A stretch of 64,000 bases of DNA. Origin: Massilia atriviolacea. GTDB lineage: Bacteria > Pseudomonadota > Gammaproteobacteria > Burkholderiales > Burkholderiaceae_D. Below the pieces are notes generated by a model. It did no database searches. It saw only the letters and a list, made by a program, of their open reading frames with translations, and was not told where the DNA came from. Position 1 is the first letter of the stretch. Each line of letters starts with the position of its first letter. A program made the translations under genes and the position numbers. Positions 1-64,000 of this stretch are shown piece by piece. The stretch covers positions 248,001 to 312,000 of the forward strand of contig NZ_RXLQ01000008.1 of NCBI RefSeq assembly GCF_003953935.1, read 5' to 3'.

Positions 1-19
1 AGGTAGTTCGCGTTACATG

Positions 20-95
<76 letters not shown>

Positions 96-150
96 AGTTT
101 TGATGTAGAAGTACATTGCAGGTAGTTGCCGCTACCTGACAACAGTTCAG

Positions 151-226
151 GTCCCCATCGTCTAGAGGCCTAGGACATCACCCTTTCACGGTGAGTACAG
201 GGGTTCGAATCCCCTTGGGGACGCCA
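151..226 (+). tRNA. tRNA-Glu (TTC anticodon)
   Basis: The sequence starts GTCCCCATCGTCTAGAGG, which is the usual bacterial tRNA-Glu 5' half. The anticodon loop CTTTCAC carries TTC, the T-loop GGTTCGAATCC is intact, and CCA is encoded at the end. A strong terminator follows seven bases later, so this is the last gene of the tRNA unit. Confidence 0.97.
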
Positions 227-232
227 GTCAGT

Positions 233-261
233 GCAAAAAGCCGCCTTGTGCGGCTTTTTGC
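233..261 (+). terminator. Rho-independent terminator after tRNA-Glu
   Basis: A perfect 12-bp stem GCAAAAAGCCGC / GCGGCTTTTTGC encloses the loop CTTGT. The run of five T lies in the descending arm. It ends the tRNA-Ala-tRNA-Glu transcript. Between it and earP lies only a short GC-rich hairpin (about 301-321) of the dispersed-repeat type. Confidence 0.9.
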
Positions 262-366
262 ATTCCGAGCGCCGCTAGCTTGGCGTCGTCCCCGGTGCGT
301 CATCCCGCCTGCGCGGGGATGGCGGTTTTCAAGTCAGCGGTTTTATGCTCGGAGCGATCATTCCTC

Positions 367-1539
367 ATGCCTCTTACTGATCCAGCACTCACCCTCGCCC
401 TGTTTTGCCGGGTCGTCGACAACTACGGCGACATCGGCATTTGCTGGCGCCTGGCGCGCCAGCTGCAGCGCGAGCACGGCATCGTCGTCACCCTGTGGGT
501 CGACGACCTGCGCAGTTTCCAGCGCATCTGCCCGCAGATCGACCCCGCCGCCGCGCTGCAGCAGGTCGAAGGCATCGGCGTGCGCCACTGGGCCGGCCAG
601 GATGGGCAGTTCGCTCCAGCGGACATCGCCGATATCGTCATCGAATTTTTCGCCTGCGACATCCCGCCCGGCTACATCGACGCCATGGCCCGCTGCCAAC
701 CGCGCCCGGTCTGGTTCAACCTGGAAGGCTTGACGGCCGAAGAGTGGGTCGAAGGTTGCCACACCTTGCCGTCGACGCATCCGCGCCTGCCGCTGACCAA
801 GTATTTCTTCTTTCCGGGCTTTACCGCCAAAACAGGCGGCCTGATGCGCGAAGCGGCGCTCGACGAGGCGCGCCGCCAGTTCCAGCAAGACCGCGCCGGC
901 ATGGCCGCTTTCCTGGGTCGTTTCGGCGTCACGCCGCAAGAGATGGCCTCGACCACAATCTCGCTGTTCTGCTATCCGCACGCCCCGGTCGCCGACCTGT
1001 TCGCCGCCTGGCAGGGCGGGGCGCACGCCGTCACCTGCCTGGTGCCGGAAGGCGTGGCGAAGGAGGTGGTCGCGCATTTCCTGGAGGCGCCTGCCAACGC
1101 CGGCGCTTCCCGCGCGCGCGGCGCGCTGACCGTGCGCGTGCTTCCCTTCGTCGCCCAGCCCGACTACGACCGCCTGCTGTGGGCCTGCGACCTGAACTTC
1201 GTGCGCGGCGAGGATTCCTTCGTGCGCGCGCAGTGGGCCGGCCGCCCGTTCATCTGGCATATCTACCCGCAAGATGACAATCTGCACCACAAGAAGCTGC
1301 GCGCCTTCCTGCAGCGCTACGCCATCGGGCGCGACAGCCTGTCCGCGCTGACGCTGTGCTGGAACGGCGCCGCCGCGGGCGGCGCCGGCCCGGGCGCCTT
1401 GTGGCCGGCATTTCATGCCGCCATGCCCGAATCGCATGCCCATGCCGCCGAATGGCAGCGCCAGATGTTGGCAAACGGCGATCTGACCAGTAATTTGCTG
1501 AACTTTGCCTCTTCGCTTAGGTCATCGCGCCCCGGATAA
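367..1539 (+). CDS. earP: EF-P arginine rhamnosyltransferase EarP
   Basis: EarP transfers rhamnose from dTDP-beta-L-rhamnose to Arg32 of elongation factor P in the cytoplasm, which EF-P of this type needs to relieve stalling at polyproline. The protein is 390 residues, normal for the family. The N-terminus FCRVVDNYGDIGICWR holds the two Asp (18 and 22) that match the family's catalytic aspartates, and the C-terminal half has RGEDSFVRAQWAG and PFIWHIYPQ, the nucleotide-sugar binding region of this GT-B fold. I chose ATG 367 because the in-frame extension back to 280 runs through a GC-rich intergenic hairpin and lacks family similarity. The next gene is efp, the substrate, 117 bases downstream, a pairing characteristic of betaproteobacteria and some gammaproteobacteria. 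Confidence 0.95.
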   Translation: MPLTDPALTLALFCRVVDNYGDIGICWRLARQLQREHGIVVTLWVDDLRSFQRICPQIDPAAALQQVEGIGVRHWAGQDGQFAPADIADIVIEFFACDIPPGYIDAMARCQPRPVWFNLEGLTAEEWVEGCHTLPSTHPRLPLTKYFFFPGFTAKTGGLMREAALDEARRQFQQDRAGMAAFLGRFGVTPQEMASTTISLFCYPHAPVADLFAAWQGGAHAVTCLVPEGVAKEVVAHFLEAPANAGASRARGALTVRVLPFVAQPDYDRLLWACDLNFVRGEDSFVRAQWAGRPFIWHIYPQDDNLHHKKLRAFLQRYAIGRDSLSALTLCWNGAAAGGAGPGALWPAFHAAMPESHAHAAEWQRQMLANGDLTSNLLNFASSLRSSRPG

Positions 1540-1656
1540 GGTACAATATTCGGTTAATTTCCAAGGTATTTTTACCCGATCAAACGTGAGCTTTTGGCGT
1601 CAAGCCAGCAGGCGACAGATGATTTTTATGCAACCCACTTTTTACGTACACTCTTT

Positions 1657-2232
1657 ATGAAACCTGCAAAAGAAATTCGTGTTGGCAACATCATTATGGT
1701 TGACAGCAAGCCTATGATCGTGTTGCGTTCCGATGTCAACGGCTCCAGCCGCACGGGCTTCACCTACAAATGGAAGATGAAGAATCTTCTGAACAATAGC
1801 CCAATGGAAAACGTGTTCCGTGGCGACGACAAGTTCGACGTCGTCGTGCTGGACAAGAAGCCGGTCACCTACTCGTACTTCGCCGATCCGCTGTTCGTCT
1901 TCATGGACGCCGAATACAACCAGTATGAAATCGAAGAAGAAAACCTGGGCGATGCACTGCATTACCTGAAGGACGGCATGGAATGCGAAGCCGTGTTCTA
2001 CGACGGCAAGGCCATCTCGGTCGAACTGCCGACCACGATCGCACGCAAAGTGGCTTACTCCGAGCCTGCAGTCAAGGGCAACACGTCGGGCAACGTCCTG
2101 AAAGAAGCCAAGCTGGAAAACGCGATCGAAGCGCACAGCCACTCGGTCCAGGTTCCGCTGTTCGTCAGCACCGACGACGTCATCGAAATCGACACCCGCA
2201 CCAACGAGTACAAGCGCGTTGTCCGCAACTGA
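1657..2232 (+). CDS. efp: Translation elongation factor P (rhamnosylation type)
   Basis: EF-P binds between the P and E sites of ribosomes stalled on consecutive prolines and speeds peptide bond formation. The product is 191 residues with the three beta-barrel domains of the family. Counting from ATG 1657, the tip of the domain I loop reads GSSRTGF with Arg at position 32, the residue modified by EarP; a lysine there would indicate the EpmA/B pathway instead. An in-frame extension back to 1594 is rejected because [11 protein letters not shown] matches the family N-terminus. No good Shine-Dalgarno is visible before this ATG. A TACAAT box at 1542-1547, right after the earP stop, could start a separate efp transcript. 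A bidirectional terminator follows. Confidence 0.97.
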
Positions 2233-2252
2233 TCGCGCCGCGGCTCCAAAAG

Positions 2253-2281
2253 AAACGCTGCCTCATGGGCAGCGTTTTTTT
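2253..2281. terminator. Bidirectional terminator between efp and the TssQ-like gene
   Basis: The stem AACGCTGCC / GGCAGCGTT (2254-2262 and 2268-2276) is followed by eight T on the plus strand. On the minus strand it is followed by TTCTTTT. It sits between two convergent genes and can serve both. Confidence 0.88.
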
Positions 2282-2298
2282 TCGTCTGTTGCTTCGGA

Positions 2299-2763
2299 TT
2301 ATTTGGACTTTTTGGCGCGGGCGAACACCGGGCCCCACAGCGGATGCCCGCTTTCGCCGGGCGCCAGGGCGAAGGCCGGATCGAGCTTGAATGCGCGTTC
2401 GAAATGCTGGCGGCAGGGCGCCGGACGCGAGGTCACGCAGTAGCTGAAGGCGATGTACTTGTGCGCGATGACCTGGTTGGCTTTCGAGCCGCCGGTCACA
2501 TCGGCCGCGCCGAGGCGCTTGATGGCTTCGTTGTACGAACCCTGGTTGTACAGCTCGATGCCTTCGTTCAGGGCCAGCTGGTCGGCGCTGGGCGCCTGGG
2601 TGGCCGGCACCACCGGGGTCGGCGGACGCGGGGCGGGCGGACGCGCCGGCGCCGGCTTGGCGGCCGGGCTCGGCTTGGCCGGTGGTTCGGTCGTGACGCA
2701 GCCGGACAGCGCGAAGCTGCCGGCCAGCGCGGCGGTCATCAGAAAGTGTTGGGATCGGTTCAT
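2299..2763 (-). CDS. TssQ-like T6SS-associated lipoprotein
   Basis: This is a 154-residue predicted outer-membrane or periplasmic lipoprotein. The N-terminus has a hydrophobic stretch ending in the lipobox LSGC with Cys at residue 22. A Pro/Ala-rich linker (about 28-58) follows, then a TPR-like segment beginning ALNEGIELYNQGSYNEAIKRL. This architecture matches TssQ-family lipoproteins found in T6SS loci of Burkholderiales; the family assignment is from memory of such proteins, not a search. It is the last gene of a four-gene leftward cassette, 18 bases after the kinase stop, so it is almost certainly cotranscribed with the kinase and phosphatase. It could instead be a generic TPR lipoprotein. 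Confidence 0.65.
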   Translation of the reverse strand: MNRSQHFLMTAALAGSFALSGCVTTEPPAKPSPAAKPAPARPPAPRPPTPVVPATQAPSADQLALNEGIELYNQGSYNEAIKRLGAADVTGGSKANQVIAHKYIAFSYCVTSRPAPCRQHFERAFKLDPAFALAPGESGHPLWGPVFARAKKSK

Positions 2764-2781
2764 GCCTCGATCTTAATGCGT

Positions 2782-4479
2782 TTATTTGGGCTGCGCTGTG
2801 AAATCATGTTCAATCGTGCGTGACTTGTTTTTGCTGGTATCGATATTCAGCGTGAAATCCTGGAAGCCGGGATTGGCGATCCGGATCTTGTGCTTGCCGG
2901 CGGCCAGGGTCAGTTTTTTCAGGGGCGGCGTCACGCCCGCCTCTTTCCCGTCGACATAAATGGTGCCCCAGGGCTTGATCGACAGCTTGTAGTTGAACGT
3001 TTCCGGCGCGGCTTCGGGGGCCGGTTCGGCCAGCACATCGGCGGCGGCGACCGTCTCGGCCGGTGCCGTGGCGGCCGCCGTGACGGTTTCCGCCGGCGCC
3101 GGCGCCGGCTCGGCCGGCGGCGTGGCCGCGACCGGCGCTGGCGGTACCACGGCCGGCGGCGGCAGGGCCGAGGCGTCCGGGATGGCGGGCTGGGCCGGCG
3201 CCACCATGATCGTGTCGGACGGCTTCGACAGCAGCGAATACACGCCCACGCCGATCGCCGCCACCATCACCACGGCGGAGGCGGCGATGCCGGTCCACGG
3301 CGGCAAGGCTTTCTTGGCCGGCTTGCCCGGTTTGGCGGGCTTGTCGGCTTTGTCGGCCTTGTCGGCTTTATCGGCCGCTTCCGGCTTCGGACGGCGCACC
3401 GGTTTTGCCTGCGCATCCGGTTTCGCCGGCGAGCCTGGCGCCTTCGACAGGTTCGGCCTGGGCGCTGCGGCATCGGCCGCGTTGGCGGCACCGGCTGCCG
3501 CCGCGCCAACCGCCGCGTCGGGAAGGCGGTCGAGCGTGGCGAAACGCTGCACCGGACCGGTCGGACGGCCGCGCGGCGCTTCGCCGCTGGTTTCGATGCC
3601 GAGCAGGGCGCGGAAGGCGTCGATCGTTTGCGGCCGGTCCTGGGCCAGCACGGCCAGGCCCTTGTCGATTGCCGCCAGGAAGGCCTGGGTGTAGCCGGGC
3701 AGGCCGCGTTCGGCCAGCGGCTTGACCGGATCGCGCACCATGCGCGCGATCGAGGTCGCGGGCGGTTCCTTGACGATGGCAAAGAACATCACCGCGGCCA
3801 GCGCATAGATGTCGGTGTACGGGCCCTGGTCGAGCGAGGCGTCGCCGGCATACTGTTCCACCGGCGCATAGCCGGGTTTCAGGATCACGGTCAGGCCGCG
3901 CGTGCGGTCGCCGATGATCTGGCGCGCCGAACCGAAGTCGAGCAGCACGGCGTCGCCGCTTTCCTGCACGATGATATTGTCCGGCGACACGTCGCGGTGC
4001 AGGATCTTCATGGTGTAGAGCATCTCGAGGGCGTCGAGTATCTGCTTCATCACCTTCTTGCACCACGCTTCGGTCACCAGCTCCGGGTTTTGCGTGACGA
4101 TGTCCTTGATCGTGCGGCCGTCGTAATACTGCATGGCTGTGTAGGCGGTGCGGTTCTGTTCCCAGAAACGGTGCACCTTGACCAGCGAGGGGTGGTCGAA
4201 CTGGGCCAGGAAACGCGCTTCGTTGATGAAGCTTTTCAGCCCCACGTTGAAGGTTTCCTGGTGCCGTTCGGCACGCACCATGATGCTGTTGTCGCTGGCG
4301 CGCGCGGCCAGCACGCCCGGCATGTATTCTTTCAGGGCCACGCTGCGCTGCAGCGAATGGTCGAACGCCATGTAGACGATGCCGAAGCCGCCTTCACCGA
4401 GCACGCCGGTGATTTCGAAGTCGGCCAGCCGGGTGCCGATCGGCAGGCAGTTTTCGGAGCCGGGGGCGAGGGCGTTCAT
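2782..4479 (-). CDS. Membrane Ser/Thr protein kinase with PEGA domain (PpkA-like)
   Basis: This is a 565-residue Hanks-type kinase. The kinase domain covers about 20-285: glycine loop GEGGFG at 28-33, ATP-binding Lys50 in VALKEYMP, Glu87, catalytic loop HRDVSPDN with Asp163, and DFG at 181-183, so it should be active. A low-complexity linker follows, including four tandem KAD units and Pro/Ala/Glu-rich runs. One membrane segment (about GIAASAVVMVAAIGVGVYSL) separates it from an external Pro-rich region and a C-terminal PEGA-type domain with WGTIYVDGKEAG. ATG 4479 overlaps the phosphatase stop by four bases (ATGA), implying translational coupling. In T6SS threonine phosphorylation pathways, PpkA phosphorylates the FHA protein and PppA reverses it; here the phosphatase and a TagH-like gene lie directly upstream. 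Confidence 0.88.
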   Translation of the reverse strand: MNALAPGSENCLPIGTRLADFEITGVLGEGGFGIVYMAFDHSLQRSVALKEYMPGVLAARASDNSIMVRAERHQETFNVGLKSFINEARFLAQFDHPSLVKVHRFWEQNRTAYTAMQYYDGRTIKDIVTQNPELVTEAWCKKVMKQILDALEMLYTMKILHRDVSPDNIIVQESGDAVLLDFGSARQIIGDRTRGLTVILKPGYAPVEQYAGDASLDQGPYTDIYALAAVMFFAIVKEPPATSIARMVRDPVKPLAERGLPGYTQAFLAAIDKGLAVLAQDRPQTIDAFRALLGIETSGEAPRGRPTGPVQRFATLDRLPDAAVGAAAAGAANAADAAAPRPNLSKAPGSPAKPDAQAKPVRRPKPEAADKADKADKADKPAKPGKPAKKALPPWTGIAASAVVMVAAIGVGVYSLLSKPSDTIMVAPAQPAIPDASALPPPAVVPPAPVAATPPAEPAPAPAETVTAAATAPAETVAAADVLAEPAPEAAPETFNYKLSIKPWGTIYVDGKEAGVTPPLKKLTLAAGKHKIRIANPGFQDFTLNIDTSKNKSRTIEHDFTAQPK

Positions 4480-5249
4480 AGGATCTCTCTCTCGACGCGG
4501 ATGGCGTACGCGGAGAAATTGTCGCGTACCTTGTCGCTGCCTTCCATGGCGGCCTCGGCCAGCGCGCACATGGCGGTCAGCCATTGCTCGCTGTTGCCCG
4601 ATTCGGCCAGGGTGCGTTCCATCTCGTCTTCGTGTACCCATTCCCACAGGCCGTCGCTGCACACCAGCAAGGCGTCGCCGTCGAGCAGCTGGACCGGGCC
4701 GTCGCCGAGCGCGACCGGGGTTTCGCCCTCGGCGCCGATGGCGGCGAACAGGATATTGCGCTGGGGATGGCTGCGCAGCTGGTCGGCGCGCGCATAGCCG
4801 GCGTCGATCAGTTGCTGGGTCAGGCTGTGGTCGCGCGTGGCGCTGACCAGCCTGGATTCGCGGAACAGGTAGATGCGCGTATCGCCCAGGTGCGCCCACA
4901 AGGCATGCGCATTGGCCTGGTCGACCAGCAGGGCGGCCACGGTGGCGCTCATGTCGTGGTTCTGCGGGTGCGTCTGTTTGTTTTTCGCAACACTTGCGAT
5001 GGCGTGGGCCGTATACGACAGCAAGGCGTGGGCGCCGAAGGCCGGGACGCTGGCGAATTTTTCCAGCATGGCTTCGACCACGATGTTCGCGGCCACTTCA
5101 CCGCCCTCGTGGCCGCCGGCGCCGTCGGCGATGATGAAGCAGGAAATATCGCCGTGCTGGGCTTCGCCGACAGCGTCCTGGTTGGTGGCGCGCATGCCGA
5201 TCTCGCTGATGCGGGTCCAGGCCAGCCGGATCGGATTGCGCTCAACCAT
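4476..5249 (-). CDS. PP2C-family Ser/Thr phosphatase (PppA-like)
   Basis: The 257-residue product is a single cytoplasmic PPM/PP2C domain. It has the metal-binding and catalytic motifs RATNQDA, ADGAGGHEGGE, SATVAALLV, GDTRIYLF, RDHSLTQQ, CSDGLWE and DNFSA in the canonical order, so the active site looks intact. I chose ATG 5249, which overlaps the preceding gene's stop (ATGGTTGA); a start 39 bases further upstream is possible but would deepen the overlap. Its stop overlaps the kinase start. A phosphatase coupled to a Hanks kinase is the usual reversible switch, and with the TagH-like and TssQ-like neighbours it most resembles the T6SS PppA/PpkA pair. Confidence 0.9.
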   Translation of the reverse strand: MVERNPIRLAWTRISEIGMRATNQDAVGEAQHGDISCFIIADGAGGHEGGEVAANIVVEAMLEKFASVPAFGAHALLSYTAHAIASVAKNKQTHPQNHDMSATVAALLVDQANAHALWAHLGDTRIYLFRESRLVSATRDHSLTQQLIDAGYARADQLRSHPQRNILFAAIGAEGETPVALGDGPVQLLDGDALLVCSDGLWEWVHEDEMERTLAESGNSEQWLTAMCALAEAAMEGSDKVRDNFSAYAIRVEREIL

Positions 5250-5871
5250 TGCTGGTGCCGGCATTCGCGCGCTCGACTTCCTTTTCATAGGCGGCCAGGA
5301 AGGCCGGGCCGAAAATGGTCTTGAACTGGTCCTTGGCTTCGGTCTCGGCGGTGTGGTAAGCCTGCTTGTAGGACTTCCAGCTTTCGGCCTGGCGGCGCGA
5401 GGGAATCAGGGTGCCCATCATGCCGCCGCCCGACACTTCGGTCTCGAACAGCTCGGGCTTGAGGCGCGCCATCATGGCGCCCATGCTGGCGCGGGTGCCG
5501 GCGACCATGCCTTTCTGATGACTGCGCAAGTCATTGTAGGCATCGTCGATCGATTCCAGCGGCTCCATGAAGCCGGGCATCTTCTTGCGCAGCATCTGGG
5601 TCAGCACGGTCTGGCTGTCGGGGAAGAATTTGAGGGGGTTGTTGTTGCGCATCACCACCATCGTGACATCGGCCTTGACCTCCTGCTTGACCAGCGAACG
5701 CAGGGCCAGCAAGTCGATCGTTCCCTGCAGCGAGCTGGCCATCAGCTTGCCTATCAACTCCATTAACTCCGGCGTCAGGCCGGAACCGAGCGCATCGGCG
5801 GGTATGCCGGCGCCGCGCAGGAAAGCCTGCTTCAGTGTTTCAATGTCATCAAGCACGACGTTATTATTCAT
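5242..5871 (-). CDS. TagH-like T6SS regulator, C-terminal domain only (no FHA)
   Basis: This 209-residue protein matches the C-terminal half of T6SS FHA proteins (TagH/Fha). Recognisable stretches are FLRGAGIPAD near the N-terminus, the hallmark NNNPLKFFPD, DDAYNDLRSHQKGMVAG, and the end FKTIFGPAFLAAYEKE. The usual N-terminal phosphothreonine-binding FHA domain is absent: the reading frame begins MNNNVVLDDIETLK and the bases upstream do not encode one. It is therefore either a natural stand-alone module or an old truncation. It heads the cassette with phosphatase, kinase and TssQ-like lipoprotein, so a role in the same phospho-signalling path is likely. Family recognition is by motif memory. 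Confidence 0.72.
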   Translation of the reverse strand: MNNNVVLDDIETLKQAFLRGAGIPADALGSGLTPELMELIGKLMASSLQGTIDLLALRSLVKQEVKADVTMVVMRNNNPLKFFPDSQTVLTQMLRKKMPGFMEPLESIDDAYNDLRSHQKGMVAGTRASMGAMMARLKPELFETEVSGGGMMGTLIPSRRQAESWKSYKQAYHTAETEAKDQFKTIFGPAFLAAYEKEVERANAGTSNG

Positions 5872-5941
5872 GAGTGCGGGGCCGCAGTGGAGCGTCGATG
5901 TTTATCTCAAGCAATCATGCCAGATTTAACGATTAAGCGCA

Positions 5942-5994
5942 TCATCCGGATGAGCCTAATTTACGCATTTTGCCTCATGACAACGCAATTTGCC
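5942..5994. promoter_or_regulatory. Putative operator region upstream of the T6SS-like cassette
   Basis: The 308-base gap 5872-6179 separates the cassette start from the end of dbpA. It holds a perfect 12-bp palindrome TCATCCGGATGA (5942-5953). It also holds two 12-base direct repeats with one mismatch, ACGCATTTTGCC at 5963 and ACGCAATTTGCC at 5983. The repeats are exactly 20 bases apart, about two helical turns, as expected for side-by-side binding of one regulator. They lie about 90-125 bases before the TagH-like start codon. I see no convincing -10/-35 pair. Confidence 0.35.
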
Positions 5995-6179
5995 GCATCT
6001 TCCGACATGAGCGCCGTCGTGGGGGCGTCATGCGACGGTCCGGCTGCTCATTTATTCATCACTCTGTGTGCAGCAGGACGCGTGACACGTTTAGTGTAGC
6101 TGCATAAGTACCCTGCCGCAAAGCCCAGCTTGTCGGATGCGCAACACAATTCCTTGCAGAATGGTTACCAGATGTTTCT

Positions 6180-7589
6180 TCAGGCCTCGATGAAGCGCAT
6201 CTTGAAGCTGCGGCCCTTGATGTTGCCGAAGTCGCGGCCCAGCTTGTTGCCCGCGTTGAGGCGCTGAAAGGCTTGCTCGGCCACATGGCGGTCGAGCGCC
6301 ACATAGGTCATGAATTCGAAGACATTGATCTTGCCGACCTGTTCCTTGGTCAGGCCGGCGTCGCCGGTCAGCGCGCCCAGCAGGTCGCCCGGACGCAGCT
6401 TGTCCTTTTTGCCGCCCATGATGACCAGGGTGACCATCGGCGCCGGCGCGGCCGCTGCGCCATCGTCGGCCAGTTCGTCCAGCCGGTGCCAGGCCACCGG
6501 CGCATGCTGGTATTGCTCGATCAGCGTGACCCATTTCTTTTCGTTCGGCGCGCACAGGGTCAGCGCCAGGCCCGATTCGCCGGCGCGGCCGGTGCGGCCC
6601 ACGCGGTGGATGTGCACTTCGGTATCTTTCGAGACGTCGGCATTGATCACCGCGCCCAGGTTGGCGATGTCGAGGCCGCGCGCGGCGACGTCGGTCGCCA
6701 CCAGCACCGAGCAGCTGCGGTTGGAAAACAACACCAGGATCTCGTCGCGCTCGCGCTGCTCCAGTTCGCCGTACAGCGCCAGCGCCGAAAAGCCCTGGGC
6801 GCGCAATTCCTCGGCCAGTTCGCGGCAATGCACCTTGGTGTTGCAAAAGGCCAGCGCCGAGACCGGCTTGAAATGCTTCAGCAGGCGGCCCACGGCCTGG
6901 TCGCGGTTGTCGAAGCCGACTTCATAGAAGCGCTGCTCGATCTGCTCGCCGCTGTGCTGGGCCTCGACCACCACCTCGACCGGGTTGCGCAGGAATAATT
7001 CGGTGGCGCGGCGGATATCGTCCGGATAGGTGGCCGAAAACAGCAGGGTCTGGCGGCGCGACGGGCAGGCGCTGACGATGCCGGCGATCTCGTCGTAGAA
7101 GCCCATGTCGGTCATGCGGTCCGCCTCGTCCAGCACCAGGGTCTGCACCTTGGACAGGTCGATGCTGCCGCGTCCCAGGTGGTCGCGGATGCGGCCCGGG
7201 GTGCCCACCACGATGTGGGCGCCGTGTTCGAGCGACGCGACCTGCGGGCGCATCGGCGCGCCGCCGGTCAGGGTCAGCACCTTGATATTGCCTTCGCCGC
7301 GCGCCAGGCGGCGCAATTCGTTGGCGACCTGGTCGGCCAGTTCGCGCGTCGGGCACAGCACCAGGCCCTGCACCGCGAACCAGGCCGGGTTGAGCTTGTG
7401 CAGGATGCCGATGCCGAAGGCGGCGGTCTTGCCGCTGCCGGTCTTGGCCTGGGCGATCAGGTCGCGCCCGTCGAGCACGTGCGGCAGGCTCTTGGTCTGG
7501 ATGTCGGTCATCTCGCGATAGCCGAGCGATTCCAGGTTGGCCAGGAAACTGGCGGTCAGCGGCAGGGTGGCGAAGGCGTTTGGATTCAT
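6180..7589 (-). CDS. dbpA: ATP-dependent RNA helicase DbpA
   Basis: DbpA is a DEAD-box helicase that acts late in 50S assembly after binding hairpin 92 of 23S rRNA. The 469-residue protein has all core motifs: AKTGSGKT (motif I), PTRELA (Ia), TPGRIRDHLGRG (Ib), LDEADR (II), FSATYP (III), ATDVAARGLD (V) and HRVGRTGRAG (VI). The last roughly 75 residues (GDLLGALTGDAGLTKEQVGKI to FKMRF) form the DbpA-type RNA-binding domain, which distinguishes it from RhlE or SrmB. I start it at ATG 7589; a TTG five codons upstream is possible but needless. It is transcribed alone. Confidence 0.94.
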   Translation of the reverse strand: MNPNAFATLPLTASFLANLESLGYREMTDIQTKSLPHVLDGRDLIAQAKTGSGKTAAFGIGILHKLNPAWFAVQGLVLCPTRELADQVANELRRLARGEGNIKVLTLTGGAPMRPQVASLEHGAHIVVGTPGRIRDHLGRGSIDLSKVQTLVLDEADRMTDMGFYDEIAGIVSACPSRRQTLLFSATYPDDIRRATELFLRNPVEVVVEAQHSGEQIEQRFYEVGFDNRDQAVGRLLKHFKPVSALAFCNTKVHCRELAEELRAQGFSALALYGELEQRERDEILVLFSNRSCSVLVATDVAARGLDIANLGAVINADVSKDTEVHIHRVGRTGRAGESGLALTLCAPNEKKWVTLIEQYQHAPVAWHRLDELADDGAAAAPAPMVTLVIMGGKKDKLRPGDLLGALTGDAGLTKEQVGKINVFEFMTYVALDRHVAEQAFQRLNAGNKLGRDFGNIKGRSFKMRFIEA

Positions 7590-7684
7590 GGCGTGCTCTG
7601 GCAAAAAGGGAACGGGCCCAGTCTAACAGGCAAGCTGAGAGAGGGCGGATGGCGCGGATCGATGTGCTATCGCGCGCCGGGGAA

Positions 7685-7918
7685 TTACGCGGCGGCCCAG
7701 TTGGGCAAGCCGGTCAGGTCGGTGTTCTCGTCGCGCCGCCAGACGGGCAGGCCGCTGGCGTCGGTTTCTTCGAGCAGTTCGAGCTGTTGCTGGCGGATGA
7801 CGGTTTTACGCTGGCGCGGCACCGTGGTGCGGCGCGCTTCGGCAGGGGGATGAACGAGCGGCGCAGCCGCGCCGAACCCCGGCAGATCGAAGGTCGCGTT
7901 ATCTTTTTTGTCTCTCAT
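7685..7918 (-). CDS. Small conserved-looking hypothetical protein (77 aa)
   Basis: The 77-residue product has no recognised domain. The N-terminus is MRDKKDNATFDLPGFG; the middle is basic and Gln-rich (RQRKTVIRQQQLELLEE); the end is GLPVWRRDENTDLTGLP. There are no membrane segments or cysteines, so it should be soluble. Codon use is high-GC3 like the neighbours. It lies between dbpA and tRNA-fMet, all on the minus strand. I keep it because the frame is open, starts with ATG and has a protein-like composition, but it could be spurious. Confidence 0.55.
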   Translation of the reverse strand: MRDKKDNATFDLPGFGAAAPLVHPPAEARRTTVPRQRKTVIRQQQLELLEETDASGLPVWRRDENTDLTGLPNWAAA

Positions 7919-7959
7919 GGGAAGCGCGGTGGATTAGCTTGAAGGCAGCTAACCCCTTT

Positions 7960-7998
7960 CTAAAAACAAAAGCCCGGCTGTGTGAAGAGTCGGGCTCA
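7960..7998 (-). terminator. Terminator downstream of tRNA-fMet
   Basis: On the minus strand, stem AGCCCG / CGGGCT (7991-7996 with 7971-7976) encloses a 14-base loop. It is followed by TTTTGTTTTT. It begins 17 bases after the tRNA 3' end. Confidence 0.8.
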
Positions 7999-8012
7999 GT
8001 TCAAAATGTGTT

Positions 8013-8089
8013 TGGTTGCGGGGACAGGATTTGAACCTGTGACCTTCGGGTTATGAGCCCGACGAGCTGCCAGACTGCTCCACCCCGCG
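8013..8089 (-). tRNA. Initiator tRNA-fMet (CAT anticodon)
   Basis: Read on the minus strand it begins CGCGGGGTGGAGCAGTCTGG, has anticodon loop CTCATAA with CAT, T-arm GGTTCAAATCC and an encoded CCA. The first base C faces A at position 72 instead of pairing, and three G-C pairs flank the anticodon loop (GGG/CCC). Both are hallmarks of initiator rather than elongator tRNA-Met. Confidence 0.96.
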
Positions 8090-8217
8090 TCTGAGCGGCG
8101 AATTGTACAGGGGTTCTCCCACAAGTGCAATGCCCGCTGAAAATTCCTTCGGGGAGGAGGCCATCCGACCCGGCGCCTGCCGACCGCGCGCATGGCGCAG
8201 GCAGCGGCTGCACGCCC

Positions 8218-8574
8218 TTATCTGGTGACGCCGGTATTGCAGCCGATATAGATCCAGTCATCGTTGCCCGCGTCCACCCCCAGCAGCGCGGCGGAGAACC
8301 CGGAACCCCACGGCTGACCGGAATCCCAGGAGCCGCCGGACGACGATTTGGTCACTTCGATCGCTTTTATCCATGCTTGCGGATTGCCTGGCTGGCTGCC
8401 GCTGTAGATTGCCACGGCAAGTCTGACCATGCCCTGAAAGTTTTCGGTCCAGCTGATGTGGGCCCGGCCTTGATATTCGTACAGATTAATCCCGAACGCG
8501 GCGCTGGTGCTGGCCGACACGGGATTGACGCTGCTTGCTTCCACTTGCGCGATGTTGAGAGATTGATTACCCAT
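8218..8574 (-). CDS. Unknown small beta-rich protein (118 aa)
   Basis: The product is 118 residues. ATG 8574 is preceded by a near-perfect Shine-Dalgarno (CAGGAGAA, 6 bases away), so I prefer it to a start 11 codons upstream. No signal peptide or membrane segment is visible; there is a single Cys near the C-terminus (YIGCNTG). The sequence is rich in Ser, Gly, Asn and Trp, with alternating hydrophobic strands such as RAHISWTENF and MVRLAVAIYSGSQPG, resembling small beta-sandwich or lectin-like folds. I do not recognise the family. It stands alone, downstream in orientation of a 264-base gap of lower GC, which suggests possible acquisition. Confidence 0.68.
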   Translation of the reverse strand: MGNQSLNIAQVEASSVNPVSASTSAAFGINLYEYQGRAHISWTENFQGMVRLAVAIYSGSQPGNPQAWIKAIEVTKSSSGGSWDSGQPWGSGFSAALLGVDAGNDDWIYIGCNTGVTR

Positions 8575-8838
8575 ATTTAATTCTCCTGAGATTAAGCGAT
8601 TAAACATGAAAAATACATATGCCCTGCATGAGGCGCTCGCCTACAAGCTGCCGCGAACATCTACTGCAAAAAATCATGGAAGATCGAAAGCGAAAACCGT
8701 CCCGTTCCCGTTATGCGAACATGATGCCGATGGCCGGTCCGTATCGCTTATGAAATCGATTATAGGCGCGCGCCGCTGGAAAACGGCCTCATTCCATACT
8801 CTCAGTTCGGCTAGCATCGGGCGCATGCGCCGCACGTG

Positions 8839-9615
8839 CTATCGCAGGCCGTAGCGCGCGCGCAGCGCCTGCAGGCTGCCATTCTTTTCCAGGCGGGCGA
8901 TCGCCGCGTTGATGCGCGCCAGGTCGTCCTCGGTGGTGCTGGCGCGGCTGAGCATCAGGTGCACCGGCGCCTGCGCCAGCACGAAGGGCAGCTGGCGCAG
9001 CGCCAGCCGCTGGCGCTGCGCTTCGTACATGATGGCGGCGCGGTCGCCCATGATCAGCGGCGCGCGCCCGGCGCCGAGCATGCGCAAGCCCTGGTCGAAG
9101 CTGCCGAATTCGAACAGGCGTCCGGCGGCGCGCAGGCCCGGTGCGGCGCGCGCGAAGTCCTGCCCGTACCAGCCGACGCGCGGCGCCAGTACCGCCGCCT
9201 GGCCGCGCGCCAGGGCCGCCATGCCGTTGATGCCGGCGTAGCGCGCATAGTCGCGCGCCAGCGCGAACAGCGCCACCGTCTCGTGGCGGTAGGCGTTGGA
9301 AAAGCGCGCAAAACGGCGCCGTTCGGGCGTGTCGGTGGCGGCCAGCATGAGGTCGAATTCGCCGCGCTCGAACAGCAGGGCGCGCCGCACCGACGGCAGC
9401 GGCGGCGCCGTGACCAGGGTGCAGCCGGCTTCCTTGAGGATGGCCTTGGCCATGTCCATATCGAGCCCGGTCTGCAGGTTCTCTTCGTTGGTGTAGGAGT
9501 AGGGCGGCCACTCTTCGCTGACCATGTTGAGCGCGCGGCTGCAGGCGCCGGCGTGCGCACACGCCAGCAGGCAGGCCGCGGCCAGCAGCGCTCTTACAGT
9601 GCGCGCAGGCGCCAT
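8839..9615 (-). CDS. Periplasmic solute-binding protein, SBP_bac_3 type
   Basis: The 258-residue product begins with a signal peptide (MAPARTVRALLAAACLLACAHAG). It then shows the class 3 solute-binding pattern: NMVSEEWPPYSYTNEENLQ, GLDMDMAKAILKEAGC and FERGEFDLMLAATDTPER, ending with the usual AIARLEKNGSLQALRARYG. Such proteins bind amino acids for ABC transporters or serve as sensor inputs. No permease or ATPase gene is adjacent. The ATG at 9615 lies inside the end of the preceding methyltransferase gene (22-base overlap), so translation is probably coupled. The ligand cannot be told from sequence. Confidence 0.82.
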   Translation of the reverse strand: MAPARTVRALLAAACLLACAHAGACSRALNMVSEEWPPYSYTNEENLQTGLDMDMAKAILKEAGCTLVTAPPLPSVRRALLFERGEFDLMLAATDTPERRRFARFSNAYRHETVALFALARDYARYAGINGMAALARGQAAVLAPRVGWYGQDFARAAPGLRAAGRLFEFGSFDQGLRMLGAGRAPLIMGDRAAIMYEAQRQRLALRQLPFVLAQAPVHLMLSRASTTEDDLARINAAIARLEKNGSLQALRARYGLR

Positions 9616-10751
9616 AGCGAAGTCAGTTCGGCGGCGCGCGCGGCATGCAGCGGGTCGGCGGCGTCGCTGGCGCGCGGATGGGTGGGACGCACATCGATGC
9701 GCTCGGCCACCTGCAGGCCGCCGGCCGCGATCAGCGCCAGCAATTGCTCGCGCGGGCGCAGGCCGAGGTGCTCGGCCAGGTCGGACAGGATCAGCCAGCC
9801 CTCGCCGCCGGGCGCCAGGTGGGCCGCCAGGCCGTTCAGGAAGCCCTTGAGCATGCGGCTGTCCGGATCGTACACCGCGTATTCGATGGAGGAACTCGGG
9901 CGTCCCGGCAGCCATGGCGGATTGCACACCACCAGGTCGGCGCGGCCCGGCGGGAACAGGTCGGCCTGCAGCACCTGCACCGAATCGGCCAGGCCGAGGC
10001 GCTGCAGGTTTTCGCGCGCGCAGGACAGCGCGCGCGCATCCATGTCGGTGGCCACCACGTGCTTGACGCCGCGCCGCGCCAGCACGGCCGCCAGCACGCC
10101 GGTGCCGGTGCCGATGTCGAACGCCAGCGCGCACCCGGGCGCCAGCGGCGCCTCGGCCACCAGCGCCACGTACTCGCCGCGGATCGGCGAGAACACGCCG
10201 TAGTGCGGGTGAATGCGCGCGTCCAGCGCGCCAATCTCGACCCCGTTCTTGCGCCATTCGTGGGCCCCGATCAGGCCGAGCAGCTCGCGCATGGAGGCCA
10301 CGAAGGCGTCGTCGCCGCGTCCGTAAGCTTCGTTGCAGGCTTGCCTGACGTCGGGCGCGCGCCGCAGCGGCACCGTGTAGTCGGCCTCGAACGGCAGCAG
10401 CAGCATGGCCAGCGTGCGCGCGCGCTGCGACTGGGCCTGGCGGTGCAGGTGGAAGGCGTCGGCCGGCGAGGCGGGCACCTTGGGCGCCCTGGCGCGGCCG
10501 CCTTTATGGTCGGCGCGGCGCGCCAGCGCCTGCAGCAGCTGGCGCGCGTTGTGGAAGTCGCCGCGCCAGAGCAGGGCGGTGCCTTCGCAGGCAAGGCGGT
10601 AGGCCACGTCGGCCGGGGTCTTGTCGTCGGCGATGACGACCTTCCTGGGCGGCGGCATGCCGCTCTCGGAGCGCCAGCGCGCGCTGCGCGGCTGGCCTTC
10701 TTCGGTCCAGTGGATGCGCGCCGGGGCGTCGGCAGTGTGTTCAGGTGGCAT
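9594..10751 (-). CDS. Class I SAM-dependent methyltransferase
   Basis: This 385-residue protein has an N-terminal domain of about 170 residues and a Rossmann methyltransferase domain. Motif I is AFDIGTGTGVLAAVLARRG, followed by ATDMDARAL, and motif IV is NPPWLPG. An NPPW/NPPY motif points to methylation of an exocyclic amino nitrogen or a glutamine, as in rRNA N-methyltransferases of the RsmC/RlmG type or PrmC/PrmB. The substrate is unknown. It overlaps the downstream solute-binding gene by 22 bases, an odd partnership with no evident functional link. Confidence 0.82.
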   Translation of the reverse strand: MPPEHTADAPARIHWTEEGQPRSARWRSESGMPPPRKVVIADDKTPADVAYRLACEGTALLWRGDFHNARQLLQALARRADHKGGRARAPKVPASPADAFHLHRQAQSQRARTLAMLLLPFEADYTVPLRRAPDVRQACNEAYGRGDDAFVASMRELLGLIGAHEWRKNGVEIGALDARIHPHYGVFSPIRGEYVALVAEAPLAPGCALAFDIGTGTGVLAAVLARRGVKHVVATDMDARALSCARENLQRLGLADSVQVLQADLFPPGRADLVVCNPPWLPGRPSSSIEYAVYDPDSRMLKGFLNGLAAHLAPGGEGWLILSDLAEHLGLRPREQLLALIAAGGLQVAERIDVRPTHPRASDAADPLHAARAAELTSLWRLRAL

Positions 10752-10773
10752 TGGGGCGATCGGTCAGTATTGC

Positions 10774-10810
10774 GAAAAAAACGGCAAGCGCCCCGTGCGC
10801 ACACGGGGCG
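10774..10810 (-). terminator. Rho-independent terminator after the 279-aa gene
   Basis: A perfect 9-bp stem CGCCCCGTG / CACGGGGCG (10789-10797 and 10802-10810) with loop CGCA is followed on the minus strand by CTTGCCG and seven T. It closes the transcript of the gene at 10846-11685 and lies just before the methyltransferase start. Confidence 0.85.
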
Positions 10811-10845
10811 TCAATCTACGTATTATACGTGGGCTTGGAGCGCTG

Positions 10846-11685
10846 TCAGGCGCGCGCCAGCATGCCGGCGCCCGCCGGCGCGCTGCCGTAGGAGCTGGCC
10901 AGGGCCTTGCTGCGGTCTTGCGCAGGCGGCTCCGGCTGGTCGGCGCGCGGACGCGGCGCCAGCAGGGCGGCACTGTCGACCAGGCGCAACAGGCGCAGGC
11001 TGAGATTGCCGCCGTTTTCCCCGGAGGCGCCGTTGACGTTGGCCTCCAGTTCGCGTCCGAGCAGCTTGAACAGGTCGTCCAGGCTGCCGGGGTACTTGAC
11101 TGGCGGCAGCGGCTTGCCGGTCAGGACCAGCACGTCGGGCAAGGCAATCCTGTCCGGACGGGCGCCGGCCGGCGCCTCGCCGGTCTCTTGCGTGGCCGCG
11201 CCGGCGCTGGCTTCGTACCTGACTTCCAGCTCGAAGTCGAAGCTGCGGCCATCGGCCGTGACCAGCTGGCCGGTGCCGATGAAACTGGCCGACTCCTGCA
11301 GCGAAAAGGCGCTGCTGCGCACGCTGCCGGCCTGCGTGTTCGCTGCCGCAAACGCCGACTGCGCCTGCACCGCCACGGCGTCGAACCTGACCGTGGCGCC
11401 CTTGGCGGCATCGCCGAACAGCTTGCCGACAAAGGTATCGAGAAAACCTTGCGCCGACTCGACGGTGGAGCTGGCCAGCTCGCCCACCCGGTTCATCATG
11501 CTCTGTGGCGACAAGCTGACGTTATCGTTGTACAGCGACACCGGATCGACCACCGGCATGCGCGGGGCGATATTGCCGCTGGCCGGCGTCAGCTGCGCGC
11601 CCACCGACCGGCCGCCAGCCTGCACGGCGGCAGGAAGGAGGGCGGAAGCGGGCGCACGGGCGCTCAGGGCGGACAAAAAAGACAT
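10846..11685 (-). CDS. Hypothetical protein with ADGRSFDFELEV motif (279 aa)
   Basis: The 279-residue product has no recognised catalytic motif. It has an Ala/Ser-rich N-terminus (not a classical signal peptide), a helical middle (MMNRVGELASSTVESAQGFLDTFVGKLFG), then a beta segment FIGTGQLVTADGRSFDFELEV and a later LVLTGKPLPPVKYPG. The pattern G-x-V-x-TADGR-x-x-x-F-x-L recurs in uncharacterised proteobacterial proteins with ties to flagella or the cell surface; that link is only recollection. The Ala/Pro-rich tail is probably disordered. The gene is monocistronic with its own terminator. GC3 matches the chromosome. Confidence 0.6.
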   Translation of the reverse strand: MSFLSALSARAPASALLPAAVQAGGRSVGAQLTPASGNIAPRMPVVDPVSLYNDNVSLSPQSMMNRVGELASSTVESAQGFLDTFVGKLFGDAAKGATVRFDAVAVQAQSAFAAANTQAGSVRSSAFSLQESASFIGTGQLVTADGRSFDFELEVRYEASAGAATQETGEAPAGARPDRIALPDVLVLTGKPLPPVKYPGSLDDLFKLLGRELEANVNGASGENGGNLSLRLLRLVDSAALLAPRPRADQPEPPAQDRSKALASSYGSAPAGAGMLARA

Positions 11686-11789
11686 GATGGCCAGACAATA
11701 AAAATGTTGCGGTACTGACCATAACGGCAGCCATGCCGATTACTTTAGTTATTTTTCTATTATTTTTTTATTGCCTTGAGGCATCTCAA

Positions 11790-12002
11790 TCAATGGTGAT
11801 GGGACCATTGCCCTTCTGGCGAAGCGAGATAGGATTCAACAGCGTCCTTGCTTCCTGTCGCATGGCGCTTCAGTTCGCCGCAGCCGCACACGCCCTGGTA
11901 AGGCTGGATGTGGGAGCAGGCGGACACTTTCTGCAGGAAGACTTTGACAGGTTTCTCGCACTTGACGCATTTGAAGGTCAGCACGCGGGCGGGTTTTGAC
12001 AT
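11790..12002 (-). CDS. Small zinc-ribbon-like protein (70 aa)
   Basis: The 70-residue product has cysteines arranged as a possible zinc ribbon: KCVKCEKPV near the start and CGCGE in the second half, with an additional CSHIQPY. It is basic, without signal peptide or membrane segment, and ends in three His. I chose ATG 12002; an in-frame ATG ten codons upstream would add a less protein-like N-terminus. A Zn-ribbon of this size could bind nucleic acid or protein, but no partner gene indicates which. Confidence 0.6.
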   Translation of the reverse strand: MSKPARVLTFKCVKCEKPVKVFLQKVSACSHIQPYQGVCGCGELKRHATGSKDAVESYLASPEGQWSHHH

Positions 12003-12127
12003 GGGAAAGATCCGGACGTAAAAAACGCGCATTTTATCACCGGGGTGCGCCGACGCAGTCAACTGCTGGCCTGGCGCAGCGTTAATGGAGCAGGCCCTCG
12101 GGCGCCGTCATTGAGACAGGAAGCAAC

Positions 12128-12280
12128 ATGAACAGCGACAAGCAACCAAGCAAGGAAAGCGTGCGCCAGTGGCTGCGCGCGCAGATCGCCCAGCGCCGGC
12201 CGCCGCCCGACGCGCAGGAGATCCGGCGCGAGCTCGGATGGGAACTGGCCAAAGTGCGCCCGGCCAAGGCCAAGCGCTAG
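12128..12280 (+). CDS. Very small basic protein (50 aa)
   Basis: The 50-residue frame starts MNSDKQPSKESVRQWLRAQ and ends ELAKVRPAKAKR. It has a good Shine-Dalgarno (AGGAAG at 12118-12123, 4 bases before ATG) and codons typical of the chromosome. The centre QRRPPPDAQEIRRELGW resembles a short helix-turn-helix-sized segment, but is too short to call. It stands alone on the plus strand between two minus-strand genes. No family is recognised. Confidence 0.5.
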   Translation: MNSDKQPSKESVRQWLRAQIAQRRPPPDAQEIRRELGWELAKVRPAKAKR

Positions 12281-12314
12281 TTCCTCCCGTTTTTTACACC
12301 GTCCTTGGCACCGC

Positions 12315-16063
<3,749 letters not shown>

Positions 16064-16067
<4 letters not shown>

Positions 16068-17338
16068 ACGCCGTCCCCATGTGCGCCGGGCAGCATCAGC
16101 TCCGCGAAAGCGCTCAACTGGTCGGGCGGGGCCTCGTCGCCGAAGCGCTGGCGGTACAGGCGGCGGAAAATATCGTCCGGCTGGATCTGCGCCAGCTGCT
16201 CCAGCGAGAGCGCCGTGCCTGCCTCGCCCGCGTCATTGTGCCTGCGGGTCGGTTCGATTTTCGCCAGGCGCACCGGCTTGCCGGCGATGGCCGCCTCCAC
16301 CCGGCCGCGCAGGCCAGGCTCCGGCGCGTCCAGCAGGACCCGCACTTCGAGGAAGGGCTGGGCCGGCAGCGGCAAGTCTTCCAGCTCGAGCGCGGCGAGG
16401 GCGGCCAGTGCTTCTTCCAGCGGCGCCGGTTGCGGCGGCACGCGCAGCAGGTCGACCGCGCGCGGCACCAGGAGCGCCTCGACCTCGGCGGCGCCGCCGG
16501 CCAGGTCGATGCGCAGGATCTGGTGGCGGTAGGCGACTTCGGAAAACGACAGCGGCAGCGGGCTGCCGCTGTAGCGCACCTGTTGCTTCTGGCCGACGCG
16601 CTGCGCCAGGTGCAGGTGGCCCAGCGCGGCGTAGGCGATGGCCGGGTCGAAGATCGCCGCCGGCAGCGCTTCGGTGCCGCCGATGACGATGCGGCGCTCG
16701 GAGTCGAGCGAGGCCTGGCCGTCGACCATGTGGCAGTGGCCCATGGCGACCACCACCTGGCCGTTCCGGCAGCGCGCCTGCGCCAGTTCGAATACCTGCC
16801 GGTAGAGCAGGGCGATGCCGTTCAGGTAAGGGTCGGGCGGCGGCGGCGCCTGCGCTCCGTCGGCCAGCGGGGCGGACGCGGGCAGGCGCGGCACGTCGCC
16901 CGGACGCAGGAAGGGGATCGCGATGCACCACGCGGCCACCGCGCCGCTGGCGTCGTGCAGCGGCACGATCAGGCGTTCGAGGTCGATCTCGCCGTCGCGC
17001 CGGCGCGCAACGTGGCCGACCACGGTGGTGCCGTAGGCGTCGAGCAGCGGCGCCGGCGCTTCCAGGCGGCCCGGCGAATCGTGGTTGCCGGCGATGATGA
17101 CGATGTCGAGCTGCGGCGCACGGCCGCGGGCCTGCTGCAAGAAGCGGTACAGCTGCTTTTGCGAGGCGGCGGACGGATTCGCGGTGTCGAACACATCGCC
17201 GGCCACCAGCAGGGCGTCGGGGCGCTCCAGCACGATGGTGTCGAGCAGCCAGTCGAGGAAACACTGGTGCTCGTAGGTACGGTCGTGATTGTGGAGAGTC
17301 TGGCCGAGATGCCAGTCGGAGGTGTGCAGCAGGCGCAT
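16064..17338 (-). CDS. sbcD: SbcCD nuclease subunit SbcD
   Basis: SbcD supplies the Mn-dependent nuclease active site. The 424-residue protein has the calcineurin-like phosphoesterase motifs in order: TSDWHLGQ at the N-terminus, AGDVFDTANPS, IIAGNHDSPGRLEA, MGHCHMVDG and LGHLHLAQRVG. The C-terminal third is the capping region. It is first in a two-gene operon with sbcC. The 144-base gap to the divergent ankyrin gene holds both promoters. Confidence 0.95.
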
Positions 17339-17482
17339 AGGGTTCTTGAAGCGGAGGACAGGCGCTCAATATAGCGCATGTTGGCGGTCTGGCCCGGCGC
17401 GCCGTGTTTTGCTATCGACGTGGAAAGTTCATTTGTCCTTTGGCATAATTGAAAACTTTTCCACGAATTCATCAGGCGCCGC

Positions 17483-20194
17483 ATGCAAACCTCTCTCTTT
17501 CTGCGTCAACAACTCAACAAGGCCATTGCGGCCGGCGACCTGGCGGCCGTCGCGCTGGCCGTGGAGGAGTGCAAGGGGGCCGGCGCCAGCCGCTTTGCCG
17601 AGGTATTCGCCCCGGAGGACCTCGACGATGGGTCGGCGCTGCCCTTGTTCGAGGCGGTTCGCTGCGGGCAGGACGACATCGTCGCTTTCCTGCTGGCGCA
17701 GGGATGCGACCTGGAGCAGCGCGACAAGGCGGGCGCCACGCCGCTGTTCCAGGCCTGCGCCGCCAGGCAGATGGCGGTGGCCGGACAGCTGATACAGGCG
17801 GGCGCGGATATCCGCGCGACCAGCGCGCTCGGCACCCGCGTGCTCGACATGGTGCTGGCCGGCGGCACGGCGGAGCAGGTCGCTTGGTTCGAGCGGCAGG
17901 GCGTGGCGCTGGCCTCGGTCGACGACAGAGGCAACACGGCCCTGCATTATGCCTGCCGGTCCGGCAATGTCGCGCTGGCGATGCGGGTCCACGCGCACTG
18001 CGGCATCGGATTCGACTGCGCCGCCCTCGACGGGCGCCGGCCGCTCGACTGGTGCGCCAGCTACGCCTTGTTTGCCGCGATCGTCGCGCGCTATCCGGGC
18101 ATCGCGCCCGACATCCGTTTCGGCAACGGCAGCTGTTCGCTGCATGCGTTCGCAAAGCGCGGCAGCCGCGAGATCGTGTGCCATCTGCTCGATGGCGGCA
18201 GCGATGCAAGACAAGTCGATGGGTACGGCAACAGTGTCATGCATGCGGCCGTCGCCTCGCACCAGGCGCAGCTGGTGCAGGAACTGTTGCGCAGGAAGCT
18301 GCCGGTGGAGGGCCGCAACACCTATAACTACCGGCCCCTGCATTGGGCCGCCATGCAGGGCGACCTGGACATCGTCAAGCTGCTGGTGGAGCAGGGCGGC
18401 GCCAAGGTCAACGTCAAAGGCAACCACAATTTCATCATCCGCGAAACCAAGACGCCGCTCTACATGGCGATCGAAGAAGGCCACGCCGACGTGGCGCGCT
18501 ACCTGGTGCAGCGGGGCGCCGACCTCGATGCCCTGAACGACCAGTCGAACCGGACCGCCGTGCACGCCGCCGCCGGGCGGGGCGACGCGGCGCTGCTGCG
18601 CTTCCTGCTCGAACGCGGCGCATCGCCGAACGGGGTCAACCGCGATCCCGCGCGCACCAGCGCCGACTTTTTTACCTTTCCGCTGGCGAACGCCGCGAAT
18701 GCCGAGGTGGTCGATGTGCTGATCGCATCCGGCGCCGACTTGCACGCCGAAAATTCTCATTGGATGAGGCCGCACGGCGCCTTGCGTTCCCTGGTCGGGC
18801 TGGTCGATAAGCAGGACCTGGAAACGGCATGGGGGCGCGGGCGGCTGCTGGCGATCGAGGCGCTGCTGCGCCATGGCGCCAGCCTGACCGACGGCGCCGG
18901 CCAGGTGATCGATGACGCCAAATGCGTCGAGGTCACGCGCCTGCTGCGCGCGGCCGAGCAGCGCCGGCTGGCCCCGGCGGCCGGATCGGCGCAAGCCGAG
19001 GCCGGCCGCGAGCGTCGCGCCTTCGTCATGGACATGGCCAATCTGATGAGCGGCGGCCGCCATGAAGAGCGCATGCGGGAGCGGGAAACGGAATTGCGCC
19101 GCACGGGCCTGGGTATCGCCCTGTTCCAGCAAGCCCTCCATTGCAGCAAGGTCGACAAGCTCGAGATGGTGATCGACTTATTGCACGAGGCCGATACCGA
19201 AGCCGTCAACTACGCCAGCGCGGACAGCTACCATGACGAGGCGACCACCCTGCATCGCGTCCTCAGCAGCTTCGGCTACTACCAGCCGGAGCGGGGCGAT
19301 GCGCCGATCGCGATGCTGCGCCAGTGCGTCAAGCTGCTGCTCGAGAAGGGCGCCAATCCGGATGCGCTCGAGTCGCTGTACGACGAGACCCCGTTCCACA
19401 AGGCGGCCAAGGTGGCCTGCGGCGCGTATGGACGCGGATGCCCTGACGACGATGCCGCCGTGCTGGCCATGCTGGAGGACTTCAGCGCCGCCGGCGCCAA
19501 TCCGAACATCCCCAACGAAGATGGCGCCCATGCGATCGACCTGCTCCAGCATCCGGAGCTGGTGGCGTGGATGCGCGCGCGCCAGGGCCGCCATGGCGAC
19601 TATCCGGACGCCTTGTTCCGTGCGGCCGGTGCGTACGACGCCGACCGGCTCGCCGCCCTGATCGGCGGCGCCGGCAACCGCTTCGGCGTGAATGCGCATG
19701 GCTGCGACCTGCTTGCGTACTGGGCGATGGATACCACGCGCGAGGTCGACTGGCCGAAGGCCTTGCGCGTGCTGGCGATTTTGGAGGAACACGGTTTCGT
19801 CGCCAACGCGCGCAGGGACGATGGCGGTACGGCGCTGAGCCTGGCTTGCCAGAAGGGATCGCTCCTGGCGGCGGAATGGCTGCTGTCGCATTACGCATGG
19901 GACTTGAATGCGCAGGACGATGGCGGCCGCGTGCCGCTGGGTTTGCTGGTGGCGGCGGATTATCCGACGGTGCTGGACGGCCACATGACGCCCAAGGCGT
20001 TCCGGGCCAGGCGCGATGCGCTCGCCGTCGCCATGGTCAGGCAGGGCGCGCGCCTGGACCTGGCCGATGACGATGGCCGAACGCCGCTGAGCCTGTGCAC
20101 GACGGCAGGCTTGCGGCAGGCGCTGGAACGGGCGGCGCGCGCTGCCGCGAAGGCGGCGCAGAAAAGCCAGCGGGGCAGGGCTGCCGGCGCGTAG
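17483..20194 (+). CDS. Large ankyrin-repeat protein (903 aa)
   Basis: The 903-residue product is built almost entirely of ankyrin repeats. Clear units include ALPLFEAVRCGQDDIVAFLL, ATPLFQACAARQMAVAGQLI, NTALHYACRSGNVALAMRV, RPLHWAAMQGDLDIVKLLVE, TPLYMAIEEGHADVARYLVQ, TAVHAAAGRGDAALLRFLLE and, near the end, GTALSLACQKGSLLAAEWLL. A region without repeats at about 490-560 (rich in Arg/Glu, with HEERMRERETELRRTG) splits them into two arrays. There is no signal peptide, membrane segment or catalytic domain, so it should be cytosolic or delivered by a non-Sec route. No secretion, toxin or immunity genes are adjacent. A CATAAT box sits about 30 bases upstream. The role is unknown beyond protein-protein binding. 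Confidence 0.88.
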   Translation: MQTSLFLRQQLNKAIAAGDLAAVALAVEECKGAGASRFAEVFAPEDLDDGSALPLFEAVRCGQDDIVAFLLAQGCDLEQRDKAGATPLFQACAARQMAVAGQLIQAGADIRATSALGTRVLDMVLAGGTAEQVAWFERQGVALASVDDRGNTALHYACRSGNVALAMRVHAHCGIGFDCAALDGRRPLDWCASYALFAAIVARYPGIAPDIRFGNGSCSLHAFAKRGSREIVCHLLDGGSDARQVDGYGNSVMHAAVASHQAQLVQELLRRKLPVEGRNTYNYRPLHWAAMQGDLDIVKLLVEQGGAKVNVKGNHNFIIRETKTPLYMAIEEGHADVARYLVQRGADLDALNDQSNRTAVHAAAGRGDAALLRFLLERGASPNGVNRDPARTSADFFTFPLANAANAEVVDVLIASGADLHAENSHWMRPHGALRSLVGLVDKQDLETAWGRGRLLAIEALLRHGASLTDGAGQVIDDAKCVEVTRLLRAAEQRRLAPAAGSAQAEAGRERRAFVMDMANLMSGGRHEERMRERETELRRTGLGIALFQQALHCSKVDKLEMVIDLLHEADTEAVNYASADSYHDEATTLHRVLSSFGYYQPERGDAPIAMLRQCVKLLLEKGANPDALESLYDETPFHKAAKVACGAYGRGCPDDDAAVLAMLEDFSAAGANPNIPNEDGAHAIDLLQHPELVAWMRARQGRHGDYPDALFRAAGAYDADRLAALIGGAGNRFGVNAHGCDLLAYWAMDTTREVDWPKALRVLAILEEHGFVANARRDDGGTALSLACQKGSLLAAEWLLSHYAWDLNAQDDGGRVPLGLLVAADYPTVLDGHMTPKAFRARRDALAVAMVRQGARLDLADDDGRTPLSLCTTAGLRQALERAARAAAKAAQKSQRGRAAGA

Positions 20195-20221
20195 CAGATG
20201 CTTGCGCGTTTGCCGGGCGCT

Positions 20222-20413
20222 TCACTGCGCAGGTGGAGGAACGACGTGACTGACTTGCACAACGGCGCGTGTCGCCAGTGCGTGGGAAATGCCGACATGT
20301 GGGCCGGAGACATCCTTCTTGTCGCGTGTGATGATGGGCCGCCCGGTCCCGTTGGCAGTAGCCTCAATGATCGCGCCATTCGTCTGGATTACCTTCGGTC
20401 CCGTGCGTCGCAA
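20222..20413 (-). CDS. Doubtful small ORF downstream of the diguanylate cyclase
   Basis: This 63-codon frame starts at TTG and reads MRRTGPKVIQTNGAIIEATA and on to HVVPPPAQ. Third-position GC and the alternating beta-like composition look weakly coding. There is no Shine-Dalgarno and no recognised family. It lies in the 277-base gap between the convergent ankyrin and diguanylate cyclase genes. It may be noise or a degraded gene end. Confidence 0.2.
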   Translation of the reverse strand: MRRTGPKVIQTNGAIIEATANGTGRPIITRDKKDVSGPHVGISHALATRAVVQVSHVVPPPAQ

Positions 20414-20471
20414 AAAGGCGGGTGCGAGGTTTCTGCGAGCGGGTGCTTGGCCGGGAGCCTAGCGCCGACCG

Positions 20472-23400
20472 TCACGCCGCCGCGCGCCAGGTATTGCGCC
20501 CGGCCTGCTTGGCCTGGTACAGCTGCATGTCGGCCTGTTGCAGCAGCGCGTCCGGATCCGCCGCGCCGCCGCTGAAGTATGCCAGTCCGATGCTGGCCGA
20601 GACCGACACCGTCACCGTCCCCAGCTCGAACGGCGCCTGCATCGCGCCGACGATCTTGGCCGCGATGGCCGCCGCGTCTTCCGGGCGCGCCAGCTTTTCC
20701 ATGATGATGGTGAATTCGTCGCCGCCCATGCGCGCCACGGTGTCGCTGGCGCGCAGGGTCTGCGTCAGGCGCGCCGAAAACGCCTTGAGCAGGGCGTCGC
20801 CCACATGGTGGCCGTGGGTGTCGTTGACCGGCTTGAAATGGTCGATGTCCATGTACATCAGCGCCATCAGCTGGCCCTCGTCGGCGCTCTCGCGCATGGC
20901 CATCCCGAGCTTGTGCAGGAAGCCGGCGCGGTTGGCCAGCCCGGTCAGGGCGTCGACCTGGGCCAGCTTGAGCAGGCGCTTCTTCTCGCGCTTCTGCGAG
21001 GTGATGTCCTGGCGCATGACGTGGAAGCCGACCACGGTGACGCCATCCTCGCCCAGCTGCGGAATGTAGGTCACTTCCAGCGCGCGCTCGCCGCCGTCGC
21101 CCTCGTCGTGCTCCTCGAAGACCAGGGTCTCGCCCTTGAGCGCGCGCAGGATGTACGGTTCGAGCGTGGCGAAGCGCTTTTCGCCGACGGTCTGGCGCAC
21201 CGTCATGCCGGACATGCACGCGCCGCCGCCGCCGAACTCGCGGTCGTAGGCCCGGTTGTGGAAGCGGTAGACCTGGTTGGCGTCGATGTAGGCCACCATC
21301 GCCGGCAGGGTGTCGGCGATGGTGCGCAGGCGCGCCTCGCTTTCGCGCAGCGCCATCTCGGCTTCGAGCAGGGTGGTGATGTCGTCGATGGTGCCGACGA
21401 AGCCTTCGATGCGTTCGCCGATGCGCACCGCCGCCACCTTGATCGAGGCCCATACCAGCCTGCCGTCCGGATGCAGGCAGCGCACCACTTTCTTGAACGG
21501 CTCGGCATTGCGGCGCTGGTGCTGGAAGATGCCGTCCAGGCTGTCGCGGTCCTGCGGATGGAGCGCATCCTTCCAGCCGCGGCCCAGGGCCTGCTCGCGC
21601 GCCAGTCCGGTGATGGTTTCGAACATGCGGTTGACGTAGGTGCACGCGCCGCGCAGGTCGGCGCGGATCAGGCCGAGCGGCGAGGCGTTGGTGATCGCGG
21701 TCAGCTGCGCTTCGCTGTTGCGCAGGTTCTGGTCCTGTTCGTGGCGCCGGGTCACGTCTTCGGCGATGCACAGGATGTACTCGATCACGCCGTCGTTGTC
21801 GAACAGCGGCACCGACACCGTGTGCAGGTAGCGCAGTTCGCCGTCGGGCCGGCGCAGCGGCTTTTCGGGCAGGTCGACCGCCGCCGGGCTGGCCATCATG
21901 GCGCGGTCTTCTTCGGGACTGCACAAGGCGAAATCGGGCGCGAAGGCGCTGCAGTCGGTCTTGCCGATCACCTCGTCGGCGGCGTAGCCGGTGGCCGCTT
22001 CGGCCGCCTTGTTCCAGACCACCATGGTGCCGAAACTGGCCGGGCGCACGCTCTTGACGTAAATGAGCAGCGGCAGGTGCTCGATCAGCGATTGCAAAAA
22101 GCCGCGGTTGCCGCTGATTTCGAGTTCGGCCAGCTTGCGCGCGCTGATGTCGCGCCAGCTCACCGCCACGCCGTCGGGCAGCGGCACGATCTGGTGGCGG
22201 ATCCAGGCCACGCGCTCGCCCGGGGTACGCAGTTCGACTTCTTCTTCCAGCGGACGCGACTCGCTTAGCACCTGCGCGTAGCGCGCCAGGAACGGCGGCT
22301 CGACCCCGCCCGGCAGCAGCGGCAGGATGCCTTGTCCGATCAGGTCGGCGCGCGCGTGCCCGAACAGGGCCGCGCCCTTGTCGTTGATGTCGGTGATGCT
22401 GAAGTCGAGCAGCTCGCCGTGGGCGTTGCGGCGGGCCTTGAGGAACATGACCCCATCGAGGCTGCCCTCGGCCGCCGCGCGCGAGGTGGCCTGGGCGTCG
22501 CGCGCGGCGCGCATGCTGGCGCGCAGGCGCGCGCTCTGGCGCATCAGCAGCGCCGTGACCAGGACGATGGCCAGGGTCGCGCCCAGCGCCATCGACAGGT
22601 AGCGGATGCGGTGGCGCTCGAATTTCGCCATCGCGGAGCGCTCGGTGATGCCGACCACCGCCACCAGGGCGTAGCGGTCCATGTCGCTGAAACTGTAGAT
22701 GCGCTCGATGCGGTCCGGCGGCGCGGTCGGCACCAGTTCGTCCGAGCCATGGCTGCGCGCGCGAAAGCCCAGCTTCTCGCCGACGAACAGGCGTTCGCCC
22801 ACGCGGCCGATGGTCAAGCGGGCGTCGTGCGCCCACAGGAACAGGGCCGCTTCGTCGTCGACGTGGACGCGGTCGTAGTCGTCGACGAAGTACAGCGGGT
22901 CGATCATGATCACGATGGCGCCTGCGAAGCGTCCCGCGCCGGCGTTGAGGCGGCGCGCGATCTGGATCATCCACTTGCCGCTGCGCGCTTCGATCAGCGG
23001 GGTGGTGAACTGGGGCGTGTCGCCGCTGCCGCGCGCCAGCGCCTGGAACCAGGGTGCGCCGGCGGCGCCGGCGGCCGCGAAGCCGTTGGCGCTGTCGACC
23101 ACCTGGCCGTCGCGGTCGAGCAGGGCCATCGGCAGGTTGAGCTTGGCAGGCAGCACGCTGTCGAGCAAGCCGTTGCGCTGGCTGAATTCGGGCAGGCGCA
23201 GGGCGCCGTCGGTTTCCTCGAACTTGAGTTTGAACAACTGGGTCGCATGGTCGCTCTGGCGCAGGATGTGGCTGACGTGCTCCGACAGCACGCGCGCCAG
23301 CGCCTGACTGCCGACGACCGCGTCGTGATGGGCGGCGGCGCGCTCGACCCCCATCTGGTGGAACAGGGTGATCCACATGGACGCCACCAGCGCCAGCGCG

Positions 23401-23480
23401 AAGCAGGGGAGCAACAGAACCCGGAACAGGCGCCTGGCTGAGCGGCGAAGTGCGCTGGCGGAAGGAATAGGCATCCCCAT
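20472..23480 (-). CDS. Membrane sensor diguanylate cyclase with multiple PAS domains
   Basis: The roughly 1002-residue protein makes c-di-GMP. The N-terminus has a membrane segment (LLLPCFALALVASMWITLF), an extracytoplasmic sensing region of about 250 residues, then a second membrane segment (YLSMALGATLAIVLVTALLM). Four PAS/PAC-like modules follow, recognisable by VAWIRHQIVPLPDGVAVSWRD, YLHTVSVPLFDNDGVIEYIL, TNASPLGLIRADLRGACTYVN and PAMVAYIDANQVYRFHN. The GGDEF domain is intact: DALTGLANRAGF, MDIDHFKPVNDTHGHHVGD, ARMGGDEF. An RxxD product-inhibition site (RASD) lies five residues before GGDEF. No EAL domain is present. I chose ATG 23480 over a start 20 codons upstream that adds a non-hydrophobic Arg/His-rich stretch. 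Confidence 0.92.
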   Translation of the reverse strand: MGMPIPSASALRRSARRLFRVLLLPCFALALVASMWITLFHQMGVERAAAHHDAVVGSQALARVLSEHVSHILRQSDHATQLFKLKFEETDGALRLPEFSQRNGLLDSVLPAKLNLPMALLDRDGQVVDSANGFAAAGAAGAPWFQALARGSGDTPQFTTPLIEARSGKWMIQIARRLNAGAGRFAGAIVIMIDPLYFVDDYDRVHVDDEAALFLWAHDARLTIGRVGERLFVGEKLGFRARSHGSDELVPTAPPDRIERIYSFSDMDRYALVAVVGITERSAMAKFERHRIRYLSMALGATLAIVLVTALLMRQSARLRASMRAARDAQATSRAAAEGSLDGVMFLKARRNAHGELLDFSITDINDKGAALFGHARADLIGQGILPLLPGGVEPPFLARYAQVLSESRPLEEEVELRTPGERVAWIRHQIVPLPDGVAVSWRDISARKLAELEISGNRGFLQSLIEHLPLLIYVKSVRPASFGTMVVWNKAAEAATGYAADEVIGKTDCSAFAPDFALCSPEEDRAMMASPAAVDLPEKPLRRPDGELRYLHTVSVPLFDNDGVIEYILCIAEDVTRRHEQDQNLRNSEAQLTAITNASPLGLIRADLRGACTYVNRMFETITGLAREQALGRGWKDALHPQDRDSLDGIFQHQRRNAEPFKKVVRCLHPDGRLVWASIKVAAVRIGERIEGFVGTIDDITTLLEAEMALRESEARLRTIADTLPAMVAYIDANQVYRFHNRAYDREFGGGGACMSGMTVRQTVGEKRFATLEPYILRALKGETLVFEEHDEGDGGERALEVTYIPQLGEDGVTVVGFHVMRQDITSQKREKKRLLKLAQVDALTGLANRAGFLHKLGMAMRESADEGQLMALMYMDIDHFKPVNDTHGHHVGDALLKAFSARLTQTLRASDTVARMGGDEFTIIMEKLARPEDAAAIAAKIVGAMQAPFELGTVTVSVSASIGLAYFSGGAADPDALLQQADMQLYQAKQAGRNTWRAAA

Positions 23481-23713
23481 GATGGTTGAGTGGCATCGGA
23501 CGACAGGGCGCAGCCGCACGTGGTTGAAATGTGGCCGCACGCTGACTTACATTCTGCGCGCAATTTCCGGCGCTGTGCTCCACACGCTTGAAAAAATCTT
23601 GGGTGCAAGAACAAAGCGTGGCATTTCGTTAAAACATTCCGGTAGTCACGTTGCGATGTGCCGACAAGACAATCCGCTGATGACGCGCGCCTTGCGCTAG
23701 ATCAAACGGGTGG

Positions 23714-23730
23714 TGTCGGAGTTCTTTACA
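23714..23730 (+). promoter_or_regulatory. TGTCGGA-N3-CTTTACA motif, copy 1
   Basis: The sequence TGTCGGAgttCTTTACA lies 147 bases before the start of the helical protein gene at 23878. The same two 7-base halves with the same 3-base spacing occur upstream of the PEP-CTERM gene (35261-35277, minus strand). All 14 defined bases match and both copies point toward their gene. It sits in the 397-base divergent region 23481-23877, where I see nothing else firm. Confidence 0.6.
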
Positions 23731-23877
23731 CTGGTTTCTCCGGGCTGAGGCAAGAGTTCATAAATAGCAACTCCAGGGGCTTCCTCCAAGCCTGCCTGAC
23801 CACACGAATCGAGCCAGGTTTCCCGGCGTTTCCAGCGACCGGGTCTTGCGTATGCGGGCAACTTCTGAGGAGAACGA

Positions 23878-24516
23878 ATGTTAACGGCGACATATACCCT
23901 GGTTGCGCTGTCTGTCGAGCAAGTGAATATCCGCAAGCAAGTGCAGGCATTGCAAAAGTTGCTTCATTCGGCCTTCGCGCACCAGAATGCGCTGGCCGCC
24001 GGGCAAGTCGGCGCCGCATGCGAGATGGTCAAACGCCTGTACGACAATTGCCACTGGCGCAAGGTGGATATGTTCCTGGTGCCCGCCATCCGCAAGGTCA
24101 GTGCGGCCGCCGACCGGCTGCTGCTCGACCTCGAGGAGCTGGGCCGGGTCGCCACCGACGCGGTGGGCGTGCTGGTGGTGCGCTTCGGCGTCGCGGCGCT
24201 CGACACCTACGCCGTCGTGGCCCAGTTCTGCGCCGCGCTGGAAGCCTTTTGCAGCGCCACGCTCAAGCGCCTGGAGCGCGAGGAGCAGGAATTGTTCCCG
24301 GTGGCGCGGGCGGTGATTTCCGGCGAGGCGTGGTTTTCTATTGCCAATCAAATGCTGCTGCATGATGCTTACGAACAAGACCGCAAGCCGGCGCGCCAGC
24401 CTGTCGCGCCGGCCAGGCGGGCGCGCGACGCCGCCCCGGCGCGGGCCGACGAGTCCGGGGCACGCCAGCCGGCCAGCCAGTGGGCGAGCCAGTTCGCGAC
24501 CCCGCTCGCCCACTGA
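23878..24516 (+). CDS. Unknown helical protein, hemerythrin-like arrangement (212 aa)
   Basis: The 212-residue product starts at ATG 23878 after GAGGAG, an excellent Shine-Dalgarno. The first roughly 165 residues look like a four-helix bundle. The pattern LEAFCSATLKRLEREEQELFPVAR resembles the third helix and EEE-LFP turn of hemerythrin HHE domains, but the iron-binding histidines of that family are largely missing, so metal binding is doubtful. The last 45 residues are Ala/Arg/Gln-rich and probably disordered. No signal peptide is seen. Upstream lies the motif shared with the PEP-CTERM gene, which may mean shared regulation. It is divergent from the diguanylate cyclase. Confidence 0.72.
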   Translation: MLTATYTLVALSVEQVNIRKQVQALQKLLHSAFAHQNALAAGQVGAACEMVKRLYDNCHWRKVDMFLVPAIRKVSAAADRLLLDLEELGRVATDAVGVLVVRFGVAALDTYAVVAQFCAALEAFCSATLKRLEREEQELFPVARAVISGEAWFSIANQMLLHDAYEQDRKPARQPVAPARRARDAAPARADESGARQPASQWASQFATPLAH

Positions 24517-24675
24517 GGGCGGGCTGACGACAGCGGCGGGCGGGCCGCCTGCGGCCGCGCGTGCAACGCGCGCGGCCTCGCCACCGGCGGTATCGGGCAT
24601 TAATACTCGATCCGATCGCGTGCTTTCCGCGCCATTCTTGCTATCATGGTGGTTTTGAATGGTTGATATCACGTC

Positions 24676-27228
24676 ATGTTCGAATTCCTTTTCAAGCGAC
24701 CGGCCGACAAGTCCGACACCCCTGCCGGGAAGTCCGCGCAGGCGAGCCCGCATCCGGCGCCGCAGCCCTCGCAGACCAGCGTGCTGCGTGCCCAGCAGGC
24801 CGAAAAGGTAGCCGCGCTGGCCGGCGACGAAGCGGCCGCCGTCGAGTTCATCCTGCAATCCGATTTTTCCGAGCTGCGCCTGGCCGCCGCCGAGCACGTC
24901 CATACGGCCGCCCAGCTCGAAAAAGTCCACGCCGCCATGCGCAACACGGACCGCCGCGTCGCCAAGCTGATGCAGTCGCGCCTGGACGCCTTGCGCCATC
25001 ACCAGGCCGAACTGGCGCGCGGCCAGGCCTGCATCGAGCAAGCCCAGGTGTTGCTCGCCGACGAAAAACTCTCGCCCAACCAGGTGGCCGACCTGGACCG
25101 CCGCTGGTCGGTGATCGCCGCGCCCGAGCTGGCCGGGCAGTTCGACGCCATCCGCGCGCAGCTGGCCCAGCGCCTGGAAGCGCAGGTGACCCTGCAGCGC
25201 GCCATGATCGACAGCCTGGGCGCCTTGCGCGCGCTGGAAACGAGCGGCCTGCGCGCCGCCGAACTGGCCGAGCGGCTGGAGCGGATGGCCGAGACCCAGG
25301 CCGCCGCCCTGGCCGCGCCGGAACACGTCTCGCTGCCGCGCAGCCTGACCAACGAATTCGCCTCCGAGCACGCGCGCCTGACGGCCTCGCTCGGCGCGCT
25401 GGAGCAGGGCCAGTCGGCCGTGATCGCGCGCGAGACGGCGCTGGCCGAATGGCGCGCCACCCCGCCCGGCAATGTCAACCAGGAGCAGCTCAAAAAAGCC
25501 TGGCAGCAATTGCCGCCGGCCCCGCCCGCGCAAGCGGCCGACCTGCAGCAGCGCTTCGAGGTGCTGCTCGCTTCGTTCCCGGCGCCGGCCCCGGTGCCGG
25601 GCAAGCCGGCCAGGGAGCCGCGCAAGAACACGCCGGCGCAGGCGCCCGACCAGCACTTCATCGACGCGCTCGACGCCATGGAAGCGGCCCTGCAGCAAGG
25701 CTCGCTGGGCAGCGCGGCCGAGATGGACAAGATCCTCAAGGACAGCAAGGGCACGCGCCCCACGCCCGCCATGTCGGAGCGCCTGGCGCACGCGCGCGCC
25801 GAACTCAAACGCCTGTCGGACTGGGCGCGCTGGGGCGGCAATGTCTCGCGCGAGGAACTGATCAAGGCGGTCGAGCAGCTCACCACGCAAAAACTGGCGA
25901 TGAGCGAACTGGCCAAGAAGGTCGGCAGCATGCGCGAACGCTGGAAGGCGCTCGACACCTTGTCCGGCGCCGCGCCGAAGAGCCTGTGGGAGCGCTTTGA
26001 CGCCGCCTGCAGCGCCGCCTACGCGCCGGCGGCCGCCCACTTCAAGCACCTGGCCGACGAGCGCCACACCAACGCGGCCAAGGCGCAAGCCCTGATCGCC
26101 GAAGCGGCGCAGGAAACCGCCAAGCTGGCCGGCGGCGAGAGCGTCGACTGGAAGCACATGGCCGCCACCGTGCAGCGCATGCGCCTGGCCTGGAGCCACC
26201 TGGGCGCGATCGACCGCAAGGAAAAGAAGCGTCTCGACCACGAATTCACCGACGCGCTCAACACCTTGCAGGCGCCGCTGGAACAGCAGCGCAAGAACGA
26301 AGTGGCCGAACGCGAAGCGATGATCGCCCAGGTGGCCGCGCTCGACGCCCACGACCGCCACGCGCTCGACACCCTGCGCGCGCTGCAGGAACGCTGGCAG
26401 GAACATGCCAGGGCCGTGCCGCTCGAACGCAAGTCCGAGCAGGCCCTGTGGCAGAAATTCCGCGCCGCCTGCGACGCCGTCTTCGCGCGCCGCAAGGAGA
26501 GCGCCCACGCGGCCGACGCCGAACGGCGCAGCCACCAGGAAGCCAAGGACGCGATCAGCGCGCGCCTCGAACAGGCCGCGGCCGAGCCTGACGCCGCCGC
26601 CCATGCCGGCAGGCTGCTGCGCGAAGCGGCCGCCGAATGGCACGCCATCGGCGCCGTCCCGCGCGCCAACGAAGCCAAGGTCGAGAAGCGCTATCACGCC
26701 GCCATCGCCGCGCTGCAGCACCATCTGGACGCCGCCAGGCGCGACGCCAGCCGGGCCCAGGCCAGCGCGCTGCGCGACAAGCTGCGCCTGTGCCAGGAAC
26801 TCGACGCCGCCGTCGCCGCCGGCGCCGAACAGGCCGAGGGCAGCGACTGGGCCGCCCGCTGGAGCGCCTTGCCGGCACTCGACGCCAGCTACGAACGCAC
26901 GCTCAGGGCCCGTTTCGATGCGGCGCTGGCGGCGCGCGGCGAAGGCCGTGCCGCGTATGCCGCGCTGCTCGAAAAGAACCGCGAGCCGCTGCTGCACGAG
27001 ATCCTGCGCCTCGAAATCGCGGCCGGCATCGACAGCGGCAGCGAGTTCGCGCGCGAGCGCCTGAAACTCCAGGTCGAGACCCTGCAGTCCTCGCTCAAGT
27101 CCGGGCAAAAGCCGGGCAACCAGGCGGCCCAGTTCCTGCAGCTGTGCGCCACCCCGGCGCTGGTCGACGACCGCACCGCGTCGCGCATCGAACACCTGTT
27201 CACGCGCATTGCCAGGGACGGCAAATGA
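24676..27228 (+). CDS. DUF349 domain-containing protein (850 aa)
   Basis: This 850-residue Ala-rich helical protein carries several DUF349-type repeats. Each is recognisable by a conserved Trp and Phe: AWQQLPPAPPAQAADLQQRFE, SDWARWGGNVSREEL, RERWKALDTLSGAAPKSLWERFDAAC, LQERWQEHARAVPLERKSEQALWQKFRAACD and AAAEWHAIGAVPRANEAKVEKRYHAA. The function of DUF349 proteins is not settled. There is no signal peptide or membrane segment. Its stop overlaps the moaE start (ATGA), so it is cotranscribed and coupled with moaE and crcB. The repetitive Ala/Arg content yields a long antisense frame that is not a gene. Confidence 0.88.
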   Translation: MFEFLFKRPADKSDTPAGKSAQASPHPAPQPSQTSVLRAQQAEKVAALAGDEAAAVEFILQSDFSELRLAAAEHVHTAAQLEKVHAAMRNTDRRVAKLMQSRLDALRHHQAELARGQACIEQAQVLLADEKLSPNQVADLDRRWSVIAAPELAGQFDAIRAQLAQRLEAQVTLQRAMIDSLGALRALETSGLRAAELAERLERMAETQAAALAAPEHVSLPRSLTNEFASEHARLTASLGALEQGQSAVIARETALAEWRATPPGNVNQEQLKKAWQQLPPAPPAQAADLQQRFEVLLASFPAPAPVPGKPAREPRKNTPAQAPDQHFIDALDAMEAALQQGSLGSAAEMDKILKDSKGTRPTPAMSERLAHARAELKRLSDWARWGGNVSREELIKAVEQLTTQKLAMSELAKKVGSMRERWKALDTLSGAAPKSLWERFDAACSAAYAPAAAHFKHLADERHTNAAKAQALIAEAAQETAKLAGGESVDWKHMAATVQRMRLAWSHLGAIDRKEKKRLDHEFTDALNTLQAPLEQQRKNEVAEREAMIAQVAALDAHDRHALDTLRALQERWQEHARAVPLERKSEQALWQKFRAACDAVFARRKESAHAADAERRSHQEAKDAISARLEQAAAEPDAAAHAGRLLREAAAEWHAIGAVPRANEAKVEKRYHAAIAALQHHLDAARRDASRAQASALRDKLRLCQELDAAVAAGAEQAEGSDWAARWSALPALDASYERTLRARFDAALAARGEGRAAYAALLEKNREPLLHEILRLEIAAGIDSGSEFARERLKLQVETLQSSLKSGQKPGNQAAQFLQLCATPALVDDRTASRIEHLFTRIARDGK

Positions 27229-27683
27229 TGGCCGTGCGGGTGCAGACCGCCGACTTCGACCTCAGTACCGAGATCGCCGCCCTGCGCGCGCAGGATGCGC
27301 GCATCGGCGCGGTGGTCAGCTTCGCCGGCACGGTGCGCGACATGAACGACGGCGCCAGCGTGGCCGCCATGGAGCTCGAACACTATCCGGGCATGACCGA
27401 ACAGGCGCTGGAAAAGATCGTGGCGCAGGCGGCCGAGCGCTGGCCGCTGTACGGCGCGCTGGTGGTGCACCGGGTCGGTCCGCTGGCGCCGCTCGACCAG
27501 ATCGTGCTGGTGGCCTGCACCGCCGCGCACCGGGGCGAGGCGTTTGCGGCCTGCGAATTCATCATCGATTACCTCAAGACGGACGCCCCGTTCTGGAAGA
27601 AGGAGCAAACGCCGGACGGCGCGCGCTGGGTCGACGCCCGCGTCAGCGACGACGCCGCGCTGGCCAAGTGGGCCGACAGGTGA
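27225..27683 (+). CDS. moaE: Molybdopterin synthase catalytic subunit MoaE
   Basis: MoaE with thiocarboxylated MoaD converts cPMP to molybdopterin. The 152-residue protein shows the family core: GAVVSFAGTVRDMNDG, ELEHYPGMTE, HRVGPLAPLDQIVLVACTAAHRGEAF and the active-site region DYLKTDAPFWKKE. The start ATG at 27225 overlaps the DUF349 stop; a second ATG follows immediately. MoaD is not in the window, so the rest of the Mo-cofactor pathway must be encoded elsewhere. Its stop overlaps the crcB start (GTGA). Confidence 0.95.
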   Translation: MMAVRVQTADFDLSTEIAALRAQDARIGAVVSFAGTVRDMNDGASVAAMELEHYPGMTEQALEKIVAQAAERWPLYGALVVHRVGPLAPLDQIVLVACTAAHRGEAFAACEFIIDYLKTDAPFWKKEQTPDGARWVDARVSDDAALAKWADR

Positions 27684-28054
27684 ATGCGCTCGCCGTCGGC
27701 GTGGGAGCCGCGCTCGGTGCGTGGCTGCGCTGGGGAGTGGGCGTGTGGATGGGCGCCTGGCACCCGAAGCTGCAACTCGGCACCCTGGCCGTGAACCTGG
27801 CCGGCGGCTACCTGATCGGCGTGGCATTGGCCTTTTTTGCGGCGCACCCGCAACTGCCGCCCGAATGGCGCCTGTTCGCGGTGACCGGATTCCTGGGCGG
27901 GCTGACCACGTTTTCCACCTTTTCGGGCGAAGCGATGGCGCTGCTCGAACGCGGCGACTATGGCTGGGCGCTGGCGCATGCGGGGCTGCACCTGGCCGGA
28001 TCGATTATCTGCTGTATCGCCGGCCATGCCAGCTGGCGCGCTTTATCCACGTGA
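27680..28054 (+). CDS. crcB: Fluoride channel CrcB/Fluc
   Basis: CrcB is a small dual-topology membrane channel that exports fluoride. The 124-residue protein has four hydrophobic segments and the family motifs GAALGAWLRWG, GTLAVNLAGGYLIG and GFLGGLTTFSTFSGE. The frame has no ATG at its beginning; the start is GTG 27680, which overlaps the moaE stop as GTGA. An ATG at 27684 is in another frame. I see no fluoride riboswitch in front, as expected for an internal operon gene. Confidence 0.93.
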   Translation: MNALAVGVGAALGAWLRWGVGVWMGAWHPKLQLGTLAVNLAGGYLIGVALAFFAAHPQLPPEWRLFAVTGFLGGLTTFSTFSGEAMALLERGDYGWALAHAGLHLAGSIICCIAGHASWRALST

Positions 28055-28075
28055 CGTCAAACCAAGGAGAATTCA

Positions 28076-28513
28076 ATGTCCAAGCAACTGCCGCAACGCC
28101 CTACCGGCGCCTTTATCGGCGCATCCTGGGCCGCCCTGTTCGTCGGCGCCGGTACCTTTCTCGTCGGGCTGTGGAACTCGACGATGCAGCTCAATGAGCG
28201 CGGCTACTACTTCACCTTGCTGATGTACGGACTGTTCGCCGCCGTGTCGCTGCAAAAATCGGTGCGCGACCGCCTCGAAGGCGTCAAGGTGACGGGGATT
28301 TACTTCGCGCTGTGCTGGGTCTCGGTGCTGCTGTCGGTGCTGCTGCTGACGGTCGGCCTGTGGAACGCCACCCTGGCGCCGAGCGAAAAGGGCTTCTATG
28401 CGATGTCCTTCGTGCTGAGCCTGTTCGCGGCGGTGGCCGTGCAAAAGAACGTGCGCGACGTCGCGCTGTCGCAGGAGGCGGGCGGCACCTACTTCGACGC
28501 GGGCAAGGAATAA
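28076..28513 (+). CDS. YiaA/YiaB-family inner membrane protein
   Basis: The 145-residue product has four membrane segments arranged as two similar pairs: GASWAALFVGAGTFLVGLWN with GYYFTLLMYGLFAAVSLQKSVRD, and ALCWVSVLLSVLLLTVGLWN with GFYAMSFVLSLFAAVAVQKNVRD. This internal duplication, with VGLWN and LQKSVRD/VQKNVRD repeated, is typical of the YiaA/YiaB family, whose function is unknown. A good Shine-Dalgarno (AAGGAGAA) precedes ATG 28076, and it lies 21 bases after crcB, so it may share that transcript. Confidence 0.85.
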   Translation: MSKQLPQRPTGAFIGASWAALFVGAGTFLVGLWNSTMQLNERGYYFTLLMYGLFAAVSLQKSVRDRLEGVKVTGIYFALCWVSVLLSVLLLTVGLWNATLAPSEKGFYAMSFVLSLFAAVAVQKNVRDVALSQEAGGTYFDAGKE

Positions 28514-28528
28514 GCCGTGCCGGCCGGG

Positions 28529-28592
28529 CCGCCATGGCCCGGCCGTCCTTGCCATCCTGGCCGCCATGGCCCGGCCGTCCTTGCCGTCCTGG
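28529..28592. repeat. Tandem 32-bp repeat (two copies)
   Basis: Two head-to-tail 32-base units, CCGCCATGGCCCGGCCGTCC plus twelve more bases, differ at one position (28529-28560 and 28561-28592). A partial third copy starts (CCGTCCG). Each unit contains the palindrome GGGCCGCCATGGCCCGGCC in part. They fill the 88-base gap between the convergent YiaA-like and aminopeptidase genes and could form hairpins that act as terminators. Confidence 0.8.
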
Positions 28593-28601
28593 CCGTCCGC
28601 C

Positions 28602-31238
28602 TCACTCCTGCGGGAACGTCATCGCCTTCCTCACCGCCAGGCAGCGCCGCTCGTTTTCATGCTCGTCGCGCAGCGCGCGCATGGTCCCTTCCGATAATCC
28701 CCTGAACTGCCGGCCCGCTTGCGCCAGGCGCGCCACGCTGGCCGGCGTGCAGTCTTTCGGTATCAGCGTCGCGGCCCAGGCGCGCATGTAGACCGGGCCG
28801 GCGGCCTTGTCCAGGGCCGGCAGGCGGCGCAGGCGCTCGGCCGCCGTCAGTTCGCTCAGGGCGCGCTGCCGGGCCGGATACAGGTTTTCCATCGCCGTGC
28901 GTACGCGCGAGAACGGCAGGGTGGTGTTCAGGTCCATGACCGTCGCCAGCCACTGGCGCTTGACGGCGGCGTCGGGCCGGAGCACGGTGGCGCGCAGCGC
29001 GGCCGCCTGGCCCGTATCGGAATTGTCGCGCGCCTGTTCCGCCGCGACCAGCGCCGCGCTGCCGGCGTAACCGGCGCGGCTCAGCGCCTCGACGATCTTC
29101 CAGCGCAGGTCCTGGTCCAGCGGCACGCCTTCGAGCACGGTGCCGCCGTCCAGGATCGATACCAGCCGGTCTTGCGCCTGCGCGGTGGTGGCGGCGTTCA
29201 GGTAAGCATCCATCCAGCGGTGCGTGAAGTTGGCGTTGCCCCTGCTCGCTTCCACCCCGCGCCAGGTCATCGCTTCCAGTGCGGCGATGGTCTTGTGCGC
29301 GTAGCGCGGCGGCGCGTGCATCACGTCGAGGTAGTACTTGGCGCCCGCCACCTTGCCCAGCACGTCGCCGAGCAGCTTGTAGTTCTGCTCCGCCGGGGCG
29401 TTGGCCAGCGCGGTCTGGATGAAGCGTTCCAGCGGCAGTTCGCCATCGCGCACGCCGTCCCACAGGCTTTGCCACATCATCGCGCGCAGCAGCGGCTCCT
29501 CGATGGCGCCCAGGTGGGCGCTGGCGGTGGCGAACGAGCGCTTGTCCAGCTTGACCTTGACGTAGCCCCAGTCCTGGTAGTTCGGATACACCAGGTCGGG
29601 ACAGGCCGTCCCCACCAGCGCCGGCACGCTGGTCGAGGCGCCGCTGTAGGTAACCGCCACGGTCTTGCCCGGAGCGAGCTTGCCGCCATCGAGCACGAAG
29701 GTGGCGACCTGCACCCGCTGTTCGCGCAGGGCCGGCAGCGCGGCCGGGGCGCTCTGGCGCAAGGCGAAGCTGGCGACCTTGCCGGCGCTGCAGCGGTATT
29801 CGGCCGCCAGCGTGTTCACGCCGGCCTTGTACAGCCATTGCCGCGTCCACGGCCCGAGGTCGCGCCCGGCCGCCTCGCCCAGGCTGCCGATGAAGTCGTC
29901 GAGCCTGGCGTTCTTGTACTGGTACTTGACCAGGTAGTTGTGCACGCCCTTGCGAAATACCTCGTCGCCCAGCAGGTGGCGCAGCTGCTTGAGGGTGGAC
30001 GCGCCTTTCGAGTAGGTGATCGCATCGATGTTGTCGAAGGCGTTGGCGCTCGACGCCACCGGCACTTCGATCGGGTGCGTGGCCGGGCTCTGGTCCTGCA
30101 CGTAGGCTTCCTGCTTGCCTTCGCTGTAGAAGGTCTGCCAGGCGCCGCTGAATTCGGTCGCTTCGGCCGTGGCCATGGTCGCCATGAAGGAAGCGAAGCT
30201 CTCGTTGAGCCACAGGCCGTTCCACCATTTCATGGTCACCAGGTCGCCGAACCACTGGTGCGCCATCTCGTGCATGATCACTTCGGCCAGGCTTTCGCGC
30301 TGGGCGTCGGTCATGGCCGCCTTGTACAGAAAGCCGTCCTCGGCGAAGGTGACCGCCGCCGCGTTTTCCATCGCGCCGTACAGGAAGTCGGGTACCAGCA
30401 GCTGGTCGTATTTCTCGAACTGGTAGGGGATGCCGAAGTAATCGTCGAACCAGGCCAGGCCCTGCCGGGTGTAGCTGAACCAGTCGGCCGGCGCGACCTG
30501 CGCCGCCACCGACTGGCGCGCGAACAGGCGCATCGGATACGGGCCGCTGTTGTCTTCCCAGACCTTGTACGGGCCCGCGTGCATCGAGAAATTGTAGGAG
30601 GAGAGCTGCTTTGTGGGGGGGAAGGTCCAGCGCCGCGTGGCGCCGCGCTCCTCGACCGCGCTTTCGCGCCGGGTGGAGACCACCAGCCAGTCGGCCGGCG
30701 CGGTCACCGTCAGCTGGTAGCTCGCTTTCAGGTCGGGCTGGTCGAACAGGGCGAACATCTGCTGCGCCGCCGCCGGCTCGAAGTGCGAGTAGGTGTAGAC
30801 CTTGCCGTCGACCGGGTCGAGCATGCGGTGCAGGCCTTCGCCGTTGGTGCTGTGGGCGCGCCGGTAAGCCACGGTGATGCTGTTGCGGCCCACCTTGAGG
30901 TCGCGCGCGGCGATGGTGATGTAGGCCTTGTTGTACCGGGGCGCGACCGTCACGCCGTTAACAGTGAGGCTGGCGATGCTCGCCTTGTCCAGGTCCACCG
31001 TGAGGGGGGCGCGGGTGTCGGCCAGGTCGAACTGCAGGGTGCTGGTGCCGTCGAAGCTCTCTTTGCCGGTCAGCGTGAAGTCGAGCGCATAGGCCACGTT
31101 GGCGATGCGCTTCGCGCGCGCGGCCGCCTCGGCCTGGGTGAGGGCGTCGGCGCGCACGGGCGCGGGCGCCGGGGCGGCGGCGCAGGCGGCGCCGGCCAGC
31201 AGCAGGGCGCCCAGGGCGCTCAGTCGAGAAATAGACAA
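28602..31238 (-). CDS. Exported M1-family aminopeptidase
   Basis: This zinc aminopeptidase has 878 residues. The N-terminus [20 protein letters not shown] is a signal peptide, so it works in the periplasm or outside, unlike cytosolic PepN. The substrate-anchoring motif GAMEN and zinc motif HEMAHQWFG, followed 18 residues later by NESFA, are all intact. The C-terminal third is the helical ERAP1-like domain. It is divergent from clpB with a 135-base gap. Confidence 0.92.
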
Positions 31239-31306
31239 GGCGGCAATCCAATAAAAGTTTCAAAGACGCAAGAATATCATGGGCGATGCCGGGGCCGGGA
31301 TGGCGT

Positions 31307-31334
31307 CTTGAAAAAGCCGGGCACGGCCCAATCT
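31307..31334 (+). promoter_or_regulatory. Sigma-32 (heat shock) promoter of clpB
   Basis: CTTGAAA at 31307-31313 and CCCAATCT at 31327-31334 are separated by 13 bases. This matches the RpoH consensus CTTGAAA-N12-14-CCCCATnT with one clear deviation. Transcription would begin near 31341, about 33 bases before the clpB ATG. Confidence 0.75.
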
Positions 31335-31373
31335 TTTACACAAGTTAATCACACTTTTATGTGGAGCCCGACC

Positions 31374-33974
<2,601 letters not shown>

Positions 33975-34023
33975 GGCCTGGCGCGGGCGGGCGGCTTGCC
34001 GGCCCGCGCCGGGGTGCGGCGGG

Positions 34024-35070
34024 TCAGCGCTTGCGGCGCGCGCCCGCCAGGCCGGCCAGGCCAAGCAGGAACAGTCCGACCGCGCCCGGCTCGGGAACCA
34101 CGTTCCAGCCGATCACGTCGAAATACTGCTTGTCCAGCGCCGACAGCGTGAGTTTTTCGCCGAAACCGGCGGTCGGGTCGAGCAGGCCGAGGTTCATGTC
34201 GTCCTGCCAGTGGCTGGCCTGCTGGCCGTCGCCGTACACCGAACCGGTGGAGAAGGTCGCCAGCGTGGTCTGGCATTTATCGAGCGAGAAGTACTTGGTG
34301 CGCGTGTCGGCCGACCAGTCCAGGTCGGCCGCTTTCTTTGCGCTGTGCGATGAGCAGCGATACAGGTCGCCCGGGGCGATGAAGGTAAACTCGGCGTCGG
34401 CATAGTCGCCGTCACGGTTGTAGTCGAGGATGTCGACGCCGCTGATGAAGCCGAGCGCGTGGCCGATTTCGTGCGCGGCCACGCCGATGAAGTCGTAGGC
34501 CTTGCCGTCGACGCCATTGTCCGGATCGAAGTCCCAGTCGAACAGGCTGCTGAAATTGATTTCGCCGTCGGAGACGTCGTCCTTGGCGTCGGCCAGGCCG
34601 ACCGCGCGCGCATTGGCGCGGGTCATGAAGATGCTGCTGTTGTTGGCGTCGCAGTTATCGTCCAGGAAGGGCGTGGCGCTGCCGATGCCCGACGGGTTGG
34701 TGCCGGTGCCGTTCATGATGACATTCAGGCAGCTGCTGGTCGACAGGTTCGCCACGGCCTGCTTGTCGTTGCCGCTCCAGGCATCCTTGGCAAGCGCATT
34801 GCGGTAATCGTCGTAGCTGAACAGTTCGCGGGTCGAGGCGGTCGAACCGAGCACGCCCGGTTCCAGTTCCATGAAGCCGATGTTCAGGTTGACCTGTACA
34901 TTATCCTGCAACACATTGGTCCAGCGCGCGGCAGCGGCCTGGAAACCGGCCAGCGCCAGCGGGTCCATGCCGGGCGCCGAGGTGAAATTGATGACGAGGG
35001 CCTGGGCCGAGCCGGCGTAAGCGCACAGGAGGACCGGCGCGATCTTCAGTAGACGTTTGAGGTTTTTCAT
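34024..35070 (-). CDS. PEP-CTERM-sorted metalloprotease-like protein
   Basis: This 348-residue exported protein starts with a signal peptide (MKNLKRLLKIAPVLLCAYAG). It ends with a textbook PEP-CTERM tail: VPEPGAVGLFLLGLAGLAG followed by ARRKR. Such tails are cut by exosortase, which is not encoded in this window. In the middle is GVAAHEIGHALGF, the HExxHxxGF zinc motif of metzincin-type proteases, so it is likely an active surface or matrix protease of the NF038122-like group. The motif TGTCGGA-N3-CTTTACA lies about 190 bases upstream. Genes with this tail usually serve extracellular matrix and floc formation. Confidence 0.9.
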   Translation of the reverse strand: MKNLKRLLKIAPVLLCAYAGSAQALVINFTSAPGMDPLALAGFQAAAARWTNVLQDNVQVNLNIGFMELEPGVLGSTASTRELFSYDDYRNALAKDAWSGNDKQAVANLSTSSCLNVIMNGTGTNPSGIGSATPFLDDNCDANNSSIFMTRANARAVGLADAKDDVSDGEINFSSLFDWDFDPDNGVDGKAYDFIGVAAHEIGHALGFISGVDILDYNRDGDYADAEFTFIAPGDLYRCSSHSAKKAADLDWSADTRTKYFSLDKCQTTLATFSTGSVYGDGQQASHWQDDMNLGLLDPTAGFGEKLTLSALDKQYFDVIGWNVVPEPGAVGLFLLGLAGLAGARRKR

Positions 35071-35260
35071 TTCCGCTTTTCAAGGTGTCGCTGATTGCTA
35101 TCAGACTGTGATTATATTTTTAACCATGCTTGGTGCAATATGGCATTGCCCGCATGGCTTACTCTCAAAAGCGTATTTTAAAAGCAAGTTTCGCGCCTGA
35201 AACTTAACCCCTTGTTCCTGAACATGAAATTATGGGTGGGGGCGGATTTGACAGTTGCAC

Positions 35261-35277
35261 TGTAAAGATATCCGACA
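35261..35277 (-). promoter_or_regulatory. TGTCGGA-N3-CTTTACA motif, copy 2
   Basis: Read on the minus strand, the sequence is TGTCGGAtatCTTTACA, directed toward the PEP-CTERM gene. It matches the site at 23714-23730 at all 14 non-spacer bases. It is followed by ACAGTGCAACTGT, a small inverted repeat partly overlapping it. I infer a shared regulator or promoter class. Confidence 0.6.
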
Positions 35278-35287
35278 TTGCTGGGCA

Positions 35288-35329
35288 GAAAAAAACCGCC
35301 ATGCCTGCGCGCTGCAGGGATGGCGGTTA
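35288..35329 (-). terminator. Terminator of the receiver-rod gene
   Basis: On the minus strand, AACCGCCAT pairs with ATGGCGGTT (35320-35328 with 35294-35302) and is followed by seven T. It begins 23 bases after the stop codon of the gene at 35352. Confidence 0.85.
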
Positions 35330-35351
35330 TGTTGGAGAGGAAGCGTGCCGT

Positions 35352-37406
35352 TCAGGCGCGGCCTTCGCGCATGAAGCGCTGGATGTGATCGAGCATCACG
35401 GCGTCCGAATACGGTTTGCCGAGCAGGACATCGACACCGGCTTCGGCGGCCTTGACCTGGTAGCTTTCTTCGGCACTGATCATGATCACGGGAATGTGCG
35501 CCGTCAGGGGATTCTGGCGCACGTGCCTGGTCAGGTCGAAGCCGTTCATGCCCGGCATTTCGACGTCGGTGATGAGCACGTCGGGCATGCGCTCGGCGAT
35601 CTGCTTCATCGCGTCGAGGCCGTCTTCGGCCATCGCCACCTGGAACTGGTTGTTGATCAGCAAACGGTTGGTTTTGACCCGCACCACTTTGGAATCGTCG
35701 GCGATCATGACCACGGTGTCGGTGGCGACCTTGGGCTGGTGGACCCGCTTGACAGGGGATGCCTCGGCCGGCGGCGCGGCGGGCACGCTCGCGGCAGCGG
35801 CAAGGCGTGCGGCTTCTTCCGCTGCGAGACGCTCGGCTTCCGCACGTGCCGCTTGTTCGGCGGCGAGACGCTCGGCTTCCACGCGTGCTGCCTGCTCAGC
35901 GGCGACGCGTTCAGCTTCGAGGCGTGCCGCTTGCTCTGCGGCGACGCGCTCGGCTTCGATCCGTGCCGCTTGCTCTGCCGCGACGCGCTCGGCTTCCGCG
36001 CGTGCCGCTTGTTCCGCCGCGACGCGTTCGGCTTCGGCGCGTGCCGCTTGTTCGGCAGCAAGGCGCTCGGCTTCCGCGCGTGCCGCTTGTTCCGCCGCGA
36101 CGCGTTCGGCTTCGGCGCGTGCCGCTTGTTCGGCAGCAAGGCGCTCGGCTTCCGCGCGTGCCGCTTGTTCCGCCGCGACGCGTTCGGCTTCGGCACGGGC
36201 AGCCTGTTCCGCCGCAAGGCGCTCGGCCTCGAGGCGGGCGGCTTGTTCGGCTGCTACGCGTTCAGCTTCCTGCTCTGCCTGCAGACGCGCAGCCTCGGCG
36301 TCGGCGCGGCGTTGTTCTTCCATGCGCGCCGCTGCTTCGGCAGCGAGGCGCTCGGCTTCGATGCGGGCCGCTTCTTCCGCAGCCAGCCGTTCGGCTTCAC
36401 GCTGCGCGGCCTCTTCGGCAGCGATGCGCTCGGCCTCGCGCTGGGCCGCTTCGAGGGCGGCGATGCGCTCCGCTTCCACTTGCGCGGCGTGTTCATCGGC
36501 AAGGCGCCTGGCTTCCAGTTGTGCCGCCTGCTCGTCGGCAATGCGCTTCGCTTCCAGCTGCGCGGCCTGCTCGTCGGCCTGGCGTTGGGCTTCCAGTTGC
36601 GCCGCCTGCTCGTCGGCGATGCGTTTCGCTTCCAGCTGCGCGGCCTGCTCATCGGCCAGGCGGATCGCCTCCAGCTGCGCCGCTTGCTCATCGGCGATGC
36701 GCTTCGCTTGCGCCTGGGTCGCCTGTTCAGCGGCCAGCCGCTGCGCTTCCAGCTGCGCCGCCTGCTCGTCGGCGAGGCGTTGCGCTTCCTGCCGGGCAGC
36801 CTCTTCGGCGGCCAGGCGTTCCGCTTCCATGCGGGCGATATTGATGGCGGCGATGCGTTCGGCTTCCACGCGAACGGCTGCGTCGAAGGCGGCGCGCGCC
36901 GCTTCGGCACGTGCCGCTTCTTCGGCGGCAAGACGTTCTTCTTCGAGGCGCGCCGCTTCCAGGGCGGCCAGGCGTTCCGCTTCCTCGCGTTCGGCTTCGG
37001 CTGCCGCCAGTCGCTCGGCTTCCAGGCGCGCCGCTTCCTCGGCGGCGGCCACGCGTTCGGCGTCCAGGCGGGCCGCTTCGCGGATCTCCTCCAGCCGCGC
37101 TTCCTCTTCGATGCGGGCTTGTTCCAGTGCCGCCAGGCGGTCGTGCTCGGCTTGCGCGCGCGCTTCGGCGATCAGGCGCGCTTCTTCGACGCGGGCGGCT
37201 TCCTCGGCCGCTTCCTTCTCGGCTTGCTGGCGCGCGAAGCTCTTCGCTTGCACGTTCGCATCGACCAGGCTCGGTTCGTCGCGCTGTTGCAGCGCCTTGA
37301 TTTCGCGTTCGCGCAGCTTGTACATGAGCACGCGATAGCCCACGTAGAGCAACACGATGATCAAAACGCCTATGCCGACATTGGTTTCGTAACTTAAAGT
37401 AAACAC
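35352..37406 (-). CDS. Membrane-anchored helical rod carrying a C-terminal response-regulator receiver
   Basis: This 684-residue protein has an unusual layout. Residues about 10-30 ([20 protein letters not shown]) form one membrane anchor. Residues about 31-540 are an Ala/Glu/Arg/Gln-rich helix made of variants of [13 protein letters not shown], repeating mostly every 13 residues, like TolA domain II or a single alpha helix. Residues about 562-684 form a complete receiver domain: acidic pair Asp570-Asp571, phospho-acceptor Asp614 in LITDVEMPG, and Lys664 in LLGKPYS. There is no DNA-binding or enzymatic output. If fully helical, the rod would be about 75 nm long. No histidine kinase is adjacent. 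It could be a tethered phosphate-dependent docking protein, for example in chemotaxis or motility. Domain calls are firm; the role is inferred. Confidence 0.85.
35985..36197. repeat. 78-bp near-identical repeats inside the rod gene
   Basis: A 78-base unit beginning GCGCTCGGCTTCCGCGCGTG starts at 35985, 36063 and 36141. The first two copies are identical to the base and the third runs most of a unit before diverging. Each unit encodes two 13-residue blocks alternating Leu and Val. Perfect identity at synonymous sites points to recent expansion or gene conversion. Confidence 0.85.
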
Positions 37407-37652
37407 GCGAACAGCTCTCCGTCATTACCTTATTTCAAGGCAATTGGTTAATAAAAGGCGATCTTGGTCGTAGGCAACAATGATACACCGGCGAGCGCCA
37501 GAACACGATGCATGGTTGCGAGCAATTCACGTCTGCTTGTGTTCCGGCAGGAAATGTGGATCGGGTAATGGTATCGCCCCTTGCTACTTTATTGGTATTT
37601 TTTCCAGAGCTCAACAGGAAAACGCATATCCCGCCACTATTTTGCCTTATAC

Positions 37653-37676
37653 AAAAAAGCCGGCGCATGCCGGCTT
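37653..37676 (-). terminator. Terminator of katE
   Basis: The stem AAGCCGGC / GCCGGCTT (37657-37664 and 37669-37676) with loop GCAT is followed on the minus strand by a T run. It starts 18 bases after the katE stop. The rest of the gap 37407-37694 carries the promoter region of the rod gene; I see no clear consensus there. Confidence 0.85.
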
Positions 37677-37694
37677 TACCACACCTGTTGTTGC

Positions 37695-40109
37695 TTACAC
37701 GCTTGGCGGATCGGTTTCGCGCTCGAATAGGCGGTGCCGCGCGAGCGCCTGTTTGAATTGCGCCAGCGCCAGCGCCACCAGGCCGGGCGCCGTCCTGACG
37801 ATGCCGGGGTCGTCGCAACCGTCCGGCAGGGTGCTCGGGATGGCGGCGCAGGCCAGCAGGTCGACGCCGTTGCCGATCGCCAGGATCGGCTTGCCGTGGC
37901 GATACTGCTCGCGCACGAAGTCGAGCGCGCGCGCATCGCGGGCCAGGGCCATCATGCCGTCATCCCCGCCCGGGGCGACCATCGCGTCGTACACCACCGA
38001 GGGCGTGACGTCGAAGGTGGTTTCGACATGCAGCGCATCGCCATCGAGCGAGCCGGCCTGTCCGAGCCGCTGGCCGACCAGGCGCGGCACGGCGCCCGCT
38101 TCCAGCAGGGCCGCGTAGACCGCGCGCACGGCCGCGCCATCGGCGCCTTGCGCGACCAGGATCGCGACCTGGCGCGTGCGGATGCCGGTGACGCCGGGGC
38201 GGGTGAGCAGCGACAGGGCGGGCGAGGGCGGGTAGCCCGGCAGCGGCAAGCCGCCGGCCAGGGGCAAGGGCGGCGGCACCGCGATGCCCAGGCCGCTGGC
38301 GACGGCGTGCGCCAGGCTGGCGTCCACATTCACCAGCCCGGCCACCATGCGCACCCGGATCGCCAGCGTTTCCACGCGCGTGAGCTCGAAGCGGAAGGCG
38401 TCGATGATGTGGGCTTTCTCGGGCGCGCTCTGGCTGATCCAGAACAGGCGCGCCTGCGAGTAGTGGTCGGCGAACAAGGCCGGTTTGCCGCGCAGCTTGT
38501 TGCCGGCCACGGGCTCGGGCACGCTGACGAAACCGGCGCGCCCGGCCTGGAACGGGCAGCCGCCGGCCAGCGAGTTGGGCTCGTAGTTGACCCGGCCGCG
38601 GTTGACCGTTTGCCGGTGAAAGCCGTCGCGCTGGTTGTTGTGGACCTCGGCCAGCGGCGCGTTGATGGGGATTTCGTGGAAGTTGGGGCCGCCCAGGCGC
38701 GTGATCTGGGTATCCGGATAGGAATGGTTGCGGCCCTGCAGGACCGGATCGTTGCTGAAGTCGATGCCGGGAACGATGTGCTGGGTGCAAAAGGCCACTT
38801 GTTCGGTCTCGGCAAAGAAATTGTCCGGGTTGCGGTTCAGGACCAGCCGGCCGACCGGGAACACCGGGATCATTTCTTCCGGGATCAATTTGGTCGGGTC
38901 GAGCACGTCGAAGGGGAAGCTCTCGGCCTGCTCGTCGGTGAATACTTGCAGGCCCAGCTCGTACTCGGGGAAGTTGCCCGCTTCGATGGCTTCCCACAGG
39001 TCGCGCCGGTGGAAGTCGGTGTCGAGTCCACGCAGCCTGAACGCTTCGTCCCACACCAGCGAATGGGTGCCTTGCAGCGGCGACCAGTGGAACTTGCACA
39101 GGTGCACATCGCCACTGGTGTTGACCAGCTTGAAGGTGTGCACGCCGAAGCCCTGCATCATGCGGTAGCTGCGCGGAATGGCGCGGTCGGACATGATCCA
39201 CATCAGCATGTGGGTGATTTCGGGGCTGAGCGAGGCGAAATCCCAGAAGCTGTCGTGCGCGCTGGACGCCTGCGGCATGGCGTGGTGCGGTTCGGGCTTG
39301 AGCGCGTGGGCGACGTCGGGAAACTTCATCGGGTCCTGGATGAAGAATACCGGGATGTTGTTGCCGACCAGGTCCCAGTTGCCTTCGTCCGTGTAGAACT
39401 TGACCGCGAAGCCGCGCACGTCGCGCGCGGTGTCGGGCGAGCCGCGTTCGCCGGTGGCGGTGGAGAAACGCACGAAGACCGGGGTGCGCTTGCCGGCGTA
39501 GGCAAACGGCGCGGCGCGCGTCAGCTGGCCCAGGTCCTGGTAGGATTCGAAATAGCCGTGCGCGCCCGAACCGCGCGCATGCACCACCCGCTCGGGGATG
39601 CGCTCGTGGTCGAAATGGGTGATCTTTTCGCGCATGACGAAGTCTTCCAGCGCGATCGGTCCGCGCAGGCCGATCTTGAGCGAATCCTGGTTGCTGGACA
39701 CGGCAGTGCCCTGGTTGGTGCTCAGGCGCTGTTCGGTATCGTCGGCGCGCACCCGGTCGAGCGAACTGTTGAGGGCGTTGCCGCCCAGGCGCGGGATGCC
39801 GGCCCCGACCTTGGGCGAGGCGACGTTGTCGGTGCCGGTGCTGGCCGTGGCCAGCGGGGTCGGGGCAGCGTAGGCTTCGCCGGTATGGGGCGTCATTGCC
39901 TTGTCGCCGTATTCGAGCGGCTTGGTGGCGTTGAACGGCCGGTCGTCGGCCAGGTCGGCTTCGCCGCCGGCCTTTTCGAGCAGGCGTTCCGCAGCAGGAT
40001 TGGCGGTGCCCAGGCTGCCGGGCAGGGTCGGATCCGACGGGCCCGCAACGGTGCTGAAGATGGAGCCTGCGCCGTCGGTGGACGGTCCGCTTTGTTTACG
40101 TGTGACCAT
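37695..40109 (-). CDS. katE: Large-subunit catalase (KatE / HPII type)
   Basis: This 804-residue monofunctional haem catalase breaks hydrogen peroxide into water and oxygen. The long N-terminal extension (about 1-120) and the C-terminal flavodoxin/DJ-1-like domain (about 630-804, with [21 protein letters not shown] and [11 protein letters not shown]) mark it as the HPII class. The catalytic His is in [12 protein letters not shown], the distal Asn region in [12 protein letters not shown], and the proximal haem Tyr in [12 protein letters not shown]. It is divergent from the questin-oxidase-family gene. KatE is usually a stationary-phase (RpoS) gene; I see no decisive promoter. Confidence 0.95.
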
Positions 40110-40272
40110 GGATTACCTCTTAGAAAGAGTGGGGCCGGCGCCCCTGGCCTGTCGAGTTTGCATCGCTGCCGCCGCGTGGAATTGATCATGGACAGGCGAT
40201 GCGGCGCGGGAGATCAGGGCGCCGCCACAGGTGTTACGCTGTCGGCTGGACGAACCGACATGGATATGGTGT

Positions 40273-41244
40273 ATGAGGATGCTTTCCGAAACTTGCCGGG
40301 CCTTGCTCGAACGCAGCAAGCGCTTCGGGCCGCTGTACGGCGACCGGCTCGCCAATCACTTGCCGATGACGTTGATCGCGCTCGACCGCATGGGCGCGCC
40401 GGCCGGGCACATGGAGCGCGCTTACGAGGCCAATGCCCGCCAATTGCGGCTGCGCGACGGCGATATCGGCCCCGTGACGGACGCGGCCGACTGGCTGGGC
40501 AAGGGCCGCAATGCCGGCGGGCTGGAATTATATTTCCGGGCCTGCGCAGGCCGCGACGGGCTCGACGCCGTGTTGCGCGCATGGGTGCCGCGCCTGTTGC
40601 CGGGGGTGGCGGCGTCGGCCTTCCATTGCCTGATCCGGCTGGCGTATGCCATCGATGCCGGCGAGCAGGATGAGGCTTGCGCGGCGCTGGCGTACTGGGT
40701 CATGGAATACGTGAGCCTGGATTTGCCGGATGACACGGTGAACGAGGCGCCGGCCGCCATTGCGGCACGCCTGGCGCGCGCGGTGGCCGGGCACGCGCCG
40801 TGGAGCGGCATCATCATCGACCGCATGCGGCAGGCGGCGGCGCATCCCGGCGTGGCCGGGACCGCGCTCCAGCCGTCTGGCCTCGACTTGCGGCAAGTGG
40901 CGCAGTTCGCGCTCGGCGCCTACCATGCGCGCGAAGATTTCACGCTGTTGCACACGGTCACGGCGTGCCACGCGTTCCGTCTGCTGCTGCCGTATGCGGG
41001 CCAGCCGCAGCGGGCCCTGCGCTACCTGTGGGAGGCGGTGGTGGTGGCCACGCTGACGGTCGAGGCCAGCGGCGCCGCCAGTCCCGCCGCCGCCGCGCAC
41101 CTCGACTGGAAGGAGTGCCTCGCCCATGCCGCGCGGGCCACCGATGCGCACGTCGTCAAGCTATGCTGGTCGGCCTACTGCGAAGACCTTGTTGACCGCG
41201 ATCCGCGCTACCTGGCGATTGCCGCGCGCAAGCTCGCCATGTAA
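40273..41244 (+). CDS. Questin oxidase family protein (DUF4243-like)
   Basis: The 323-residue product matches the questin oxidase family, whose fungal members open anthraquinone rings by a Baeyer-Villiger reaction; bacterial members are uncharacterised. Family features are NHLPMTLIALDRMGA near the N-terminus, LPGVAASAFHCLIRLAYAID, an ALAYWVMEY segment, and YHAREDFTLLHTVTACHAFR near the C-terminus. It is mostly helical with no cofactor motif. The start is ATG 40273, with a second in-frame ATG two codons later. A small exported protein gene follows 17 bases downstream. Confidence 0.75.
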   Translation: MRMLSETCRALLERSKRFGPLYGDRLANHLPMTLIALDRMGAPAGHMERAYEANARQLRLRDGDIGPVTDAADWLGKGRNAGGLELYFRACAGRDGLDAVLRAWVPRLLPGVAASAFHCLIRLAYAIDAGEQDEACAALAYWVMEYVSLDLPDDTVNEAPAAIAARLARAVAGHAPWSGIIIDRMRQAAAHPGVAGTALQPSGLDLRQVAQFALGAYHAREDFTLLHTVTACHAFRLLLPYAGQPQRALRYLWEAVVVATLTVEASGAASPAAAAHLDWKECLAHAARATDAHVVKLCWSAYCEDLVDRDPRYLAIAARKLAM

Positions 41245-41261
41245 TTTGCTGAAAGAACCAT

Positions 41262-41810
41262 GTGAAAGTACACCATTTGCTGTTGCTGGGCGCACTGGCG
41301 GGAAGCAGCAGTGCCTGCTTAGCGCACAGCGATACCATCGTTAATTTTTCTCCGGAAGGCATGATGGACGCCATTCCCGACACGTTCCGGCCCGCTCAGC
41401 TGAACGTGGCCTTCGCCGCTGCAGGTGAGAAACACCCTGTCGCCAGCGTGACGCTGCGCCTCGGCGAGCACATGACGACGCTGCCGTCCTGCATCGTGGC
41501 GCTGCTGCCGTCACGGACGATGGCGCAGGTCAGCGCCAGTGCCTCCTGGTACCATCTGAACGGCGGTACGCTGCCGCCCTACCTCGGCATTCACTTTGCC
41601 GCGCCCCGGACAGGCCGTGGGAACAGGCAAGGAACGCATGTCGCCTTCTTGTTCAACTTGCGCACGGCAAAAATAATCAATATCAAAAAGGTGGTCACCG
41701 GTCGCGCCGAAGGAACCCAACGTTCCGTCGGCATGGGACTGTTGCAACGATGTTCAGCGCAGGAACTTGACGCGGTGTTTGACCCGATGCACCGAGTCAA
41801 CGTGCGATGA
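41262..41810 (+). CDS. Unknown exported protein (182 aa)
   Basis: The frame starts at GTG 41262. The N-terminus MKVHHLLLLGALAGSSSACLA looks like a signal peptide. The mature part begins HSDTIVNFSPEGMMDAIPDTF and holds two further Cys (TLPSCIVALL and LQRCSAQ) that could form a disulfide. No family is recognised. It may be cotranscribed with the questin-oxidase-family gene. Its 3' end overlaps the convergent propeller gene by 14 bases. Confidence 0.62.
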   Translation: MKVHHLLLLGALAGSSSACLAHSDTIVNFSPEGMMDAIPDTFRPAQLNVAFAAAGEKHPVASVTLRLGEHMTTLPSCIVALLPSRTMAQVSASASWYHLNGGTLPPYLGIHFAAPRTGRGNRQGTHVAFLFNLRTAKIINIKKVVTGRAEGTQRSVGMGLLQRCSAQELDAVFDPMHRVNVR

Positions 41811-43071
41811 TGTCACCCACCAGGTCGCCTTTGAGCACCAGGGTCGAGCGGCCATCGTCGCCCAGCAGGAACACGCCGCGCCCGTTGGAATACAAAATCC
41901 GGCCGGACGGCGTCAGGTCGTAGGAAGCCACATTGCTCGCCAGTACACGCTCGTCGCCGCGGCGGCTGCGCTGCACCAGTTGCCAGCTGGCCGGCACCAG
42001 CGAGGGCACGCCGGCCACCATGTTTTCGCTGCGCAGGGCCTTCTCGGCATCGATGCGCTTGCCCTTGAGGATGATCGCCCTGACGTCGGCCTGGGCCGAC
42101 GGCCCGCCCGCGCCGGTCAGCGGCTTGCGGCTGTACATCATCGAGAAAAAATTCAGGTAGTGGAATACCGCGCGCAGCAGGCGGAAGGGGAATAGCACAG
42201 CGTCGAGCAGGAGATTGCCGCTGCTGTATTGCGGCGCTTCGTACGGGCGCCGGATGAACAGCAGGTCGCCATTGGCGCTCACGCGCGGATGCAGGAAGTC
42301 GGTGTTGGCGTCGTCGAGCACGGTTTCCAGCTGGCCCGAACGCAGGTCCAGTTTCTGGATGGTGCTGTGGCCGAGCGCCACGACCATGCCCTGCTTGTCG
42401 CGCGCCAAGCCGGCCGACTGGTAGACGATGGTGTCATCGTCGCACCAGGCCGGCGCCGAATCGGCCGTGTCGCCGCCGGTCAGTTCGCGCAGCCTGTTGC
42501 CGTCCACATCGAGCGTGGCGATGTTGGTGCTGCTGTCGCGCGACGCGGATGTGCAGACCAGCTTGCCGGTCTGGCGGTTCAGGTGCAGGTCGCTCAGGTC
42601 GAGGTGCTGGCGGTGCACGATGCGGGTTTCGACGCCGCTTTCCAGGTTGAGCGCGAACAGGCCGCCGATCGTTTCGTCGCGCAGGAAATACAGGATCGAT
42701 TGCTGCTGGTCGAACTGGGCCGAGGTGTGCCGGATGGCGCTCTCGGCGCCGCCGAACTGCTTCATCTGGCCGTAGGCGGCCACTTCGAAGCTGGTGTTTT
42801 TCTTCCACGAATTGCGCTCGTTGCTGCGCGCGAGGCGGTCTTCGGTTTCCTGGATGTAGGGGCTGTGCAACTGGCGCAGCGCGCCGCCGTCGGGCTGGTA
42901 GAACAGGTTGCCGTTCGAAATATAAGCCACGCCGATGCCGGCCAGGCTGGCCGAACCGGGGGCGGCGGGCGTCCCGGGCGTGGCGCCGGGCGCGCCTTGC
43001 GGCGCGTCGGTCACGCGGTAGAACAGGATGACCAGGCAGACCAGCAGCGCAAAACCGATAAGAAAGACCAC
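41797..43071 (-). CDS. Membrane-anchored TolB-like beta-propeller protein
   Basis: The roughly 424-residue protein has an N-terminal membrane anchor (VVFLIGFALLVCLVILFY), then a Pro/Gly/Ala linker, and a C-terminal region with blades of the TolB/WD40-like PD40 type. Examples are LDVDGNRLRELTGGDTADSAPAW, NTDFLHPRVSANGDLLFIRR and YDLTPSGRILYSNGRGVFLL. A hydrophobic segment about LLLDAVLFPFRLLRAVFHYL interrupts the propeller. I chose GTG 43071, seven bases after GAGGAG; the frame stays open five more codons to a TTG. No partner gene is evident. Confidence 0.72.
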   Translation of the reverse strand: MVFLIGFALLVCLVILFYRVTDAPQGAPGATPGTPAAPGSASLAGIGVAYISNGNLFYQPDGGALRQLHSPYIQETEDRLARSNERNSWKKNTSFEVAAYGQMKQFGGAESAIRHTSAQFDQQQSILYFLRDETIGGLFALNLESGVETRIVHRQHLDLSDLHLNRQTGKLVCTSASRDSSTNIATLDVDGNRLRELTGGDTADSAPAWCDDDTIVYQSAGLARDKQGMVVALGHSTIQKLDLRSGQLETVLDDANTDFLHPRVSANGDLLFIRRPYEAPQYSSGNLLLDAVLFPFRLLRAVFHYLNFFSMMYSRKPLTGAGGPSAQADVRAIILKGKRIDAEKALRSENMVAGVPSLVPASWQLVQRSRRGDERVLASNVASYDLTPSGRILYSNGRGVFLLGDDGRSTLVLKGDLVGDIIAR

Positions 43072-43165
43072 CAGGCAACTCCTCAATCAATGGGCGGGAC
43101 AGGAAAGGGCCTTACTATACTTGCTTCGTGTTGGTGAAAGATACACTATTTGTCACGACGGGCTG

Positions 43166-43957
43166 TCAGCGTGCTTCCTCTCCGGCAAAAAACGCGGACG
43201 GCGAACTGCCGAAGGTCTTCTTGAACATCGCCGAAAACGCCGACTGGCTGGCGTAACCGAGTTCCCCGGCCACCTGCGAGAGCGGCATGCCGCGCGCGAT
43301 CAGCGGCGCCGCGTGCGCCAGGCGCACTTGCTGGCGCCAGTGGCCGAAGCGCATGCCCAGCTCGCGTTCGAACAGGCGCGTCAGGGTGCGTTCGGAGGCG
43401 CCGACCCGGCTCGCCCACTGGCCCAGGGTCAGCTCGCTGGCCGGGTTGTCGATCAGGGCCGCGCACAGGGCCTTGATGCGCTTGTCCTGCGGCAGCGGCA
43501 CGCGCATCGGCCGCGTGGCCGTGCCGGGCAGTTCGTCGAGGATCAGTTCGGCCAGCAGCGTTTCGCGCGGGCCCGGACCGGTCTGGCCGAGGGCGACGAT
43601 CAGTTCGCGCAGCAGCGCCGAGACGGCCAGCACCCGGCATTCCTCGCCCTCGAAGGGCGCGCGCGCAGCCAGGATGCCGAGCGGACGCAGGCGCGCGTTT
43701 TCCAGCACATGGATCGCATGGACCACCTCCGGGGCGATCCAGATCGCCCGCAGCGGCGGCACGATCCAGCTGGAGCCGGGCGTGGTCACGCGCAGCACCC
43801 CGGAGAGGGCGAAGGTGAGCTGGCCCCAGGCATGGCGGTGCGGATCGAGCGACTGGGTCACGTCGAGGTCGCGTGCCAGCGCGCGCACCGGCCGCGCCGG
43901 CGTCGGGGCCAGGTCGGGCGGCTGGAAACGGGTATCGGTGAGGATGGTCAGGGACAT
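43166..43957 (-). CDS. AraC-family transcriptional regulator
   Basis: The 263-residue protein has an N-terminal cupin sensing domain (PHRHAWGQLTFALSGVLRV, with WIAPEVVHAIHVL). Its C-terminal AraC-type double helix-turn-helix holds ELTLGQWASRVGASERTLTRLF and LSQVAGELGYASQSAFSAMFKK. This layout matches the NimR/YeaM group, which controls a divergent MFS exporter gene. Here an MFS gene indeed starts 102 bases away on the other strand, so it is the likely target. The intergenic region should hold the operator. Confidence 0.9.
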   Translation of the reverse strand: MSLTILTDTRFQPPDLAPTPARPVRALARDLDVTQSLDPHRHAWGQLTFALSGVLRVTTPGSSWIVPPLRAIWIAPEVVHAIHVLENARLRPLGILAARAPFEGEECRVLAVSALLRELIVALGQTGPGPRETLLAELILDELPGTATRPMRVPLPQDKRIKALCAALIDNPASELTLGQWASRVGASERTLTRLFERELGMRFGHWRQQVRLAHAAPLIARGMPLSQVAGELGYASQSAFSAMFKKTFGSSPSAFFAGEEAR

Positions 43958-44059
43958 GGCGCGTTGAAATGGCGGATTTGCGACAAAGTATGGCTTCCTG
44001 TCTCAAAACTGTCGATTGCTTTTTGCATACACTGGGGTCTGCCCAACCAAGGATGCTCC

Positions 44060-45268
44060 ATGAACACACCTCCACTGCGCGACGATGCGCGCGTCATCGG
44101 CCTCGTGAGCCTGGCGCACGGCGTATCGCACTTCTATCACCTGATCCTGGCGGCCCTGTTCCCCTGGCTGAAACCGGCCTTCGGCCTCTCGTATGCCCAG
44201 CTGGGGCTGTTGATGACGGTATTCTTCGTGGTCTCCGGCGTCGGCCAGGCCCTGTCCGGTTTTGTGGTGGACAAGGTGGGCGCGCGCCGCGTGCTGTTCG
44301 CCGGTCTGGCGCTGCTGGGCACGGCGGCCCTGGTGCTGGCCGGCGCGCAGAGCTACGGCATGCTTGCGGCCGGATCGATGCTGGCGGGCATGGGCAACGC
44401 CGTGTTCCACCCGGCCGACTACACCTTGCTCAACCAGCGCGTGAGCCGCGCGCGCATCGCCCACGCCTTTTCGCTGCACGGCATCAGCGGCAACCTGGGC
44501 TGGGCGGCGGCGCCGGCGTTTTTGGCTGGCATCGCCGCGCTGGCCGGCTGGCGCGTGGCGCTGCTGTCGGCCGCCGCCATTCCCTTCGCCACGCTGGCGC
44601 TGCTGTTCGCCCAGCGCCGCTACCTGCGCGCCGACCCGGCTCCGGCGCAGGCGGCCGGCGCGGCGCGGGACAGCTCGTTCGCCTTCATGAAGCTGCCGGC
44701 AGTATGGATGAGCTTCGGCTTCTTTTTCCTGACCGCCATCGCGCTGGGCGGCATCCAGAGTTTTTCCTCGGCCAGCCTGGTGGCGCTGTACGGCATTTCG
44801 CTGGCCTCGGCCACCACCGCCTACACGGCCTACATGCTGGCCTCGGCCGCCGGCATGGTGCTGGGCGGCTTTCTGGCGACCCGCGCCCAGCGCCACGACC
44901 GCACCATCGCGCTGTCCTTCGTGTGCGCCGCGCTGATGGCGCTGCTGGTGGGCGCGGCCGTGGTGCCGGGCTGGATGGCGGTGGCGCTGATGGGCGGCAT
45001 CGGCCTGGCGGCCGGCGTCGCAGGCCCCTCGCGCGACCTGCTGATCCGCGCTGCCGCACCCAAGAACGCGACAGGCCGCGTGTTCGGCATCGTTTATTCC
45101 GGCCTCGACAGCGGGCTGGCGCTCGGTCCGCTGTTGTTCGGCGCCATGATGGACGGCGGCCATCCGGCCTGGGTGTTCGGCTGCATCGCCCTGTTCCAGG
45201 TGCTGGCGATCGGCACTGCGCTGACCGTGGGCGGCAGCAGCCGCGCGCCTGCGCTCAGGCAAGCCTGA
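44060..45268 (+). CDS. MFS transporter, fosmidomycin-resistance (Fsr)-like
   Basis: This 402-residue 12-segment major facilitator resembles Fsr. It starts with LAHGVSHFYHLILAALFPWLKPAFGLSYAQLG, has the motif A-like GFVVDKVGARRVLFAG, and a conserved GNAVFHPADYTLL. Proteins of this type export drugs or metabolites; the substrate here is unknown. ATG 44060 follows AAGGA. It is divergent from an AraC regulator that likely controls it. Confidence 0.88.
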   Translation: MNTPPLRDDARVIGLVSLAHGVSHFYHLILAALFPWLKPAFGLSYAQLGLLMTVFFVVSGVGQALSGFVVDKVGARRVLFAGLALLGTAALVLAGAQSYGMLAAGSMLAGMGNAVFHPADYTLLNQRVSRARIAHAFSLHGISGNLGWAAAPAFLAGIAALAGWRVALLSAAAIPFATLALLFAQRRYLRADPAPAQAAGAARDSSFAFMKLPAVWMSFGFFFLTAIALGGIQSFSSASLVALYGISLASATTAYTAYMLASAAGMVLGGFLATRAQRHDRTIALSFVCAALMALLVGAAVVPGWMAVALMGGIGLAAGVAGPSRDLLIRAAAPKNATGRVFGIVYSGLDSGLALGPLLFGAMMDGGHPAWVFGCIALFQVLAIGTALTVGGSSRAPALRQA

Positions 45269-45281
45269 ACCGGGCGCGGCC

Positions 45282-46013
45282 TCAGGTGACCGGGCACAGG
45301 CTGGCCACCCCGAGCAGGGCGTAGCGCACCCGGTACGGCCTGAAGCCGAGGATGGTCTTGAAACGCCGCAGCCCCTCGGAGGCGCCGAACCAGGTGTCGT
45401 ACATGGCGTAGCGCACGGTGCGCTCGGAAATGAGCAGGCTGACGATTTCGACGATCATGAAGTGCATCACGCCATCGTTGTTGCGGTAGCCGAGCAGGCG
45501 CGAGAACAGGGCGAAATTGCCGTACATGCCCAGTTCGCAGTAAGCCACCAGCTTGCCGGACCTGTCGAGCACGCCGAAATAGCGGAAGTTGCCCTGGTCG
45601 GTGAAATGGGCGACGCGGTCCTGGTAAGCCTCGCCCATGGGCCGGCCCTGGCGCTCGGGCAGGGACTGGTTGATGGCGTGGATGTCGTCGACATAGCGGT
45701 TGCGGTCGATGCGGGCGAATTGATAGCCGCGCGCCTGGGCCCGCCGCGCAAAATACCCGCCCCAGTTGCGTTCGCCGATCGATTCGCGGTACTGCGCGCC
45801 GGAGGCGAATTGCCCGGTGTCGAGCAGGGCCGCGCCGATGGTCTTGTTGCCGATGATGCGGTAGCGCGGGTGGCGCCGGGTGAAGTTGCGGTAGGTGGCG
45901 CCGACCTCGGCCGGCGCCAGCGCCATGTCGAATTGCAGGTGAGCGAGCGGCAGTTTGACGATCGCGGCGGCCGTGTCCCACAGGCGCCGGAGCCGTGACA
46001 GCGTGCTGAGCAT
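45282..46013 (-). CDS. Unknown protein, possible GNAT/FemAB-type acyltransferase
   Basis: The 243-residue product has no signal peptide. The second half, HFTDQGNFRYFGVLDRSGKLVAYCELGMYG through RNNDGVMHFMIVEIV and RYAMYDTWFGASEGLRRFKTILGF, has the order of a GNAT or FemAB-like fold: beta strand with lipid/acyl-CoA-binding turn, then a C-terminal strand with 'GL..FK..LGF'. This is pattern recognition rather than a firm family match. It lies 13 bases from the end of the convergent MFS gene. The upstream gap of 232 bases to rraA is divergent with no motif I can name. Confidence 0.6.
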   Translation of the reverse strand: MLSTLSRLRRLWDTAAAIVKLPLAHLQFDMALAPAEVGATYRNFTRRHPRYRIIGNKTIGAALLDTGQFASGAQYRESIGERNWGGYFARRAQARGYQFARIDRNRYVDDIHAINQSLPERQGRPMGEAYQDRVAHFTDQGNFRYFGVLDRSGKLVAYCELGMYGNFALFSRLLGYRNNDGVMHFMIVEIVSLLISERTVRYAMYDTWFGASEGLRRFKTILGFRPYRVRYALLGVASLCPVT

Positions 46014-46245
46014 GCATGTCCCCTTGACGAGAAAGAGGCACCGATTATGGCGCGCCGGCGGCGCCGCGTCAGCCGCTGTCTGCGCCTGGCTTGCGACACA
46101 TCACGCGCGCCGCGCATGCCGTATTGTCGCGGGAACTTGAACGCCGGCGGCGCTGTCCGGCGCCATGCCGGCAAGGGCGGCATGGGCGCGGCGCCGGCAA
46201 TGGCTTAGAATCGTTCTCATTTCCCCACTTTGCGAGCGAGCCGAC

Positions 46246-46740
46246 ATGACTTTTGCCACCACCGATCTGTGCGACGACCACCCCGACCTGCTGGACGATG
46301 GCCGCCTGGCCGTGCTGCCGCCGGTATTCCGGCACTACGGCCAGAACCTGCGTTTTTGCGGCAGCGTGACCACCTTGAAAGTGTTTGAAGACAACGCCCT
46401 GGTGCGCGCGACGCTCGAAGCGCCCGGCAACGGCAATGTGCTGGTCATCGACGGCGGCGCCAGCCTGCGCCGGGCGCTGGTCGGCGGCCAGCTCGCCTTG
46501 TTGGCGCAAAACAATGGCTGGAGCGGCATCGTGGTCGATGGCTGCGTGCGCGACAGCGACGAGATCGACGCCTGCGCCATCGGCGTGCGGGCCTTGGGCA
46601 CGCATCCGCAAAAGAGCAGCAAGGCGGGCGCGGGCGAACGGAATGGACGCATCTGCGTCGGCGGGGTGGCGGTGCGGCCGGGCGACTGGTTGTATGCCGA
46701 TGCCGACGGCATCGTGGTGGCGCAGCAAAAGCTGGTCTGA
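46246..46740 (+). CDS. rraA: RraA-family protein (RNase E regulator / HMG aldolase fold)
   Basis: The 164-residue protein is close in length to E. coli RraA (161). It has TDLCDDHPD, RFCGSVTTLKVFEDN, LVIDGGASLRRALVGGQLA, WSGIVVDGCVRDSDEI and GVAVRPGDWLYADADGIVV. RraA binds RNase E and dampens mRNA decay. The RD-x2-E segment (RDSDE) is also the metal-binding signature of the related 4-hydroxy-4-methyl-2-oxoglutarate aldolases, so an enzymatic role is possible. The frame is open for 27 codons upstream; MTFATTDLCDDHPD matches the family start. Confidence 0.88.
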   Translation: MTFATTDLCDDHPDLLDDGRLAVLPPVFRHYGQNLRFCGSVTTLKVFEDNALVRATLEAPGNGNVLVIDGGASLRRALVGGQLALLAQNNGWSGIVVDGCVRDSDEIDACAIGVRALGTHPQKSSKAGAGERNGRICVGGVAVRPGDWLYADADGIVVAQQKLV

Positions 46741-46815
46741 CGGGGGAGGAAGAAGCGCGCTACGGCAAGAACAGCGCTGCGCGCGGCGGCCGCAGCCGCT
46801 GCGCGCAGCTGTCGA

Positions 46816-47406
46816 TCAGAACGGCGGCATGTCGAGCGCCTTGGCGACGTCGACCTTGAACTTGGCGGCCTGGTCGTCGTTGGGGATTTCCTTGGCCAGC
46901 GCCATGACGACCGCGCGCACATCGGTGGCGCCGTCGAAATGGTCGCTGCAGACGATTTCCGCCATCGGACCCACATACTTGACCAGGCAGCGCTGCAAGG
47001 TCGCCTTGATGTCGGCCGTCAGGCCCGGCGTGGCGGCCGGACGCGCGGCGGCGGTCTCCGCGCGCGGGGTGGCGCCGCCCAGCACGCCGGTGCCAGGCAA
47101 ATCGTCCAGGGTGCCGTCGAGGTAGCCCAGCACGATTTCGGTCGGCCAGTCCAGGCCGTCGGCATTGACGACGCCGGCCTTGTCCAGCGTCAGGCGCGCG
47201 TTTTTCATGGTGCGCATGATCGCCAGGCCATCGCGGCCGCGGCGGCCGCGGCACAGGATGAAGACGATCTTGCCGCCTTGCAGGTGGACCTGGGCCATGC
47301 GGTTGTCATCGCTGATGACCAGGGCGGTGCCGCTGACGCGCTGTGCGCAAAAGCCGGCGATCTGGTCGACCACGTCGATAAATGGCTGGAATTCCGGTTG
47401 TGACAT
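46816..47406 (-). CDS. DUF4388-like protein next to the Cache-HAMP sensors
   Basis: The 196-residue cytosolic protein has an N-terminal segment like DUF4388/PatA-type modules: GTALVISDDNRMAQVHLQGGKIVFILCRGRRGRDGLAIM, in which 'L..G.I......GR.G..AL' is characteristic. A Pro/Ala linker follows, then a helical C-terminal domain (LQRCLVKYVGPMAEIVCSDHF). It starts 21 bases after the stop of the Cache-HAMP gene with GAGAGG before the ATG, so it is in the same transcript and may be its cytoplasmic partner. Function unknown. Confidence 0.65.
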   Translation of the reverse strand: MSQPEFQPFIDVVDQIAGFCAQRVSGTALVISDDNRMAQVHLQGGKIVFILCRGRRGRDGLAIMRTMKNARLTLDKAGVVNADGLDWPTEIVLGYLDGTLDDLPGTGVLGGATPRAETAAARPAATPGLTADIKATLQRCLVKYVGPMAEIVCSDHFDGATDVRAVVMALAKEIPNDDQAAKFKVDVAKALDMPPF

Positions 47407-47427
47407 ATCAGTAACCTCTCATCGGTA

Positions 47428-48504
47428 TCAAACCTTTTTACGCAGGCGATCCATTGCCAGCTGGATGCTGACGCCGAGACGTTCGATGGCACGGGCCAAG
47501 GAGCCGATTTCATCGCCGCGGGCCGTTTGCGGGATGTCCACTTGCAGTTCGCCGTTGCTGAGCTGAACGGCAATCGCGGTCAGTTGGTTAATCGGGCGGG
47601 TCAGCGCCTTGCCGAGGAAAATCGCCACGCCGATGACCAGCGCCGCGACGGCGGCGATCAGGAGGCGCGCTTCGTTTTCCATCTTGTGCAGGGTGGCGAA
47701 GGCTTCATCGTAGTCCTGTTCGATCAGCACGGTCCAGCCTTGCGGCAGCTTGCGCACGAAACCGATCACCTTGCGTTCTTCCGAGGTGTAGGCCACGGGC
47801 GCGTCGGTGATGCCGGCCACTTTCAGCGCCGGATGGGCGGTGAAGTCCTGCAGCGCGGTCTGCACCTTGCCCGGGTCGCCATGGGCGATCACCTTGTTGC
47901 TGGCGTCGAGCAGGATCGCGCGGCCGGTCTTGCCGATGCGGATATCGGTGACGATCTTGGAAATATCGCCCAGGTTCATCGACATGGCCAGCACGCCGAC
48001 CAGGGCCGAGTTGATGTCGCGGATCGGGGTGGCCACGATCAGCGCCGGCTTGCCGGTGGTTTTGCTGATCGCCACCTGGCGGCCGACCGGCTGGCCCTTC
48101 ATCACGGCCTGGAAGTAGGAACGGTCGCCGTAATTGATCGGGGCCGCGCCGTCGTTACGGGCGGTGTTGGTGCCGTCCGGAGCGATGGTAAACATCAGGA
48201 ACGACCATTCGTAGGCCTTGCCGGTCGCTTTCAGCAGGGGAACCTGGCGCTCGCCGTTCATCGAGATCATGTCCTCCAGGCGGCTGGCCTGGTTCATGGC
48301 GTGCATATTGGTGTCGTCCCAGGCATTGATGCCGCTGGCAACCGTGTTCATGGTCAGCACCAGGCTTTGCGAGACGTTGTCGGTCAGTTCGCGCTGCGCC
48401 GCCCGGTCGCTGATCACCCACAGCGTGCACAGGGGGATCAGCGTCACCGCGAGCAAGGTCATGAGGACCTTGTGAAAAATATTGAAACTAAATTTTGAGT
48501 TCAT
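47428..48504 (-). CDS. Cache-HAMP membrane sensor lacking an output domain (paralogue 1)
   Basis: The 358-residue protein has a membrane segment at about 13-32, a periplasmic dCache sensor (AYEWSFLMFTIAPDG, NYGDRSYFQAVMKGQPVGRQVAISKTTGKPAL, GRAILLDASNKVIAHGDPG, GFVRKLPQGWTVLIEQDYDEAF), a second membrane segment (LLIAAVAALVIGVAIFLG) and a HAMP domain (ALTRPINQLTAIAVQLSNGEL). It stops right after HAMP at RLRKKV, where a chemoreceptor would continue for about 200 residues. The stop is clean and the paralogue at 48883-49959 ends at the same place, so this is the native form. A DUF4388-like gene follows 21 bases later. It must signal through a partner. Confidence 0.88.
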   Translation of the reverse strand: MNSKFSFNIFHKVLMTLLAVTLIPLCTLWVISDRAAQRELTDNVSQSLVLTMNTVASGINAWDDTNMHAMNQASRLEDMISMNGERQVPLLKATGKAYEWSFLMFTIAPDGTNTARNDGAAPINYGDRSYFQAVMKGQPVGRQVAISKTTGKPALIVATPIRDINSALVGVLAMSMNLGDISKIVTDIRIGKTGRAILLDASNKVIAHGDPGKVQTALQDFTAHPALKVAGITDAPVAYTSEERKVIGFVRKLPQGWTVLIEQDYDEAFATLHKMENEARLLIAAVAALVIGVAIFLGKALTRPINQLTAIAVQLSNGELQVDIPQTARGDEIGSLARAIERLGVSIQLAMDRLRKKV

Positions 48505-48572
48505 GCTGGGCCTTCGTAATAGAGGTCTGCTTGACGTGGCAGATCGGCCAGCGTATCGGACATCAAGGAACC

Positions 48573-48624
48573 GATTGCTGGGCCGACATTAAAACAAGGT
48601 GTCGGACTTTTGTATCTGGCAATC
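48573..48624 (-). ncRNA. Structured leader element of Cache-HAMP gene 1
   Basis: The 378-base gap 48505-48882 is the leader and promoter region of this gene. In the RNA, GATTGC pairs with GCAATC (48619-48624 with 48573-48578). Inside it CCGACA(C) pairs with (T)GTCGG (48599-48605 with 48583-48589). The gene at 48883 has the same fold at the same distance (69 bases) from its ATG, with paired substitutions in both stems. A further hairpin TCTGC/GCAGA nearer the start is identical in both. A TATAAT box (minus strand, near 48765-48770) lies in another conserved block and may be the promoter. Confidence 0.55.
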
Positions 48625-48882
48625 CCGTTCGCTGCTGCGCAAGGGGATCGTTCATTCGGAGGTCACTGTCGGTAGGATGCACTGTCCGTCATGGAGCGCG
48701 TCGCCGTTCAGTCATCTCGGGGCGCGATCGTCAGCAGTGATATTGGGTTGCTTGTAAGCACATTATTATACCGGTCTTTACGATCAGCTTGGGTATTGAG
48801 GCAATTCTCTGCGTGTTTCAGGAGAATTGCCCCGGTTTGTGTGTTTAGTGCAACGAGGTCACCGCGGATGATCGCTGGCCGT

Positions 48883-49959
48883 TCAACTCTTCTTGCGCAG
48901 GCGATCCATTGCCAGCTTGATACTGATGCCGAGGCGGTCGATGGCGCGGGCCAGGGCGCCGATTTCGTCGCCGCGTTCGGTCTGTTCGATGGTCACCTGC
49001 AGTTCGCCGTTACTGAGCTGGCGCGCAATCGCGGTCAGTTCGTTGATCGGACGGGTCAGTGCCTTGCCGAGGAAAATCGCGATCGCGATGACCAGCGCCA
49101 CGCTGGCCGCGATCAGGATCTGCGCATCTTTTTCCATCTGCTTCATGATGCGGAACGCTTCGTCGTAGTCCTGTTCGACCAGCAGGGTCCAGCCCTGCGG
49201 CAGCTTGCGCATGAAGCCGATGACCTTGCGGTCTTCCGCGTTGTACACCACCGGCGCCTTGTCGATGCCGGCTACCTTGAGGGCGGGATAAGCGCTGAAA
49301 TCCTGCAGCGCGCCGCGCACCTTGGACGTGTCGCCGTGGGCGATGACCTTGTTGCTGGCGTCGAGCAGGATGGCGCGGCCGGTTTCGCCGACGCGGATAT
49401 CGGTGACGATCTTGGAAATATCGGTCAGGTACATCGACATGGCCAGCACGCCGACCAGGTTGGCGCTGTCATCCTTGATCGGGGTGGCCAGGATCAGCGC
49501 GGGCTTGCCGCTGGTCTTGCCGATCACGACCTGGCGGCCGACCGGCGCGCCCTTGATGACTTGCTGGAAGTAGGAGCGGTCGCCGTAGGGGGTCAGGGGA
49601 CCGCCGTCGTTGCGGCCGACGTTGCTGCCGTCCGGCGCAACCGTAAACATCAGGTACGACCATTCGTAGGCGGTGCCGGTGACGCCCAGGATCGGGTTCT
49701 GGCGCTCGGCCTTCATCGACACCATGTCGGGCAGGTAGCCGAGCTGGGTCATGGCGCGCACATTGGTGTTGTCCCAGGCGTTGATGCCGTCGGCCACCGT
49801 ATCCATGGTCAGCACCAGGGCTTGCGAGACGTTGGCGGTCAACTGGCCTTGCGCTGCCTTGTTACTGACCAGCCACAAGGTAATCAGAGGAATCAGGGTC
49901 ACCGCCAGCAGGGTGATGAGTACTTTGTGGAAGATGTTTAGATTAAATTTTGAGTTCAT
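48883..49959 (-). CDS. Cache-HAMP membrane sensor lacking an output domain (paralogue 2)
   Basis: The 358-residue product is a close paralogue of the gene at 47428-48504 and has the same parts: membrane segment, dCache domain (EWSYLMFTVAPDG, YGDRSYFQQVIKGAPVGRQV, GRAILLDASNKVIAHGD, FMRKLPQGWTLLVEQDYDEAF), second membrane segment and HAMP (ALTRPINELTAIARQLSNGEL), ending at RLRKKS. I start it at MNSKFNLN, which aligns with MNSKFSFN of the paralogue; an ATG three codons upstream is possible. Divergence is highest in the ligand-facing part, suggesting two different ligands. It has its own leader. Confidence 0.88.
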   Translation of the reverse strand: MNSKFNLNIFHKVLITLLAVTLIPLITLWLVSNKAAQGQLTANVSQALVLTMDTVADGINAWDNTNVRAMTQLGYLPDMVSMKAERQNPILGVTGTAYEWSYLMFTVAPDGSNVGRNDGGPLTPYGDRSYFQQVIKGAPVGRQVVIGKTSGKPALILATPIKDDSANLVGVLAMSMYLTDISKIVTDIRVGETGRAILLDASNKVIAHGDTSKVRGALQDFSAYPALKVAGIDKAPVVYNAEDRKVIGFMRKLPQGWTLLVEQDYDEAFRIMKQMEKDAQILIAASVALVIAIAIFLGKALTRPINELTAIARQLSNGELQVTIEQTERGDEIGALARAIDRLGISIKLAMDRLRKKS

Positions 49960-50027
49960 GAGTTGCATTCGTAATGTAGGTCTGCTTGACGTGGCAGATC
50001 GGCCAGCGTATCGGACATCAAGACACC

Positions 50028-50076
50028 GATTGCTGGGCCGGCACTAAACACCGTGCCGGACTTTTATCTGGCAACC
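50028..50076 (-). ncRNA. Structured leader element of Cache-HAMP gene 2
   Basis: In the RNA, GGTTGC pairs with GCAATC (50071-50076 with 50028-50033) and CCGGCAC with GTGCCGG (50053-50059 with 50038-50044). Against the copy at 48573, one stem pair changes from A-T to G-C and another from T-G to C-G, and an outer pair becomes G-U, so the helices are kept while the sequence changes. Similarity of the two upstream regions extends to about 50290. The rest of the 667-base gap to aceA carries this gene's promoter block (AAGCACATTAT on the plus strand, about 50209-50219) and the aceA control region. Confidence 0.55.
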
Positions 50077-50532
50077 ATCCCGCTCGTCGGCGCAACGGGA
50101 TTGGGATGAGGAATTGTTGGCTGGAATCGCACAGTCCGCCCTGGACCGCATCGCATCTGCCTGGCGACGTCGGATGCGTCATGCGGCAGTCATTAAGGAT
50201 TGCCTGAAAGCACATTATCCTACGGCATAGTAGGGGCGAGCGGGGTTTTCGAGCGATTCGCCGCGTTTTTAGTGAGAATTTTGCCCGTGTGTGTCTTCTG
50301 TGCAACACGTCCTGCCCGATTTGGGTGAAACAGGGTCCTGGCAGCGCCGCCGGGCTGATTCCCAGCCGCAAAAACGCTGCCGGATTTCATCAGGCGCGGA
50401 CGGCATTTCACAATGCAAAATGCGGTGCTGCGTCCGCACCTCGGCGCTCTTCCATTTAGAGAAATTTCATTCCGTATCATGGGATTGCGATTTCAAGTCA
50501 TTGTTTTTAAAGGTGTAAAATTTAGTTATATG

Positions 50533-50544
50533 TCTTATATAAGA
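50533..50544. promoter_or_regulatory. Palindrome upstream of aceA, putative operator
   Basis: TCTTATATAAGA is a perfect 12-bp palindrome 83 bases before the aceA ATG, inside an AT-rich stretch. Flanking bases extend the symmetry imperfectly (TGTCTTATATAAGAGT). It could be the site of a regulator of acetate or glyoxylate metabolism, or overlap the -10 region. The regulator is not identifiable from sequence. Confidence 0.45.
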
Positions 50545-50626
50545 GTGTTGTTGCAGCGCGCAAAACGGTCTATGATTTGTTCAAGGCATTTCATTTCTTA
50601 AACGGCTTTTCAATTAGGAGAACACC

Positions 50627-51925
50627 ATGGCAACTCGTGAACAGCAAGTAGCAGAACTGCAAAAAGATTGGGACACCAACCCGCGCTGGAAAGGTGTTGT
50701 ACGTAACTACACCGCGGCGGACGTGGTGCGCCTGCGCGGCTCGCTGAAGATCGAGCACACGCTGGCCAAGCGCGGCGCGGAAAAATTGTGGGACCTGGTG
50801 AACAACGAGCCGTTCGTCAACGCGCTCGGCGCCATGACCGGCAACCAGGCCATGCAGCAGGTCAAGGCCGGCCTGAAAGCCATCTACCTGTCCGGTTGGC
50901 AAGTCGCCGGCGACGCCAACGTGGCAGGCGAAATGTATCCCGACCAATCGCTGTACCCGGCCAACTCGGTGCCGCTGGTCGTGCGCCGCATCAACAACAC
51001 CTTCCAGCGCGCCGACCAGATCCAGTGGTCCGAAGGCAAGGATGACATCGATTACTTCGCCCCGATCGTGGCCGATGCCGAAGCCGGTTTCGGCGGCGTG
51101 CTGAACGCCTACGAACTGATGAAGTCGATGATCGACGCGGGCGCGGCCGGCGTGCACTTCGAAGATCAGCTGGCCTCGGTCAAGAAATGCGGCCACATGG
51201 GCGGCAAGGTGCTGGTCCCGACCCGCGAAGCCGTCGAAAAGCTGACCGCGGCGCGCCTGGCGGCCGACGTGATGGGCACCTCGACCCTGGTGATCGCCCG
51301 TACCGACGCCGAAGCGGCCGACCTGCTGACCTCGGACGTGGATGAGAACGACCGCGAATTCTGCACCGGCGAGCGCACCGTGGAAGGCTTCTACAAGGTC
51401 CGTCCGGGCATCGAGCAAGCCATTTCGCGCGCCATCGCCTATGCCCCGTTCGCCGACCTGGTCTGGTGCGAAACCGGCAAGCCGGACCTGGCCTTCGCCA
51501 AGCAGTTCGCCGATGCCGTGCACGCCAAGTTCCCGGGCAAGATGCTCGCTTACAACTGCTCGCCCTCGTTCAACTGGAAAAAGAACCTGGACGACGCCAC
51601 CATCGCCAAGTTCCAGAAAGAACTGGGCGCCATGGGCTACAAGTTCCAGTTCATCACCCTGGCCGGCTTCCACGCCCTGAACTACGGCATGTTCAACCTG
51701 GCGCACGGCTATGCGCGGCGCCAGATGTCGGCCTTCGTGGAACTGCAGGAAGCCGAATTCGCCGCCGCCGACAAGGGCTTTACGGCCGTCAAGCACCAGC
51801 GCGAAGTCGGTACCGGCTACTTCGACGCCGTTACCCAGACCATCCAGCAAAACCAGAGCTCGACCACCGCGCTGCATGGTTCGACCGAAGATGAGCAATT
51901 CTTCGACGAAAAGAAAGTAGCTTAA
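50627..51925 (+). CDS. aceA: Isocitrate lyase
   Basis: Isocitrate lyase splits isocitrate into glyoxylate and succinate, the first step of the glyoxylate bypass for growth on acetate or fatty acids. The 432-residue protein is the short bacterial class. It has the active-site signature KKCGHMGGK with catalytic Cys, and [24 protein letters not shown], and [15 protein letters not shown] 50627 follows TAGGAGAA. Malate synthase is not adjacent. A palindromic putative operator lies upstream. Confidence 0.97.
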
Positions 51926-52021
51926 ACGCTATTGAAATGCGGCGCTTCCACAAGGAGCGCCGCCAGCGCGACGGCGAGCGCAAGCCAGGACAAGCGCCGT
52001 CGCGCGCCTTACGGTTGGAAA

Positions 52022-52087
52022 CACACAGCGCCTTCCCCCTTGCCCGCAGCGTGCCGACGCTGCGCAGGCAAGGGGGAGGGCGTTGTG
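52022..52087. repeat. Long intergenic hairpin between aceA and rlmJ
   Basis: CACACAGCGCCTTCCCCCTT and onward to GCAGCG pairs with CGCTGC...GGCAAGGGGGAGGGCGTTGTG, giving a nearly continuous stem of about 27 pairs with a 6-base loop. There is no T run, so it is not a standard terminator. A smaller hairpin GCGGCGCT / AGCGCCGC (51939-51963) closer to aceA also lacks a T run. Its length suggests a dispersed repeat or an mRNA-stabilising structure. Confidence 0.6.
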
Positions 52088-52171
52088 CATTTACGCGCTT
52101 TTTGCGTCCGAACCGGCTTTATGGAGGATAATGGCGGCTCAGATCCCCCTTTTTTATGGAATTCCCCCTTT

Positions 52172-53386
52172 ATGTTGAGCTACCGCCACGCCTTTCACGC
52201 GGGTAATCACGCCGACGTCCTGAAGCATTTCGTGCAGATCCAGCTGCTCGACTACATGAATCAGAAGGACACGGCCTACACCTATATCGACACCCACTCC
52301 GGTGCCGGCGTGTATGCGCTCGATGGCGGTTACGCGTCCAAGAACGCCGAGTACGAAACCGGCATCGGCCCGTTGTGGGAACGCAAGGACCTGCCCAAGC
52401 CGCTGGCCGAGTACGTCAACCTGGTCAAGGAACTCAATCCGAGCGGCAAGATGCGCTACTACCCGGGGTCGCCGTACTGCGCCGACAAGGTCATGCGCGA
52501 ACACGACCGCCTGCGCCTGTTCGAACTGCATCCGGCCGACAGCAAGATCCTGGCCGACAATTTCCGCAAGGTCGAGGCGCACGCCGCCGCCCAGGGCGAG
52601 CGCCCCAGCGCGCGCGGACGGCGCGTGCTGATCGAGCGCGGCGACGGTTTCCACGCCCTCAAGACCCTGCTGCCGCCGCCCTCGCGCCGCGCGCTGGTGC
52701 TGATCGACCCGCCCTACGAAGACAAGCAGGATTACCGCAAGGTGCGCGATGCGCTGGAAGACGCGCTGGTGCGCTTCCCGTCGGGTATCTACGCGATCTG
52801 GTATCCGGTGCTGCAGCGCATGGAATCGCGCCAGTTTGCCGACAAGCTCAAGCGCCTGGCGGCCAAGGACTGGCTCAACGTCACCCTGACCATCACCACC
52901 CCCGGCCCGGATGGTTTCGGCCTGCACAGCAGCGGCATGTTCATCCTCAATCCGCCGTACACGCTGGAGCCGACCCTGCGCCAGATCATGCCCTACCTGG
53001 TGCAAGTGCTGGGCAAGAATGCCGACGCCACCTATGTGCTCGAAAAAGGCACCCAGGTGACCGGCACGGCCAGCGCCCGCACCGGCGCCAACGGCGCCTT
53101 GCGCATGCCTGTCGGTAACGCCCGCAAGGCCAGTCCGACTTCCGGCACCGGCAGCCTGCGCCTGCCCGGACAGGCGCCGGCCGGCACCCCCGGCGCGGCG
53201 GGCGCTCCGGCACGCGCGCCGGGCGCCAAGCGCTCCAGCATTGCCGCGGCCGCGGCCGGCAAGAGCGCCCGGCCGACCGAAGCGGGCGTCACGCGCAAGA
53301 GCGCGCGCCCTGCCCAGGGCGACACGGCGGGCAAGAGTGCCCGGCCGAGCGGTCCTCGCAACAGCGGTCCACGCCGTCCTTCGTAG
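52172..53386 (+). CDS. rlmJ: 23S rRNA (adenine-2030-N6)-methyltransferase RlmJ with basic C-terminal tail
   Basis: RlmJ methylates A2030 of 23S rRNA before 50S assembly ends. The N-terminal 296 residues are the whole enzyme: MLSYRHAFHAGNHADVLKH, YIDTHSGAGVYAL (SAM site), FELHPAD, and the catalytic VLIDPPYEDKQDY. The E. coli enzyme is about 280 residues; this one has 404. The extra tail (about 297-404) is Ala/Gly/Pro/Arg-rich and has three KSARP repeats, as in disordered RNA-binding extensions. I start at ATG 52172 because the family begins MLSYRHAFHAGN; the frame is open for 80 more codons but those cross the long hairpin. Confidence 0.94.
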   Translation: MLSYRHAFHAGNHADVLKHFVQIQLLDYMNQKDTAYTYIDTHSGAGVYALDGGYASKNAEYETGIGPLWERKDLPKPLAEYVNLVKELNPSGKMRYYPGSPYCADKVMREHDRLRLFELHPADSKILADNFRKVEAHAAAQGERPSARGRRVLIERGDGFHALKTLLPPPSRRALVLIDPPYEDKQDYRKVRDALEDALVRFPSGIYAIWYPVLQRMESRQFADKLKRLAAKDWLNVTLTITTPGPDGFGLHSSGMFILNPPYTLEPTLRQIMPYLVQVLGKNADATYVLEKGTQVTGTASARTGANGALRMPVGNARKASPTSGTGSLRLPGQAPAGTPGAAGAPARAPGAKRSSIAAAAAGKSARPTEAGVTRKSARPAQGDTAGKSARPSGPRNSGPRRPS

Positions 53387-53437
53387 TATAGTCATCGCAG
53401 GGCGCCGTGGTCGGCGCGCCTGTTTTCCGGATTTCCC

Positions 53438-54697
53438 ATGCCTATTGACACCGTGGCCGAGCTGGCGCTGCCGTCCGACGATTTTTTCCTTGCGCGCCAA
53501 CCGATTCTCGGACGTAACCAGCGCCTGGTCGCCTTCGAACTCCTGTTTCGCAGTGCCCATGGCGGCGACGCGAATGTGACCGATCACGCCGCCGCCACGG
53601 CGGCCGTGATTGCGCACGCTTCCCAGCTCGGCATGGCCAAGGTGGTCGGCGAGCGCCTGGCCTTCGTGAATGTCGACGACATCGTGCTGATGAGCGACTT
53701 CGTGCGCTTCCTGCCGCACGACAAGGTGATCCTGGAAATCCTGGAAACGGTCGAGGCCACGCCGGCGCTGGTCGCCCGGGTGGCCGAGCTCAAGGGCTTC
53801 GGCTTCCGCTTCGCCCTCGACGACGTGGTCGACGAGTCGGACGACGTGCGCAAGCTGGTCGACCTGGTCGACATCATCAAGGTCGACGTGCAGGCGGTGC
53901 CCGCTTCGGCCCTGCCCGGGCTGGTGGCGGCCTTCAAGGGGCGCAACAAGAAGCTGCTGGCCGAAAAAGTCGAGACGGTCGGGGAATTCGAGACCTGCAT
54001 GGCGCTCGGTTTCGAGTATTTCCAGGGTTACTATTTCGCGCGTCCGGCCATCCTCAGCGGCAAGAAGATCGCGCCGTCGGAACTGGTGATCCTGCGCCTG
54101 CTGGACCTGATCAATTCCGACGCCGACAACGCCGAGATCGAGCGCGCCGTCAAGCGCGACGCCCTGATCAGCCTGAACCTGCTGCGCCTGGTCAACACCC
54201 CGGCGGCGGGCGCGCGCGGGCGCATCGATTCGCTGACCGAGGCCCTGTACGTGCTGGGGCGCCAGCAATTGCAGCGCTGGCTGCAGATTTTGCTGTACGC
54301 CAAACCGGGAGCGGCGGTCGAACTCAATTCCCCGCTGCTGCAGATGGCCACCACGCGCGGCAAGCTGATGGAGCTGATGACGCACAAAGTGCGGCCCGAG
54401 CGGCGCGTCAGTGCCGAGGCCGGTTTCACGGTGGGCATCATGTCGCTGATGGATGCGCTGTTCTCGATGTCGATGCAGGACGTCCTGGGCACCGTGGTGG
54501 TGGCCGACGAAGTGCGCGCCGCCCTGCTCGAACGCGAAGGCGTGCTGGGCGACATGCTCAAGGTGGTCGAGCTGGTCGAAAACCCCCGGCGCGGGACCGA
54601 ACTGTCCAGGGCGCTCAAGTCGCTCGGCCTGAGCGCGAAAACCATGCGCGAGATCGAGATGGAGGCGTTCGGCTGGGTCAATGAGCTGGTGGCCTGA
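53438..54697 (+). CDS. EAL-like / HDOD signalling protein
   Basis: The 419-residue protein has an N-terminal EAL-like domain (FLARQPILGRNQRLVAFELLFRS to FEYFQGYYFARP). The EAL motif is ELL, and the usual metal-binding set is not recognisable, so it is probably inactive as a c-di-GMP phosphodiesterase. The C-terminal HDOD domain spans about 200-419 (LLDLINSDADNAEIERAVKRDALISLNLLRLVN). This EAL-HDOD layout, as in YuxH and CdgJ, is associated with motility and second-messenger networks. It is monocistronic. Confidence 0.88.
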   Translation: MPIDTVAELALPSDDFFLARQPILGRNQRLVAFELLFRSAHGGDANVTDHAAATAAVIAHASQLGMAKVVGERLAFVNVDDIVLMSDFVRFLPHDKVILEILETVEATPALVARVAELKGFGFRFALDDVVDESDDVRKLVDLVDIIKVDVQAVPASALPGLVAAFKGRNKKLLAEKVETVGEFETCMALGFEYFQGYYFARPAILSGKKIAPSELVILRLLDLINSDADNAEIERAVKRDALISLNLLRLVNTPAAGARGRIDSLTEALYVLGRQQLQRWLQILLYAKPGAAVELNSPLLQMATTRGKLMELMTHKVRPERRVSAEAGFTVGIMSLMDALFSMSMQDVLGTVVVADEVRAALLEREGVLGDMLKVVELVENPRRGTELSRALKSLGLSAKTMREIEMEAFGWVNELVA

Positions 54698-54791
54698 AGG
54701 GCATGCGCCCTGGCATCTGGCGCGGCGCGGCGGCGCGGGAGGCTGGTATTCCGGCTGAAAACAGGATTGTCGGCAGCCGGACTTCGCCAGC

Positions 54792-55538
54792 TTACGCCAG
54801 CAACAGGAACACGGTCGGTTTCTTGTGGAAATCCGGCGCCTTGCCGGCCGCCAGCAGCGATTTCCATTTTCCGCCATTCAAGGTGCGGATCGACTCGCTC
54901 GGCAGGCTCAGGTCGGTCGCCACGCAGATCAGGGTGCCCGGCTGGCAGGCGCCGACCAGGGCTTCGAGCATGGCGCCGTTGCGGTAGGGCGTTTCGATCA
55001 GCAACTGGGTCTGCTTTTCCGCGCGCGAACGCGCTTCCAGCTCCTTGATGCGCTTGGTGCGCAGGGCGGCGTCGGTCGGCAGGTAGCCATGGAAGGCGAA
55101 ACTCTGCCCGTTCAAGCCGCTCGCCATCACCGCCAGCAGCAGCGAGGACGGCCCCACCAGCGGCCGCACGGGAATGCCGCGCTCATGCGCCAGGCGCACC
55201 AGGTCGGCGCCGGGATCGGCCACCGCCGGCACGCCCGCTTCCGAGATCAGCCCGGCATCGCGCCCGGCCAGCAGCGGTTCCAGCAAACCGGCCAGCGCTT
55301 GCGCCGGGGTGTTGACGTTCAGCTCGGCAATCTCGATTTCCTGCAAGGTGCTTGCCAGGGGATGGCGCACGGCGATCAGTTTCAGGAAGCCGCGCGCGGT
55401 CTTGGCGTTTTCCGCGACAAAATAGTCGAGGCGCGACGTCAGCGCCTGCACTTGCTCGGGAATGATGTGGGCGAGCGCGTCGCTGGCCGGGTCGGCCGGG
55501 CCGAGGGTGTTGGGGATCAGGTATAAAGTGCCGGACAT
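54792..55538 (-). CDS. RsmI-like SAM-dependent methyltransferase
   Basis: The 248-residue product belongs to the tetrapyrrole (corrin/porphyrin) methylase fold, in the subgroup related to RsmI, which 2'-O-methylates C1402 of 16S rRNA. Landmarks are GTLYLIPNTLGPADP, YFVAENAKTARGFLK, GLISEAGVPAVADPG and VRPLVGPSSLLLAVMASGLNGQSFAFHGYLP. Several details, such as the 'NTLGP' start and 'EAGVPAVADPG', mark it as the second paralogue found in many betaproteobacteria rather than canonical RsmI, so I give no symbol. ATG 55538 is 5 bases after the maf stop, so the two are cotranscribed. Confidence 0.86.
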   Translation of the reverse strand: MSGTLYLIPNTLGPADPASDALAHIIPEQVQALTSRLDYFVAENAKTARGFLKLIAVRHPLASTLQEIEIAELNVNTPAQALAGLLEPLLAGRDAGLISEAGVPAVADPGADLVRLAHERGIPVRPLVGPSSLLLAVMASGLNGQSFAFHGYLPTDAALRTKRIKELEARSRAEKQTQLLIETPYRNGAMLEALVGACQPGTLICVATDLSLPSESIRTLNGGKWKSLLAAGKAPDFHKKPTVFLLLA

Positions 55539-55543
55539 AATGC

Positions 55544-56146
55544 TCACTGTTGAAAAAAGGTAAAGCCGGCGCGCCGCAGCATGCCCGTCAGGGCGATCAG
55601 CGGCAGGCCGGTGAGGGCGGTCGGGTCGGTGCTGTCGATGCGTTCCAGGATGGCGATGCCGAGCGCTTCGTTCTTGGCGCTGCCGGCGCAATCGTAGGGT
55701 TGCTCGATCCGCAGGTAGGCGTCCAGTTCGGCATCGGGCAGGTCGCGCACCGTCACGAAGGTCTGCACGTTCTCCACCTGCGCCGTGCCGCCGCGGCCAT
55801 CCCACAGGCACAGGGCGGTGTGGAACACCACGCGCCGCCCGCGCATCGTCCGCAGCTGGGCCAGGGCGTTCGCGTGGTTGCCGGGCTTGCCGATCTGCAG
55901 GCCGTCGAGCGTGGCGACCTGGTCGGAGCCGATCACCACGCTGCCGGGCGCGCGCGCGGCCACCGCTTCGGCCTTGGCGCGCGCCAGGCGCAGCGCGGTC
56001 GCTTCGGGCGCTTCGCCGGCCAGCGGGGTTTCATCGATATCGGGCACCAGCACCTCGAAGGGCAGGCGCAGGCGTTCGAGCAATTCGCGCCGGTAAGCGG
56101 AGCCCGATGCAAGAATTAGCCGCGCGGCGGCGGAAGTTGGTATCAT
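55544..56146 (-). CDS. Maf-family nucleoside triphosphate pyrophosphatase (YceF-like)
   Basis: Maf proteins hydrolyse non-canonical nucleotides. The 200-residue protein has the family core: LILASGSAYRRELLERLRLPFEVLVPDIDETP, VIGSDQVATLDG, GKPGNHANALAQLRTMRGR and CAGSAKNEALGIAILERIDSTDPTALTGLPL. The GSDQV version and SAKNEALG resemble the YceF subgroup, which prefers 7-methyl-GTP. I start at MIPTSAAARLILASGS (56146). It is divergent from yceD, a common arrangement. Confidence 0.9.
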   Translation of the reverse strand: MIPTSAAARLILASGSAYRRELLERLRLPFEVLVPDIDETPLAGEAPEATALRLARAKAEAVAARAPGSVVIGSDQVATLDGLQIGKPGNHANALAQLRTMRGRRVVFHTALCLWDGRGGTAQVENVQTFVTVRDLPDAELDAYLRIEQPYDCAGSAKNEALGIAILERIDSTDPTALTGLPLIALTGMLRRAGFTFFQQ

Positions 56147-56268
56147 GTCGTACTTAAGTCCTGTTGGCTGTCCCGGTAAGCGGGCGCAGCGGGATTCATC
56201 CGGCGGGCGCGGCGTGGCTGCGCCAGCAACAGTGCGCGGCTCCGTGCCCAAATAATCGCGCTAAGTCT

Positions 56269-56298
56269 TTGACTCCACAACGAGAAGCCTGTTATTAT
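56269..56298 (+). promoter_or_regulatory. Sigma-70-type promoter of yceD-rpmF
   Basis: TTGACT (56269-56274) and TATTAT (56293-56298) are separated by 18 bases. Transcription would start about 20 bases before the yceD ATG. Both hexamers differ from consensus by one base. Confidence 0.7.
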
Positions 56299-56326
56299 CG
56301 CAGGTTTTCCGGGGAAAATTTCTGCA

Positions 56327-56824
56327 ATGAGTGCTTTTGTCATCGACGCTTTCGAGTTTTGTCGAAGCAACGGCCATCGCGAGGGCGTCACGCCTGTCGC
56401 TGAAATGAGCCGGTTGAACAAGGATTGTGCCGACCAGTCGGGCCAGATCGCCTGGGCCATCGATGGATCGACCAGCAAGCAAGGCTATCCGCAAATGACC
56501 CTGTCGGTGTCCGGCACGGTGCAGCTGGTATGCCAGCGTTGCCTGGCCCCGTTCGCCTACGACATGGATTCGTCCACCGTGCTGATGCTCGGCAAGGACG
56601 ACGAGCATGCGGACGAGATCGAAGAAGTCCTGAACGACGAGAGCATCGACGTCATCGTCGGCAGCCGCGAATGCGATATCCGCGACCTGTTCGAAGACGA
56701 GGCCTTGCTGGCCCTGCCGCAAGTGCCGAAACACGAGGCCTGCCCGGACAACAAGCTGCTCGACGCGGCCAGGTCCGACAAGCCATCGCCGTTTGCGGGG
56801 CTGAAGCATCTCAAGCCGGAATAG
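56327..56824 (+). CDS. yceD: YceD/DUF177 protein
   Basis: The 165-residue DUF177 protein (YceD) is encoded upstream of rpmF in most proteobacteria and is linked to 23S rRNA accumulation. It has the hallmark CQRCLAPF (CxxC) in the middle, an acidic DDEHADEIEEVLNDESIDV segment and EDEALLALPQVPKH near the end. ATG 56327 follows GGGGAA. The gap of 220 bases to rpmF is larger than usual for the pair and holds a foldable leader. Confidence 0.93.
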   Translation: MSAFVIDAFEFCRSNGHREGVTPVAEMSRLNKDCADQSGQIAWAIDGSTSKQGYPQMTLSVSGTVQLVCQRCLAPFAYDMDSSTVLMLGKDDEHADEIEEVLNDESIDVIVGSRECDIRDLFEDEALLALPQVPKHEACPDNKLLDAARSDKPSPFAGLKHLKPE

Positions 56825-56907
56825 CCGTCGAGCCGGGAATGGCTGAAATACAGGGCTGAAATACAGAACAAGTAGCAGTGAAGAACGTGTCAAACGCGTG
56901 TTGTAGT

Positions 56908-56983
56908 CGAGTATGGCATTGGTAGTAAAGGTAGGTCCGTGTTAAACGTGTCGGCAAAGAAGTTTTGCCGCTGGGATACTCGA
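56908..56983 (+). promoter_or_regulatory. Foldable leader before rpmF
   Basis: TCGAGTAT (56908-56915) pairs with ATACTCGA (56976-56983). Inside, CGGCAAA pairs with TTTGCCG (56952-56958 and 56964-56970) around loop GAAGT. There is no T run. It could be a leader structure for L32 control or an RNA-processing site. A TTAGAAT box closer to the gene may be a promoter. Confidence 0.4.
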
Positions 56984-57044
56984 TTCGCATGTATTTGCCG
57001 ATCGATTGTGTTAGAATTTTAGAACTTATGTATTAGGAGTCATC

Positions 57045-57227
57045 ATGGCTGTTCAGCAAAATAAGAAAACCCCTTCGAAGCGCGGCATGCACCGTTCGCA
57101 CGACTTCCTGGTCGCGCCACAACTGGGCATCGAGCCAACCACCGGTGAAACGCACCTGCGTCACCACATCAGCCCTAACGGCTTTTACCGTGGTCGCAAG
57201 GTTCTCAAAACCAAAAACGACGAGTAA
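57045..57227 (+). CDS. rpmF: Ribosomal protein L32
   Basis: L32 is a 60-residue protein of the large subunit. It begins [20 protein letters not shown] and contains [14 protein letters not shown], the family C-terminus. The zinc-binding cysteines of the C+ form are absent, so it is the zinc-free type. ATG 57045 follows AGGAG. A terminator lies just downstream, so some transcripts end before plsX. Confidence 0.97.
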
Positions 57228-57253
57228 TCGACGTTTTAGTTTGAGTAAGATAA

Positions 57254-57296
57254 AAGCGGTGCAACGACTATTTTGTGCGTCGCACCGCTTTTTCTT
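57254..57296 (+). terminator. Terminator after rpmF
   Basis: AAGCGGTGC (57254-57262) pairs with GCACCGCTT (57282-57290), followed by TTTCTTT. Partial readthrough is likely because plsX usually follows rpmF in one operon. Confidence 0.78.
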
Positions 57297-57423
57297 TGTC
57301 ACCGGCTGCAAACCAGCTTTGCACACCGTCATTTCGAATTACGCAGACTCTGCTTGGCGCTCGTCCACATTCAGATCGCATCCTGCCGCCACACGCTGTT
57401 GAGTCGCGGTACGAATCCACAAA

Positions 57424-58485
57424 ATGACAATTAAAATTTCCATTGACTGCATGGGCGGCGATCATGGCCCCTCAGTTACTATCCCCGCAGCACTCTCTTT
57501 CCTTTCCAGCGAACCTGAAGCAGAACTGATTCTGGTCGGCCTGCAGGACGAGTTGCGCGCTGAACTGAAAAAACACAAGGCCGACAGCCATCCGCGCCTG
57601 TCCATCCTGCATGCTTCCGAAGTGGTGACGATGGACGATCCCATCGAAATCGCGCTGCGCCGCAAGAAGGATTCGTCGATGCGCGTGGCGATCGAGCTGG
57701 TCAAGGACGGCAAGGCCCAGGCCTGCGTGTCCGCCGGCAATACCGGCGCCCTGATGGCGGTCTCGCGCTATGTGCTCAAGACCATGGCCGGGGTCGACCG
57801 TCCCGCCATTTGCTCGATCCTTCCCAACCAGAAAGACGGCCCGACCTATATGCTGGACCTGGGCGCGAACGTCGACTGCGAGCCCCATCACCTGCACCAG
57901 TTCGCCATCATGGGCTCGGTGCTGGTCTCGGCCATGGAAGGGATCCAGCGTCCCACCATCGGCCTGCTCAACGTCGGCACCGAGGAAATCAAGGGCAATG
58001 AAGTAGTCAAGTCCACCGCCAGGCTGCTGCGCGAAGACCACGAGCGCGGCGCCCTGAATTTCTTCGGCAATGTCGAAGGCAACGATATTTTCAAGGGCAC
58101 CACCGACATCGTGGTGTGCGACGGTTTCGTCGGCAACGTCACGCTCAAGGCGGCCGAGGGACTGGGCCGCTTCGTCAAGGATGCGCTGACCACCGAGTTC
58201 AAGCGGAACCCGCTGACCATGCTCGGCGCCCTGATCGCGCGCGGCGCCCTGAAAAAATTCTCCAACCGCTTCAATCCATCGCGCTACAACGGCGCCAGCC
58301 TGCTCGGTTTGCGCGGCCTGGTGTTCAAGAGCCATGGCAGCGCCGATGCGTACTCGTATGAGTGGGCGATCAAAAGGGCGTTCGACGCGGCAAAATACAA
58401 TGTGCAGGAGCAGCTCTCGGCCATGATTACCGAGCTGATGCCCCGCACGCCTGACCCGGAAGTGCCAGGAATAACCCACTCGTAG
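57424..58485 (+). CDS. plsX: Phosphate acyltransferase PlsX
   Basis: PlsX makes acyl-phosphate from acyl-ACP for phospholipid synthesis. The 353-residue protein has [14 protein letters not shown] at the N-terminus, [46 protein letters not shown], and [17 protein letters not shown]. It leads the plsX-fabHDG-acpP-fabF run. The stop is 10 bases before fabH. Confidence 0.96.
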
Positions 58486-58495
58486 GACGGCCAGC

Positions 58496-59482
58496 ATGAC
58501 CTTGTACAGTAAAATTATCGGCACCGGCAGCTATCTGCCGGCCAAGCGCGTCTCCAACGGCGACCTGACCGAGCAACTGGCGGCCAAGGGCATCGAAACC
58601 TCGGACGAGTGGATCGTCTCGCGCAGCGGCATTTCGAACCGCCATTACGCGGCGCCCGACGAGCTGTCCTCCGACCTGGCGGTCGCGGCCGCCAAACAGG
58701 CGCTGGACATGGCCGGCAAGCAGGCCGAAGACATCGACCTCGTCATCGTGGCCAGCTCGACGCCCGACTTCCACGGCAGCTTTCCCAGCACCGCCTGCAT
58801 CGTCCAGCGCAAGCTCGGCATGCATAACAACAGCGCCGCCTTCGATGTGCAGGCCGTCTGCAGCGGCTTCGTGTACGCGGTGTCGGTGGCGGACGCCTTC
58901 ATCAAGTCGGGCGCGCACAAGAACGTGCTGGTGATCGGCGCCGAAGTGTTTTCGCGCATCCTCGACTTTAACGACCGCACCACCTGCGTGCTGTTCGGCG
59001 ACGGCGCCGGCGCCATTGTCCTGACCGCCTCGGAAACGCCGGGCATCCTGTCGACCAAGCTGCACGCCGACGGCCGCCATGCGGACATCCTCAGCGTGCC
59101 GGGCACCCTGGCCGGCGGCGCCATCGCCGGCAGCGGTTTCCTGTACATGGACGGCCCGGCCGTCTTCAAGCTGGCTGTCACCGTGCTCGAACAGGTGGCC
59201 AAGGAAGTGCTGGAGCACGCCGGCATGGCGGCCGACAAGGTCGACTGGCTGGTGCCGCACCAGGCGAATATCCGCATCATGAAAAGCACGGCCAAGAAAC
59301 TCGGCTTGCCGCTCGAAAAAATGGTGGTCACGGTCGACCAGCATGGCAATACCTCGGCCGCCTCGATCCCGCTGGCGCTCGACATCGCCGTGCGCGACGG
59401 CCGCATCAAGGCCGGCGACAACGTCATGATGGAAGGCGTGGGCGGCGGCTTTACCTGGGGCGCCGTGCTGGCGCGCATGTAA
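58496..59482 (+). CDS. fabH: Beta-ketoacyl-ACP synthase III
   Basis: FabH starts fatty acid synthesis by joining acetyl-CoA to malonyl-ACP. The 328-residue protein shows the Cys-His-Asn triad: [23 protein letters not shown] and [13 protein letters not shown]. The C-terminus [13 protein letters not shown] is typical. It follows plsX by 10 bases, so it is cotranscribed. Confidence 0.97.
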
Positions 59483-59578
59483 GGGCCGCGCCCAGCCTGC
59501 CGCTCCCCCACATTTCTTGCCCGCACCAGTCCTTGGTGCGGATGCCGCCATAAAAACAAAACAGGAGGACATCATCCC

Positions 59579-60526
59579 ATGAGTAAATTCGCGTTCGTCT
59601 TTCCCGGCCAGGGTTCGCAAGCCATCGGCATGCTGAACGGCTTCGCCGGCAATCCCGTGGTCGAGCAAACCATCGCCGAAGCCAACGCAGCGCTCGGCTT
59701 CGACCTCGGCAAGCTGATCGCCGACGGTCCCAAGGAAGAGCTGGACCTGACCACCAACACCCAGCCGATCATGCTGACCGCCTCGGTCGCCGTGTACCGC
59801 GCCTGGATCGCGGCCGGCGGCGCCGTGCCGTCGGTGGTGGCCGGCCACAGCGTGGGCGAGTATTCGGCCCTGGTCGCCGCCGGCGTGATCGCCTTCAAGG
59901 ATGCGGTGCCGCTGGTGCGCTTCCGCGCCCAGGCCATGCAGGAAGCGGTGCCGGTCGGGCAGGGCGGCATGGCCGTGATCCTCGGCCTGGCGGCCGGCGA
60001 TGTGCGCGCAGTGTGCGCCGAGGCGGCCGCCGCCAGTCCGGGCGAGACGGTCGAGGCCGTCAATTTCAACGAACTGACCCAGATCGTGATCGCCGGCCAC
60101 AATGGTGCGGTCGAGCGCGCCTGCGAACTGGCCAAGGCCAAGGGCGCCAAGCGCGCCATGAAGCTGGCGGTGTCGGCGCCGTTCCATTCCTCGTTGCTGA
60201 AACCGGCGTCGGACCGCCTGCGCGACTACCTGAAGGACGTGCCTTTCGCCGCGCCGCGCATCGACTTGATCAACAACGTCGACGTGACTATCCTGAACGA
60301 TCCGGACGCGATCAAGGATGCGCTGGTGCGCCAGGCGGCCGGCGCGGTGCGCTGGGTCGAAACCATGCAAAAGATGGCGGCCGACGGCGTCGGCCTGGTG
60401 ATCGAATCGGCGCCGAGCAAGGTGCTGATCGGCATGGCCAAGCGCATCGATGCGCAACTGGTGGGCGAGGCGCTGGTCGATCAGGCTTCGCTGGAACGCG
60501 TATTGAGCAGCCTCAATCAGGCCTGA
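59579..60526 (+). CDS. fabD: Malonyl-CoA-ACP transacylase
   Basis: FabD moves malonyl from CoA to ACP. The 315-residue protein has FVFPGQGSQAIGML at its N-terminus, the nucleophile motif GHSVGEYSALVAAG, FRAQAMQEAVP (Arg) and VSAPFHSSL (His). AGGAGGA, 10 bases before ATG, is a strong ribosome site. A gap of 96 bases separates it from fabH. Confidence 0.97.
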   Translation: MSKFAFVFPGQGSQAIGMLNGFAGNPVVEQTIAEANAALGFDLGKLIADGPKEELDLTTNTQPIMLTASVAVYRAWIAAGGAVPSVVAGHSVGEYSALVAAGVIAFKDAVPLVRFRAQAMQEAVPVGQGGMAVILGLAAGDVRAVCAEAAAASPGETVEAVNFNELTQIVIAGHNGAVERACELAKAKGAKRAMKLAVSAPFHSSLLKPASDRLRDYLKDVPFAAPRIDLINNVDVTILNDPDAIKDALVRQAAGAVRWVETMQKMAADGVGLVIESAPSKVLIGMAKRIDAQLVGEALVDQASLERVLSSLNQA

Positions 60527-60572
60527 TCCGGTCAAGCGCAGTATCGCGCAACATTCGAACAAAAGGATATCA

Positions 60573-61310
60573 ATGAATCTGGAAAATCAAGTCGCCCTGG
60601 TTACGGGCGCATCGCGCGGCATCGGCAAGGCCATCGCACTCGAACTGGCCCGCCAGGGCGCCAAGGTGGTCGGCACCGCCACCAGCGCCGCCGGCGCCGA
60701 GGCCATCTCGGCCTACCTGGCCGAGTTCGGCGGCAAGGGCACGGTCCTGAATGTGACCGACGCGGCGGCCTGCGCGGCAGTCATCGACGAGGTGCAGAAG
60801 GGTTTCGGCAGCCTGTCGATCCTGGTCAACAATGCCGGCATCACCCAGGACCAACTGGCCATGCGCATGAAGGACGAGGAATGGGACAGCGTCATCGCCA
60901 CCAACCTGTCGGCCGTGGGGCGCCTGTCGCGCGCGGTCCTGCGCGGGATGATGAAAGCGAAGCATGGGCGTATCATTAATATCACCTCGGTGGTCGGCTC
61001 GGCCGGCAACGCGGGACAGATGAATTACGCGGCCGCCAAGGCCGGCGTGGCCGGCATGAGCCGGGCGCTGGCGCGCGAGATCGGCAGCCGCAACATTACG
61101 GTGAACTGCATCGCCCCGGGCTTTATCGATACCGATATGACCCGTGCCCTGAACGCCGAGCAGCACGCCGGCTTGCTGACGCAGATTCCGCTGGGGCGCC
61201 TGGGCGCGCCGGAAGACATCGCGCACGCGGTCGCCTTCCTGGCGGGGCCGCAGGCGGCGTATATCACGGGCACGACCCTGCACGTGAACGGCGGAATGTA
61301 TATGAATTGA
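60573..61310 (+). CDS. fabG: 3-oxoacyl-ACP reductase
   Basis: FabG reduces 3-oxoacyl-ACP with NADPH. The 245-residue short-chain dehydrogenase has the cofactor loop TGASRGIGKAIAL, NNAG, catalytic Ser in ITSVVGSAGN, and YAAAKAG with Tyr and Lys. It ends with ITGTTLHVNGGMYM. AAGGA lies 6 bases before ATG. Confidence 0.97.
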   Translation: MNLENQVALVTGASRGIGKAIALELARQGAKVVGTATSAAGAEAISAYLAEFGGKGTVLNVTDAAACAAVIDEVQKGFGSLSILVNNAGITQDQLAMRMKDEEWDSVIATNLSAVGRLSRAVLRGMMKAKHGRIINITSVVGSAGNAGQMNYAAAKAGVAGMSRALAREIGSRNITVNCIAPGFIDTDMTRALNAEQHAGLLTQIPLGRLGAPEDIAHAVAFLAGPQAAYITGTTLHVNGGMYMN

Positions 61311-61489
61311 TGTTGAAATCCCTTTGCCCGCTCCCATTTGCGAGCCTGCGCACGGAGAGAATAAAGGGAATTCTCGTCATTTAGCAGTATGATCGGTGGA
61401 ATTTGCGGCAGACACCGAAATTAGTTTTTCACCGCGCAAACCTGATAAAATGCGCGCACTTTCCGTAACACACACAATGGAGCCATAAC

Positions 61490-61729
61490 ATGTCGGATAT
61501 CGAACAACGCGTTAAAAAAATCGTCGCTGAGCAACTGGGCGTTGCAGAAGTAGACATCAAAATCGAATCCTCGTTCGTTGACGACCTCGGCGCAGATTCC
61601 CTCGACACCGTCGAACTGGTGATGGCGCTGGAAGACGAATTCGAAATGGAAATCCCTGACGAACAAGCTGAAAAGATCACCACCGTGAAACAGGCAATCG
61701 ACTACGCCACGGCGCACGTCAAGGCCTAA
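61490..61729 (+). CDS. acpP: Acyl carrier protein
   Basis: ACP carries growing acyl chains on a phosphopantetheine arm. The 79-residue acidic protein has [15 protein letters not shown] with the modified Ser37. The 179-base gap from fabG contains a TAAAAT box (about 61447) that may give acpP its own strong promoter. GGAG lies before ATG. Confidence 0.98.
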
Positions 61730-61756
61730 GTTTTACAATTTTCTCGGGAGAATCGC

Positions 61757-63004
61757 TTGAGCCGTTCACGAAATCGTCGTGTCGTCATCACCGGGCTGGG
61801 CGCCGTTTCACCAATCGGCAACACGGTTGCCGATACGTGGAACGCCGCACTGGCCGGCAAGTCGGGCATTGCCAACATCACCAGGTTTGATGCGCAGCCT
61901 TTTTCGACCCACTTCGCGGGCGAAGTCAAGGGTTTCAATATCGAGGATTACATCTCGGCCAAGGATGCCCGCCACATGGATACGTTTATCCATTACGGCA
62001 TGGCGGCGGGCATGCAGGCCATGCGCGACAGCGGACTGGTCGTCACCGAAGAGAATGCCGACCGCATCGGCGTGATCGTCGGGTCCGGCATCGGCGGCCT
62101 GCCGCTGATCGAAGACACCAAGGAAGATTACAGCAAGCGCGGCCCGCGCCGCATTTCGCCGTTCTTCGTCCCGGCCTCGATCATTAATATGATTTCGGGC
62201 AACCTGTCGATCGAATACGGCTTGCGCGGACCGAACCTGGCCATCGTCACGGCCTGCACCACCGGCCTGCACAGCATCGGCGCGGCCGGCCGCCTGATCG
62301 AGTACGGCGATGCCGACGTGATGATCGCCGGCGGCGCCGAAGCGACCATTTCGCCGCTGGGCCTGGGCGGTTTCGCCTCGGCACGCGCGCTGTCCTCGCG
62401 CAACGACGATCCGGCCACCGCCTCGCGTCCCTGGGACGTCGACCGCGACGGCTTCGTGCTGGGCGAAGGCGCCGGCGTGATGGTGCTGGAAGAATACGAG
62501 CACGCCAAGGCGCGCGGCGCCAGAATCTACGCCGAGCTGCTCGGCTTCGGCATGAGCGCCGACGCGTATCACATGACGGCCCCGGTCGAAGACGGCAGCG
62601 GCGCCAGCCGCTGCATGAAGTCGGCCCTGGCCAATGCCGGCGTCAACGCCGACCAGGTCAATTATGTGAATGCGCACGGCACCTCGACGCCGCAGGGCGA
62701 CGTGGCCGAAGTGCAGGGCCTGAAGAAGACCTTCGGCGAGCATGCCGCCAAGCTGGTCGTGAACTCGACCAAGTCGATGACCGGCCACCTGCTGGGCGGC
62801 GCCGGCGGGCTGGAAGCGGTGTTTACCGTGCTGGCGATGCATCACCAGATCTCGCCGCCGACGATCAACATCTTCAAGCAGGACCCCGCTTGCGACCTGG
62901 ACTTCTGCGCCAACACGGCGCGCGAGATGAAGATCGACATCGCGGTGAAGAACTCCTTCGGCTTCGGTGGCACCAACGGCACCCTGGTCTTCGGCAGGGC
63001 CTGA
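61757..63004 (+). CDS. fabF: Beta-ketoacyl-ACP synthase II
   Basis: FabF extends acyl-ACP by two carbons. The 415-residue protein has [16 protein letters not shown], the nucleophile in [10 protein letters not shown], His in VNAHGTSTP and [15 protein letters not shown], and FGFGGTNG. No ATG fits the family start; TTG 61757 does, with GGGAG six bases upstream. A weak start may match its level to demand. It lies 27 bases after acpP. Confidence 0.96.
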
Positions 63005-63066
63005 GCCCCTGGCGCACCCCTGTCCAGGGGGCAATGACGCGCAGGAAAATATTCGCGTCCTAGTCT

Positions 63067-63093
63067 GAACTTTCGGCGTCCGCACTTGTCTCA
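63067..63093 (+). promoter_or_regulatory. Sigma-E-type promoter P1, upstream of the YgfX-like gene
   Basis: GAACTT (63067-63072) and TCTCA (63089-63093) are separated by 16 bases, the RpoE consensus spacing (GAACTT-N16-TCTAA/TCTGA). It lies 90 bases before the chosen YgfX-like start and just after the fabF hairpin (63005-63032). Confidence 0.55.
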
Positions 63094-63156
63094 AGTGTGG
63101 GCGTCGATGAAACGCCGGCGGCACTCGCCGGGGTCCGATCTGCCCAGTGCACCGTG

Positions 63157-63690
63157 ATGCACTGGCGCCCCGCAGCACCTTTCCTACTGATTATGTCGAT
63201 TGCGGTTTCCGCCTGCATCAGGCCGTCGCGCTTGTTGCGTCTGGTCCTGCTTGGCTATGCCGCGCTCCATCTGGCTGTGGCCCTTGCGCTCGTCTGGCGC
63301 TGGGCCGCGGGCATGGGCGCGGCCGGCGTTTGGACGGCAGTGTCCGCCGGGGCTTGCGCCTTGGCAGCATTGCTTGCATGGAGGGCATCGGCACAGGGGG
63401 AAATGCGGCGCAGGATTGATATTTCTGGACTCGGCGAGATTCGCCTGACGGTACAACAGAGCTTGGGCGCAGTACCGGTCCAGGCAGATGTGCTGCAATT
63501 GCTTCCCGGATCGACTATGTGGCAACACAGCCTGCTCCTGCTGCTGGGTTCACCCGACAGCAAGCGCATTCTTGTGCAGTGCATCTGGCCGGACAGCATG
63601 CCCCGCGCGCAGTTCCGGGCAGTATCGGTGGCGCTCAGGGCCATTGCCGGGCGGGACAAACAATTTGTCGGAAATAACAAAATACTTTGA
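63157..63690 (+). CDS. YgfX/CptA-like membrane protein
   Basis: The roughly 177-residue protein has two adjacent membrane segments (LLRLVLLGYAALHLAVALALVW and VWTAVSAGACALAALLAW), then a soluble part: ISGLGEIRLTVQQ, LLPGSTMWQHSLLLLL and FRAVSVALRAIAGRD. This resembles YgfX (CptA), a membrane protein linked to inhibition of cell division in E. coli. Starts at 63097 (GTG) and 63193 are possible; I picked ATG 63157. Between fabF and rpoE this position is common for a hypothetical gene in betaproteobacteria. Its stop overlaps the -35 of the rpoE promoter. Confidence 0.65.
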   Translation: MHWRPAAPFLLIMSIAVSACIRPSRLLRLVLLGYAALHLAVALALVWRWAAGMGAAGVWTAVSAGACALAALLAWRASAQGEMRRRIDISGLGEIRLTVQQSLGAVPVQADVLQLLPGSTMWQHSLLLLLGSPDSKRILVQCIWPDSMPRAQFRAVSVALRAIAGRDKQFVGNNKIL

Positions 63691-63715
63691 ACTTATTGCA
63701 AGCGGCCAACTCTAA
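63689..63715 (+). promoter_or_regulatory. Sigma-E autoregulatory promoter P2 of rpoE
   Basis: GAACTT (63689-63694), 16 bases, then TCTAA (63711-63715) fits the RpoE consensus. It lies 45 bases before the rpoE GTG and would start transcription near 63722. It indicates that RpoE activates its own operon. Confidence 0.8.
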
Positions 63716-63759
63716 CGACGTAGGGACGGTTCGCTGCCGCAGCCAAGAGGGCAGGGTCA

Positions 63760-64000
63760 GTGACGACAGAACGCGAGTGTGATCAACTGCTGGTTGAGCG
63801 CGTCCAGGCTGGCGAGAGGCAGGCGTTCGACCTGCTGGTCAGTAAATATCAGCGCAGGCTGATGCGGCTGGTGTCGCGCCTGGTGCATGATCCGGCCGAA
63901 GCCGAGGACGTCGTTCAAGAAACATTTATCAAGGCTTATCGTGCCTTGCGGCACTTCAGGGGGGATTCCGCTTTCTATACCTGGCTGTACCGGATCGGAA
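63760..64000 (+). CDS. rpoE: Sigma-E factor RpoE (5' part, cut by window end)
   Basis: Only the first 80 codons are in the window. They show region 2 of an extracytoplasmic-function sigma factor: DQLLVERVQAGERQAFDLLV, VSRLVHDPAEAEDVVQETFI, KAYRALRHFRGDSAFYTWL. This is close to RpoE/AlgU. The start is GTG 63760, preceded by AGGGCAGG. RpoE responds to envelope stress; anti-sigma genes should follow outside the window. Confidence 0.93.
   Translation, partial: MTTERECDQLLVERVQAGERQAFDLLVSKYQRRLMRLVSRLVHDPAEAEDVVQETFIKAYRALRHFRGDSAFYTWLYRIG

Follow-up and report, generated by a model that had tools for sequence, protein, structure and literature searches.

The window, by which the whole analysed stretch of 64,000 nucleotides is meant, contains at 35352..37406 on the minus strand a gene encoding a 684-residue protein with a GTG start. 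This start and an upstream GACGGAG, which by its sequence is read as Shine-Dalgarno-like, are common to six close orthologues and three further copies from the genus. From N- to C-terminus the protein consists of a transmembrane (TM) helix (residues 10-28), a long rod (46-541), a linker and a receiver domain. The first-pass annotation had described an N-terminal anchor, roughly 500 residues of charged Ala-rich sequence and a complete receiver with no output, and all of these parts were recovered. Comparison with four orthologues gave dN/dS values of 0.10, 0.06, 0.04 and 0.08 for the receiver and of 0.24, 0.27, 0.21 and 0.31 for the N-terminal 60 residues; those of the rod (0.12, 0.13, 0.13 and 0.22) are rough, since its repeats had to be aligned. 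The Pro/Ala linker (residues 542-564; 35715..35783, minus strand) had the highest dN of the four protein parts in all four comparisons. By these measures the minus-strand frame bears marks of selection, and the rod is under purifying selection while its length varies. An antisense ORF of 721 aa on the plus strand (35232-37397) spans nearly the entire gene and is most likely a by-product of codon composition.

Directly 3' of the rod gene lies an intrinsic-terminator-like hairpin (35288..35328, minus strand; -23.8 kcal/mol, z -5.25) followed by T7, which was absent from the list of the terminator scan, was spotted by eye and was then folded. A second terminator-like hairpin, also folded (37656..37677, minus strand; z -4.21), follows the upstream catalase gene. 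Overall, the simple scan yielded 4 terminator-like sites, compared with 5.1 for shuffled sequence, and detected no sigma-70-type promoter. The two folded hairpins, rather than the overall scan result, are the basis for regarding the rod gene as probably a single-gene transcription unit.

Neighbouring gene families were scanned in the window and read from ORF starts in relatives. The seven close copies are accompanied by genes for a catalase, a PEP-CTERM metalloprotease and what we take to be a ClpB-like protein. In the window, the metalloprotease gene (NF038122 family with a PEP-CTERM sorting signal; 34024-35070, minus strand) adjoins the rod gene, and a questin oxidase-like gene (40231-41244, plus strand) lies beyond the catalase. 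In one relative (G013, L018:9061-11069), the catalase region is made up of frames of 458 and 220 aa and not of one of about 800 aa, which may be a frame break or a gene-picking artefact. In G007, G012 and G014, the rod gene directly follows two c-di-GMP genes on the same strand (L060:1651-7143, L061:1244-6748 and L059:3890-9442); Pfam scans of all three assigned to them the domains response regulator (weak)/DUF3369/GGDEF/EAL and Reg_prop/Y_Y_Y/GGDEF. Four genomes from the window's clade lack this linkage: their DUF3369 gene is located 1.6 Mb from the rod gene in G010 and on another contig in G000, G002 and G016. In the window's genome, the DUF3369 gene is on a contig other than that of the rod gene. 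The neighbourhoods of the remaining rod copies differ from one another. Across the neighbourhoods read, neither a constant partner gene nor pil or chp genes beside the rod gene were found, and none of six scanned neighbour proteins contained a histidine kinase domain. A plasmid origin of the gene was also considered and rejected, as a plasmid collection gave no near match.

The TM helix (37323..37379, minus strand) has a mean hydropathy of 2.28, and AlphaFold models a helix at residues 6-40. No Lys or Arg precedes it and five follow; in all 15 full copies of the protein, 0-2 such residues are found before the helix and 4-7 within 15 residues after it. An N-out/C-in orientation is predicted by the positive-inside rule, a rule of thumb, and would place the receiver in the cytoplasm.

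The rod (35784..37271, minus strand) is the longest Pro/Gly-free stretch of the protein, with 496 residues of which 37% are Ala and 39% are charged, and is composed of Ala/Glu/Arg-rich 13-residue repeats. Its self-identity is 0.65, 0.63 and 0.58 at shifts of 13, 26 and 39, with 0.31 as the next best value among shifts 3-44, and its coding sequence has a DNA period of 39. Compared with 300 composition-keeping shuffles, opposite charges are enriched at i+3 (z 5.3) and i+4 (z 8.9) and like charges are depleted at these spacings (z -6.9 and -5.8). The largest power of big hydrophobic residues at 97-104 degrees per residue was 1.2, versus a mean maximum of 3.4 in shuffles, and the 13-residue repeat accounts, as a harmonic, for a hydrophobic peak at 83 degrees. 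The rod as a whole showed neither heptad nor hendecad periodicity; local heptad power, calculated without a shuffled control, was 0.0-1.6 in 33 segments of 42 residues. The rod thus displays the opposite-charge excess, the high charge and the lack of a heptad stripe by which single alpha-helices are recognized, and it fits this type better than a coiled coil, as the first-pass annotation had proposed.

In an AlphaFold model, weak because it was based on five sequences, the rod is formed by helices 48-239 and 256-504, between which the chain is broken at 240-255. The pLDDT of the rod is mostly 70-90, falling below 50 at 242-251 and 527-541; the whole model has a mean pLDDT of 69.7 and a pTM of 0.22, and the receiver blocks reach 33-64. 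The helicity of the rod is supported by this model. At 0.15 nm per residue, one straight helix would measure 74 nm; a single unbroken helix of the roughly 75 nm given in the first-pass annotation is not borne out by the model. Close orthologues, with receivers 93-98% identical to that of the window, are up to 88 residues shorter, and their rods differ by indels of 13, 26 and 52 residues besides others. Total protein length lies between 596 and 684 residues among seven close copies; across all 15 it spans 461-847 residues, with a longest Pro/Gly-free stretch of 132-496. All 12 copies from the genus keep the 13-residue repeat, which does not hold in three copies from a second genus. Because rod length changes among orthologues, its reach varies and a set distance is not kept. 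The possibility that the repeat is shared with other proteins was rejected: a search of the own genome at E 1e-10, in which 150 of 253 candidates were scored, gave six matches, all inside the rod gene.

The receiver domain (residues 565-684; 35355..35714, minus strand) is matched by PF00072 at residues 566-675 with 83.9 bits, compared to a curated cut-off of 30.2. The match covers positions 1-110 of the 111 in the profile and stops nine residues short of the C-terminus, and by this profile the receiver fold is settled. No other Pfam family was identified in the 684-residue protein at E 0.001, including any output domain or the Hpt, HATPase and CheW domains of a kinase, and the best 25 of 67 NCBIfam families match the receiver region only. 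The acidic pocket (D570 and D571), the phospho-acceptor D614 (35565..35567, minus strand) and K664 are kept in 15/15 rod receivers, and the numbering of Asp614 given in the first-pass annotation was confirmed. Three residues before the Lys (K-3), at the switch position occupied by Tyr106 in CheY, Leu661 (35424..35426, minus strand) is found, and Leu is present in all 15 rod receivers. All 27 receivers of the type found in the pilus kinase ChpA that were aligned have Tyr (21) or Phe (6) here, and among other receivers 12 of the 13 scored have Tyr or Phe and one has His, a 14th without KP motif having been dropped from this count. A looser pattern scan of other loci gave Tyr or Phe in 58/58 of the non-rod receivers that it caught; the receiver with His was missed by the pattern. 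Rod and ChpA-type receivers are also fixed differently at five further positions (569, 574, 594, 612 and 619), and at 615 in 26 of the 27. According to the accessible sections of PMC1974792, burial of Tyr106 upon phosphorylation gives CheY a higher affinity for its targets. A phosphorylatable receiver without this switch has the expected look of a phosphate sink, judging from its residues, but another mode of output could apply, and loss of one switch residue is not proof that output is lost.

In total, 15 full rod-receiver copies were identified, 12 of them from the same genus (11 of its 17 genomes) and three from a second genus (3 of 43 genomes). No further copies were found in the family, order and class samples at the thresholds used, where at most 11 (family, order) or 16 (class) candidates were scored per genome and more diverged relatives could be missed. 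With the N-terminal 57 residues as query, 7 of 60 relatives were matched, all from the same genus. Among 392 family genomes the same query matched 11, seven of which are real and four of which (L008-L011) are apparently unrelated on reading, as is locus L016. The receiver query at E 1e-30 matched 24 of the 392 family genomes. Of these, nine have ChpA-like kinase frames, and the others belong to the same genus (12) or to the second genus (three). Eleven of the 12 same-genus genomes carry full copies, and five of the 17 gave no receiver match. The copy in the twelfth (G006, 48% complete) contains a stop within the match and is broken in frame, and it was left out of all protein counts. One genome (G011) carries two diverged copies (L062 and L063) on different contigs. 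In the order sample, the receiver query matched 33 of 399 genomes: the own genome and 32 others, of which 31 have frames of 1689-2342 aa and the last has a 650-aa frame that is a kinase end on reading. In the class sample (E 1e-28), 12 of 274 were matched, the own genome plus 11 with nine frames of 1625-1910 aa and two kinase ends (1206 and 235 aa). Taken together, the non-rod matches number 52 (9 family, 32 order, 11 class); 47 are in frames measuring 1625-2360 aa, and the five shorter frames are kinase ends on reading. The 47 long frames are called ChpA-type by length only, the long kinase of the window's genome having been scanned with Pfam.

This kinase, of 1947 aa, contains the nearest receiver in the own genome (43% identity, E 1.3e-27; next best 2.3e-17) among at least 150 Response_reg matches (150 of 193 candidates scored). 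Its Pfam domains are Hpt, H-kinase_dim, HATPase, CheW and receiver. Upstream on the same strand lie two genes for single receivers, one for CheW and one for a receptor with MCPsignal and PilJ domains, and from these neighbours it follows that the protein is the pilus (Chp) kinase. The genes of such a cluster are presumably PilG, PilH, PilI, PilJ and ChpA. The layout matches that of the type IV pilus Chp cluster, as given in the available part of PMC12632253. A pilus-specific Pfam name was found for the receptor, and no pilus-specific NCBIfam name occurred among the best 25 of 104 matches for the kinase or the best 25 of 96 for one neighbouring receiver.

In a tree, the 15 rod receivers form one clade (100/100), which groups with 27 ChpA-type receivers (82/83), the own one and 26 hand-picked from 48 ChpA-like loci. 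The bootstrap had not settled, and the 14 outside receivers, 10 of which are the query's next best hits, are long-branched. ChpA-type receivers appear to be the nearest kin of the rod receivers, which group with them with moderate support and may be either nested among them or their sister. The first-pass annotation had suggested searching for the cognate kinase by co-occurrence. However, the Chp-type kinase core is present in 21/21 genomes checked, including six without a rod gene, which makes its co-occurrence uninformative.

The reading tentatively preferred here is that a ChpA-like receiver on a membrane leash acts on a Chp-type kinase as a tethered phosphate sink or decoy, in which we infer both the partner and the role as a sink. 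One TM helix and a long single-alpha-helix leash would tie a receiver of the ChpA kind to the inner membrane. There it would accept phosphoryl groups from the Hpt domains of the kinase, like the kinase's own receiver, and their hydrolysis on the leashed receiver would lower or localize signalling to PilG/PilH-like regulators. The leash would hold the receiver near the membrane, where chemosensory arrays sit, yet allow it to sweep tens of nanometres.

Precedents for such a role are found among hybrid CheA proteins. In the accessible part of PMC10782961, their C-terminal receivers are described as commonly being phosphate sinks, as shown in Helicobacter pylori; the ChpA receiver of Pseudomonas aeruginosa is treated as a possible sink and/or source of phosphoryl groups, and that of A. 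caulinodans CheA as apparently no sink. The FrzE receiver is likely a phosphate sink (PMC4546325, as far as available), and the ChpA receiver is essential for twitching (PMC12632253, likewise). Given the A. caulinodans case and the need for the ChpA receiver in twitching, a ChpA-like receiver may do more than act as a sink, and the five positions fixed differently in the rod receivers may mean that they have another partner. The naming of the kinase as Chp has become firmer, whereas its link to the rod protein has not, and the odds for the sink are therefore unchanged. The wider proposition, held with less confidence, is that the module is derived from, or shares its origin with, a pilus-type CheA receiver and became a stand-alone, output-dead, membrane-leashed phosphate sink, its reach set by a fast-evolving leash, for spatial control of chemosensory phosphate flow.

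A possible explanation that follows closely is that the protein is a localized output protein of the FrzS/AglZ or PilG kind. Here the receiver would itself be the output, docking on a polar or pilus complex upon phosphorylation or partner binding, and the leash would link this complex to the membrane. Receiver-only regulators commonly work through protein binding, and the strong conservation of the receiver (dN/dS 0.04-0.10) is in line with such a function. FrzS, a receiver with a coiled coil of 258 residues, moves between the poles in pilus motility without Asp phosphorylation, but the output-face aromatic switch that it needs (both from the accessible sections of PMC1974792) is the residue replaced by Leu in all rods, and the neighbourhoods lack a constant partner gene.

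It is unlikely that the partner kinase of the rod receiver is one different from ChpA, such as a member of a c-di-GMP circuit. The two c-di-GMP genes preceding the rod gene in three genomes would fit this, but the DUF3369 gene is unlinked in the four window-clade genomes and the six scanned neighbours lack a histidine kinase domain. Still less probable is a dimeric stalk, in which the rod would form a coiled coil, dimeric or Ala-rich. Single helices and coiled coils are readily mistaken for one another, the coil of INCENP had been predicted to be a coiled coil according to the accessible literature, and a one-chain AlphaFold model cannot discriminate between the two; the rod, however, lacks heptad and hendecad periodicity and has the i+3/i+4 opposite charges of single helices. 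A ruler of fixed length, which would keep phospho-acceptor and membrane a constant distance apart as the first-pass annotation had envisaged, has in its favour a rod of 74 nm if straight, but is rejected on account of the free variation in length among close orthologues (up to 88 residues shorter) and relatives (Pro/Gly-free stretches of 132-496 residues), and the modelled break at 240-255 also opposes it. Of the other roles named in the first-pass annotation, a phosphate sink is still viable, and the evidence is neutral towards a link between the envelope and a cytoplasmic complex.

No published description of a TM-rod-receiver layout was found in the open-access literature, among the titles and abstracts listed, which is weak evidence of novelty as subscription papers mostly fall outside such a search. 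Neither the resemblance to ChpA receivers nor the loss of the switch aromatic had been recognized in the first-pass annotation. If the tethered sink is real, the family is a natural experiment in which a receiver was cut off a hybrid CheA and put on a leash. The role of hybrid-CheA receivers as sink, relay or brake, discussed in the available parts of PMC10782961 and PMC4546325, could then be tested via a separate gene, open to deletion, shortening or recoding with the kinase untouched. Helix biophysics would also profit from a bacterial candidate for a single helix of about 500 residues that comes in natural length variants.

Several known systems resemble the rod protein in part. TolA likewise has an N-terminal TM helix, a helical domain that is long in E. 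coli and many gammaproteobacteria, and a small C-terminal domain, but its domain II has 110-335 residues compared to 496 in the rod (PMC12204202, accessible part). The SHLS motif of TolA/TonB is absent from the first 60 residues of 15/15 rod copies, and a TolA-like periplasmic rod is rejected on this ground together with the C-in charge bias, a rule of thumb. Stable single alpha-helix (SAH) domains of myosins and INCENP are long and highly charged like the rod, and are described in the literature available to us as a leash or spring. They have the same i+3/i+4 opposite charges, and the rod, known here from sequence alone, differs by its Ala-rich 13-residue repeat and the attached receiver. FrzS and AglZ of Myxococcus xanthus also combine, in the accounts available, a receiver-type domain and a long helical segment with no classical output. 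In FrzS, however, an N-terminal receiver is followed by a coiled coil, whereas the rod protein has a C-terminal receiver and no heptads; a TM helix is not mentioned for FrzS in the accessible sections of PMC1974792, and the rod protein has one. The FrzS receiver lacks the phospho-Asp and has kept the switch Tyr that it needs (same source), and the rod family is its mirror image. Nearest by sequence are the C-terminal receivers of ChpA-type (Tfp class) CheA proteins, which share with the rods the acidic pocket, the phospho-Asp, the Lys and the GKP(Y/F) motif. The ChpA-type receiver is built into a long multi-Hpt kinase as one of its domains and has a Tyr or Phe switch, whereas the rod receiver is free-standing, tethered to the membrane on its rod, and carries Leu and the other fixed differences.
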